A stretch of 44,814 nt of DNA from Polymorphobacter sp. (GTDB lineage: Bacteria; Pseudomonadota; Alphaproteobacteria; Sphingomonadales; Sphingomonadaceae), in assembly GCF_025362435.1 (NCBI RefSeq), contig NZ_JANYGL010000086.1, forward strand, positions 1-44,814. Reading direction: 5' to 3'. This document shows, piece by piece, positions 1 to 44,814 of the stretch. The notes beneath the pieces were generated by a model, which saw only the letters and a program-made list of their open reading frames with translations, was not told the DNA's origin and made no database searches. Both the position numbers and the translations under genes were made by a program. Within the stretch, counting starts at the first letter, position 1; each line of letters starts with the position of its first letter.

Positions 1-56
1 CCCCTCCACCAACCGAGCTTCGCTCGGCCGGTCCCCCTCCCCGGGCCGGGGGGGAT
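1..56. repeat. GC-rich palindromic intergenic repeat, cut by the window edge
   Basis: This stretch holds a small stem-loop, CCGAGC-TTC-GCTCGG at 13-27, followed by C-rich then G-rich runs that can also pair. Stretches of this style (CCCTCCACC, a CCGAGC hairpin, CGGTCCCCCTCCCC) recur between genes in many alphaproteobacteria, so I read it as one copy of a dispersed repeat. Its G-rich end lies directly before the dinB start and may supply the ribosome binding site. Only one copy is in the window, so the repeat status rests on general knowledge. Confidence 0.4.
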
Positions 57-1148
57 TTGGTAGAACGACGCGTGACCCATCCGCGAAAGATCATCCACAT
101 CGACATGGACGCGTTCTACGCGTCGGTCGAGCAGCGTGACGATCCATCGCTGCGCGGCCAGCCGGTGGCGGTCGGCGGCGGGCATCGCGGCGTGGTCGCG
201 GCGGCAAGTTACGAGGCGCGGGGGTTCGGGGTGCGATCGGCGATGCCGTCGGTGACCGCCAAGCGGCGCTGCCCAAACCTGGTGTTCGTCAAGCCGCGGT
301 TCGACGTCTACAAGGCGGTCAGCCAGCAAATCCGCGCGATCTTCGCCGATTACACCGAACTGATCGAACCTCTGTCGCTCGACGAAGCGTATCTCGACGT
401 CACCGACGACGCCCGCGGGATCGGCTCGGCGACCGCGATTGCCGCCGAAATCCGGGCGCGTATCCGCGAGGCGACCGGGCTGACCGCGTCGGCGGGGGTG
501 AGCTATAACAAGTTCATAGCCAAATTGGCCTCGGATCAGAACAAGCCCGACGGCCTATGTGTGATCAAGCCGGCGCAGGGTCCGGGGTTCGTCGCCGCGC
601 TGCCGGTCAAGCGCTTCCACGGCGTCGGCCCGGTCACGGCCGCGAAGATGGACGCGCTCGGCATCGTCTCCGGAGCCGACCTGCGCGACTTCGCGCTCGA
701 TGCGTTGACCCGGAATTTCGGTAGCAGTGCCAGCTACTTCCACCGTGCGGCTCACGGCGAGGATCATCGTCCGGTCCGCCCCGACCGCCCGCTTAAGTCG
801 GTCGGCGCCGAGCGCACCTTCGACCGCGACCTGATCGACGCCGCCGACCTGCTCGCCGCATTGGAGCCGGTGGTCGACGCGGCGTGGCGGCGGATCGAGC
901 GCAGCGGCGCGACCGGGCGGTCGCTGACGCTCAAGGTCAAGTTCGCCGACTTCAAAATCATCAGCCGCACGCATACCCGCACAGCGCCGATCACCCACCG
1001 CGCCGAGGTTGCCGCCGTGGGCACGAATTTGCTGCGCGCGCTGCTCCCGGTCGACCTCGGCATCCGTCTGCTCGGGCTGACGCTGTCGGGGCTTGTCGGG
1101 CCCGATGCGGGCGAGCCGGCGAGCGGGCTGCTGTTCTCCGACGGCTGA
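57..1148 (+). CDS. dinB: DNA polymerase IV (Y-family translesion polymerase)
   Basis: Error-prone polymerase that extends past damaged bases and mismatched primer ends. The 363 residues match the family's usual length. The palm starts with HIDMDAFYASVE (first catalytic Asp at about residue 16) and carries SLDEAYLDV (Asp109, Glu110), the second metal-binding site. The HhH region is seen in SAGVSYNKFIAKLASDQNKP and FHGVGPVTAAKM, and a little-finger domain fills the last third. The start is TTG at 57, behind a G-rich stretch; GTG at 72 would remove five residues and is equally possible. No LexA-type box is visible in the few bases upstream, and no imuA/imuB/dnaE2 genes are adjacent, so this is a stand-alone dinB. 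Confidence 0.95.
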   Translation: MVERRVTHPRKIIHIDMDAFYASVEQRDDPSLRGQPVAVGGGHRGVVAAASYEARGFGVRSAMPSVTAKRRCPNLVFVKPRFDVYKAVSQQIRAIFADYTELIEPLSLDEAYLDVTDDARGIGSATAIAAEIRARIREATGLTASAGVSYNKFIAKLASDQNKPDGLCVIKPAQGPGFVAALPVKRFHGVGPVTAAKMDALGIVSGADLRDFALDALTRNFGSSASYFHRAAHGEDHRPVRPDRPLKSVGAERTFDRDLIDAADLLAALEPVVDAAWRRIERSGATGRSLTLKVKFADFKIISRTHTRTAPITHRAEVAAVGTNLLRALLPVDLGIRLLGLTLSGLVGPDAGEPASGLLFSDG

Positions 1149-1204
1149 CCCGCGGCGGGGCGGAGCATTGGACACAAGGGCCGCCGCCCGCTTATCACTG
1201 ACTG

Positions 1205-3520
1205 ATGCGGCGGTTCCTCCTTCTCGCGACGTTGATCCCCGCTGCGCTGGCGGCGCAGGACATGCCGTCGCCGGTCGACGCGGTGAACCCGATGATCGGT
1301 ACCGGCGGCGAGGGCCATACCTTCCCCGGGGCGACCGCGCCGTTCGGCATGGTCCAGCTGTCGCCCGATACCGACACCGGCTGCCAGATCCGCGCCTGCT
1401 ACGGCCACGCCGCCGGATACCGTTACGAAGACGCGACGATCGAGGGGTTCAGCCACACGCATTTCTCGGGCGCAGGACATTCCGACCTCGGCGACTTCCT
1501 CGTCGTGCCGCAGGCGGGCGCGGTGATGCTCGACCCGGGCGACCCGAAGACGCCGGGATCGGGGTATCGCTCGCGCTTCAACCACGCCACCGAGACCGCC
1601 CACCCCGGCTATTACGCGGTGACCCTCGCCGACAGCGGGGTCCGCGCCGAGCTGACCGCGGGAACGCGGATCGGCGTCCACCGCTATACCTTCCCGGCGA
1701 AGCCAGCGCACCTCGTCGTCGACCTGCGCTCGTCGATCTACAATTATCCGGGCAAGATCCTGTGGGCGGGGCTCCACCTCCGCCCCGATGGCACGCTGAC
1801 CGGGTTCCGCGAGACGCGCGGTTGGGCTCCCGGGCGCAAGCTGTTCTTCGCGATGCGCTTTTCCGCCCCGCTGACCGGCCACGCCTTCGTCGATCGCGAC
1901 CCCGCTATCGCCTACAAGGGCTTCCAGGGGCCGAGCCGCGGCAGCGATGCGGGCGCCGAAAAGCTCGGGCGCGCGCTCGAGGCGACGCTCGACTTCGGCG
2001 TGCTGGCGCGCCCACTCGAGGTCAAGGTCGCGCTGTCGGGGGTCGACGAGGCGGCGGCGGTCGCGAACCTCGCCGAGTCGGGCGACTTCGACGCGGTCCG
2101 GGTGCGGACGACGGCGGCGTGGGCGACCGCGCTCGGGGCCGTGCAGATCGACGCCCCCGCGCCGATGCGGACGAGCCTGTACACGGCGCTGTATCATGCG
2201 CTGCTTGCGCCGAGCGTGTGGAGCGATGCCGACGGGCGGTATCGCGGGCCCGACGATGCGGTCCACCAGGCGACCGGCTTTACCTTCCGCTCGACCTTCT
2301 CGCTGTGGGACACGTTCCGCGCCGAGCATCCGCTGCTGACATTGATCCAGCCTGCGAGCACGACCGTCGATGTCATTGATTCGCTTGTCGCCAGTCGCGA
2401 GGCGAGCCCGTACGGTATCCTGCCGGTATGGCAGTTCGCCGGGCGCGAGACGTGGACCATGATCGGCTATCACGCCGCCCCGGTGATCGCCGACGCCTAC
2501 CTCAAGGGCATCCGCGGCTTCGACGCCGACGCCGCGCTTGCGGCGATGGTGGCGAGCGCGACCTACGCGCCGTACGGCGGCCTGGCTGAGTACATGAAGC
2601 GCGGCTATGTCCCGATCGACAAGGAGCCCGAGGCGGCTTCGAAGACGGTCGAGTACGCCTATGACGACTGGTCGATCGCGCGAATGTCGCGGGCGATGGG
2701 GCGGACCGAGATCGCCGACCGCTTCGACAGGCGCGCCGCCAACTGGCGCAACAGCTTCGACGCGAAAACCGGCTGGCTTCGCGCGCGGCTATCGACGGGA
2801 GCGTTCCGCACCCCGTTCGACCCGGCGGCGATCGACTATGGCTCGGACTATACCGAGGGCAATGCGTGGCAATATAGCTGGTTCGTGCCGCAGGACGAGG
2901 CGGGGCTGATCAGCGTCCTCGGCGGCGACGCCAAGGCGGTCGCCAAGCTCGACGCGATGTTCGACTTCGACACGTCGAAGGTCGACTACAGCCATTCGGA
3001 GGACATCGCCGGGCTGATCGGCCAGTATATCCACGGCAACGAGCCGAGCCACCACGTCGCCTATCTGTATGATTTCGCAGGGGCGCCGTGGCGGACGCAG
3101 GCGCGCCTCGCGCAGATCGTCGCGTCGCAATACAAGCCGACGCCCGACGGCCTCGCGGGGAACGACGACCTCGGGCAGATGTCGGCATGGCTCGTGTTTA
3201 CCGCGCTCGGCTTCTACCCTGTCGCCCCGGGGTCGAACCAATATGTGATCGGCCGCCCGTTCATCGACGCGGCGACGCTGACTTTGCCCGACGGCAAGCG
3301 CTTCGTCGTCCGCGCCGATGGGGTGACGGCGTCGAACCGCTACGTCGCGAGCGTCACGCTGAACGGTGCGCCGCTGACGCGGAGCTATATCACCGACGCC
3401 GAGGTTCGGGCGGGGGGCGAGTTGCACTTCGTCATGGGGCCGGTGCCGGACAAGGCGTGGGGGAGCAGCGTTGCGGCGCGGCCGTTCTCGATGTCGGGGA
3501 TCGGTGCAGCGGCGCGATAA
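1205..3520 (+). CDS. Secreted GH92 family alpha-mannosidase
   Basis: Calcium-dependent exo-alpha-mannosidase of glycoside hydrolase family 92, which usually trims alpha-1,2-linked mannose from N-glycans or mannans outside the cytoplasm. The 771-residue product starts with a short signal peptide (MRRFLLLATLIPAALAAQ). The GH92 N-terminal signature GTGGEGHTFPGATAPFGM follows at about residue 36. The catalytic half shows EGNAWQYSWFVPQDE (Glu551), GNEPSHHVAYLYDF (Glu613) and GNDDLGQMSAW (Asp654-Asp655), all typical of the family; which residues act as acid and base is not assigned here. There is no clear Shine-Dalgarno before ATG 1205. No polysaccharide-utilisation genes (SusC/D, sigma/anti-sigma) adjoin it, unlike in Bacteroidetes. 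The specificity is inferred from the family. Confidence 0.93.
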   Translation: MRRFLLLATLIPAALAAQDMPSPVDAVNPMIGTGGEGHTFPGATAPFGMVQLSPDTDTGCQIRACYGHAAGYRYEDATIEGFSHTHFSGAGHSDLGDFLVVPQAGAVMLDPGDPKTPGSGYRSRFNHATETAHPGYYAVTLADSGVRAELTAGTRIGVHRYTFPAKPAHLVVDLRSSIYNYPGKILWAGLHLRPDGTLTGFRETRGWAPGRKLFFAMRFSAPLTGHAFVDRDPAIAYKGFQGPSRGSDAGAEKLGRALEATLDFGVLARPLEVKVALSGVDEAAAVANLAESGDFDAVRVRTTAAWATALGAVQIDAPAPMRTSLYTALYHALLAPSVWSDADGRYRGPDDAVHQATGFTFRSTFSLWDTFRAEHPLLTLIQPASTTVDVIDSLVASREASPYGILPVWQFAGRETWTMIGYHAAPVIADAYLKGIRGFDADAALAAMVASATYAPYGGLAEYMKRGYVPIDKEPEAASKTVEYAYDDWSIARMSRAMGRTEIADRFDRRAANWRNSFDAKTGWLRARLSTGAFRTPFDPAAIDYGSDYTEGNAWQYSWFVPQDEAGLISVLGGDAKAVAKLDAMFDFDTSKVDYSHSEDIAGLIGQYIHGNEPSHHVAYLYDFAGAPWRTQARLAQIVASQYKPTPDGLAGNDDLGQMSAWLVFTALGFYPVAPGSNQYVIGRPFIDAATLTLPDGKRFVVRADGVTASNRYVASVTLNGAPLTRSYITDAEVRAGGELHFVMGPVPDKAWGSSVAARPFSMSGIGAAAR

Positions 3521-3578
3521 TGATCGACGTTTGAACGTCGTCCCGGCGTGTGGAAAAAGTGATCTCGCACTAATTTGT

Positions 3579-3650
3579 CGTCATCCCCGCGAAAGCGGGG
3601 ACCCATCTCCGGAACTCGGGAGATGGGTCCTCGCTTTCGCGGGGATGACG
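3579..3650. repeat. Long palindromic repeat between convergent genes
   Basis: Two 32-nt arms (3579-3610 and 3619-3650) pair with a single mismatch at 3631, around an 8-nt loop. The outer part reads CGTCATCCCCGCGAAAGC, the core of a dispersed palindrome common between genes in sphingomonads and other GC-rich proteobacteria. It sits between the end of the mannosidase (plus) and the end of the amidotransferase (minus), where it could stop transcription from both sides. There is no T-tract, so a terminator role is inference. Confidence 0.75.
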
Positions 3651-3695
3651 GTTTGAAGATGAGCGCCACTGGTCACCGGAGCGACGCCCGGGCTG

Positions 3696-4403
3696 CTAAG
3701 CCAATGAACTTGCGAGGGCATCGAGCCAAGTCTCGAGCATCACCTGCGCCGCCGCCGCGGTCTTCGCGCCAAGCTCGTGCGTCTCCCGCCGCAGCACCTC
3801 CGGATCAATCCCGTGGCCGACGAGGTCATCCGCATTGCCCTCCAGCCAGTGCTCGAATTCGCCCGGATCGACTTCGGGGTGGAACTGGAGCGCGAGGATG
3901 GTGTCGCCGATCGCGAACGCCTGCTGCGGGCAGAGCGGGGTCGAGGCGAGGCCGGCGGCACCTTTCGGCAAATCGAAGCCGTAGCCGTGCCAATGGAGCA
4001 CTTGCAGCCCCGCGAGGCTCGCCAGCGGCGAGGCGCGGCCCGCATCGGTCAGCGTCAACGGGATCCAGCCGATCTCGAACTTCGGTGCTTGAACGACGCT
4101 CGCGCCGAGCGCCTGCGCGATCAGCTGCGCGCCGAGGCAGATGCCGAGCATCGGTCGCCCCGCCGCCAGCCGCGACCTGATCGCCTGCAGCTCGGTGGCC
4201 AGCCACGGGTAGAGATCGACCTGATCGACGTTCATCGGGCCGCCGAGGACGACGAGCAGGTCGGTGTCCAGCGCGTCCTCGGGGCGAAGCCCTTCGACCG
4301 GCACGTCGACATAGCGGATCGTGTAGCCACGCGCTTCGAGCGGCGCGGCAAGCACGCCGAGATCCTCGAAATCGAGATGGCGGAGGGCGAGGCAGCTCTT
4401 CAT
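3696..4403 (-). CDS. Class I glutamine amidotransferase (GMP synthase-like domain protein)
   Basis: Stand-alone class I glutamine amidotransferase of 235 residues. The nucleophile elbow is GICLGAQL (Cys89), the catalytic pair is in FHPEV (His175, Glu177), and the oxyanion strand is VVLGGPMNV (51-59). There is no synthetase domain, so it belongs to the free-standing GuaA/PuuD-like group that moves ammonia from glutamine or hydrolyses gamma-glutamyl compounds; the substrate is unknown. ATG at 4403 is the start. It lies 20 nt after the M20 peptidase on the same strand, so the two are probably co-transcribed, which would fit a peptide or gamma-glutamyl breakdown role (inference). Confidence 0.85.
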   Translation of the reverse strand: MKSCLALRHLDFEDLGVLAAPLEARGYTIRYVDVPVEGLRPEDALDTDLLVVLGGPMNVDQVDLYPWLATELQAIRSRLAAGRPMLGICLGAQLIAQALGASVVQAPKFEIGWIPLTLTDAGRASPLASLAGLQVLHWHGYGFDLPKGAAGLASTPLCPQQAFAIGDTILALQFHPEVDPGEFEHWLEGNADDLVGHGIDPEVLRRETHELGAKTAAAAQVMLETWLDALASSLA

Positions 4404-4423
4404 CGACCGTCAGCCGCGGCGCG

Positions 4424-5815
4424 TCACTTCGACAGGTCCTTGAACACCGACAGGTAATAAGTGATCGCCGGGGCGATGTTCGCAACCGGCTCGCGCTCGT
4501 TAAGGCCATGCGCGAAGTCGTCCGACCCCTTGAGAAACAATGGACTCGCGCCGTAGCTGTCGACGTTGTGATGGCGGAACCACATGCTGTCGCTCGCCCC
4601 CGACGCCTGGCTCGGGAATACCGGCACGCCCGGATAGACCGTGTTGAGACCGCGCGTCACCGCCCCGATGAAGTCGGCGCGCATCGGCGAGGCCGGGCTG
4701 GCAACCGAGCCTTCGCTGACGTCCTTGAACCGAACGACGGGCTCGGCGGCGACCCGCGACAACTCCGCCATGATGTCGGCGGGCTTGTGGCCCGGGAAAA
4801 TGCGGCAGTTGATGTTGGCGGTGGCGCGCTGCGGCAGGGCGTTGAGCGCGTGGCCGCCGTTGATCATCGTCGCGACGCACGTCGTCCCGATCGATCCGAC
4901 GGTCTCGGGGTCGGCGGTCAGCGTCGCGATCGCGGCGGGGTCGGCGGGGTTGGCGGCGAACGCCCGCATCGCCGCGCCGGTCGCGGGAGCCGCGTACTTC
5001 GCCGCCTCGACGAAATAGGCGCGGGTCAGGTCGCTGACCTCGGGCTTGAAGTGGTAGGCACCGATGCGGACAAGCGCTTGCGATAGCTGGACGATCGCAT
5101 TGTCGGGGCGCGGCGTCGACGAGTGGCCGCCGGGGTTGGTGACGGTCAGTTCGAAGTCGGCGTAGGTCTTCTCGGCGCCGTTCCATGTCCAGTACAGCGG
5201 CTTGCCGGTCTTCTCGTCGAGCGCGCCGCCGCCGCCATCGATGTTGAGGACGAGGTCGGCGTTCGACAGCTTTTCGGCGATGATCCCCGAGGTCTTCATC
5301 ACCGTCTCCTCGTCGCCCGAGAATTCGATGATGATCGAGCGACGCGGGCGGTAGCCTTCGCGGCGCAGCTCGATCAGCGAGGCGATGGCGATGGTGCCGT
5401 CGAGCTTCATGTCGCTCGCGCCGCGGCCGTAGAGATAACCGTTCTCGACGACGGGGGTGAACGGGTCGCGCTTCCAGTCGGCGGGGATCGCCTCGACGAC
5501 GTCCATGTGGCCCGAGATGACGAGCGGCTTGAGCTTCGGATTGGAGCCCGGCCACGTCGCGATCAGATAGACGGTGTCGTCGACCGGGATGATCTCGACG
5601 TCGCTGTCGCGGAAACCGCCGCCGACGAGGGCACGCTTGTACAGCGCGGCGACCTCGCCGGTCTTGTTGCCCGGCCCGCGCACCGACCGCAGCGAGATCG
5701 CCGACTTGGCGAGGTCGAGCGCCTGCGCCTCGGCCTGTGGGTGCGCCGGGAGGGCGGCAGTCGCACTCGTCGCGAGCAGCGCCGCCACTAGCCCGGTCAT
5801 CACGGTCGATCGCAT
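4424..5815 (-). CDS. Exported M20 family zinc metallopeptidase
   Basis: Dizinc carboxypeptidase/aminoacylase of the M20/ArgE/DapE family. The start is ATG 5815, with a GGAG about 9 nt upstream; an upstream in-frame extension of 19 residues lacks support. The N-terminus (MRSTVMTGLVAALLATSATAA) is a signal peptide, placing the enzyme in the periplasm or outside. Numbered from this start, the ligands are His103 and Asp105 in SGHMDVV, bridging Asp135 in GRGASDMK, catalytic Glu169 and ligand Glu170 in SGDEET, Asp193 in NIDGGGG, and a late His436 in FAHGLNE. All metal ligands are present, so it should be active. The inserted dimerisation domain (GGHSSTPRPDNAI) is normal. It heads a two-gene unit with the downstream amidotransferase. 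Confidence 0.92.
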   Translation of the reverse strand: MRSTVMTGLVAALLATSATAALPAHPQAEAQALDLAKSAISLRSVRGPGNKTGEVAALYKRALVGGGFRDSDVEIIPVDDTVYLIATWPGSNPKLKPLVISGHMDVVEAIPADWKRDPFTPVVENGYLYGRGASDMKLDGTIAIASLIELRREGYRPRRSIIIEFSGDEETVMKTSGIIAEKLSNADLVLNIDGGGGALDEKTGKPLYWTWNGAEKTYADFELTVTNPGGHSSTPRPDNAIVQLSQALVRIGAYHFKPEVSDLTRAYFVEAAKYAAPATGAAMRAFAANPADPAAIATLTADPETVGSIGTTCVATMINGGHALNALPQRATANINCRIFPGHKPADIMAELSRVAAEPVVRFKDVSEGSVASPASPMRADFIGAVTRGLNTVYPGVPVFPSQASGASDSMWFRHHNVDSYGASPLFLKGSDDFAHGLNEREPVANIAPAITYYLSVFKDLSK

Positions 5816-6254
5816 CACTCTGGCTCCACGCAATAAAGGTGCGATTAGACGCGAATCTGCGGGCCAGGACAACGGGTAAGCCGCAATTCCGCGAGCCGGT
5901 AGAAGCGATGTTGCATCAGGCTGCCGGACGACGGTCGATCCGGAGACGGCCGACCCCGCAGGCGGCTGATCGCGTTCGACGCCTCAGCGCCAGCGGGAAC
6001 GGTGCCGACGGTATATCGATGGTAATCAGCCACGACGTCCGCATTGTACCATCAGGTCGGTGCCGTGTATCGTTCCTGCGTTACGCAGTTCGTATACCGA
6101 CGCTGACAGGGTGAAGCACGGCTTAGCGGACGATCGCAGATCCCGGCATTTCGGAAGACTCGACCACATTCGGGCGCCAGTCGTAACGTCTGCCGATCCC
6201 GCCATCATCGATCAAGTACGATACTGACGGAACGGTTGAGTAGGGGGAATGTCC
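5816..6254. other. Divergent intergenic region without a recognisable gene
   Basis: These 439 bases separate the divergently transcribed M20 peptidase and the aspartic-protease/TPR gene, so both promoters should lie here. Open frames in the stretch are short, have no ribosome binding site and resemble nothing known. The AT content is somewhat higher between about 6000 and 6250 than in flanking genes. An AGGGGG at 6242-6247 serves as ribosome binding site for the rightward gene. I could not assign -10/-35 boxes, a small RNA or a terminator. Confidence 0.5.
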
Positions 6255-8051
6255 ATGATTTGGCCCGCGCATCAGTACCCCGATCGACCGTGGCTGAAGG
6301 CCATCGGGCTCGGCCTCGCCCTGATCGCCGGATCGCTCCCAGGCAGTGTCTCGGCGGCTGAAAGCTGCAAGCTTGCCAAGTATCTCGAAATGACGGTGTT
6401 GCTCACGGCTGGCCGGCCAATCGTCACGACTAAAATCGCGGGCAAGGACGCCCGTTTCATCGTCGACAGCGGCGCGTTCTACAGCACGATGTCGCGGGCT
6501 TCCGCGGCGGAGTTCGGGCTGCACCTCGTCCCGGCGCCAATATGGTTCCGGGTGCGGGGGGTCAACGGCGATACCTCGGTCGAGATCGCCTCGGTCCACG
6601 ACTTCGGCCTTGGCGGCGTGTCGCTGCCCAAGGTCGATTTCCTGGTTGGCGGCACCGACACCGGGACCGTCGGCCTCCTCGGGCAGAATTTCCTTGGCAT
6701 CGGCGATGTCGAGTATGACCTGCCGCACGGTGCCATCCGGCTCCTCCGCGCACGGGACTGCCCGGTCGAATCACTCGCCTATTGGGCCGGGACCAAGCCG
6801 TTCACGATGATCGCGCTCGAAGCGCGCAACCCGCCCTTCCAGGTCCACACCGTCGGGACCGTGACATTGAACGGGGTCAAATTGCGCGCCGTCTTCGATA
6901 CCGGTGCCGAGACGTCGATCATGACGCTCGCGGCCGCAAGGCGAGCGGGCATGACGCCCGACAGCCCGGGCGTGGTGCCCGCCGGACTGTCGACCGGGCT
7001 CGGCAGCCGCGCTGTCCGGACGTGGGTCGGGACCTTCGACAGGCTCGAGATCGGCGGCGAGGCAATCCCTAAGCCGAAGCTGCGCTTCGGTGAGGTCGCG
7101 ATCGGCGACGGCGACGTGCTCATCGGCTTCGACTTCTTTCGGACGCACCGCATCTACGTCGCCAACGACGCCAACAAGATGCTCATCACCTACGAAGGCG
7201 GCCCGGTCTTCGGCCTGACGCCGACGCGGGCCATCAGCAGCGACGGCACCCCGCTCGACCTGACCGACAAGGCCGCCGAGCCGACCACCGCCGAAGCCTA
7301 TAGCCGCCGCGGCGCGGTCCAGGCATCGAACGGGAAGTTCGACGCGGCGTTGGCCGACTTCGACAAGGCCGTGGCACTTGCCCCCAGCGAGGCACCCTAC
7401 CTTCGCCTTCGCGCCAACGCTCGGCTCGCCAATCGCCAGCCGCTGCTCGCCGCGGCCGACCTCGACAAGGCCATCGCCCTCGATCCGGTCGACCCCGAGG
7501 CGCGCTTGATGCGTGCGGGTCTCAGGCTGGGCGCGCGTGACCCAGCCGGAGCGTCGGAGGACCTGCGGGTCGCCGACAAGACGCTGCCGCCATCATCTGA
7601 GCGAAGGCTGCAGCTCGGCTCGATGTTCACGGCTGCCGATGACTATGAAGCGGCGCTGCCGAACTTCGATGCGTGGCTGAAAACTCATCCCCAAGACGCC
7701 GCCCGACCCAACGCGCTCAACGGCCGCTGCTGGACCCGGGCGCTGCTCAACCGCGATCTCGATCGCGCGCTCGACGACTGTAACGCCGCAGTCCGCCTCC
7801 GCCCCGCAACCGCGGCTTTTCTCGACAGCCGCGGCCTCGTCCACCTGCGCCGGGGGGAGGCTACCCAGGCGCTAAAGGACTATGACGCCGCTATCGGCAT
7901 TGCGCCGCGCAGTGCATGGACGCTGTACGCGCGGAGCGTCGTCCGCAAGCAGGCGGGCGACGCCGCCGGCGCGACGGCCGACCGCGCCGCCGCGATTGCG
8001 ATCCAGCCGGCCGTGGTCGAGCGCGGGCGAAAGCTCGGCCTCGAAAGCTAG
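6255..8051 (+). CDS. Exported double retropepsin-like aspartic protease with C-terminal TPR domain
   Basis: The product has three parts. A signal peptide (GLGLALIAGSLPGSVSAA) ends near residue 36. Two retroviral-type aspartic protease lobes follow: the first has FIVDSGAFYSTM (Asp71) and the second AVFDTGAETSIM (Asp215), each followed by a Gly-rich strand (GLLGQNFLG, VLIGFDFF) as in retropepsin folds. From about residue 335 to the end there are tetratricopeptide repeats (AEAYSRRGAVQASNGKFDAALADFDKA-like units). A single chain with two lobes could form the active site by itself. I chose ATG 6255 over ATG 6249 because AGGGGG lies 7 nt before 6255 and overlaps 6249. Substrate unknown; a periplasmic proteolytic or scaffold role is inferred. 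The gene ends 15 nt from the convergent symporter. Confidence 0.85.
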   Translation: MIWPAHQYPDRPWLKAIGLGLALIAGSLPGSVSAAESCKLAKYLEMTVLLTAGRPIVTTKIAGKDARFIVDSGAFYSTMSRASAAEFGLHLVPAPIWFRVRGVNGDTSVEIASVHDFGLGGVSLPKVDFLVGGTDTGTVGLLGQNFLGIGDVEYDLPHGAIRLLRARDCPVESLAYWAGTKPFTMIALEARNPPFQVHTVGTVTLNGVKLRAVFDTGAETSIMTLAAARRAGMTPDSPGVVPAGLSTGLGSRAVRTWVGTFDRLEIGGEAIPKPKLRFGEVAIGDGDVLIGFDFFRTHRIYVANDANKMLITYEGGPVFGLTPTRAISSDGTPLDLTDKAAEPTTAEAYSRRGAVQASNGKFDAALADFDKAVALAPSEAPYLRLRANARLANRQPLLAAADLDKAIALDPVDPEARLMRAGLRLGARDPAGASEDLRVADKTLPPSSERRLQLGSMFTAADDYEAALPNFDAWLKTHPQDAARPNALNGRCWTRALLNRDLDRALDDCNAAVRLRPATAAFLDSRGLVHLRRGEATQALKDYDAAIGIAPRSAWTLYARSVVRKQAGDAAGATADRAAAIAIQPAVVERGRKLGLES

Positions 8052-8066
8052 TGGCGTCGTTGCCCA

Positions 8067-9293
8067 TTAGGATCGCTCGGTCCGCGCTGCCGTCGCCGCC
8101 ACCGACAGATCGGCGGTGACATTGGTGACGGTGTAGAAGATGTCGGGGATGACATCGACCGCGAGGAACAGCGGCAGAAGGTCGATCGGCAAATGTGCGG
8201 CGAGCAGCGCCGGGGCGTAGGCGGCGAAGAAGGTCGTCTGGTTGGGCAGCCCGGCGATGATCAGCGTGCCGAGGATCGACAGGCCGACGACGGTGACGAG
8301 CGTCGCGGGCGTGAGATGGGTGCCGTGGAGGTGCGCCGTCGCCAGCGTGACGATCACTATTGATGCAGGCGCGGCGAGGCGGAACAGCGCCACCGCGAGC
8401 GGGAGGACGGCGGCCGGGGCGCTCGCCGCTTCCGCGGTCCGGGTCAGGCGTCCGGCGGCGGCGAGCATCGCGGGCAGGGCAGCGAGCGACGACTGCGTGC
8501 TCGCCGCGACCGCTTGCGGCTCGAGCGCGGCGCGGGCGAAGGCCCCGAGGCCGACGCGCGCGCCGAACGCCGCCAGCGCGTACATCGCGACGCCGAGGAC
8601 GAGGGTGACCGCGATCTGTGTGCCGACGTAGCTCGCGAGAGCCGAACCTGCCCCAAGCCCGAGCCGCGCGCCGAGGGCAAAACCGAGCGCGGCGACGCCG
8701 ATCGGGGCGAGCGCGAGGACCCAGCCGACGATCACGAGGACGATCTCGGCCGCCTGCGCCAGCGCGTCGAGGACGGTCCGCGTCCGCTCGGCCGGTAGGC
8801 GCGCCGCGGCGACGCCGAACAGCAAGGCGAAGATCGCCAGCGGCGGGATCGCACCCTCCGCTGCCGCAGCCGCGAGATTGGGCGAGATCAGCCCGAGCAG
8901 CGCATCACCTGAACCGGCGAAGTGCCCGGGCACCGGCGTTCCCGCTCCGCGCAGCGCCGCCAGCGACGCCGGGTCGGGCGACCACGCTGCCAGCAAGGGC
9001 GGCCCGAGCAGCAGCGCCACCGCCGCTGAGACGAGCAGCAGGAACAGCCCGAGCAGCGCAGCGCGGCGGATGACGGCGCCGCCGCTCGCCGCCGCGATCG
9101 CCCGCGCGGTACCGGTTGCGGTCAGCGTGACGACGAGCGGCAGGACGGTCATCCGCAGCGAGTCGAGCCACAATGTCCCGACGAGGTTCGCCGCCGCCAG
9201 CGCATCGGTCGCGGGCCAGCCGCGGGCAGTCGTCAGCGCCCCCGCCGCGATCCCGATAATCAGTCCGGCGAGCGTCGCGAGGGTACGGTTCAC
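8067..9293 (-). CDS. Dicarboxylate/amino acid:cation symporter (DAACS family)
   Basis: Sodium- or proton-coupled symporter related to GltP/DctA (SLC1 fold), located in the inner membrane; 408 residues, the usual size. Visible family marks are LWLDSLRMTVLPLVV near residue 45, the Ser-rich hairpin STQSSLAALPAML (the SSSATLP equivalent) and the C-terminal substrate-binding helix DIFYTVTNVTADLSVAA. About eight hydrophobic segments and two re-entrant loops fit the sequence. The GTG start at 9293 overlaps the stop of the flavin monooxygenase by 4 nt, so it is the last gene of a three-gene operon. It probably imports the acidic compound that the operon's enzymes process (inference). Confidence 0.9.
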   Translation of the reverse strand: MNRTLATLAGLIIGIAAGALTTARGWPATDALAAANLVGTLWLDSLRMTVLPLVVTLTATGTARAIAAASGGAVIRRAALLGLFLLLVSAAVALLLGPPLLAAWSPDPASLAALRGAGTPVPGHFAGSGDALLGLISPNLAAAAAEGAIPPLAIFALLFGVAAARLPAERTRTVLDALAQAAEIVLVIVGWVLALAPIGVAALGFALGARLGLGAGSALASYVGTQIAVTLVLGVAMYALAAFGARVGLGAFARAALEPQAVAASTQSSLAALPAMLAAAGRLTRTAEAASAPAAVLPLAVALFRLAAPASIVIVTLATAHLHGTHLTPATLVTVVGLSILGTLIIAGLPNQTTFFAAYAPALLAAHLPIDLLPLFLAVDVIPDIFYTVTNVTADLSVAATAARTERS

Positions 9294-10324
9294 GCCGCGT
9301 GGCGCAGGGCGGGCGGGATCACCTGTGCGGCGAAGCGCTCCATCTCCTCCATTTGCGGGCTCATCTGGAGGAGGAGGAGGTCGAGTCCGGCGGCCTCGAA
9401 CTCGGCGATCCGCGCAGTGACGTGCTCGGGCGTGCCGACGAGGCCGGGGCGGAGGCCGCGGTTGCTGACCGAATATTCACGGATCTTGAGTTCGCGTTCG
9501 AGCTGGGTTCCCGACAGCCACTGGTCGAAATTGTCGAACCCGGGCGGCGGGCGGTCGCCCATGTCGGTGATGCGGGCGACTTCCACATCGGCTTCGCGGG
9601 CGCTGTCGCGAACGACTGCATACGCCGCCATGCCGTAGATCATCGGGGGCAGGTTGAGCCGCTCGCGCCGCGTGCGCATGTCGGCGATCTTCTCGGCAAT
9701 GATGGCGGGCTCGTCGCCGTGCATGACATAGGCGTCGCACTGCGCGGCGATCAGAGATTTGGCCGCCTCGGACTCGCCGCCGGCGTAGCGGATCGGCTTG
9801 GCGACCGGCTTGGGGGCGAGGATCGCGTCTTCGGTGCGGTACAGCCGCCCGTCGAAGGTGAAGCGCGGCTCGCTCCACAGCCCGTTGACGACGCGCAGCC
9901 ACTCGGACGTCCGGGCATAGCGGTCGTCGTGGGCGTCGAACTGGAGCCCGTACTGGCGCGCTTCCTCGGCCCACCACGACGACACGACGTTGAGGCTCAG
10001 TCGGCCGCCGCTGATGTTCTGGATGTTAGCCGCCTGCTTGGCGAACAGCGCTGGCTGGTGGAAGTTTGGCCGGACCGCGACCATCAGTTCGAGCCGCTGC
10101 GTCACCGCCGCGAGCGCCGCCGCGGTCGACCACGCATCGAGCGCGGGGGCCTGGATGCCCTTGATGTCGTTCAAATTGAGCTCGGCGACGAGCGTCAGGT
10201 CATAGCCGATCTGCTCGGCGCGGAGGCAAAGGTCGCGGGTATAGTCCCAGCTCGCCGTCATCCGCTCGTCGGCGACGTTGCGCAGCCAGCCGCCGAAAAC
10301 CGGGGCCCAGAAACCATAGCGCAT
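9290..10324 (-). CDS. LLM class flavin-dependent monooxygenase (SsuD/SfnG-like)
   Basis: Bacterial-luciferase-like TIM-barrel monooxygenase of 344 residues that uses reduced FMN supplied by a separate reductase. Start ATG 10324 has AAGGA 8 nt upstream; longer in-frame extensions run into the ATP-grasp gene and are spurious. The segments FHQPALFAKQAANIQNISGGRLSLNVVSSW are distributed as in alkanesulfonate and dimethylsulfone monooxygenases, and SNRGLRPGLVGTPEHV matches the C-terminal loop of that group. Typical substrates are sulfonates, sulfones or nitrilotriacetate-like compounds; which applies here cannot be told. It sits between the ATP-grasp ligase (2-nt gap) and the symporter (4-nt overlap), with no flavin reductase nearby. 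Confidence 0.88.
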   Translation of the reverse strand: MRYGFWAPVFGGWLRNVADERMTASWDYTRDLCLRAEQIGYDLTLVAELNLNDIKGIQAPALDAWSTAAALAAVTQRLELMVAVRPNFHQPALFAKQAANIQNISGGRLSLNVVSSWWAEEARQYGLQFDAHDDRYARTSEWLRVVNGLWSEPRFTFDGRLYRTEDAILAPKPVAKPIRYAGGESEAAKSLIAAQCDAYVMHGDEPAIIAEKIADMRTRRERLNLPPMIYGMAAYAVVRDSAREADVEVARITDMGDRPPPGFDNFDQWLSGTQLERELKIREYSVSNRGLRPGLVGTPEHVTARIAEFEAAGLDLLLLQMSPQMEEMERFAAQVIPPALRHAA

Positions 10325-10326
10325 CC

Positions 10327-11250
10327 CTAGATCCTTTTCGCGGCGATGACGCCTTCGAGATAGTCGACCAATTGTTCGTGCGGGTCCCAGCCGAGGACGT
10401 CGAGCGGCTTGGCGACGAAGTTCGACAGCGCGTTGATGTCGTAGAACTTCGCCACGCCGTCGCGGTCGTCGATCATCACCTCGATACCGCCGACGTCGAG
10501 CCCGGCGGCACGCGCGATCGCTTCGGCAGCGTCGATCAATGCCGGAGCGGGGTCGGCGCGGGTCATCCGGATCGTGCCCGGCCCGCGCCCGATCTCGCAG
10601 GCGTCGGCGGGGCATAGGTCGAAGCTGTCGGCGGGGCTTTCGATGTTGATCGCGTAGAGGAACTTGCCGTCGAGCGTCTCGAGCCGGGTGACGATTCCGG
10701 CGCGAGCGGGGACGTATTCCTGGACGAGCAGCACGCGGTCGACGCTTTCGGGGGTCGTCCGCTCGGCGATCGACTGGGCAAGCTCCTCGGCGCTCTGGTA
10801 GCGGACGATCCCGGCACCCGACCCGCCGATGTTCGCCTTAACGATCAGCGGGAAGCCGATCTCCGCCGCCGCTGCAGGCAGGTCGGCCGCGCGGTGGACG
10901 ACGCGGGTCTTCGGAATGCCGAGCCCGAGCCCCGCGATCAGCGACATCTGCCGCGCCTTCGACCGGTCGATTGCGATGACCTCGGCGCCGTTGATCACCC
11001 GGGCACCGCACGCCGCCCAATGCGCAAACAGTGCCTCGGCGTAGAAGATGCCGTGGTCGGCCTCGCGGAGGAAGCTCGACATCGCGACGCGGCTGAGAAC
11101 GACGGGGGACGGCGGCGCCGGGTCACTCGGGTCGAAGCGATGGTCGGACAGGTGCAGTGCCTCGTAGCGCACCCCTCGTCGATCGAGCGCGGCGAACAGG
11201 GGCACGAACCACGCGGGGTGCTCGTACAGGATTGTGAGATCAGCGGTCAT
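10327..11250 (-). CDS. ATP-grasp ligase, RimK-like
   Basis: ATP-dependent carboxylate-amine (or thiol) ligase of the ATP-grasp superfamily, 307 residues from ATG 11250; a TTG start at 11277 would add nine residues and neither has a good ribosome binding site. The ATP-binding core is FPLIVKANIGGSGAG (Lys138, Gly-rich loop 142-147), VLLVQEYV (Glu178) and the metal-binding end GGIEVMI...KFYDINALSNF. The N-terminal pre-ATP-grasp domain is Rossmann-like. Known relatives add glutamate or build amino-acid conjugates (RimK, LysX, D-Ala ligase). It is the first gene of an operon with an FMN monooxygenase and an acidic-solute symporter, so a small carboxylated molecule is a likelier substrate than a ribosomal protein (inference). 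Confidence 0.85.
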   Translation of the reverse strand: MTADLTILYEHPAWFVPLFAALDRRGVRYEALHLSDHRFDPSDPAPPSPVVLSRVAMSSFLREADHGIFYAEALFAHWAACGARVINGAEVIAIDRSKARQMSLIAGLGLGIPKTRVVHRAADLPAAAAEIGFPLIVKANIGGSGAGIVRYQSAEELAQSIAERTTPESVDRVLLVQEYVPARAGIVTRLETLDGKFLYAINIESPADSFDLCPADACEIGRGPGTIRMTRADPAPALIDAAEAIARAAGLDVGGIEVMIDDRDGVAKFYDINALSNFVAKPLDVLGWDPHEQLVDYLEGVIAAKRI

Positions 11251-11415
11251 CGACACCAGATAGCATTCGCGCGCCAACTTACATTAGTGACAATGTTGCG
11301 AAGATCGTTTCGGCGCTGTCCGGCGCGTCCGCCGACGACGGACCTGCTGCGTTGATCGCAGGGTCGTACTTTCTTGTCGGGGCCGTGCATCGTGCCGGGC
11401 TCCGATCCTCAGTGG

Positions 11416-11823
11416 TCAACCTGCACGCAGCACGGCTTCGTGCCCGAAGGTCAGTTCGATCCGGATGCCGTTGGGGTCGCGTAAATTGATCTGGACGAGC
11501 CCCGGCACGCGCGTCTCGCGGACGTCGTAGTCGACCCTGGCGCGGTCGAGGCGCTCGGCCATTCCCGGTCGGTCCGAACAGTCGAAGGCGATGTGGTCGA
11601 GGCGGCCGACGACGCCGGCGGGCCGATCGACCTCGCCGGGCAGCATCGCGTTGACATGGATGATCGGGCGGCCGTCGGGGCTGTGCAGCCAAGCATTTTT
11701 GGTCTGGTCGGCCATCGTCGCCGCCGGGCCGCGGACGAGGTCGAAAACCGTTTCGAAGAACGCCATCGTCGCCGCGAACTCCGGCGTGCGGATGTTGATG
11801 TGGCCGATCCGCTCGATTGCCAT
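11416..11823 (-). CDS. VOC family protein (glyoxalase/dioxygenase-like)
   Basis: A 135-residue vicinal-oxygen-chelate protein with two beta-alpha-beta-beta-beta modules. It starts at ATG 11823 with GGAG about 9 nt upstream; an upstream 19-residue extension is unsupported. Probable metal ligands are His8 (IGHINIRT), His77 (LDHIAFD) and Glu123 (RIELTFG), and DPNGIRIEL is the classic C-terminal signature. Such proteins act as glyoxalases, ring-cleavage dioxygenases or resistance proteins; this one cannot be narrowed down. It follows the eight-gene operon on the same strand after a 103-nt gap, and a 165-nt gap separates it from the ATP-grasp operon, so it is probably its own unit. Confidence 0.85.
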   Translation of the reverse strand: MAIERIGHINIRTPEFAATMAFFETVFDLVRGPAATMADQTKNAWLHSPDGRPIIHVNAMLPGEVDRPAGVVGRLDHIAFDCSDRPGMAERLDRARVDYDVRETRVPGLVQINLRDPNGIRIELTFGHEAVLRAG

Positions 11824-11926
11824 GCTGCTTGCTCCGTAGGCCAAGGCCGCGAGAATGCGGGACAAACGAGGGGAGAACAAGCGACGCTGACCAGACTAAG
11901 CCGCGTCGCCAGCACGGTGGCGCTGC

Positions 11927-13753
11927 TCATAATGCGATGGTCCACGTGGTGATGATCTGTCGTTGTGCGAGGCCGAGTTTTGACCGTTCAAACCACCAAA
12001 GCCCGATCGTGGCGGCTAGCCAGGCAAGCAACCATGGCCAAAGTCCACCAGCGAAACCTTGAGAGGCTGTTGTCGAGAGGCGGGCAGCAGGCGCCGACGC
12101 CAGACGCAGGGTCGCGTCGCGGATGGCCCGCGCCCGGACGTTGGGCCACGTTCCCGCCGCTTCGACCGCGAATGGATACGCTGTAGCCTGACCCTGCTGA
12201 CGCAAGTAATACCAACCGGTTGTCCGCGGCCAGAACGCGGCGCAGCCTGCAGCCGGATCGTCGACGAGGGTCGTGCTGCCGCCGTCGGGCGCGGTGACGG
12301 TGGCGACGCCGGCGAGGTTGCAGAGCGCGACGCGTTGGCCGACACGGGCTGGCTGTTCGATCCGCGGCGTCGCTTGTGGCTTGCCGCGGCCGAGCTTGGC
12401 GAAGGCGGCGCGCCACAGGTCGTCGTAGCTTGCAGCGTGCCCCGCCAGGACGAGTCGGAAGCTGTCGTCGAGCGGCCAGAGGGCGATGCGGCCTTCGCCC
12501 TCGCTTCGCCACGGTGCCAGCGTCGCGCCGGTCGCGTCGCGAAGCAGGGGAGTCGCCGTCGGGGCGGTGAGCCTGGCCGTCCAGCGGGTTAATGGCGGGA
12601 CGGCAGCGTCGCGGTTGAGGCGTGACGGGGCGTCGCTGCTGCCGGGTCCATCGCGTGCGAGGCTGGCCGCCTCGTCCACCCTCGGCAGGGTAACGGGGGC
12701 GCTGCCCTCGCTCGCCGCGACCGTAAAGCCGAGCGATTGCAAGGCTGTGCGGTCGGGCACCGACAGCGGCCCGTCAATGCGGACGAGGAGGCCGAGACCG
12801 GCGCGGACGGCGGCGAGCATGGCGCTGCGCTCGCCGGAGGTGAGGCTGCCCCAGCTTCGTTCGTCGAGCACCGCGATGTCGAATTGCTGCAGCGTCGACG
12901 GCGATATGGCGAGCGGCGAGTCGCCGAGGGCGAGGCCGCCGCCGGTTGCGATCTGGCTGTGGACGGTCATTCCGGCGTCGCTTGCCCAGCGGCGCAAATA
13001 CTTGGTCTCGGGTCCCGGGGCTCCGGCGAGGAGGAGCAGGCGGACCGGCGGGGCCGCGCTGGTCCATTCAGGTACTGGTGCCTCCTCAATGACTTGCGAG
13101 CCGCTGCGAACCTTCAGCGTAAAGCGCGCGGGTCCGGAAGCGCGTGCCGTACCCGAGACGACGAAGTCACCGGCGGCGTCGGGGACGGCGGTGTCGACCC
13201 GGCGACCGGCGGGGTCGACGAGATCGACTGCTGGGTGCGTGATCCCGCTGACTCGACCACCGACGGTGATGGTGGCTCCCGGAGCGACTGGAGGCGGGAA
13301 ATCGACGCGGATCAATCCCGATGGGGGCTTTCCCGGGGTAAAATCGACCGGAATGCCGTTTACTGCCTCGATATCGCGTGGTTCGAGGCCATCGCCGACG
13401 ATCTTGAGGCGGGCCGGGGCGAAGCGGCGCAGGGCGGTGGCGAGGTCGGGGGCGCGGTCGGCACCAGCGATTTCAGGGGCTTCGGGGAGGGCGACGAGGT
13501 GGGTTCCGCCGACGATCTCGCCGATCGCGCTGGCATGGGCGGTGAGGACGGTCAGGGTGCCTCCCGACTGTAGGCTCGACGGCATCAGGGTGAGGTAAAG
13601 CAGGCCCGCACAGATTGGCTGGGCGGCGAGCAATATTTCCGTCCGCCACGGTCTATCCCGTTCTCCTATCGGCGTTTTCCACGCGCGCACACCGGTCCGC
13701 ACAAGGCCGAACACAGCGGCCACAACGACGATCCCAAGAAGCACAACCGTCAC
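11927..13753 (-). CDS. Membrane protein with a GATase-like domain, last gene of the MoxR/DUF58 operon
   Basis: I do not recognise a named family for the whole 608-residue chain. It begins at GTG 13753, inside a 4-nt GTGA overlap with the preceding gene. Two transmembrane segments are at about 2-18 and 39-57 and a third at about 570-591, with a large domain between them that is probably periplasmic. The middle holds a beta-sandwich-like stretch (about 150-225) and then a class I glutamine-amidotransferase-like fold at about 236-330 (VRLLLLAGAPG...FDIAVLDERSW...GLLVRIDGP). That fold has no catalytic Cys, as in similar domains of BatA-type proteins. The plan resembles an enlarged BatA-like protein. 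A structural or ligand-sensing role in the operon's complex is inferred. Confidence 0.7.
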   Translation of the reverse strand: MTVVLLGIVVVAAVFGLVRTGVRAWKTPIGERDRPWRTEILLAAQPICAGLLYLTLMPSSLQSGGTLTVLTAHASAIGEIVGGTHLVALPEAPEIAGADRAPDLATALRRFAPARLKIVGDGLEPRDIEAVNGIPVDFTPGKPPSGLIRVDFPPPVAPGATITVGGRVSGITHPAVDLVDPAGRRVDTAVPDAAGDFVVSGTARASGPARFTLKVRSGSQVIEEAPVPEWTSAAPPVRLLLLAGAPGPETKYLRRWASDAGMTVHSQIATGGGLALGDSPLAISPSTLQQFDIAVLDERSWGSLTSGERSAMLAAVRAGLGLLVRIDGPLSVPDRTALQSLGFTVAASEGSAPVTLPRVDEAASLARDGPGSSDAPSRLNRDAAVPPLTRWTARLTAPTATPLLRDATGATLAPWRSEGEGRIALWPLDDSFRLVLAGHAASYDDLWRAAFAKLGRGKPQATPRIEQPARVGQRVALCNLAGVATVTAPDGGSTTLVDDPAAGCAAFWPRTTGWYYLRQQGQATAYPFAVEAAGTWPNVRARAIRDATLRLASAPAARLSTTASQGFAGGLWPWLLAWLAATIGLWWFERSKLGLAQRQIITTWTIAL

Positions 13754-15882
13754 GGGGTCATTCGCAGCGCATCGAGGTAGCGGCGGCCCTCGGCGGTCGC
13801 GGCGGGGCGCGGCGCGACCCCTCCCGCCGGGCGCGGCTGGGCCTGCCACAACAGGCCGCGCAGCGCCTCGCGGCAGTCGTTGCACCCGGGCTGGCGGCGG
13901 ACCGCGTCGATCGCGGCGGCGAAGGCGAGGCGGTCGTCGACCCCCGCCGGGCCGGTCCGCAGCCACGCCTCCAACGCGGCGAGTTGCGCCGGGTCGACGC
14001 TGCCGGGCGAGCCGAGCGCACGCCAGATCGCTGCCGGGGCCGGGTCGACCGCCGTTCCCGCGATCGGCGACAGGTCGCGATGCGCGAGGCCGTCGCGCTT
14101 GCCGGTCAGCCGCCGCGTCTCGTCGATCGCGGGCAGCTCCGGCCCGACCTTGGCGACGAACAGCCGCGTCGCCTGCTGGACCTGCTTGATCAGCCCGAGC
14201 GCGGTATAAGCGAACGGCAGCGCCGCCGCCGGGTCGCCCTGCCGCAGGTGCAACTCCGCCTGCCACATCGCGTCGAGCGCGCCCTTCAGCGATTTGCGCG
14301 TCCCTGGATCGAGCAGCGTCGCTGCCTCAGACTCGTCATGGACATGGCCATAATCCGCGAGCGTATCGGCCTCGCTGCCGAACCGCGGCGGCGTCACTTT
14401 GCCGTCCCCTTCGGCGGTTGCGGGAGCAGGGGTCGTCGGCGCATCGGCCGTCGGCGCGCTCGTCGCCGCGTCGGCAGTCGGCGGCGGCGGGGTCTTGCCC
14501 TCCTGCTCCTCGCCGAGGAACTGGCCGTAGCGCAGCCGCAGCAGCCGCTGGTCGGCGCCGATGCTGTCCGACTTGGCGAGGAAGCGCGGCGCCGCGGGGC
14601 GCGGGCGCAGCTTGAGCAGCGCCTCGGCGTCGATGATGATCTGGCGCTCGCTGCGGAAATACGCCGGCAGCGCGCGGGTGACGACGCCCTCCATCCCCAT
14701 CGCCTCGCCCTCGCTCGCGGGCCAGCGGAGGATCAGGCTGGGGCTGCGCGCCGCCTGCGGTCCGGGGTTCCGGTTGTCGGCGACGGTCAGCTGCGCGACG
14801 AGGTCGCTGCCCGCGACGAACTTGAGCGCGGTGAGGTCGACCGCGACGGTGAAGCGCCGCGTCGTCGTCCCGCTGCTGCCGTGGACGGTGACGACCTGCT
14901 CGCGGAACTTGACGTTCTCGCCCTCGCCCTCGGCGATCGTCAGGTGGAGCTGCGCGGTCGCGGCGACGCCGTAATCGTCGCTCGCCTCGAACACCAGCGG
15001 CCAGCGGCGCTGCCCCGGCGTGAGAAGGACGAGGCTGCGGTCGGGAGCGATCACCTTGACCTGCGGCGGGGCGTCGACGATCGCGTCGAGCCGGTGGAGG
15101 CGGGGCAGGGCGACTCCCGCGGCGCGCGGGACGACGCGATAGAGCAGCGACCGGTCGAGGGTGCGGCGGGCGGTCCACACCGCGCCGTCGCGGGTCAGCG
15201 CGATGCGGCCACCGTCGGCGGGGACGAGGTCGGCGGCATCAGGCTGCGGCGCGAAGGCCAGCGTCCATTCGAGGCGCGACCCCTGCGGCGCGCGGATGTC
15301 GAGGCTCGCGGCATTGCGTGGCGGGAGGCCGGTGTAGGCGGGCGGGACAATGCGCAGCCGCTGCACGACGAGGCGCGGCATGCCGGGGGTTGCGGTCACA
15401 CCCTCGCTGGCTGGCGCGAGGCTGGTCGATGCGCGCCGGTGGGGGACGGCGACGACCACCGCGACGGCAACCAGCCCGGCGAGCCACGCGAGGGCGATCC
15501 GGCGTGGCGACCAAGCGGGGCGTAGGTCGGGCATCGCGGCGGCGATGCGGCGCTCGATCCGGTCGCGCTGGAGGCGTGCCAGCGGGGTTAGGGAGCCGTC
15601 ATCAGCGAACAGCAGGTCGGCGCTGTCGTCGAGATCGAGCCGCGTCGCGTCGAGCCGCCCGATCAGCCAGCCGCGGTTGAGCTGCCTTGCCCGCTGGGTT
15701 GCGATGGCTGCGACGACTGCCAGCACGACGAGCGCGACGACGACTGCCGGGACGGTGCCGCCGAGCCGCCACGCGATCGCGGCGGCAACCGCGGCGGCCG
15801 GGGCGCCGGTGAGCACGTCGTCGGCGATCCGCCGCCGTTGCGCCGGGCGGACGAAATCGACGGGGTGGAACGCGGCGGTCAC
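13750..15882 (-). CDS. DUF4175-like membrane-anchored protein
   Basis: A 710-residue protein starting at GTG 15882, coupled by a GTGA overlap to the BatA-like gene. It has hydrophobic segments at about 27-61 and 128-146, then an apparently exported region. Marks of the DUF4175 group are VPPAYTGLPPR near 179 and FEASDDYGVAATA near 298-310. A Pro/Ala/Thr-rich linker lies around 460-500, and the C-terminal third is helical with a GCNDC cysteine pair near the end. No enzymatic motif is seen. DUF4175 proteins commonly accompany MoxR/DUF58/BatA sets, and the function is unknown. The coordinates exclude a 25-residue upstream extension that overlaps the BatA-like frame. Confidence 0.72.
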   Translation of the reverse strand: MTAAFHPVDFVRPAQRRRIADDVLTGAPAAAVAAAIAWRLGGTVPAVVVALVVLAVVAAIATQRARQLNRGWLIGRLDATRLDLDDSADLLFADDGSLTPLARLQRDRIERRIAAAMPDLRPAWSPRRIALAWLAGLVAVAVVVAVPHRRASTSLAPASEGVTATPGMPRLVVQRLRIVPPAYTGLPPRNAASLDIRAPQGSRLEWTLAFAPQPDAADLVPADGGRIALTRDGAVWTARRTLDRSLLYRVVPRAAGVALPRLHRLDAIVDAPPQVKVIAPDRSLVLLTPGQRRWPLVFEASDDYGVAATAQLHLTIAEGEGENVKFREQVVTVHGSSGTTTRRFTVAVDLTALKFVAGSDLVAQLTVADNRNPGPQAARSPSLILRWPASEGEAMGMEGVVTRALPAYFRSERQIIIDAEALLKLRPRPAAPRFLAKSDSIGADQRLLRLRYGQFLGEEQEGKTPPPPTADAATSAPTADAPTTPAPATAEGDGKVTPPRFGSEADTLADYGHVHDESEAATLLDPGTRKSLKGALDAMWQAELHLRQGDPAAALPFAYTALGLIKQVQQATRLFVAKVGPELPAIDETRRLTGKRDGLAHRDLSPIAGTAVDPAPAAIWRALGSPGSVDPAQLAALEAWLRTGPAGVDDRLAFAAAIDAVRRQPGCNDCREALRGLLWQAQPRPAGGVAPRPAATAEGRRYLDALRMTP

Positions 15883-17012
15883 GCGGTCCCCCGCCGCCGC
15901 CCGGTCGCCAGCCAGCGCTCGATGAGGAACATCGCGGCGACGATCAGCGCCAGCCACGACCGCAGGTCGCGCGCGGGCGGCTTGTAGGTCGCGCCGCCGG
16001 TGAGGGGAGCATAGTCGACTGCCGCGACCCGCGTCGGGGCGGGGCGGGGGGCTTCAAGGAGCGCGCGCAACCGTTGGGAGAAGCCGGGTTCGAGCAGTTG
16101 CGGCATCTGCGCCGAATCGAGCGGGCGGGTTAGGCGGACGATCCGGCCGCGGCCGATCGGCTCGGCGGTCGCGAGCACCGCGCCTACTTCATCGCGCCAG
16201 ACGACCGGGGCCGCGACCGGACCGGTGCCGACGACCAGCGCTGTACCGCCTCCGGAAATCCAGTCGCGGAGGGCGGTCGGCAATTCCCCGGGCGCGAGCC
16301 AGACCAATGTGGCGGGGTAGGGCGGCAACGGAGCGGACGGTGGTCCGACTTCGAAACCGGGGGCGCGACCCGGCGGTGCCCAGGCGACCGCGGCGGCACG
16401 AAGATAGCGGACGGCGTCGTGGTGCTCCGGGGTGCGGACGCTGAGCGCGGGGGCCGGTTTCGCCGCCTGGCTGGGGGCGGCGGGCGTCGATCCGGCGGTG
16501 ACCTGCCACGCGACGTGGTGCGACAGGCGGGGGCGCTCGGCGTCGGCGGTGATTTGCGCCGGGACGACGACACGCAGACTCGCCCCCGGCGGCAGTTCGG
16601 CGTCAAGCTGGCGGAGCAGGCTTGCGACGGGGATCGGGCCAGCAGGGCGCGGCATGTCGAGCGCGGGGAAGCCGGGGGCGAGCCAGCGCCGCTCGACGCC
16701 GTCGCCGCGGGGCACCGAAGCGAGGTCGGCACCCGGGACAACCGCGACCCAGTTGCCGCCGTCGCTGCTGCCGAAGACCGCCGGGCGCGCCAGCCACAAG
16801 GCGATGAGCGCGAGCAGGAGCAGGCGGGCGATCAGCAGCGGCCATTCGTCGAAGCGCAGCCGGGTGCGCGGGCGCGGCCGGGCGGCGAGCCAGCGCAGCG
16901 CGGCGAAGTCGATCCGCGCGAGCTCGCTGCGCCGCGCAAGGTGGATGACCAGCGGCACCGCGAGCGCCGCCAGCGCCGCCAGCCCGAGCGGGAACAGCAG
17001 AACCGGGGTCAT
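15879..17012 (-). CDS. BatA-domain membrane protein
   Basis: Inner-membrane protein of 377 residues starting at ATG 17012 (ATGA overlap with the DUF58 stop). The N-terminus is the BatA/aerotolerance regulator domain: a TM helix at about 3-25 (LLFPLGLAALAALAVPLVIHL), the ARIDFAALRWL stretch, then a second TM at about 56-75. The remainder lacks a von Willebrand MIDAS motif; instead LRDWISGGGTALVVGTGPV looks like a GATase-type strand-loop. A third TM lies near 352-370. In related operons such proteins are thought to hold the MoxR/VWA machinery at the membrane. A long antisense-like extension upstream in the same frame overlaps DUF58 and is discarded. Confidence 0.82.
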   Translation of the reverse strand: MTPVLLFPLGLAALAALAVPLVIHLARRSELARIDFAALRWLAARPRPRTRLRFDEWPLLIARLLLLALIALWLARPAVFGSSDGGNWVAVVPGADLASVPRGDGVERRWLAPGFPALDMPRPAGPIPVASLLRQLDAELPPGASLRVVVPAQITADAERPRLSHHVAWQVTAGSTPAAPSQAAKPAPALSVRTPEHHDAVRYLRAAAVAWAPPGRAPGFEVGPPSAPLPPYPATLVWLAPGELPTALRDWISGGGTALVVGTGPVAAPVVWRDEVGAVLATAEPIGRGRIVRLTRPLDSAQMPQLLEPGFSQRLRALLEAPRPAPTRVAAVDYAPLTGGATYKPPARDLRSWLALIVAAMFLIERWLATGRRRGTA

Positions 17013-17899
17013 CGCGCCGACGCCTCGCGCGCGCCGAACAAGGCGCGCAGCGGGGCATCGACCGCCTCGTCGAGAAAATGGGTCGCGAAGGCGACGCCGC
17101 CCGCCGCGAGCCGCGCCGCGAGCGCCGCTCGTGCCGCGGCGAAGCGCGCGACGAAGTCGGCGCGCATCGCCGGGCCGTCGCCGAGGAGTTCGACGCCGGT
17201 CTCGGGGTCGACGAAGCGGTGGCCGCCGGCGAAGGGAAAGTCGCGCTCCTCGGTGGTGAGGAGCTGGACCGCGAGCACCTCGCGCCGCGCCGCCGCGAGC
17301 CGTTCGACCAGCGCGACGCAGGTGTCGTCGAACAGGTCGCTCAGGACGACGACGAGGTCGCGCGCGCCGATCCGCTCCCACAGCGGGGCGAGCTTGTCGG
17401 GTGCCGGGAAGCCGCCGCTCGCGGTCAGCGGCGACAGCTCGACGAGGAGCCGGTCGCGCTGGCGCAGGCCGTTCCCGGGGAGGGCGAGGCGGACGCCGTC
17501 GTCGCGCAGGACGATCCAGCCGAAGCGGTCGCCCTCGCGCAACGCGAGTTCGGCGAGGCAGGCGGCGAGCGCCTTCGCCGCGTCGAGGCGCGACCAGCCG
17601 GGGCGTGCGGCGTCGGATTGGGCCATCGAGGCGCTGGCGTCGATCACGATCCACAGCGCCAGCGGGCTCTCGCGCTCGGCCTCGCGGACGAAGAAGCGGT
17701 CGGAGCGGGCGTACAACTTCCAGTCGATCTGGCGGAGTTCGTCGCCGGGTTCGTAGGCGCGGTACTGGGCGAATTCGAGCCCCGACCCGCGGCTGCGGCT
17801 GGCGTGCGCGCCGATGCCGCTTTGCCCGGCGGCGCGCCGCGACGACAGGCGCAAGCCCCGCAACCGGCTGCGGACCTCGGGCGGGATCAGGTCGACCAC
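17009..17899 (-). CDS. DUF58 domain protein with VWA-like fold
   Basis: A 296-residue cytoplasmic protein. The DUF58 signature YEPGDELRQIDWKLYARSD is at 49-67, and the MIDAS motif DASAS (Asp87, Ser89, Ser91) is intact, so it should bind a divalent ion like VWA domains. DUF58 proteins are the usual partners of MoxR ATPases, linking the AAA ring to its substrate, by analogy with RavA-ViaA and CbbQ-CbbO. The start is ATG 17899, six bases after the MoxR stop, and the stop overlaps the BatA start by 4 nt. Translational coupling suggests a fixed ratio among the products. Confidence 0.9.
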   Translation of the reverse strand: MVDLIPPEVRSRLRGLRLSSRRAAGQSGIGAHASRSRGSGLEFAQYRAYEPGDELRQIDWKLYARSDRFFVREAERESPLALWIVIDASASMAQSDAARPGWSRLDAAKALAACLAELALREGDRFGWIVLRDDGVRLALPGNGLRQRDRLLVELSPLTASGGFPAPDKLAPLWERIGARDLVVVLSDLFDDTCVALVERLAAARREVLAVQLLTTEERDFPFAGGHRFVDPETGVELLGDGPAMRADFVARFAAARAALAARLAAGGVAFATHFLDEAVDAPLRALFGAREASAR

Positions 17900-17905
17900 G
17901 TCACG

Positions 17906-18895
17906 TCACGCTGGAAATGCGACGCCGCGCAGGACCTCGGCAATGACGTCGTCGGCGCTGCGCCCGTCGGCCTCGGCGGCGAACGACAGCAACAGGCGGT
18001 GGCGCATTACCGGCGCGGCGAGCGCGACGACGTCGTCGCGCGTCGCCGCGAGCCGCCCGCGCATCAGCGCCCGCGCCTTCGCCGCGAGGATCAGCGATTG
18101 CCCGGCGCGCGGTCCCGCGCCCCAGCGGACGTACTTGCGGACTTCGCTGAGCGCGGACTCCCCCGGCCGCGTGGCGCGGACGATGCGGGTTACCCACAGC
18201 AGCAGGTCGGGCCCGACGTGGACGTCGCGGACCAGCGCCTGGAGCTCGACGACGGCGGCGGCGTCCATCACCCGCGGCACCTTCGCGCCCACCCCGCCGG
18301 TCGTCGCGACGAGGATGTCGCGCTCCTCGGCCTCGCTCGGGTAATCGACGCGGATGTTGAGCAGGAAGCGGTCGAGCTGCGCCTCGGGGAGGGGGTAGGT
18401 GCCCGCCTGCTCGATCGGGTTCTGCGTCGCGAGGACGAAGAACGGGTCGGGCAAAACGTGGGTCACCCCGGCGTAGCTGACGGTCTTTTCCTGCATCGCC
18501 TCGAGCAGCGCCGCCTGCGTCTTCGGCGGGGTCCGGTTGAGCTCGTCGGCGAGGAGCAGGTTGGTGAAGATCGGCCCCGGCTGGAAGCGGAAGCTGCGGT
18601 GCCCGGTGCCGTGGTCCTCCTCGAGCAGTTCGGTGCCGAGGATATCGCTCGGCATCAGGTCGGGGGTGAACTGGACGCGGTGGAACTGGAGCTCGAGCGC
18701 CGCGCCGAGCGAGCGGACGAGGAGGGTCTTGCCGAGCCCTGGGACGCCTTCGAGCAGGCAATGCCCGCCCGCGAGGAGCCCGATCAGCAACTGTTCGACG
18801 ACGTCGTCCTGCCCGACGATCGCGGTCGCGATCGCCCGGCGCAGGTCGCCGAGCCGCGCCAGCCGCGCTTCGACGTCGGCTTCGGAAATCGTCAT
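17906..18895 (-). CDS. MoxR family AAA+ ATPase
   Basis: Hexameric AAA+ ATPase of the MoxR branch, 329 residues. Walker A is GVPGLGKT (50-57), Walker B LLLADELNR (113-121), sensor 1 LATQNPIEQAGTYPLPEAQLD, and the pre-sensor-1 insert region PDLMPSDILGTEL is normal. MoxR proteins remodel or activate partner complexes (cofactor insertion, metal loading) together with VWA-type adaptors, here the adjacent DUF58 protein. It starts at ATG 18895, 22 nt after the DUF4159 gene. All nucleotide-binding residues are present. Confidence 0.95.
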   Translation of the reverse strand: MTISEADVEARLARLGDLRRAIATAIVGQDDVVEQLLIGLLAGGHCLLEGVPGLGKTLLVRSLGAALELQFHRVQFTPDLMPSDILGTELLEEDHGTGHRSFRFQPGPIFTNLLLADELNRTPPKTQAALLEAMQEKTVSYAGVTHVLPDPFFVLATQNPIEQAGTYPLPEAQLDRFLLNIRVDYPSEAEERDILVATTGGVGAKVPRVMDAAAVVELQALVRDVHVGPDLLLWVTRIVRATRPGESALSEVRKYVRWGAGPRAGQSLILAAKARALMRGRLAATRDDVVALAAPVMRHRLLLSFAAEADGRSADDVIAEVLRGVAFPA

Positions 18896-18917
18896 TGCGG
18901 CTCCGCGGAATATTGGA

Positions 18918-19634
18918 TCACGAGGTGAGGGCGTACATCACGATGTTGACCCCGAATTTGGTGTTGTCCTCGGCGAGGAAACGCTTGTTGTGCCAGTCAT
19001 AGTCCCACTCGCAGCCGTAATCCTTGTTGCTGTAGAGCAGGCCGAGGCGGCCATCGATCGTGATCCCGCGCAGGTAATCGTGGATCAGGTCGTCGCCCCA
19101 GCCATTGAGCTCGAAGGCAGTGTTGGGCGGGCCGTCGACCTTGAAGAAGCTGCGGAAGACCGGGTGGTCGGGCTTCAACCGCTTCAATGCGGCGGGGCCG
19201 AAGATCGCCGCCATCTGCCGCTCGAACGACTTGGCGAACAGGCCGTCGATGTCGTGGTTGCAGTCGTCGACGAGGACGAAGCCGCCGTTCCGCACATAAC
19301 GTTCGAAGTTGCGCCGCTCGGCGGGGTTGAACTCGACCAGCTTGTGCCCGGTCATGTAGCAGAACGGCGCGGTCAGCATCGTCGGGTCGGCGAGCGCAAC
19401 GATGCGCTCCTTCGGGTCGACGCGCAGGCTGGTGTAGTCGATCAGCGAGGTGATCAGGTTCGACGGCATCCGCTGGTCGAGATCCCAGTCACCCGACTCG
19501 TACTTGAGCCGGGTGAACCAGAAGTCGTAGCCGCGCGCGACCGCTCCCGCCGCGCGCAGCGGAGCCTCGAGCAGCGCCCCGGCGAGACCGCCGGCAGCCA
19601 AGCGCAAAAAGTCCCCCCGGGTCAGACCCGGCAT
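18918..19634 (-). CDS. Exported DUF4159 domain protein
   Basis: A 238-residue protein from ATG 19634. The N-terminus MPGLTRGDFLRLAAGGLAG looks like a Tat signal, but the second Arg of the pair is Gly (Thr-Arg-Gly-Asp-Phe-Leu). The body is a DUF4159 domain, related to class I GATase folds: FWFTRLKYESGDWD, ADPTMLTAPFCYMTGH, NGGFVLVDDCNHD, and a conserved C-terminal GLLYSNKDYGCEWDYDW. DUF4159 proteins travel with TldD/TldE and MoxR sets; the biochemical role is unknown. The gene starts 5 nt after the TldE stop. A longer in-frame extension reaching 20105 overlaps TldE and is not real. Confidence 0.85.
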   Translation of the reverse strand: MPGLTRGDFLRLAAGGLAGALLEAPLRAAGAVARGYDFWFTRLKYESGDWDLDQRMPSNLITSLIDYTSLRVDPKERIVALADPTMLTAPFCYMTGHKLVEFNPAERRNFERYVRNGGFVLVDDCNHDIDGLFAKSFERQMAAIFGPAALKRLKPDHPVFRSFFKVDGPPNTAFELNGWGDDLIHDYLRGITIDGRLGLLYSNKDYGCEWDYDWHNKRFLAEDNTKFGVNIVMYALTS

Positions 19635-19639
19635 TCGGC

Positions 19640-20974
19640 TCAGACCGCGTCCGACAGCGAGGTGAAGGTGAAGTCGCGCAGCTTCATCGGCGGCAGGACC
19701 ATGATCAGGTCGGACTCGTCGCCCTTGACGCGGACCGGCCTGCCCAGCTCCTCGATGTTGTTGAGCATGATCACCGGGGATTCGTTGAAGCGGAAGTTCT
19801 TGAGCGGATACTTGATCTGCCCGTTCTCGATGTAGAACGTCCCGTCGCGGGTCAGCCCGGTGAGCAGCACGGTCTGCGGATCGACCATGCGGATGTACCA
19901 GGTGCGGGTGACGAGGATGCCCTTGGCGGTGGTCTTGATCAGCTCGGCGGTCGTCTTGGTGCCGCCCGCCATGATGATGTTGCCGGGCTCGCCGGTCGCG
20001 CGCTTGCCCTGCTTCTGTGCCCAGTAGCGCGTGTATTGCAGGTTGGCGACCTTGCCGTCGGTCACGATCGGCGTTCGTTCGCGCGGCAGGCCGTCGTCGT
20101 CCCATGGCATGACGAGCGCGTCGGGATGCCCGGGGTCGGCGGTGAAATTGACGCGCGGGTCGAAGATCTGTTCGCCAAGCTTGTTGCCGCCGCCCTTCTT
20201 CGACAGGAAGCTGCGCCCTTCGTCGGACTCGCGCGCCCGGAAGTCGTTGAACATGAATCCGAGCAGCCCCGCCGCGGCGACAGGCTCAAGGATGACGGTG
20301 TACTTGCCCGGCTCGATCGCCCTGGCTTGGGCCGACGCGCTCGCCTTGCGCATCGCGACGCGGATGTCGGCGCTGGCATCGAACGCCTTGGCGTCCTGCA
20401 GGTTGTGCCCGACCCAGCCCGAGCCGCGACCACCGTCGGTCCGGACGGTGCAGGTGTAATCGATGTTGGTCGCCTGCTGGTAGCCGAAATTGCCCTTGCT
20501 GTTGGCGAAGGCGACGAAGCTCTGGCCGTCCTGGAGGAAGCCCGCGGCAACAAGCTTTTCGGCCTTGCACGGCTGGATCGAGTCCGCCGCGACCTGCGCG
20601 CGATATTCGGGGGTGATCGCCGCCGTCGCCGGGCTGAACGTCGCGGTTGGCTTGTACGCCTGCTTGGCGGCCGCGGGGATGAACTCGGGGTTTTCGGGGG
20701 CGAGCTTGGCGAGGTCCTCGGCGCGGCGGACGACACGCTCGAGCGCGGCGTCGTCGAATTCGTTGATCGTGGCGATGCCGACACGCTTGCCGAACGCGAC
20801 CTCGACTGACAGGTCGACGTTGCTGACGATCCCGCTCGTCGAGACGTTGTTGAGCGCGAAGCGGACGTTGCCGTCGATCGAGCCCTTGAGCTGGGCGGTG
20901 CACTGGTCGGCCTTCGACAGCGCGATGACCTTGTCGAGAATCGCCTTGGCCTGCGCCTCGGTGAAGATACTCAT
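19640..20974 (-). CDS. TldE/PmbA-like protein (TldD partner, non-catalytic subunit)
   Basis: A 444-residue member of the TldD/PmbA (peptidase U62) family. It lacks the HExxxH zinc motif, so it corresponds to TldE, which forms the heterodimer with TldD. The N-terminal domain (about 1-180) and the C-terminal half (VILEPVAAAGLLGFMFNDF, SFLSKKGGGNKLGEQIFDP, MAGGTKTTAELIKTTAKGILV) follow the family plan, ending in PPMKLRDFTFTSL. In E. coli TldD/TldE trims unfolded peptides, such as pro-microcin B17 and CcdA. No signal peptide is visible (MSIFTEAQAKAILDKV), although the neighbouring TldD has one. It lies 25 nt after tldD. Confidence 0.92.
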   Translation of the reverse strand: MSIFTEAQAKAILDKVIALSKADQCTAQLKGSIDGNVRFALNNVSTSGIVSNVDLSVEVAFGKRVGIATINEFDDAALERVVRRAEDLAKLAPENPEFIPAAAKQAYKPTATFSPATAAITPEYRAQVAADSIQPCKAEKLVAAGFLQDGQSFVAFANSKGNFGYQQATNIDYTCTVRTDGGRGSGWVGHNLQDAKAFDASADIRVAMRKASASAQARAIEPGKYTVILEPVAAAGLLGFMFNDFRARESDEGRSFLSKKGGGNKLGEQIFDPRVNFTADPGHPDALVMPWDDDGLPRERTPIVTDGKVANLQYTRYWAQKQGKRATGEPGNIIMAGGTKTTAELIKTTAKGILVTRTWYIRMVDPQTVLLTGLTRDGTFYIENGQIKYPLKNFRFNESPVIMLNNIEELGRPVRVKGDESDLIMVLPPMKLRDFTFTSLSDAV

Positions 20975-20999
20975 CTGAATATGTCTCCTGGAGCGCGGA

Positions 21000-22637
21000 T
21001 CAACCGAGCGAGCGGGCGGTGCTGATGACGTTGATGCCGTTGAAGCGCGCGGTCGACGAACCGTGGCTGACCGCCGAGACCTGCGCCGGCTGGCCCTTGC
21101 CGTCGAAGAACGACCCGCCGAGGCGGTAGTCGCTCTCGTCGCAGACGCCGACGCAGGCGTTCCAGAACTCGGGCGTGCGGATTTGGTAGGCGACGTCCTC
21201 GATCATCCCACCGACCTTGCCGTTCTTGATCTCATAGAACAGCTGTCCGCCGAACTGGGCGTTGTAGCGCTGCTGGTCGATCGAGAACGAGCCGTCGCCG
21301 ACGATGTAGATGCCGTTCTCGACATCCTTGATCATGTCGGGGACGCTGAGCTTGGCCTTGCCGGGCAGGAGCGAGACGTTCGCCATCCGCTGGAACTGCA
21401 CGCTCGACCATGAATCGGCGTAGCAGCAGCCGTCCGACGCTTTCTTGCCGATGATGTGCGCCTGGTCGCGGATCACCTGATAATCGACCAGCACGCCGTC
21501 CTTGATCAGGTCCCAGCGCTTGGTCTTGACGCCCTCGTCGTCGTAGCCGACCGCGCCGAGGCTGCCCGGCTGGATCTTGTCGGCGACGATGGTGACGTGG
21601 TCGCTGCCGTACTTGAAGTGGTTGGCGCGCTTGTCGAGCGTGGCGAAGCTCGTCCCGGCGTAGTTGGCTTCATAGCCGAGAACGCGGTCGAGTTCGGTCG
21701 GGTGGCCGACCGACTCGTGGATCGTCAGCCAGGTATGCGACGGATCGAGGACGAGGTCGTACTTGCCCGGCTTGACCGACGGCGCCTTGATCTTTGCGCG
21801 CGCCTGCTTCGACGCGGCGATCGCGTCGGCCTTCATATCGTACGACTTGCCATAGACGACGACGCCGTTGGGCAGGACGGTCTGGTCGGCCTTGTTGCCG
21901 TCGAGATATTCGTAGCCAAGGCCCATCGGCGCCGACAGTTCGGACCGGGTGCGGAACTTGCCGGTCGCCTTGTCGACCGCGGTGACGCGCATCAGCGGCC
22001 AGATGCGGTGGACGTCCTGGTCGATGTACGAGCCGTCGGTCGAGGCGAAATACTTCTGCTCGTTGACCGAGAACAGGATCGACTGGATGAAGTCGGCACC
22101 GTTCGCCAGCGCCGCGGCATTGACGTCGAGCAGGAGCGCCGCCTTGTCCTTGACCGGGACCGACATCGCGCTGGTCCGGATCGGCGCGCGCCACGACACT
22201 TCGCCGACGCCTGGCGTCGGGGCGAGTTGGACCGGGGCGGTCTGGTTGCGCGCATTGGCCTTGGCGATCGCCGCCGCCTGTCGCGCGGCGGTGGCGACGC
22301 CGTCGGTGGTCATGTCGTTGGTCGCAGCGAAGCCCCATGCCCCGCCGGCGATGACGCGGATGCCGACGCCGATCGATTCGGTGTTGACGACGTTCTCGAC
22401 GTGGGCGTCGCGGGTGATGACGAACTGGCGGAGGTAGCGGCCGACGCGGACGTCGCAATAGCTCGCCCCCGCGGCGGTTGCCGCGGCGAGCGCGGCGTCG
22501 GCGAGCGTCTTCTTGACGGTGATGGCGATCGCGCCGTCCACCAGCGCTTCGGCGGCGATGAGCTTGCCGAACGTCGAGGGGAGCACGAAACCGCCGACCC
22601 CGAAGCCGGATGCGGTGAGGAAGTCACGTCTCAGCAA
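21000..22637 (-). CDS. TldD-like metalloprotease with Tat signal peptide
   Basis: Zinc protease subunit of the TldD family, 545 residues from the preferred TTG start at 22637, which has GGAGAG just upstream; GTG 22676 would add 13 residues. The mature part carries HESVGH at 307-312 (genome 21702-21719), the family's HExxxH motif, and the late Cys region FWNACVGVCDESDYRLGGS, which likely supplies the third zinc ligand. The N-terminus LRRDFLTASGFGVGGFVLP is a good twin-arginine signal (Arg-Arg-x-Phe-Leu), so the protease is predicted to be exported folded. E. coli TldD is cytoplasmic and lacks this. It heads the eight-gene operon, and the substrate is unknown. Confidence 0.9.
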   Translation of the reverse strand: MLRRDFLTASGFGVGGFVLPSTFGKLIAAEALVDGAIAITVKKTLADAALAAATAAGASYCDVRVGRYLRQFVITRDAHVENVVNTESIGVGIRVIAGGAWGFAATNDMTTDGVATAARQAAAIAKANARNQTAPVQLAPTPGVGEVSWRAPIRTSAMSVPVKDKAALLLDVNAAALANGADFIQSILFSVNEQKYFASTDGSYIDQDVHRIWPLMRVTAVDKATGKFRTRSELSAPMGLGYEYLDGNKADQTVLPNGVVVYGKSYDMKADAIAASKQARAKIKAPSVKPGKYDLVLDPSHTWLTIHESVGHPTELDRVLGYEANYAGTSFATLDKRANHFKYGSDHVTIVADKIQPGSLGAVGYDDEGVKTKRWDLIKDGVLVDYQVIRDQAHIIGKKASDGCCYADSWSSVQFQRMANVSLLPGKAKLSVPDMIKDVENGIYIVGDGSFSIDQQRYNAQFGGQLFYEIKNGKVGGMIEDVAYQIRTPEFWNACVGVCDESDYRLGGSFFDGKGQPAQVSAVSHGSSTARFNGINVISTARSLG

Positions 22638-22685
22638 GGTCTCTCTCCGCGCAAAGGATCGCGTGCGACCATGCACGACAGGTAG

Positions 22686-22714
22686 TTGTTACGAAAGGAA
22701 GAAAGGCTCGACAA
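22686..22714 (-). promoter_or_regulatory. Candidate promoter of the tldD-led operon
   Basis: On the minus strand TTGTCG (22709-22714) and TAACAA (22686-22691) are separated by 17 nt and lie about 50 nt before the proposed TTG start. The match to a sigma-70 consensus is only 4/6 and 3/6, so this is a weak candidate picked on spacing and position. Confidence 0.25.
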
Positions 22715-22750
22715 GCGCAGATGACGCTCCCGTAACGAAAATGGGCGAGG

Positions 22751-23605
22751 TCACTCGGGTTTGCGGAACCTGAGGATGAAGCGGGGCGGCGCGGCCGGCT
22801 CGTCCGTCGCCGCGGACCCACCGTCGTCGCCGCGCAGGCGCCCGGCGTTGTCGAGGATGAACCCGGCGCGTGAAAAGTCGGCTCTCACCTTCGACGCCGC
22901 GCTTCCGGTCGCGGCGTCGGCGCGGGGGTCGTCGGACGGCGCGGGATCGCCGACGACGCCGACGATGCCTCCGGGCCTGACGGCGGAGAACAGCTTCTGG
23001 ATAAAGGCCGCGATGTCGGCGGCACGGGCGTCGGGTGCGGTCGCCGATGACAGCCGGTCGAACGCGAGGTCGAGCAGGACGAAATCGAGGCTGCCCGGTG
23101 CCAGCCGAAGCGCGGCGGGCGCGACGGCGAGGGGAGTCAGGCCCGGCGCGAGGCTGATTTCGTTGCTCACCGCCGCGCGCGCGGCCGGGTCCTGCAGCGC
23201 GGCGGCGGGCAGCAGCTCGGTGACCCGGCCGTTGCCGATCGCGGCGCCGATGATCGCGCCGAAATAGCCGGGGTCGCGCTCGACGACAAAGGCGCGCACG
23301 CGGTTCGACAGGCCGAGGAACGTCAACACCTCGGCCGGATGGCGCGCCTCGTCGAGGCTGCGCTCGGCGGGCGAGCGGCGCCTGGTCTCCAGCGCTCCGG
23401 CAATATCCGCCGGTGCGCCGAGTAGTCCTGCGTTCGGCGACGGCCGTTGCGGACGGGGTCCGCCCAGCGGTATCGACACCATCTGGGCGGCAAGCGTCGA
23501 TCCGACGACCAGCGCGATGCCGGTGGCGGCATACCGCGCGCAACGGAGCCAGGCTCCCGGCGATCCGACGAACTTGCGGCTGATAAGCTGTTGCACAGGA
23601 AACAC
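22751..23605 (-). CDS. Degenerate class I methyltransferase-like protein (COG4798 type)
   Basis: About 284 residues if started at GTG 23605; the start is uncertain because no good ribosome binding site is seen. A hydrophobic segment at about 25-43 (YAATGIALVVGSTLAAQ) is a signal or membrane anchor. The region RSLDEARHPAEVLTFLGL matches the entry to the predicted methyltransferases that normally read KPAEVLAFLG...DIGAGGGYYT. Here the Gly-rich SAM-binding loop is replaced by AFVVERDPGYFGAIIG, so SAM binding is doubtful. Later strands (FVLLDLAF, VRPGGIVGVVGD, FILRFRKPE) keep the fold. It is probably a non-catalytic relative. It lies 134 nt after the efflux lipoprotein gene and may be transcribed with the pump. 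Confidence 0.65.
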   Translation of the reverse strand: MFPVQQLISRKFVGSPGAWLRCARYAATGIALVVGSTLAAQMVSIPLGGPRPQRPSPNAGLLGAPADIAGALETRRRSPAERSLDEARHPAEVLTFLGLSNRVRAFVVERDPGYFGAIIGAAIGNGRVTELLPAAALQDPAARAAVSNEISLAPGLTPLAVAPAALRLAPGSLDFVLLDLAFDRLSSATAPDARAADIAAFIQKLFSAVRPGGIVGVVGDPAPSDDPRADAATGSAASKVRADFSRAGFILDNAGRLRGDDGGSAATDEPAAPPRFILRFRKPE

Positions 23606-23739
23606 TTTGCTGTTGCTTGAGCATCGCCGGGCGGCTGGGCTAGCCCCCGCCTGATTCGCGCTCGGGCTGTCGCAATAGAGTGCTTCGTGCCGACGGTCCA
23701 CGCAACGCTTCCACGACCGCCGTCGCCGCTCGCCAAACC

Positions 23740-25167
23740 TCACAGTGCCGAGATTTCCGTCTTCTGCTTGTCCTGCCAGCCGCCGCCGAGGGCTCGGAAC
23801 AGGTCGACCTGCGCGGTGACGACGCGGGCGTCGGACGCGGCCAGCGCCGCCTCGGTGTCAGAGTAGCTGCGCTCGGCGTCGATCAGGCTGAGCGAGTCGA
23901 CGCGGCCTTCGCGAAGCTGGGCGCGGACGATGCGGACCGCGGTCGCGGCCTCGGTTTGTGCATCGGCGAGCGCCTGCCGCCGGTCGAGCTCGTGGCTGAA
24001 CGCCGACAGCGCGGTCTCGGTCTCCTGCAACGCCTGGAGCACGGTCTTGTCGAAGGTCGCCAGCGCCGCGGCGGTGTCGGCGCGGGCACCGGCGATGCGG
24101 GCGCGGGCGGGCTCCTGGTTGAGGAAGTTCCACGACAGCAGCCCGCCGGTGAAGAAGCGGAAGGCGCTCCCGGTCAGCGCGTTGCCGAGCCCGGTGCTGG
24201 TCGATCCGGCCGAGCCGCCGAGCGAGATCGTCGGGTAGAGATCGGCGGTGGCGACGCCGATGCGTGCGGTCTGGGCGGCGAGGCGGCGCTCGGCGGCGCG
24301 GACGTCGGGGCGGCGCGCGAGCAGGGCGCGGCCGTCGCCGACCGGCAGCGGACGGTCGAGGTGGAGGACGGCGGCGCTGGTCCCGATCGCGGCGGGCAAG
24401 TCGCGCGGCGTCCGCCCGGTCAGCGTCGCAAGGCTGAACATCGCCGCCTCGCGCTCGGCTTCGAGCGGCGGCACGGTGGCGCGGACCTGGTCGCGCAGCG
24501 TTGCGGAGCGCGAAGTATCGAGGCGGGTGGCGCGCCCGGCCTCGTAGCGCTTGGCGGTGAGCTGGACGCTCTGGTCGACGAGCTCGACGATGCGCTTGGC
24601 GACGCGGATGCGCTCGGCGAGCGAGCCGAGGTCGGCATAAGCGCGCGCGGTCTCGGCGACGATGGCGACACGGACGGCATCGCGGTCGGCGTCGGCGGCA
24701 GCGACATCGCCGCGGGCCGCCTCGACGCCGCGCGAGATGCGCCCGAACAGGTCGACCTCGTAGGCGACGGTGAAGCCGCCATCGACGGTGCTGCCGCTGC
24801 GGCTGGATCCCGGCAGGGTCTGGCTCGCGGGCAGGCGCTGGTAGCCGCCCTGAACACCAAGGCTGGCGTTCGGGAAGCGGTCGCTACGGACCGCGCGCAG
24901 GGCCGAACGCGCCTTGTCGAGGTTGGCGGTGGCTACGGCGATGTCCTTGTTCGCCCGCAGCGCGTCGGCGACGAGGCCGTCGAGGACCGGGTCCTGGTAC
25001 AGCCGCCACCAGTCGCCGTCGGGCTGGTCGGTGCTCGACACCGCCGCCGTCGTGCTGCCGATGAACGGCGGCGCGGCACTCGAGATCGCCTCGGGGTGGA
25101 CGTAGTTGGGGCCGACCTTGCACGCGGCGAGCGCGAGCAGGAGGGTGAGGCTGAGTGCACGATGCAT
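23740..25167 (-). CDS. RND efflux outer-membrane lipoprotein (NodT/OprM family)
   Basis: Outer-membrane channel of a tripartite efflux pump, 475 residues. The start ATG 25167 has AGGA 8 nt upstream; ATG 25173 is too close to it. A lipoprotein signal ends in LAAC (Cys16) followed by KVGPNYVHP, the standard NodT-family entry. Two repeated coiled-coil halves are visible (DKARSALRAVRSDRFPNASL, ARIGVATADLYPTISLGGSAG), as expected for a trimeric TolC-like barrel and tunnel. It is the last pump gene, 10 nt after the RND transporter stop, so the complete tripartite set is encoded here. Confidence 0.95.
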   Translation of the reverse strand: MHRALSLTLLLALAACKVGPNYVHPEAISSAAPPFIGSTTAAVSSTDQPDGDWWRLYQDPVLDGLVADALRANKDIAVATANLDKARSALRAVRSDRFPNASLGVQGGYQRLPASQTLPGSSRSGSTVDGGFTVAYEVDLFGRISRGVEAARGDVAAADADRDAVRVAIVAETARAYADLGSLAERIRVAKRIVELVDQSVQLTAKRYEAGRATRLDTSRSATLRDQVRATVPPLEAEREAAMFSLATLTGRTPRDLPAAIGTSAAVLHLDRPLPVGDGRALLARRPDVRAAERRLAAQTARIGVATADLYPTISLGGSAGSTSTGLGNALTGSAFRFFTGGLLSWNFLNQEPARARIAGARADTAAALATFDKTVLQALQETETALSAFSHELDRRQALADAQTEAATAVRIVRAQLREGRVDSLSLIDAERSYSDTEAALAASDARVVTAQVDLFRALGGGWQDKQKTEISAL

Positions 25168-25177
25168 CGTCATGGTC

Positions 25178-28100
25178 CTATTCGGCCGGCTGGAGCGCGG
25201 CGGTCTCCGTTGCGCGGGGGCTGGGACGCCAGCCCGAAAGCGCGCGGCAGACGACGTAGAAGGTCGGGGTGAAGACCAGCCCGAAGCCGGTGACGCCGAT
25301 CATCCCGAAGAACACCGCGGTGCCGAGCGCCTGGCGAAGCTCGGCTCCCGCGCCGGTCGCGAGCACCAGCGGCAGCGCGCCGAGGATGAAGGCGAACGAC
25401 GTCATCAGGATCGGGCGAAGCCGGTCGCGGGCGGCGCGGACGGCGGCCTCGACCGGGGTCAGCCCGTCGATCTCCTCCGCCTGCCGGGCGAATTCGACGA
25501 TCAGGATCGCGTTCTTCGCCGCCAGCGCAATCAGCACGACGAGGCCGATCTGGGTCAGGACGTTGTTGTCCATCCCCCGCAGGTTGACGCCGACCATCGC
25601 CGCCAACAGGCACATCGGCACGATCAGGATGATCGCCAGCGGCAGTGTCAGGCTTTCGTATTGCGCCGCGAGGACGAGGAAGACGAACACCACCGCGAGG
25701 CCGAAGACGAGCGCGGCGGTCGACCCGGCCGCCTTCTGCTGGAAGGCGATGCCGGTCCACGACGTCGTATAATCGGCGGGCAGGGTGGCGGCGGCGAGAT
25801 GCTCCATCGCGGCGAGCGACTGGCCCGACGAGAAGCCCGGGGCGGTGTCGCCGTCGACCTCGACCGCGGGGAACAGGTTATAGCGCGTGACGCGGTACGG
25901 CCCGGTCTTGTCGTGGAAGTTGGCGACCGCGCCGAGCGGGACCATCGCGCCGGAGTTCGAGCGGGTCTTCAGATTGGCGATGTCGGCGACGGTGTTGCGG
26001 AACGGCGCGTCCGCCTGTGCGGTGACGCGATACGTCCGCCCGAGCAGGTTGAAGTCGTTGACGAACGCCGAGCCGAGATAGACCTGGAGCGCCTCGAAGA
26101 CACGCGCCGGGGGCACGCCAAGCAGGTCGGCCTTGGCGCGGTTGATGTCGGCGAAGACGCTCGGCGTGCCGGTGTCGAAGAAGCTGTAGACCTGGGCGAG
26201 CCCCTTGGTCGTGTTGGCCTTGCCGATCAGCCCGAACGAGACCTTGCCGAGCGCGGCATAGCCGTGGCCGCCGTGGTCCTCGACCATGATGCGGTAGCCG
26301 CCGGCCGAACCGATCCCCTGGATCAGCGGTGGCGGCACGACGAGCAGGCGCGCCTCGTCGATGTCGGCGATCTTCGCCTGCGCCTCGGCCATGATGCTCT
26401 TGAGCGTGACGCCGAGCTTGGCGCGCTCCTCGAACGACTTGAGCGGGACATAAGCGGCGGCGGAGTTCGGTGCGGCGGTCTGCGACGGGCCGTCGAAGCC
26501 CGCGAGCATGACCGTGCCGAGGACGCCCTTCAATGGGATCAGCCGTGCCGCGACCTTGCGCAGGACGGCATCGGTCCGCGCCAGCGACGCGCCCGGCGGG
26601 AGTTGGACGATCGTCAGGAAGTAACCCTGGTCCTGCGCCGAGATGAAGCCGGTCGGGGTGTAGGTGAAGGCGCCGACGGTCAGCGCGATCAGCGTCGCAT
26701 AGGCGACGAACATCGACACCGGGCGCTGAACGAGGGCGCGGGTCATGGCGGCGTAGGCGTCGCTGAGCTTGTCGAAGCCGCGGTTGAAGGCGGCCCCGGC
26801 GTTGTGGCCGATCCGCCGCCAGTCATGGAGGCCCGAGACGTTGGCGTGCTTGCCGCGCAGCAGCATCGCCGCGAGTGCGGGTGACAGGGTAAGCGAAAGC
26901 AACAGGGAAATGGCGGTGGCGGTGGTGATGGTCACCGCAAACTGACGATAGAACTCGCGGGAGATGCCGGTCAGGAACACCGTGGGCACGAACACCGCGC
27001 ACAGCACGAGGACGATGGCGACGAGCGCGACCGAGACTTCGTCCATCGAGGTGCGGGCGGCCTCCAATGGGGACAGGCCGCGTTCGAGGTTGCGCTCGAC
27101 ATTCTCGACGACGACGATGGCGTGGTCGACGACGATGCCGATGGCCAGCACCAGCCCGAACAGCGACAGGTTGTTGAGGCTGTAGCCGAGCACCGACAGC
27201 ATCGTGAAGCTGCCGATCAGCGACACCGGGATGGCGATGATCGGGATGATCGCGGCGCGCCAGCTCTGCAGGAAGACGAGGATGACGAGGACGACGAGGA
27301 AGATCGCCTCGAGCAAGGTGTGCTTCACCGCGTCGATCGACTGGCTGATGAACGCCGTCGGGTTGTAGATGACGCGGTATTCGAGACCCTTGGGAAAGCG
27401 CGCCGACATCGTCTTCAGTTCGGCGTTGATGCCGTCGGCGGCGGCAAGCGCGTTCGAGCCGGGGCGCTGGAACACCGCGATGATCAGCGACTCCTGCCCG
27501 CTGAGGTAGGTGTTGGTGCCATAGTCCTGCGCGCCGAGCTCGACCCGGGCGACATCGGACACACGCGTCTGGCGGCCGCTGGCGTCGGTGCGGATGACGA
27601 TGTTGGCGAACTGCGCCGGGTCGGTCAGGCGGCCCTGCGTCTCGACGTTGAGCTGGAAAGCATTGCCGCGGTCGTACGGCGGCTGGCCGAGCGTACCGGC
27701 GGAGACCTGGACGTTCTGGGCGCGCAGCGCGGCGACGATCTCACCCGCGGTGAGGTCGAGCGATGCCGCCTTGCCGGGGTTGATCCACACCCGCATGCCA
27801 TAGTCGCGGGCACCGAACAGACGGACGTCACCGACCCCGTCGACGCGCGCCAGCCGGTCGCGGACCTGCGTCAGCGCGTAGTTCGAGACGTAACTGCGAT
27901 CCAACGACTTGTCGGGCGAGATCAGGTTGATGACCATCAGGAAGTCGGGCGAGGTCTTCTGCGTGACGATGCCGAGGCGGCGGACGTCTTCGGGCAGGCG
28001 CGGCTCGGCGATGGCCACGCGGTTCTGGACGAGGACCTGCGCGGCATCGAGGTTGGTGCCGATCTTGAAGGTGACGGTGATGACCAGCCGGCCGTCGCCG

Positions 28101-28354
28101 GTCGACTGCGACGACTGGTAGAGCATGTTGTCGACGCCGTTGATCTCCTGCTCGATCGGCGCGGCGACGGTGTCGGCGACGACCTCGGCGGTCGCTCCCG
28201 GATAGTTCGCGCTAACCGTCACCGTCGGCGGGACGATGTCGGGGTATTGCGAGATCGGCAGCCGGAAATAGGCGGCCAGTCCGACGATGACGATGACGAT
28301 GGCCAGCACCGCGGCAAAGATCGGCCGGGTGATGAAGAAGCGCGAGAAGTTCAT
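25178..28354 (-). CDS. RND multidrug efflux transporter (HAE1/AcrB family)
   Basis: Proton-driven inner-membrane pump of 1058 residues; family members are about 1040-1060. It starts at ATG 28354 with AGGA 8 nt upstream, and the N-terminus MNFSRFFITRPIFAAVLAIV is typical. Two six-helix halves each follow a large periplasmic domain. TM4 has FGLVLAIGIVVDHAIVVVENVER, the proton-relay Asp motif, though AcrB reads VDDAI where this reads VDHAI: the second Asp is His. The end carries LAAQYESLTLPLAIIL and GLVVLIALAAKNAILIVEFA with the TM10 Lys. It exports hydrophobic or amphipathic compounds, substrate not predictable. A 109-nt gap separates it from the adaptor gene. Confidence 0.95.
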   Translation of the reverse strand: MNFSRFFITRPIFAAVLAIVIVIVGLAAYFRLPISQYPDIVPPTVTVSANYPGATAEVVADTVAAPIEQEINGVDNMLYQSSQSTGDGRLVITVTFKIGTNLDAAQVLVQNRVAIAEPRLPEDVRRLGIVTQKTSPDFLMVINLISPDKSLDRSYVSNYALTQVRDRLARVDGVGDVRLFGARDYGMRVWINPGKAASLDLTAGEIVAALRAQNVQVSAGTLGQPPYDRGNAFQLNVETQGRLTDPAQFANIVIRTDASGRQTRVSDVARVELGAQDYGTNTYLSGQESLIIAVFQRPGSNALAAADGINAELKTMSARFPKGLEYRVIYNPTAFISQSIDAVKHTLLEAIFLVVLVILVFLQSWRAAIIPIIAIPVSLIGSFTMLSVLGYSLNNLSLFGLVLAIGIVVDHAIVVVENVERNLERGLSPLEAARTSMDEVSVALVAIVLVLCAVFVPTVFLTGISREFYRQFAVTITTATAISLLLSLTLSPALAAMLLRGKHANVSGLHDWRRIGHNAGAAFNRGFDKLSDAYAAMTRALVQRPVSMFVAYATLIALTVGAFTYTPTGFISAQDQGYFLTIVQLPPGASLARTDAVLRKVAARLIPLKGVLGTVMLAGFDGPSQTAAPNSAAAYVPLKSFEERAKLGVTLKSIMAEAQAKIADIDEARLLVVPPPLIQGIGSAGGYRIMVEDHGGHGYAALGKVSFGLIGKANTTKGLAQVYSFFDTGTPSVFADINRAKADLLGVPPARVFEALQVYLGSAFVNDFNLLGRTYRVTAQADAPFRNTVADIANLKTRSNSGAMVPLGAVANFHDKTGPYRVTRYNLFPAVEVDGDTAPGFSSGQSLAAMEHLAAATLPADYTTSWTGIAFQQKAAGSTAALVFGLAVVFVFLVLAAQYESLTLPLAIILIVPMCLLAAMVGVNLRGMDNNVLTQIGLVVLIALAAKNAILIVEFARQAEEIDGLTPVEAAVRAARDRLRPILMTSFAFILGALPLVLATGAGAELRQALGTAVFFGMIGVTGFGLVFTPTFYVVCRALSGWRPSPRATETAALQPAE

Positions 28355-28463
28355 AGATTTCGTCCTGAAACGATGTGCTTGGAGCGAATTATTCTGTCGC
28401 CACGGCAAGCGCCGTAACGGGGTCCGTCGTCGATCTGGCGACCCGGCAGTGCCGGGATGGCGT

Positions 28464-29750
28464 CTAGCGGGTGAAGGTCGCCTGCGCCGCGATCGGCGCG
28501 GCGGAGTCGGCGGTCTCGGCAGGCGCGGCGCTGGCGATGGCGGTCGCGGTCGTCGTGCGCGGGGTCACCGGCGAGCCGGGGGTGGCGTTCTGCATCCCCT
28601 CGACGATGACGCGGTCGCCGGGAGCAAGCCCGCTGCGGACGATCCGCAGCCCGTCGATGACCGGTCCGAGGACGACCGCACGCGTCGCGACAATATTGTC
28701 CTTGCCGACGATCTGGACGATCTTGCGCGCCTGGTCGGTGCCGATCGCGCTGTCGGGAACCAGCAGCGCGGCCCGCGTCGCGCCGCTCGCGAGGCGCATG
28801 TTGCCGAACATGCCGGGGGTGAGGAAATAGCCCGGGTTGGCGACGATGGCGCGGCCGCGGATCGTGCCGGCGCCGGGGTCGAGGCGGTTGTCGCTGAAGT
28901 CGATGCGGCCCTTCCAGCGATAGCCGGTCTCGTCCTGGAGCTGAATCTGGACCGGCTGGACCGGCAGGCCGCCACCGTTGCGCGCCTTGGCGGCCTCGGT
29001 GTCGCGGCGCGCCTTGAGGTAGAGCGCCTCCGACCCATCGAAGCTGAAGTAGATCGGGTCGAGGGCATAGACTGTCGTCAACAGCGTCGCGCTCGACGCC
29101 TCGCCGCCCGCGACGAGGTTGCCGATGTCGGCGCGGCGGTCGGAGATGCGGCCGGTGATCGGCGAGCGGACTTCGGTGAATTCGACGTCGAGCGCGCGCG
29201 CGGTGACCTGCGCCTGCGTCGCGCCGACGGCGGCCTCGGCAGCGCGGAGGTTGGCGCGCAGCGTATCGATCTCCTCGGCGGAGACGGCGTCGTCGGCGAT
29301 CAGCCGGGTGGCGCGGGCGAGCGCGCTTTTCGCCAGCTGGACCGACGACAATGCGCTGGCTTCCTTGGCGCGGGCCTCGGCGAGCGCGGCGGCGAACGGG
29401 CGCGGATCGATGCGGAACAGGAGCTGGCCCTGCTTCACGATCTCGCCGTCCTTGAAGAAGATGCCGGTCAGCGCGCCCGAGACACGGGGGCGGATCTCGA
29501 CCGACTTGCTCGGCGCGAAACGGCCGATGTAGTCGTCCCACTCGTCGACCTGCCGCGTCACCGGCAGCGCGACCGTCACCGCGGGCGGCGGCGGTGCGGC
29601 GGCGACCACGGGATCGCTGGCGATGAGCTTCGACGCGCCTAGGCCGACCAGCGCGACCGACGCCAAGGCAACCGCGATTGCGGTCCGTCGGTGCCGGTGC
29701 CGGACGACGCCGATCGCCCGCGCGAAGTCGGACTGGGTGGCCATGTTCAT
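28464..29750 (-). CDS. RND efflux periplasmic adaptor (membrane fusion protein)
   Basis: AcrA/HlyD-type adaptor of 428 residues that joins the inner-membrane pump to the outer-membrane channel. One N-terminal membrane helix (TAIAVALASVALVGLGASKLIA) is followed by a lipoyl half-motif (SVEIRPRVSGALTGIFFKDGEIVKQGQLLFRIDP), an alpha-helical hairpin (EARAKEASALSSVQLAKSALARATRL), the second lipoyl half (VRSPITGRISDRRADIGNLV) and beta-barrel and membrane-proximal domains. The C-terminus is a low-complexity Ala/Thr/Pro tail. ATG 29750 has GGAG 8 nt upstream and overlaps the stop of the small upstream gene (ATGA). Confidence 0.94.
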   Translation of the reverse strand: MNMATQSDFARAIGVVRHRHRRTAIAVALASVALVGLGASKLIASDPVVAAAPPPPAVTVALPVTRQVDEWDDYIGRFAPSKSVEIRPRVSGALTGIFFKDGEIVKQGQLLFRIDPRPFAAALAEARAKEASALSSVQLAKSALARATRLIADDAVSAEEIDTLRANLRAAEAAVGATQAQVTARALDVEFTEVRSPITGRISDRRADIGNLVAGGEASSATLLTTVYALDPIYFSFDGSEALYLKARRDTEAAKARNGGGLPVQPVQIQLQDETGYRWKGRIDFSDNRLDPGAGTIRGRAIVANPGYFLTPGMFGNMRLASGATRAALLVPDSAIGTDQARKIVQIVGKDNIVATRAVVLGPVIDGLRIVRSGLAPGDRVIVEGMQNATPGSPVTPRTTTATAIASAAPAETADSAAPIAAQATFTR

Positions 29751-30139
29751 GCGAAGCGCTCCGTGGCGCGCGGCGAAAGGTCGGCCGCGATCGTGTTCAA
29801 AAGGATGTCGAGCTGTCCGCGGCTGAAGCCGGCGGCGTCGAAGGCGGCGGCGATGTCGCCGGGGAGGGCGGCGCCCCAGCGGCGGATCGCCAGCACCGTC
29901 TGGCGCAGCGTCTCGAGCCGCGGGTTGGCGAGGCTCGGGTCGCGCGCTTCGCCGACGAGCATCGTCAGCAGCTTCTCGATGAATGGCGGACGCTTGATCG
30001 TCTGCAGCCGGTCATGCCGGGCAAGGCCGACGACGGTCCATTCTAGCTTCGAGAAGGCCGCGACCGGCGGGGCGATGCAGCTGGCAACGAAGTTCGTCGC
30101 CACGCCATTTTCGTCGAATTCCAGAAATGCCATGTTCAT
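29747..30139 (-). CDS. Small uncharacterised protein leading the RND operon
   Basis: A 130-residue soluble protein (ATG 30139; ATG 30133 is also possible) translated just ahead of the adaptor gene and coupled to it by a 4-nt overlap. I do not recognise a named family. A first part (MAFLEFDENGVATNFVASCIAPP) precedes a helical region with WTVVGLARHDRLQTIKRP, and then ANPRLETLRQTVLAIRRWG, a pattern I associate with unnamed sphingomonad proteins. There is no signal peptide or membrane helix. Its position beside the TetR operator and before the pump suggests a cytoplasmic accessory or regulatory role, which is inference only. Confidence 0.7.
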   Translation of the reverse strand: MNMAFLEFDENGVATNFVASCIAPPVAAFSKLEWTVVGLARHDRLQTIKRPPFIEKLLTMLVGEARDPSLANPRLETLRQTVLAIRRWGAALPGDIAAAFDAAGFSRGQLDILLNTIAADLSPRATERFA

Positions 30140-30173
30140 CGTCCCTACGCTAAATTCCGGCCTGAACGTGACT

Positions 30174-30205
30174 GACCGGTACGTGCTTGACGTTACGTAC
30201 CGGTC
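30174..30205. promoter_or_regulatory. Probable TetR-family operator in the divergent RND/tetR promoter region
   Basis: A perfect 11-bp inverted repeat, GACCGGTACGT at 30174-30184 and ACGTACCGGTC at 30195-30205, is separated by 10 nt. It lies between the divergent small-protein/RND operon and the TetR gene, where autoregulatory TetR repressors normally bind. A TTGACG at 30187-30192, a plausible -35 box for the rightward tetR gene, sits in the spacer, so binding would block that promoter. The symmetry is seen directly; the regulator match is inferred from location. Confidence 0.8.
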
Positions 30206-30246
30206 GGTTACATTTAGATCAAGCGCCGGTTGGGGATTCAGGCGTG

Positions 30247-30876
30247 ATGGAAGGCAAAGAAAAAATGTCTGCTCACAAAGCGCCAGCCGACCCAGGCACC
30301 GTGACGGTCCGTCGAACGGCGGCCGACCGGCTGTGCGATACCGCAACCAACCTGTTCTATACGCGCGGGATTCGGGCGGTTGGGGTCGACGAGATCGTCC
30401 ACGAGACCGGGGTCACAAAGCCGACGCTCTACCGCAGCTACGCGTCGAAGGACGACTTGATCGTCGTCTGTCTCCAGCGGCAGATTGAGGATAGCAATGC
30501 GCGCTGGGAAGCGACCGCCGCGCGATTTCCTGGCGATCCGCTCGGCGAGCTTCGCGCGCATATGGCCGATTTCGCTGCCGAGATCGCCGCGCCCGACTAT
30601 CGCGGTTGCGCCGCCACCAACGCCGCGGTCGAGTTTCCCGATGCGACGCACCCGTCGCGGATGATCACCGATGGCTGCAAGGCGGCGACGCGCAATCGGC
30701 TCGGCGAGTTGACGCGCCGGCTCGGGCTCAAGAACCCCGATGGTCTCGCCGATGGGCTGATGCTGTTGATCGAAGGCGCGAGCAGCAGCCGGCACACCTC
30801 GGGATCGCAGGGTCCGTCGTCCACCCTTGTCGAAACTTCGGGCATGTTGATCGCCGCCTATCTCGGCCAGAACTGA
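30247..30876 (+). CDS. TetR/AcrR family transcriptional regulator
   Basis: A 209-residue repressor (ATG 30247; ATG 30265 is an alternative). The N-terminal DNA-binding domain has a helix-turn-helix at about 45-66 (VGVDEIVHETGVTKPTLYRSYASKDDLI), typical of TetR. The ligand-binding half includes DYRGCAATNAAVEFPDATHP, common in the subgroup that controls efflux pumps and oxidoreductases. It is divergent from the RND operon, with an 11-bp inverted repeat between them, so it probably represses both the pump and itself until a pump substrate binds. Confidence 0.92.
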   Translation: MEGKEKMSAHKAPADPGTVTVRRTAADRLCDTATNLFYTRGIRAVGVDEIVHETGVTKPTLYRSYASKDDLIVVCLQRQIEDSNARWEATAARFPGDPLGELRAHMADFAAEIAAPDYRGCAATNAAVEFPDATHPSRMITDGCKAATRNRLGELTRRLGLKNPDGLADGLMLLIEGASSSRHTSGSQGPSSTLVETSGMLIAAYLGQN

Positions 30877-30966
30877 GGATTAGCTCGCCCGATATCCCGT
30901 CGCCCGTCACATTTATCGCCCGCGCGCGTTTCGAACCGGGATTGGTGACAGCAAGGGAAGCGCAGC

Positions 30967-32487
30967 TTGGCCGGTGGCAAGATCAGGGCGGCGACAAGGC
31001 TCAAGGAGGCGGCAAGTATCGGCCACCTGCAAAGCATTGTGGCCAATCTCGACGAGGGCATAATCCTGATCGCCCCCGACGAGGCGATCCTGTGGGCGAA
31101 CGATGCCGCGCTCGCCATGCACGGGGCCAAGACGCTGGCCGGGCTCGGTGCCAACGTCACCGATTTCCGCTCGAAATTCCAGCTCAGCTACCGCGGCCAT
31201 GTCCCGCTCGATCACGGCCATTATCCGATCGACCGGGCGATGGCCGGAGAGGCGTTCAACGGTGTCGCGGTCGAGGTCACGCGCGCCGGGAAGTCAGGCC
31301 CCGAATGGGTCCACCACGTTCGCAGCCTCGTCCTGACCGACGCCGATGGCCGGACCGAATGCCTCGCGCTGATCATCCGGAACGACTCCGCGCAGTTCGA
31401 GGCCGAACATGATTTCGACCAGGCATTCAACGCCAACCCGGCACCGGCCCTGATCTGCCGGCTCGACGACCTGCGTTTCTCGCGCGTCAACGAGGGCTTC
31501 CTCGAGATGACCGGGTATACCGAGGAGGAGATCGTCGGGCGTTCGCTCTACGAATTCGACCTGTTCAAGCATGCGTCGGATCGTGACCTCGCGACCCAGC
31601 GCATCGCCCGCCGGGAAACCGTGCCGCAGATGGAGTCCGAGCTCGAACTGCGCGACGGCGCGCTGAAGCTCGTCGTCGTCGCCGGACAGACGATTATCGT
31701 GCGCGACGATCCCTGCATGCTGTTCACCTTCGCCGATCTCGAGCCACGCCGGCGGGCGGAGAAGGCGTTGCGATCGAGCGAAGAACGCTTTTCGGGGGCA
31801 TTCCAGCTGGCGCCGGTGGCGATGGTCGTGGCGTCGCTCAAGGATCACCGGCTGCTTCATACGAACGCGGCGTTCCACGAGATGACCGGATACGGCAACG
31901 ACGCGGTCGGCCGTACGCCCAGCGATCTGACACTGTGGGACAGCGCCGCGACCCGGCGCCGCCTCGAGCAGGAGCTGATCAATGCGGGGGGACTAAGCAA
32001 GGTCGACGCCCGCGTCAGCACCAAGGACGGTACGCTGCTCGACTGTCTCGTCTCGGCGGCACCGATCACGATCGGCGAGGACCCCTGCGTGCTGTGGGTG
32101 ATCCAGGACATCACCGCACGGCGTCACTCCGAGCTCGAGCTCATCGCCGCGCTCGATGCCGTCATGCAGGACGCGAAGTGGTTCAGCCGCAACGTCGTCG
32201 AGAAACTGGCATCGCTGCGCAGCCCGCACGAACGCAGCAATGTCGAGGTCGCCGAATTGACGCGGCGCGAGCACGAGGTTCTTGAACTCGTCTGTCTCGG
32301 CCTGAACGACGCCGCTATCGTCGAGAAGCTGTCGCTATCGCGGAACACGGTGCGCAACCACGTCGCCCGCATCTACGCCAAGATCGGCGTCAAGACCCGC
32401 GGAGCTGCGATCATCTGGGCTCGCGAGCGGGGCCTTGCGCACGGCATCCAAAACCGGCCCGACAAGCGACCCGCCGCGGACCGGTAG
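30967..32487 (+). CDS. Triple-PAS sensor regulator with LuxR-type HTH
   Basis: A 506-residue one-component regulator. Three PAS domains are visible at about 20-140 (LDEGIILIAPDEAILWANDAA), 150-260 (NPAPALICRL...NEGFLEMTGYTEEEIVGRS) and 280-390 (LAPVAMVVASL...NAAFHEMTGYGNDAVGRTP). A LuxR/GerE HTH follows at about 428-486 (TRREHEVLELVCLGLNDAAIVEKLSLSRNTVRNHVARIYAKIGV). There is no kinase or receiver domain and no membrane helix, so a cytoplasmic signal should act directly on DNA binding. The TTG start at 30967 follows GGGAAG by 5-6 nt. The targets are unknown; the following stress-type membrane genes are candidates by position. Confidence 0.85.
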   Translation: MAGGKIRAATRLKEAASIGHLQSIVANLDEGIILIAPDEAILWANDAALAMHGAKTLAGLGANVTDFRSKFQLSYRGHVPLDHGHYPIDRAMAGEAFNGVAVEVTRAGKSGPEWVHHVRSLVLTDADGRTECLALIIRNDSAQFEAEHDFDQAFNANPAPALICRLDDLRFSRVNEGFLEMTGYTEEEIVGRSLYEFDLFKHASDRDLATQRIARRETVPQMESELELRDGALKLVVVAGQTIIVRDDPCMLFTFADLEPRRRAEKALRSSEERFSGAFQLAPVAMVVASLKDHRLLHTNAAFHEMTGYGNDAVGRTPSDLTLWDSAATRRRLEQELINAGGLSKVDARVSTKDGTLLDCLVSAAPITIGEDPCVLWVIQDITARRHSELELIAALDAVMQDAKWFSRNVVEKLASLRSPHERSNVEVAELTRREHEVLELVCLGLNDAAIVEKLSLSRNTVRNHVARIYAKIGVKTRGAAIIWARERGLAHGIQNRPDKRPAADR

Positions 32488-32599
32488 CGCCGAAGCCTGT
32501 CGGCCGTGATGCAGGTGCACCAGATGATTTGAACTCTTCGCATCTTCTCGATGCTTAGCGGAGAGGCTATCTCGTACCTATTGGACAGGAGATAGTATC

Positions 32600-32854
32600 G
32601 TGATCTCGCTTCTTTGGTTGATCGTCGGCGGCGTGGTCGGCTGGCTCGCTGCCTTGATCATGCGCGATAACAATGGGGTCATCGTCAACATCATCGTCGG
32701 GATCGTCGGTGCGTTTCTTGGCGGCCTGATCATGGCGCGGGGCGATATCAACAATTCGCCGTTGACGATCGGATCGTTCGCGGTGTCGTTGCTCGGGGCC
32801 GTGATACTGCTTGGCGTCGTCAACTTCGTCCGACGGGGCACGGTCCGCAATTAA
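32600..32854 (+). CDS. GlsB/YeaQ/YmgE family small membrane protein
   Basis: An 84-residue integral membrane protein with three hydrophobic segments rich in Gly ([57 protein letters not shown]), the pattern of the transglycosylase-associated family. Members are usually stress-induced in proteobacteria, and their function is not well defined. GTG 32600 is preceded by AGGAG at 5-10 nt. The 112-nt upstream gap contains a small hairpin, GCATC-TTCTC-GATGC at 32540-32554, possibly the end of the PAS regulator transcript. The next gene follows after 29 nt. Confidence 0.85.
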
Positions 32855-32883
32855 CTGGGGCAACAACTGGCGAGGATATAAAA

Positions 32884-33144
32884 ATGAGCCGCACCTTTGC
32901 CCGCGCTGCCAACGCCGTCGCCTTTGCAACGGGTCGACCATCCACCTTCATAATGTGCTGCTTGCTGGTCATCGTCTGGGCGGCGACAGGCCCGATGTTC
33001 CATTTCTCCGACACGTGGCAGCTGGTGATCAACACCGGGACGACGATCATTACCTTCCTGATGGTCTTCCTCATCCAGAACACCCAGAACCGCGAGGGGG
33101 CGGCGCTTCAGGCGAAACTTGATGAGATCATCCGTGCCCTCTAG
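32884..33144 (+). CDS. Low-affinity iron permease family protein, truncated by an in-frame amber stop
   Basis: The 86-residue frame matches the N-terminal part of bacterial low-affinity iron permease family proteins: [18 protein letters not shown], a first helix ([17 protein letters not shown]), the signature [31 protein letters not shown], and KLDEIIRAL. The family normally continues with a charged helical tail. Here TAG at 33142-33144 ends the frame, but the same frame goes on for 48 more codons of fitting sequence. The two membrane helices are intact, so the short product may still insert. The transport function of small bacterial members is itself not firmly established. Confidence 0.85.
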
Positions 33145-33291
33145 GCTGCGGAAAATCGCTTCATCGGTCTCGAACAGCGCGACGAGGAGCAGATTACGGC
33201 GATCCGCGCCGATCACGCCGACTTGATGGAAAGCTCGGGCGGCATGCTCCCCACGGGAAGCGGCGGCGCGGCGCGGGCGGGCCACGAGTAG
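33145..33291 (+). pseudogene. In-frame C-terminal remnant of the iron permease after the amber codon
   Basis: Directly after the TAG the same frame encodes AAENRFIGLEQRDEEQITAIRADHADLMES and a Gly-rich end, closing with TAG at 33289-33291. This matches the expected acidic helical tail of the family (Asn-Arg-Phe-Ile-Gly-Leu-Glu followed by a run of Glu). A single change of the stop to GAG would restore one continuous 135-codon gene. The remnant has no start or ribosome binding site of its own. It is a recent nonsense mutation, a sequencing error or a read-through site; the sequence alone cannot decide. Confidence 0.75.
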
Positions 33292-33516
33292 CTCGCGAAA
33301 GAGATTTCGGTCGCACGAAGCAGGACGACCTGGTGACCCGAAGAGCATTGTGGCATTGGGCAAGCCATTGACTCCGCGCGGCATTCTGTCGCTGCAGGCG
33401 ATGTACAGGGTACTTGCGACCTGCAGGCGATCGGCTACGAGGCGGCCCCTAACTTAAAAGTAAGCTCCTGCGCCGCCAAGGCACACGGAGCCGCTTGGAT
33501 TTACGGGGAGTAGCTT

Positions 33517-36150
33517 GTGGCTTGCCAGTTTCGATTCAATACTGCCGTCTCGATCGCGGCGCTTGCAGCCGGGTTGATTGCCGTACCCGGCCTCGCCCAG
33601 TCGGCCGCCAGTCCCGCGCCGCAGCCCCAGCCGTCGACCGCGGACGCTCCGCCGGCGCAAACGACGACCGGTGTCGGCCAGTCGGGGGTCGGCAGTGCCG
33701 CTCCCGCGCAGACTGCCGCGTCGCAGTCGGTAGGCAACGTCGACGAGATCGTCGTCACCGCGCAGAAGCGCAGCAACAGCCTGCAGAACGTGCCGATCGT
33801 CGTCACCGCGATCAATCGCCAGCTGCTCCAGGATACCGGCGTCAAGGATATCAAGGATCTCGCGATTCTGACGCCGGGCCTGCTCGTGACCTCGACGAGT
33901 AACGAAGGCTCGACCACTGCGCGCATCCGCGGCATCGGCACCGTCGGCGACAACCCCGGTCTCGAATCGTCGGTCGGCATCGTCATCGACGGCGTCTACC
34001 GCTCGCGCAACGGCGTCGGCTTCGGCGACATCGGCGACGTCGACCGGATCGAAGTCCTCAAGGGCCCGCAGGGAACGCTGTTCGGCAAGTCGGCGACCGC
34101 CGGCGTCATCAACATCCTGACGGCGCCGCCGGAATTCACCTTCGGTGCCAGCGCCGACCTGACCGGCGGCAACTATGGCGCGATCGGCGGCGCGGCGCAG
34201 GTCACCGGGCCGATCGTCGCCGACAAGCTTGCCGCCAGCCTGTATTTCGCCGACCGCCAGCGCGACGGCTATTTCAACGTCAACACCGGCCCCGGCCCGC
34301 GCACCGCGACCGACGACACCAATCGCAATTTCTACACCGTCCGCGGCCAGTTGCTGTTCACGCCGAGCGACGACTTCAAGTTGCGCATCATCGCCGACCA
34401 TTCGCACCGCAACGAGACCTGCTGCATCGCCGTCATCACCCGCGGCAGCCAGGCCCCGGCGCCGAACCTCGCCAACAATCTCGTCGCCGCGCTCGGCGGC
34501 AACGACGGCAATCCGGCGACGCCGTATGCCCGTCGCGCGTATTCGAACCGTCCCGATGGCCAGCGGATCAACGACAGCGGCATCTCGGCCCAGTTCGACT
34601 GGAAGGTCGGGCCGGGGACGCTGACCTCGATCAGCGCCTATCGCGACTGGAAGAACACCGCCGGCTTCGACGCCGATTTCTCGACCGCCGACATCGATTA
34701 TCTGCCGTCCGACGACAGCAATTCGTCGCAGTTCCGCACCTTCAGCCAGGAGGTCCGCTACGCCGGGACCGCGGGCAAGCTCGACTATCTCGTCGGGGCA
34801 TTCTTCGCCGACGAAAAGCTGCGCCAAAACACCAGCGTCCTCGTTGGCAGCCAGTTCACGCCGTATCTGAGCCTGTTGTTCTCGTCGCTGGTCGAGGGCA
34901 AGCCAGACCCGACGTTCCTCCAGACCGGCCTGACCTTCCCGTTCGTTCGCGGCGTCAACTTCGCTCCCGGCTCGGGCTCGGTCGATCGTTACCGCCAGCG
35001 CGACGACACTTATGCGCTGTTCAGCGACGACACGCTGCACATTACCGACCAGCTCAGCCTCAACGTCGGCGTCCGCTACACGCTCGATGACAAGCATCTT
35101 GAATCGGCGAGCAACAACATCGGCAACGGCGCCGGCTGCGGTGCAGCGAACGCGGCGTTCGGCATCCTCAACGGGGTCAACCCGGCAGCGGCGGCCCAGC
35201 TTGCAGCAGTTAACGGGACCCTGTGCCTGCCGTTCCTCAGCCCCGGCTACAACAACTTCCTCAACAACCAGGCACGTGAGGAGAACGTCCCGTCCGGAAC
35301 GGTCAAGCTCGCCTACCGCCTCAACCCCGAGTTCCTGTTCTACGGGTCGTACGCCCGTGGCTACAAGGCGGGGGGCTTCAACCTCGACCGCGTCGAGTGC
35401 ACCATCGGCACCGCCGGCTGCGCTCCGGGCAGCGCGGCGGCGATCACGCCGATCCTCAACACCGGGTTCGGCAAGGAGACCAACGACTCGTTCGAGGTTG
35501 GCGAAAAGGCGACGCTGTTCGACCGCAAGGTGCTGTTGAACGCGACCGCATTCTACCAGAAGTACAAGGGCTTCCAGCTCAACACCTTCACTGGCCTTGT
35601 GTTCGTCGTCACCTCGGTGCCGCAGGTGATCAGCAAGGGCGTCGACGCAGACTTCGTCTGGCTGGCGTCGAAGGCGTTCAGCGTCCAGGGGGGCGTGACC
35701 TATGCCGACACGCGCTACGACCTCAATGGGTCGCAGCTTGCGTTGCTGCAGGCGCAGACAGGCTACCTCGGCGGCCAGCACTCGCGCGTGTCGCTCGCGC
35801 CATTGTGGTCGGCGTCGCTGTCGGGGACGTATTCGGCCGAACTCGGCAGCAACTATGTCGCGCGTCTGAACCTCGGGGCGAAATACTCGTCGGGCTATAA
35901 CACCGGGTCGGACCTCGACCCCGGGAAGTACCAGTCGGGCTATGTCGTCGCCAATGGCCGCGTCGCGGTCGGACCCAAGGACGGACGCTTCAGCGTCGAA
36001 GTCTGGGCGGAGAACCTGCTTAACACCAACTACCAGCAGGTCGCGTTCAACTCGGGCTTCCAGAACGTCCCGACGAATGCGACCGGCGTCCTCGACGCGT
36101 TCCTCGGCGCCCCGCGGACCTTCGGCGGCACGCTGCGCGTCAAGTACTAA
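33517..36150 (+). CDS. TonB-dependent outer-membrane receptor
   Basis: A 22-stranded barrel with plug for energy-coupled import, 877 residues. GTG 33517 follows GGGGAG by 6 nt. A signal peptide (AVSIAALAAGLIAVPGLAQ) and a Pro/Ala/Gln-rich spacer precede the TonB box region DEIVVTAQKR near residue 76. The plug follows (NVPIVVTAINRQLLQDTGVKDIKDL, RIRGIGTVGDNPGLESSVGIVIDGVYRSR, DRIEVLKGPQGTLFGKSATAGVINI). The chain ends with FGGTLRVKY, the terminal aromatic needed for BAM insertion. Extracellular loops hold unusual cysteine pairs (ETCCIA, ECTIGTAGCAPG, GAGCGAANAAF). The substrate is not evident. The 225 nt before the gene contain an 11-nt direct repeat (33392-33402, 33421-33431) but no gene. Confidence 0.95.
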   Translation: MACQFRFNTAVSIAALAAGLIAVPGLAQSAASPAPQPQPSTADAPPAQTTTGVGQSGVGSAAPAQTAASQSVGNVDEIVVTAQKRSNSLQNVPIVVTAINRQLLQDTGVKDIKDLAILTPGLLVTSTSNEGSTTARIRGIGTVGDNPGLESSVGIVIDGVYRSRNGVGFGDIGDVDRIEVLKGPQGTLFGKSATAGVINILTAPPEFTFGASADLTGGNYGAIGGAAQVTGPIVADKLAASLYFADRQRDGYFNVNTGPGPRTATDDTNRNFYTVRGQLLFTPSDDFKLRIIADHSHRNETCCIAVITRGSQAPAPNLANNLVAALGGNDGNPATPYARRAYSNRPDGQRINDSGISAQFDWKVGPGTLTSISAYRDWKNTAGFDADFSTADIDYLPSDDSNSSQFRTFSQEVRYAGTAGKLDYLVGAFFADEKLRQNTSVLVGSQFTPYLSLLFSSLVEGKPDPTFLQTGLTFPFVRGVNFAPGSGSVDRYRQRDDTYALFSDDTLHITDQLSLNVGVRYTLDDKHLESASNNIGNGAGCGAANAAFGILNGVNPAAAAQLAAVNGTLCLPFLSPGYNNFLNNQAREENVPSGTVKLAYRLNPEFLFYGSYARGYKAGGFNLDRVECTIGTAGCAPGSAAAITPILNTGFGKETNDSFEVGEKATLFDRKVLLNATAFYQKYKGFQLNTFTGLVFVVTSVPQVISKGVDADFVWLASKAFSVQGGVTYADTRYDLNGSQLALLQAQTGYLGGQHSRVSLAPLWSASLSGTYSAELGSNYVARLNLGAKYSSGYNTGSDLDPGKYQSGYVVANGRVAVGPKDGRFSVEVWAENLLNTNYQQVAFNSGFQNVPTNATGVLDAFLGAPRTFGGTLRVKY

Positions 36151-36203
36151 GCAGGACTGGCGCGCCGCCGGCGAAAGCTGTCGGGCGGCAGTCACGATTG
36201 GAC

Positions 36204-36244
36204 GAGAGGTGGTCGCCGGTCATGGCCGGCGACCATCGTCTCTC
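36204..36244. terminator. Stem-loop after the TonB receptor, possible terminator
   Basis: A perfect 10-bp stem (36210-36219 with 36226-36235) has a 6-nt loop, and an outer GAGAG/CTCTC pair (36204-36208, 36240-36244) extends it across a small bulge. It lies 54 nt after the receptor stop and 80 nt before the ThDP enzyme. No T-tract follows, so intrinsic termination is uncertain; it may instead protect the receptor mRNA 3' end. Confidence 0.4.
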
Positions 36245-36324
36245 GACCAAAGCTCTGAAGCCGGGCGGACCCGGCTGCCACGCCTCGCGTTATCCGGGCT
36301 TCGCCGCTGCTGGAGCCCGCGCTG

Positions 36325-38013
36325 ATGACCACCGTCGCCGAACTGCTTGTCGAAACCCTGGCCGAACTCGGCGTCAGGCAGGTCTTCGGCGTCGTCGGCG
36401 ATGCGCTCAACCCGTTCACCGATGCGATACGGCGCCAGAAGGTCATCGAGTGGATCGGCGTCCGCCATGAGGAAGGCGCGGCGCTGGCAGCCGTCGGGCA
36501 GGCCAAGCTGACCGGGCGGCTCGGCGTCTGCTGCGGCACGACCGGCCCGGGCGGCAACCACCTTGTCGCCGGGCTGTACGAGGCGCGCAAGGACCACGCC
36601 CCGGTGCTGGCGATTTCCGGCGGCGTTCCGACCGAGTTGCGCGGCACCGATTATTTGCAGGAGGACACCCCCGACCTGCTGTTTCGCGACGTCGCGGTCT
36701 ATACCCAGACACTCGCCGCCGCCTCGCAGGCACCGGCGGTGTTCCACCAGGCGATCGCCGAGGCGTACGGCCAGCGCGGTGTGTCGCACATCAGCATCCC
36801 GCCCGACGTCTTCGGCGCGCGTGCTCCCGGCAAGGTGCCGAGCATGGCGACGCTGCGACCGCGCCCCGACGTCGCCCCGGTCGCGTCGGATATCGTCGCG
36901 CTGCATTCGCTGATCGGCGCGGCGAAGACCGTGACCCTGTTGTGCGGCAACGGCGCGCACGGTGCGGCGACCGAGCTCGATGCGCTGTCGCGGCGGCTGC
37001 ACGCACCGCTCGTCCACACCTATCGCGCGCTCGACCTGATGCCGTTCGACCATCCCAACTGGATCGGCGGCCTTGGCCTGATCGGCGGACGCGCCGGAAC
37101 CGACGCGGTGATGGACGCAGACCTGCTGGTGATGTTCGGCACCGACTATCCCTACGTCGAATATCTCCCCAAGCACGGCCGCGTCGTCCAGATCGACGAG
37201 CGTGCCTTCGCCCTCGGCCGCCGCACCCCGGTCGAACTCGGCATCGTCGGCTCGGTCCGCCCGGCGGTGGCGATGCTGCTCGAAGACCTGCCGCAGCGCA
37301 GCGACACCGCATTCCTCGACGAAGCGAACAAGGCGCGGCGCGACTGGGCGACGATGCTCGACGAGAAGGCCGACCCGGCGCGGAGCAGCGACCTGATCCA
37401 TCCGCAGGCGGTGGCGCGGCTGGCGAGCGACCTTGCCGACGACGACGCGGTATTCGTCACCGACACCGGCGAGGTCACGCTGTGGGCCGGAAACTGGACG
37501 CGGCCACGCGGGACGCAGCAGATCACCGGGTCGTTCAACAATGCCGCGGTCGGCACCGGGCTCGGCATCGCCAACGGTGTCCAGCTGCTCGATCGTGACC
37601 GGCAGGTGGTTCTCCACGTCGGCGACGGCGGTTTCACCATGCTTCTCGGCGAGTTCATGACGACGGTCGAGCACGGCCTCGCACTCAAGGTCATCGTCTA
37701 CGACAATGGCGGCTGGGGCCTCGTTCACTTCGAGCAGGAGGGCGCGGGCAACCCGGCGACGAAGGACGCGAATTTCCCGAACATCGACTTCGCCGCATTC
37801 GCCGGCGCCTGCGGGGTCAAGGGCTTCACCGCGCGCGATCCCGGCACGCTCGCGGCGACGATGCGCGAGTTCATGGCGACGCCCGGCCCCGCGATCCTCC
37901 ACGCCGTGATCAACCCCGACGAGATCCCGGCGATGCCGCACATCAAGCTCGACCAGGCGTTCAAGTTCGGCATCGCCAAGATCCGCGAGAAGCTTTTCGC
38001 GGCTCACGGCTGA
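36325..38013 (+). CDS. ThDP-dependent enzyme, pyruvate oxidase / pyruvate:quinone dehydrogenase-like
   Basis: A 562-residue three-domain ThDP flavoenzyme-type protein (PYR, central, PP). The catalytic Glu is in VRHEEGAALAAVGQAK (Glu49), as in PoxB. The ThDP-Mg motif runs from GDGG (433-436) to Asn461 in VYDNGGWG, with the usual spacing. The central domain has FGTDYPYVEYLPKHGRVVQID, as in FAD-binding PoxB/acetolactate-synthase relatives. PoxB-type enzymes decarboxylate pyruvate to acetate with quinones, and lactobacillal oxidases make acetyl phosphate and hydrogen peroxide. The amphipathic C-terminal lipid-binding tail of E. coli PoxB is not obvious. KatG follows 124 nt downstream, which would suit a peroxide-forming oxidase (inference). 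Confidence 0.85.
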   Translation: MTTVAELLVETLAELGVRQVFGVVGDALNPFTDAIRRQKVIEWIGVRHEEGAALAAVGQAKLTGRLGVCCGTTGPGGNHLVAGLYEARKDHAPVLAISGGVPTELRGTDYLQEDTPDLLFRDVAVYTQTLAAASQAPAVFHQAIAEAYGQRGVSHISIPPDVFGARAPGKVPSMATLRPRPDVAPVASDIVALHSLIGAAKTVTLLCGNGAHGAATELDALSRRLHAPLVHTYRALDLMPFDHPNWIGGLGLIGGRAGTDAVMDADLLVMFGTDYPYVEYLPKHGRVVQIDERAFALGRRTPVELGIVGSVRPAVAMLLEDLPQRSDTAFLDEANKARRDWATMLDEKADPARSSDLIHPQAVARLASDLADDDAVFVTDTGEVTLWAGNWTRPRGTQQITGSFNNAAVGTGLGIANGVQLLDRDRQVVLHVGDGGFTMLLGEFMTTVEHGLALKVIVYDNGGWGLVHFEQEGAGNPATKDANFPNIDFAAFAGACGVKGFTARDPGTLAATMREFMATPGPAILHAVINPDEIPAMPHIKLDQAFKFGIAKIREKLFAAHG

Positions 38014-38077
38014 TCCGTAGGAATGACCGACTGCAGTAGTCTCTGATCGATTTCCCGATTGCTTCTGACAAACTTAA

Positions 38078-40384
<2,307 letters not shown>

Positions 40385-40406
40385 TCGAGGGCTGAACTGC
40401 CGTTGG

Positions 40407-40452
40407 CACCGGGAGATTGGAGGAGCGTTCGCGCTTCTCCGATCTTCCGGTG
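40407..40452. terminator. Bidirectional UUCG hairpin between katG and the ROK kinase
   Basis: Arms of 21 nt (40407-40427 and 40432-40452) pair along their whole length as RNA, with 18 Watson-Crick and three G-U pairs, around a TTCG tetraloop. A short T-rich stretch (ATTTTA) follows on the plus strand. The hairpin lies 22 nt after the katG stop and 4 nt from the stop of the convergent fructokinase, the right place to end both transcripts. Confidence 0.75.
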
Positions 40453-40456
40453 TCAG

Positions 40457-41368
40457 CTATTTTACGTTGTCTGCAATCCGGGCTGAATGCGCCCGCATGG
40501 CGAGCGCCACCGCACCCAGCACGCCGGATCGATCGCCAAGGGCAGGAGCGACGACGAGGCTGGCGAGCGCCGCCGGTCCTTCAAAATCGGGAAGATAGCC
40601 GCCGAGTTGCCGCGCCAGCGTCGTCTGGACCCGCGCGATCAGGTGTGAGTTCTGGCCGACGCCGCCGCCAAGCACGATGCGCTGCGGCGCGACGACGTAG
40701 CATAAGGTCGCCGCTAGCTGCGCGAGATAGTCGGCGACCAAATCCCACACCGGATGGTCCGGCGCGACCGTGGCACCGGGCTGGCCGAGCCGCCGCTCGA
40801 TCGCCGGGCCGCTGATCAGCCCTTCGAGACAATCGGCATGGAATGGGCAGTTGCCGGGAAATGGGTCGCGCTCCGGGTCGCGGCGAACCATCAGATGTCC
40901 CGCCTCGGGGTGGAGGCGACCGTGGACCGGGTGGCCGCCGACGACGAGCCCGACGCCGACGCCGGTCCCGACGGTGACATAGGCATAGTCGCGCAACCCG
41001 CTGCACGCCCCCCACGTCCCCTCGCCGAGCGCCGCGGTGGTTACATCGGTATCGAGCGCGATCGGCAGTCCGAAGGCACGGAGCGGCACGAGTAGGTCGG
41101 CCCCCGACCAGCCCGCTTTCGGGGTTCGAAGAATATGGCCGTAGTTCGACGCCCGGGGATCGACGCGCACCGGCCCGAAGCTGCCGACGCCGATCGCGTC
41201 GATGCCGCCCGCGTCAAGCTCGCGGGCGATGACGTCGACGATCGCTGCAAGCGTCGCTTCGGGGGTCGTGGTGGGGATGCGTACCGGGGAGCTGAGGTCG
41301 CCGGGGCCGCTGCCGAAGGCGATCACGACCTTGGTGCCGCCGATTTCGATCCCTGCGTATCGGCTCAT
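40457..41368 (-). CDS. ROK family fructokinase
   Basis: ATP-dependent sugar kinase of the ROK family, 303 residues from ATG 41368. The phosphate-binding loop is GIEIGGTK (6-13). The zinc site HPEAGH...CPFHADC followed by [10 protein letters not shown] is the pattern of fructokinases and mannokinases (Mak/ScrK), so fructose 6-phosphate formation is the likely reaction. The sugar/catalytic strand reads [12 protein letters not shown], where the family usually has Asn rather than the first Thr. A second Gly-rich ATP site ([12 protein letters not shown]) is present. It lies 36 nt after an exported esterase on the same strand, and the two may be co-transcribed. Confidence 0.9.
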
Positions 41369-41404
41369 AGGTCGGCGACCAACCACATCACTTGGTACGG
41401 CGCA

Positions 41405-42463
41405 TCAGGCGGGCACGGCGAAAGCAGCCCTGAGCGCACTTTTCCACGCCGCGGTTAATTCGCGCGAAACGCGGGCCTCCGGAACGATGAAGTCGAAGGC
41501 GTGGAAGGCGCCGGGTGCCACCTGGACCTGCGTCGGCACACCCGCGGCGACGAGGCGGCGGGCGTAGGCGAGGTCCTCGTCGGCGAACAGGTCGATCGCG
41601 CCGACGCCGATGAAGGCGGGCGGGAGCCCCGACAGGTTCGCCTCGCGCGCCGGCACCGCACCGGCCGGCACCCGCTCGCCACCGGCGGGCACGCCGAGGA
41701 AGGCGGTCCAGCCGAAGTTGTTCGCTTCTGCCGACCAGCCGATGGTCCCGACGAACGGCGGCACGGCACGGCTGCTGCCCGTCCGGTCGTCGAGCATCGG
41801 GTAGATCAGCGTCTGGTAGCATAATGCCACCTCGCCGCGGTCGCGCGCGACGATCGCGACCATCGCCGCGAGCCCGCCGCCGGCGCTTTCGCCCATGATC
41901 GCGATGCGCGAGCGGTCGACCCCGAGCAAGGCGGCGTTGCGTGCGAGCCAGACGAGGGCGGCGTAATTATCCTCGACCGGGCCGGGGAAGGGGGTCTCCG
42001 GGGCCAGGCGGTAGTCGACGTTGACGATAACGCAATCGAGTTCGGCGGCGACCGTCTGGCAGAAGCCGGTGTTGTTCTGGGCACGGCCCGAAACCATGCC
42101 GCCGCCGTGAATGTGCAGGATCGCCGGCCGGGGGGCGGCGCCCGGCCGGACGCCGATCACCTGCACCGCGACCGGCGGGTCGCCGCGCCGGCCCGGAACG
42201 TTGCGCGTCTCGACCGGCGCCGCGGGCGGCGGCAGCGTCGCCGGCGCAACCCACGACGCGCGCGCCGCGGGCAGGGTCGCGCGGGTCATCGGCGCACCGT
42301 GCTGCGCCAGGATCGTCGCCGCCGCGGCGCGCAGCTCGGGGTCGACGAGGCGCAGCGGGTCGTTCGCCGCAGGAGCGACCACGGCGCGGAGTGCGGCTGG
42401 ACCGAGCAGCATTGCCGCTCCGGCGGCACCGATCGCTTTCGACAAGTCGCGCCGGGTCAACAT
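41405..42463 (-). CDS. Tat-exported alpha/beta hydrolase (HSL-type esterase)
   Basis: Carboxylesterase of the hormone-sensitive-lipase family, 352 residues from ATG 42463, with GGGAGAG about 8 nt upstream. The N-terminus MLTRRDLSKAIGAAGAAMLLGP is a twin-arginine signal, so the enzyme is predicted to be periplasmic or secreted. The oxyanion motif is HGGG (119-122), the nucleophile elbow GESAGGG (Ser193), with acid Asp291 (AIDLFADED) and His321 (GAFHAFDF) completing the triad. YRLAPETPFPGPVED is typical of the family. The natural substrate is unknown; short-chain acyl esters are usual. It is followed by a fructokinase, which hints at acylated sugars (speculative). Confidence 0.92.
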   Translation of the reverse strand: MLTRRDLSKAIGAAGAAMLLGPAALRAVVAPAANDPLRLVDPELRAAAATILAQHGAPMTRATLPAARASWVAPATLPPPAAPVETRNVPGRRGDPPVAVQVIGVRPGAAPRPAILHIHGGGMVSGRAQNNTGFCQTVAAELDCVIVNVDYRLAPETPFPGPVEDNYAALVWLARNAALLGVDRSRIAIMGESAGGGLAAMVAIVARDRGEVALCYQTLIYPMLDDRTGSSRAVPPFVGTIGWSAEANNFGWTAFLGVPAGGERVPAGAVPAREANLSGLPPAFIGVGAIDLFADEDLAYARRLVAAGVPTQVQVAPGAFHAFDFIVPEARVSRELTAAWKSALRAAFAVPA

Positions 42464-42578
42464 GATCGAGTCTCTCCCAAACTTCGCAGTTGTCCCTGCA
42501 ATCGATTGTCGATCTACCGTCATCGTCCGGGCATCACAATGATCGCCGCATTACGGACGAGGCGCGAGATCGCGCCTG

Positions 42579-43625
42579 TCAGACCGCTATCAGCGCGGCC
42601 GGAAGCACCATCGGGATGCCCGCCGCCTTTGCCACCGCTTCGGCCCAGATCGCGACTTTGTCGACTTCGTCCTGGTGGAGCGACAGGCCTTCGCGCTGCT
42701 CCCGGGCGCGATCGTCGGCGCCGAAGGTATCGCCGGTCTTCGAACTCGTCGTGAAGGCGGGACCGGCGACGACGGCGGCGACGTCGATCGTCAGGCTGAA
42801 CAGCGCTGCGATCGCGCCCATCGCCGCCGCTGGCTGGCGCAGCAGGTGCTCGCTGTCGAGCGTGCGGATGCGCTGGCTGCCGAAGCGCGCGACCATGCGG
42901 ACGAACAGTGCCTGTTGCGCCAGCCAGCCGACCGCGGCGATTTGGAGGTCGGTCTGCTTGATATAGTCGCCGGGTTCGAACCCCATCTGGACCAGACCTT
43001 CGGCGTGGAGACCGGCGAACAGCTCGCGCACCCATAGACGTCCCCACATCCCTTTGCGCGCGACCGAGGCGAGGAACACGCGGAGCGGAGCGTAGAGGAT
43101 CAGCGCGTGAATATCGCTGCGCATCGCCATCATCGCCGGGGCGAGGCCGTTGACGATGTTCGATGGCTTGACCACGACCCCCTCGCCGGGCTGCAGCGGC
43201 CGGGCGAGCAGGATCAGCGCATCGCGCAGCAGCGGCGCGAGACGTTCGGGGTCCATCCCCTGCCGCCGGCAGCCGACGAGGTCGTTGAGGATCACCGGCT
43301 CCTTCAACGTCGTCGCGACCCCCGGCAGGTCGAGCGCGCGCGCCACCAGCGTCGAGCAGCAGAACGCCGAATGCAGGACAAGGTTGAGGCGCGCCGGCTG
43401 TGCCGCGGCGGCGACGACTTCGCCCCGGTGGAGCGCGAGCGCGGGCCGGTCCGCCGGCAGGTATTCGTCGGTGATGAAGGTGGCGCGGGCGTGGTCCTCG
43501 CGCGACAGGCGGACGAAGCGGACGACATCGGCGCCGGGGTCATAGCGGTGGGCGAGCCAGTGGCCGTCGCGCATCACCGCGCGATAGTCGACCGGCGCAC
43601 CGGCGGCGGACCCGCGCGAGGACAT
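42579..43625 (-). CDS. Sulfotransferase-like P-loop protein
   Basis: A 348-residue protein from ATG 43625 (TTG 43637 would overlap the preceding stop as TTGA). Near residues 82-94 it has LNLVLHSAFCCSTLVARAL, a divergent 5'-phosphosulfate-binding loop of the sulfotransferase/P-loop type, then LPGVATTLKEPVILNDL and, near the middle, GEGVVVKPSNIVNGL and HALILYAPLRVFLASVARKG, which align with the 3'-phosphate-binding strand region. No signal peptide. It may transfer sulfate or may be a P-loop fold with another job. It is the third gene of a unit with a second sulfotransferase-like protein and an aminotransferase. A GGCGCGA/TCGCGCC hairpin lies just beyond its stop at 42561-42576. Confidence 0.6.
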   Translation of the reverse strand: MSSRGSAAGAPVDYRAVMRDGHWLAHRYDPGADVVRFVRLSREDHARATFITDEYLPADRPALALHRGEVVAAAAQPARLNLVLHSAFCCSTLVARALDLPGVATTLKEPVILNDLVGCRRQGMDPERLAPLLRDALILLARPLQPGEGVVVKPSNIVNGLAPAMMAMRSDIHALILYAPLRVFLASVARKGMWGRLWVRELFAGLHAEGLVQMGFEPGDYIKQTDLQIAAVGWLAQQALFVRMVARFGSQRIRTLDSEHLLRQPAAAMGAIAALFSLTIDVAAVVAGPAFTTSSKTGDTFGADDRAREQREGLSLHQDEVDKVAIWAEAVAKAAGIPMVLPAALIAV

Positions 43626-43633
43626 CGATCCGC

Positions 43634-44377
43634 TCAAGATACCGCGCCGGCAACGAGGCGCCAGCGCGCCATGCCGTCGTAAAATGACCGCGCCGCATCA
43701 GCGATCGTCTTGAGGGCGTCGGGCAGTTCCGCCTCGGTCGTCGCTGGCAGCGAGGCGAAGCCGGTCGAGCGTTCGACGACATCGTACCACGCCGGTGCCC
43801 ACACGCCGTCGCTCGCTCGCGGCCCGGCGGGCCAGCCGAGCATTCGCTCGGAGAAGGCGAGACCGAGCGCGGCGCAGAGCATCGCGAGCGTCTGGCGGGG
43901 TGCCGCGAGCACGTCGGCCGACTCGATCACCGGCGGCGCGGAGCCGCTGCGCTGCGCGACGCGGTCGAACAGCTCGGCCTGGCGGACGATGCCGATGTCA
44001 TCGAGCGTCACCTCGCTGCGCTTGCGGACGTACGACGCCAGCACCTGCTCGGGCGCGCGGATGAGGAAGGCGTTGCGGCAGGCGTCGGACCAGTCGAGGC
44101 CGATGCCGTCGATCATGTGGTGCGACATATGCTTCTGGTACCACAGCGGTCGCCCCCCGGGGACCGGCCCGGTCATCGTCGCGGCGACGTCGCGCCAGTC
44201 GTTCGGCTGCGACGCCAGCACCTCGGCGCGCATCGGGTGGTCGAGGCCGGTCATGGCGAGGTAGGCGGCGTAGAACGGCTCGTCGCTGACGACGGTGTCG
44301 TCGCGGTTCTCGAACGCGCGCATCATCGCGGTCGAGATATTGCGCGGTCCCGACCACATCGCGATCCTGAGCGTCAT
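43634..44377 (-). CDS. Sulfotransferase-like protein linked to branched-chain aminotransferase
   Basis: A 247-residue P-loop protein starting at ATG 44377, overlapping the aminotransferase stop by 4 nt. The N-terminus RIAMWSGPRNISTAMMRAF holds the phosphosulfate-type loop (about 9-16), followed by EPFYAAYLAMTGLDHP and WYQKHMSHHM, then FLIRAPEQVLASYVRKR, where sulfotransferases bind the 3'-phosphate. The same domain is found at the N-terminus of plant and other branched-chain-aminotransferase-like proteins, and here the aminotransferase is the adjacent separate gene. Activity and substrate are unknown. The stop is 9 nt from the next sulfotransferase-like start, so translation is tightly coupled. 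Confidence 0.8.
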   Translation of the reverse strand: MTLRIAMWSGPRNISTAMMRAFENRDDTVVSDEPFYAAYLAMTGLDHPMRAEVLASQPNDWRDVAATMTGPVPGGRPLWYQKHMSHHMIDGIGLDWSDACRNAFLIRAPEQVLASYVRKRSEVTLDDIGIVRQAELFDRVAQRSGSAPPVIESADVLAAPRQTLAMLCAALGLAFSERMLGWPAGPRASDGVWAPAWYDVVERSTGFASLPATTEAELPDALKTIADAARSFYDGMARWRLVAGAVS

Positions 44378-44814
44378 ACCAGCGGGTGCGCCGCGGCGTC
44401 GGCGTCCTTGAGCGCTTCGTAGGCGGCGAGCAGCCGGGCGGTCATCGGCGCCCCGGTCCCCGGGGTCGGCCGGCCGTCGATCTCGCGGACCGCAGTGATG
44501 CCGCCCATCGTGCCGGTCACGAACACCTCGTCGGCACCGCGGACGTCGTCGATGGAGAACTCGCCCTGCCGAAGCGGGGCCGCGCCCGCTGCGCAGATGG
44601 CGACGACGTTCTGCCGGGTGATGCCGTTGAAGCAGTAGACGTCGCCCGAGGTGAAGACGGTGCGGTCCTTGACCCAGAACAGGTTGGTCGCGTTGCAGCT
44701 CGCGACATGGCCGTGCGGGTCGAGCATCACCGCCTCGTCGGCACCGTCGTCAATGACTTCGAGCAAGGCGCGGATCAGGTTGAGGCGGCTGTGCGAGTTG
44801 AGCCGCATGTCGAA
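44374..44814 (-). CDS. Branched-chain aminotransferase-like PLP enzyme (class IV), C-terminal part
   Basis: The frame runs off the right edge, so only about the last 146 codons are here; the internal ATG at 44808 is not the start, since the preceding in-window codons (Phe-Asp) are open. Sequence such as RLNSHSRLNLIRALLEVIDDGADEAVMLDPHGHVASCNATNLFWVKD and CFNGITRQNVVAIC is the C-terminal domain of fold-type IV aminotransferases (IlvE, D-amino acid transaminase, ADC lyase), with the phosphate-binding NGITR and GTMGGI loops. The catalytic Lys would lie outside the window. It is most like the BCAT-like group that in plants is fused to the sulfotransferase-like domain encoded next. Confidence 0.9.
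   Translation of the reverse strand, partial: FDMRLNSHSRLNLIRALLEVIDDGADEAVMLDPHGHVASCNATNLFWVKDRTVFTSGDVYCFNGITRQNVVAICAAGAAPLRQGEFSIDDVRGADEVFVTGTMGGITAVREIDGRPTPGTGAPMTARLLAAYEALKDADAAAHPLV

Follow-up and report, generated by a model that had tools for sequence, protein, structure and literature searches.

Gene organization of the tldD-tldE locus

The window, a 44,814-nucleotide stretch of a Polymorphobacter sp. contig, contains tldD and tldE as neighbouring genes (Table 1), and the span of positions 19,640 to 22,637 that the original prediction had assigned to the two genes was right. The start of tldD is the TTG at 22,637, preceded in the window DNA by ggagagagacc, and the N-terminus of its product reads LLRRDFLTASGFGVGGFVLP... 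(in longer form, LLRRDFLTASGFGVGGFVLPSTFGKLIAAEALVDG). The ATG of tldE at 20,974 lies 9 nt after aggaga and its product opens with MSIFTEAQAKAILDKV. All three Pfam PmbA_TldD domains were matched by TldD and by TldE. Both proteins scored below the cut-offs of the NCBIfam equivalogs, TldD with 116.6 and 72.9 bits against 635 and 513 for the canonical TldD/PmbA models, and TldE with 59 against 438.

Table 1. Features of the tldD-tldE locus and of the operon that it heads, with positions in the window.
Feature	Position	Strand	Remarks
tldD, TldD-like metallopeptidase subunit	21000..22637	-	545 codons, TTG start; Tat signal at N-terminus
Twin-arginine signal peptide of TldD, LLRRDFLTASGFGVGGFVLPSTFGKLIA	22554..22637	-	Motif in 137/137 and site in 131/137 distinct homologues
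HESVGH metal-binding motif	21702..21719	-	TldD residues 307-312
Asp512 of TldD	21102..21104	-	In FDGKGQP; putative third metal ligand replacing E. coli Cys454
Shine-Dalgarno of tldE	20984..20989	-	aggaga
tldE, TldE/PmbA-like non-catalytic subunit	19640..20974	-	444 aa; no signal peptide, no HExxxH
DUF4159 protein	18918..19634	-	Tat-like leader with a single arginine (MPGLTRGDFLRLAAGG...)
MoxR-type AAA+ ATPase	17906..18895	-	Conserved operon
DUF58 (vWA-like) protein	17009..17899	-	Conserved operon
Membrane protein with BatA N-terminal domain	15879..17012	-	Conserved operon
DUF4175-like protein	13750..15957	-	Coordinates of the open frame, start not fixed

Elsewhere in the genome, the first PmbA_TldD domain was found in two more proteins, on contigs 61 and 39, which were identified as the canonical TldD and PmbA. 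Their N-termini showed no leader by eye, and the canonical TldD of the genome is about 29-30% identical to the window TldD. The window pair was thus ruled out as a substitute for the cytoplasmic pair of the E. coli type. TatC and two TatA/B-type proteins (TatABC) were found together on contig 15. The window pair resembles E. coli TldD/TldE (PmbA; MEROPS M103, PDB 5NJ5) in the three Pfam domains per subunit, the HExxxH motif on TldD only and the TldE fold, whereas it differs in the Tat signal of its TldD, the Asp at the Cys454 position, the adjacency of its genes and the presence of canonical copies elsewhere in its genome.

Conservation of the twin-arginine signal on TldD

A loose twin-arginine (Tat) rule was positive on 30 of the 441 first-start ORFs of the GC-rich window DNA, so a single motif alone is weak evidence. 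Homologous loci were taken as the best-scoring 80 of at least 579 genome stretches encoding relatives, plus further genome stretches. The best-scoring 80 came mostly from Sphingobium, Sphingomonas, Luteimonas, Stenotrophomonas, Xanthomonas, Lysobacter, Pseudoxanthomonas, Porphyrobacter and Brevundimonas. The 94 scored loci gave 142 TldD frames, two of them without a readable N-terminus (a fragment in L142, and L140). An RRx followed by an uncharged stretch was present in 140/140 readable TldDs versus 0/92 TldE frames. Some loci repeat a genome, and the distinct sequences amounted to 137 TldDs and 89 TldEs.

Among the distinct TldDs, RR was invariant (137/137), and both a phenylalanine two places after RR and a site of the form [AVLS][IV]A/A[ESQD] (the slash marking the cut) were found in 131/137. 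Six TldDs fell off the site pattern, two as near-matches and four (L137 twice, L138 and L139) without this form. The residue two before RR, read in 130 of the 137, was V in 50, L in 46 and M in 34, the pattern expected from GTG, TTG and ATG starts. Only one of 25 canonical TldD controls was flagged by the Tat rule (L016), and as its N-terminus has no RR, the flag lies in codons upstream of the start. Three later stretches (L154-L156), read by eye, had the RR leader on 6/6 TldDs and on 0/3 TldEs. The conservation of RR, F and cleavage site across TldDs removes chance as the source of the motif, and the earlier reading of the TldD N-terminus as a good twin-arginine signal was borne out. Cleavage of the leader is predicted at LIA/AEA.

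Alternatively, the leader could work poorly as a Tat signal or stay uncleaved as an N-terminal anchor, so that the pair remains in the cytoplasm or at the inner membrane. The evidence of export comes from sequence, and the leader is modestly hydrophobic (maximum KD15 1.29-2.01), a point tempered by the description of Tat signals as weakly hydrophobic in the cited part of PMC7317946. Against an anchor or a poor signal stand the invariant RR and the strongly conserved F and AIA/AE-type site, and we consider this alternative improbable.

Start of TldE and absence of a leader

The TldE of the window had been described as having nothing export-like at its N-terminus, and this was confirmed both in the window and in the subfamily, where 0/92 TldE frames had a signal. 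An overlooked leader through a misread TldE start could draw on the 11/92 frames that have another in-frame start up to 60 codons upstream and on the one frame of 92 whose aligned first residue is encoded by a non-start codon. However, the other 91/92 do have a start codon at the aligned first residue, a hydrophobic stretch follows the upstream start in 0/11, a stop lies within 10 codons upstream in 46/92 frames, and the Shine-Dalgarno sequence stands ahead of the window TldE ATG. As 0/92 frames combine an upstream start with a hydrophobic stretch after it, a missed or hidden TldE leader was ruled out for the subfamily, and a misread start is hardly credible. It is also very unlikely that TldE leaves by a non-classical route of its own and meets TldD outside: nothing was found in favour of such a route and an N-terminal leader was found in 0/92 TldEs, a count that bears on leader-borne export since leaderless routes are not readable from sequence.

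TldE was present in 77 of the best-scoring 80 of at least 579 loci, and the contigs of the three loci without it stop at tldD or shortly beyond it. In many loci, a single TldE accompanies two TldDs. In the best-scoring loci, TldE was 69-90% identical to the window TldE, with much the same range for TldD. The original prediction had proposed that homologous pairs be compared for the asymmetry; it was conserved, with the signal on TldD only in every Tat-bearing pair read. A single oddity or assembly artefact was ruled out by the relatives in at least 579 stretches. Overall, the one-sided signal is a conserved trait of the subfamily.

Deeper relatives and distribution

In the more distant loci L136-L139 (TldE identity 49-63%), the signal was again on TldD only, and L136 has a tandem D-E-D-E duplication in which both genes were copied as pairs. 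Genomes G940 and G1079 (TldD 42-44%, TldE 39-40% identity) also have an RR leader on TldD and none on TldE, and these leaders (MKRRSFLGGIGSAACAG... and FGRRRFLHGAGCAACAA...) are quite different yet clearly of RR type. The pair of G281 (L140; TldD 43%, TldE 35% identity) has a leader on neither subunit, as do two actinobacterial pairs (L150 and L151). The signal was thus on TldD only or on neither subunit in every pair read. In a tree of 41 chosen TldDs, including 5 of the 25 canonical controls, the Tat label needs 2 changes; the placement of L140 in it is unsure because of a long branch. Two actinobacterial plasmid records were taken as outgroups.

Among 99 genomes sampled from the family, relatives of the window TldD's own kind (75-96% identity) were found in four other genomes, the next TldD matches were at approximately 30% identity and nothing lay between approximately 30% and 75%. 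A TldE match at E ≤1e-25 was found in 14 of the 398 genomes of a phylum-wide sample (including G281, which is without signals), in 4 of 369 genomes in the class of G359 and in 4 of 385 in the window's class, the three samples overlapping. The spread of the subfamily is therefore patchy. No subfamily member was found in plasmid records, of which 25 matched at only 22-29% identity. Outside the phylum, the analysis covered two actinobacterial records; similar Tat-TldDs may also occur in other phyla such as Bacteroidota.

Active site

HExxxH was present in 144/144 TldDs and 0/95 TldEs. The metal ligands of E. coli TldD are given as His262, His267 and Cys454 in the cited passages of PMC5810440, which also describe Asp as able to replace Cys as a ligand. 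The putative third-ligand position, placed by the GKG motif since a four-sequence alignment was ambiguous there, is Asp in 139/144 TldDs and Cys in 5. The five with Cys are L140, L150 and L151, which have no signal, and L152 and L153, which have a Tat signal; Asp is thus not strictly tied to the signal. An Asp at this position may suit an oxidising compartment.

Operon neighbourhood

The TldD/E pair heads a conserved operon with the order tldD-tldE-DUF4159-moxR-DUF58-batA-DUF4175. Among loci with room for the gene, counting the window and some repeated genomes, moxR was found in 82/82, DUF58 in 78/78 and DUF4175 in 13/13, while BatA was found in 67/72 and was absent from L118 and L136-L139. 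The neighbourhoods of L140 and L150-L153, where some stretches are short, yielded no gene of this operon. The gene adjoining tldD upstream was sought across the loci and matched only in the window itself. By gene content, the operon can be likened to moxR operons that include vWA proteins (R. leguminosarum RL3499-RL3502; BatI), which also have MoxR beside vWA-type and BatA-type proteins; it differs from them in that a TldD/E pair and DUF4159 stand at its head.

Gyrase modulator is a common name for TldD/PmbA proteins. The only trace of such an operon found in print comes from Stenotrophomonas maltophilia, where an uncharacterised operon whose products include two TldDs, a MoxR ATPase and a putative protease was down in biofilms and was discussed in terms of gyrase inhibition (PMC7688217, in the part cited); from its gene content, this would be the same operon as the window's. 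MoxR operons of R. leguminosarum are described as affecting envelope integrity and cell shape (passages of PMC5700661 and PMC3893208). A literature search for DUF4159 found no paper.

Assembly of the TldD/TldE pair

Both subunits of E. coli TldD/E are required for activity, and they form a hollow heterodimer ball approximately 65 Å across; the same passages of PMC5810440 state that TldD and TldE can each homodimerise and cite an active TldD homodimer from Sulfolobus. Across 92 adjacent pairs, tldD and tldE were separated by 21 bases (median), and the two genes shared a frame in 39 of them. An AlphaFold alignment was made from 25 of these 39 in-frame read-through TldD-TldE chains, with the relative L043 as the query. 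The predicted L043 chain of 996 residues had a mean pLDDT of 76.4 and a pTM of 0.81, with low-confidence segments in the TldD half. The TldE half matched TldE and TldD structures (Z 25.3 for 6j6a and 21.1 for 5nj9 chain D), also with Foldseek, and the TldD half was barely covered in the VIA-align list. The pTM of 0.81 is in line with TldD-TldE assembly in this model, on the assumption that pTM would fall far below this value if the placement of the two subunits were uncertain. A read-through chain of TldE and DUF4159 (10 rows) had a pLDDT of 57.2 and a pTM of 0.38; the C-terminal half of TldE was itself unfolded in it, so alignment depth confounds the comparison and the chain is no control for the value of 0.81.

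Export of TldD alone is the main rival to export of the pair. TldD would leave as a homodimer or as TldD1-TldD2, and TldE would act in the cytoplasm as an inhibitor or assembly chaperone and let go of TldD ahead of export. In its favour are the reported TldD homodimers (PMC5810440, as cited above), the many loci with two TldDs and one TldE, and the cytoplasmic proofreading chaperones described for many Tat substrates (passages of PMC4273604). In addition, loss of canonical tldD in Gluconobacter oxydans reduced bioleaching by 92% and loss of tldE by 63%, and the milder tldE mutant suggests that TldD may work partly without TldE; the canonical TldD/E acts there in PQQ supply, and the cited part of that paper makes no export claim (PMC8602642). 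Against TldD acting alone, E. coli TldD/E is active only with both subunits (PMC5810440, same passages), TldE is predicted to retain its full fold and is as well conserved as TldD, and the tandem duplication in L136 copied the genes as pairs. The signal-less TldDs of L140, L150 and L151 are paired with signal-less TldEs, which would fit co-location of the subunits and is no proof of it. On balance, export of TldD alone appears unlikely.

Proposed co-export through the Tat system

Export of TldE folded together with TldD through Tat, giving a second, envelope-side TldD/E, is the probable reading of the sequence evidence. A conserved pair with one signal, a partner that is required in E. coli and a translocon for folded proteins make co-export the simplest account. 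The catalytic TldD and the non-catalytic TldE would be co-produced from the tight operon. By analogy with E. coli TldD/E, a closed heterodimer would fold in the cytoplasm and be loaded with metal there, and the whole folded pair would pass the Tat translocon on the signal of TldD, which would make TldE a Tat hitchhiker. Signal peptidase would cut TldD after LIA. The exported pair may degrade or trim unfolded peptides on the envelope side, and may share a pathway with the DUF4159, MoxR, DUF58, BatA and DUF4175 proteins of the operon. What is shown directly is the sequences, the conserved asymmetry, the operon, the catalytic residues, the Tat genes and the separate canonical subunits; assembly, export, cleavage and function of the window pair are expectations.

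The original prediction had suggested the hitchhiker route. The one-sided signal, the retention of TldE, the division of the active site and the paired fold prediction favour this route, while export of TldD alone is a less probable alternative to it. The prediction had also called a hitchhiking protease subunit unusual, which holds in so far as the known cases are redox enzymes but is weakened by a related case of co-export outside the oxidoreductases. The redox cases are HybO/HybC and PaoABC, which likewise have a signal on one subunit and none on the partner or partners (cited parts of PMC4273604 and PMC10924467); they are enzymes with cofactors, whereas the window pair is a metallopeptidase whose export is predicted. 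The related case is PlcH/PlcR of Pseudomonas aeruginosa, a non-redox, Tat-secreted hydrolase that is heterodimeric with its partner, in which PlcR is described as the secretion chaperone of a phospholipase rather than as a protease subunit (PMC2673038, in the passages cited).

No report of a Tat-borne TldD was found in the open-licence literature. We know of no earlier hitchhiking protease complex, and the window pair would be the first. More broadly, arguments seem evenly balanced as to whether the widespread TldD/E clade is an envelope-side peptidase in which pairing is the export licence: TldE would leave only on TldD, so that only the assembled, metal-loaded enzyme would be exported. In the core clade, this may go together with the change of an oxidation-prone Cys to Asp and with a MoxR-linked envelope operon in which the DUF4159 leader has one arginine.

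If these TldDs do leave the cytoplasm, the gyrase-inhibition reading of the S. maltophilia operon would fail and the operon would be an envelope peptidase system. Tat hitchhiking would then reach a protease whose untagged subunit is conserved in many genera, and the TldD/TldE pair would offer a natural pair for probing how the Tat system proofreads assembly.

Genes flanking the tldD-tldE pair

The features located in the window are listed in the table. The 779-aa frame had no match in a Pfam search and its relatives, with 24-73% identity, were encoded at nine other loci. The 330-aa frame immediately upstream of tldD had no match in the Pfam and NCBIfam searches and was found at none of the other loci examined.

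Features located in the window
Feature	Position	Strand	Detail
779-aa frame	11927-14266	-	
DUF4159 protein	18918-19634	-	Tat-like leader TRGDFLRLAAGG
Inferred third metal ligand of TldD	21102-21104		Asp
330-aa frame	22751-23743	-	

TldD copies and metal ligand

At many loci an additional Tat-bearing TldD adjoined the first, either before or after tldE (L037, L042, L047, L048, L051-L057, L068, L136, L137 and others), and genome G385 carried a tandem D-E-D-E array. The inferred third metal ligand was Asp in 139 of 144 TldDs and Cys in the remaining five, which were the most distant ones (L140, L150-L153).

Leader of the DUF4159 protein

Among 83 distinct DUF4159 N-termini, the second arginine of the Tat motif was replaced by A, S or G in 55 leaders (e.g. 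TRAEFLRLM..., or TRGDFLRLAAGG in the window), with the rest of the motif fitting. RR was found by pattern in 21 N-termini and by eye in three more (L067, L110 and L111), and no leader was seen at L136. The DUF4159 leader is possibly a natural one-arginine Tat signal, or else a Sec signal.
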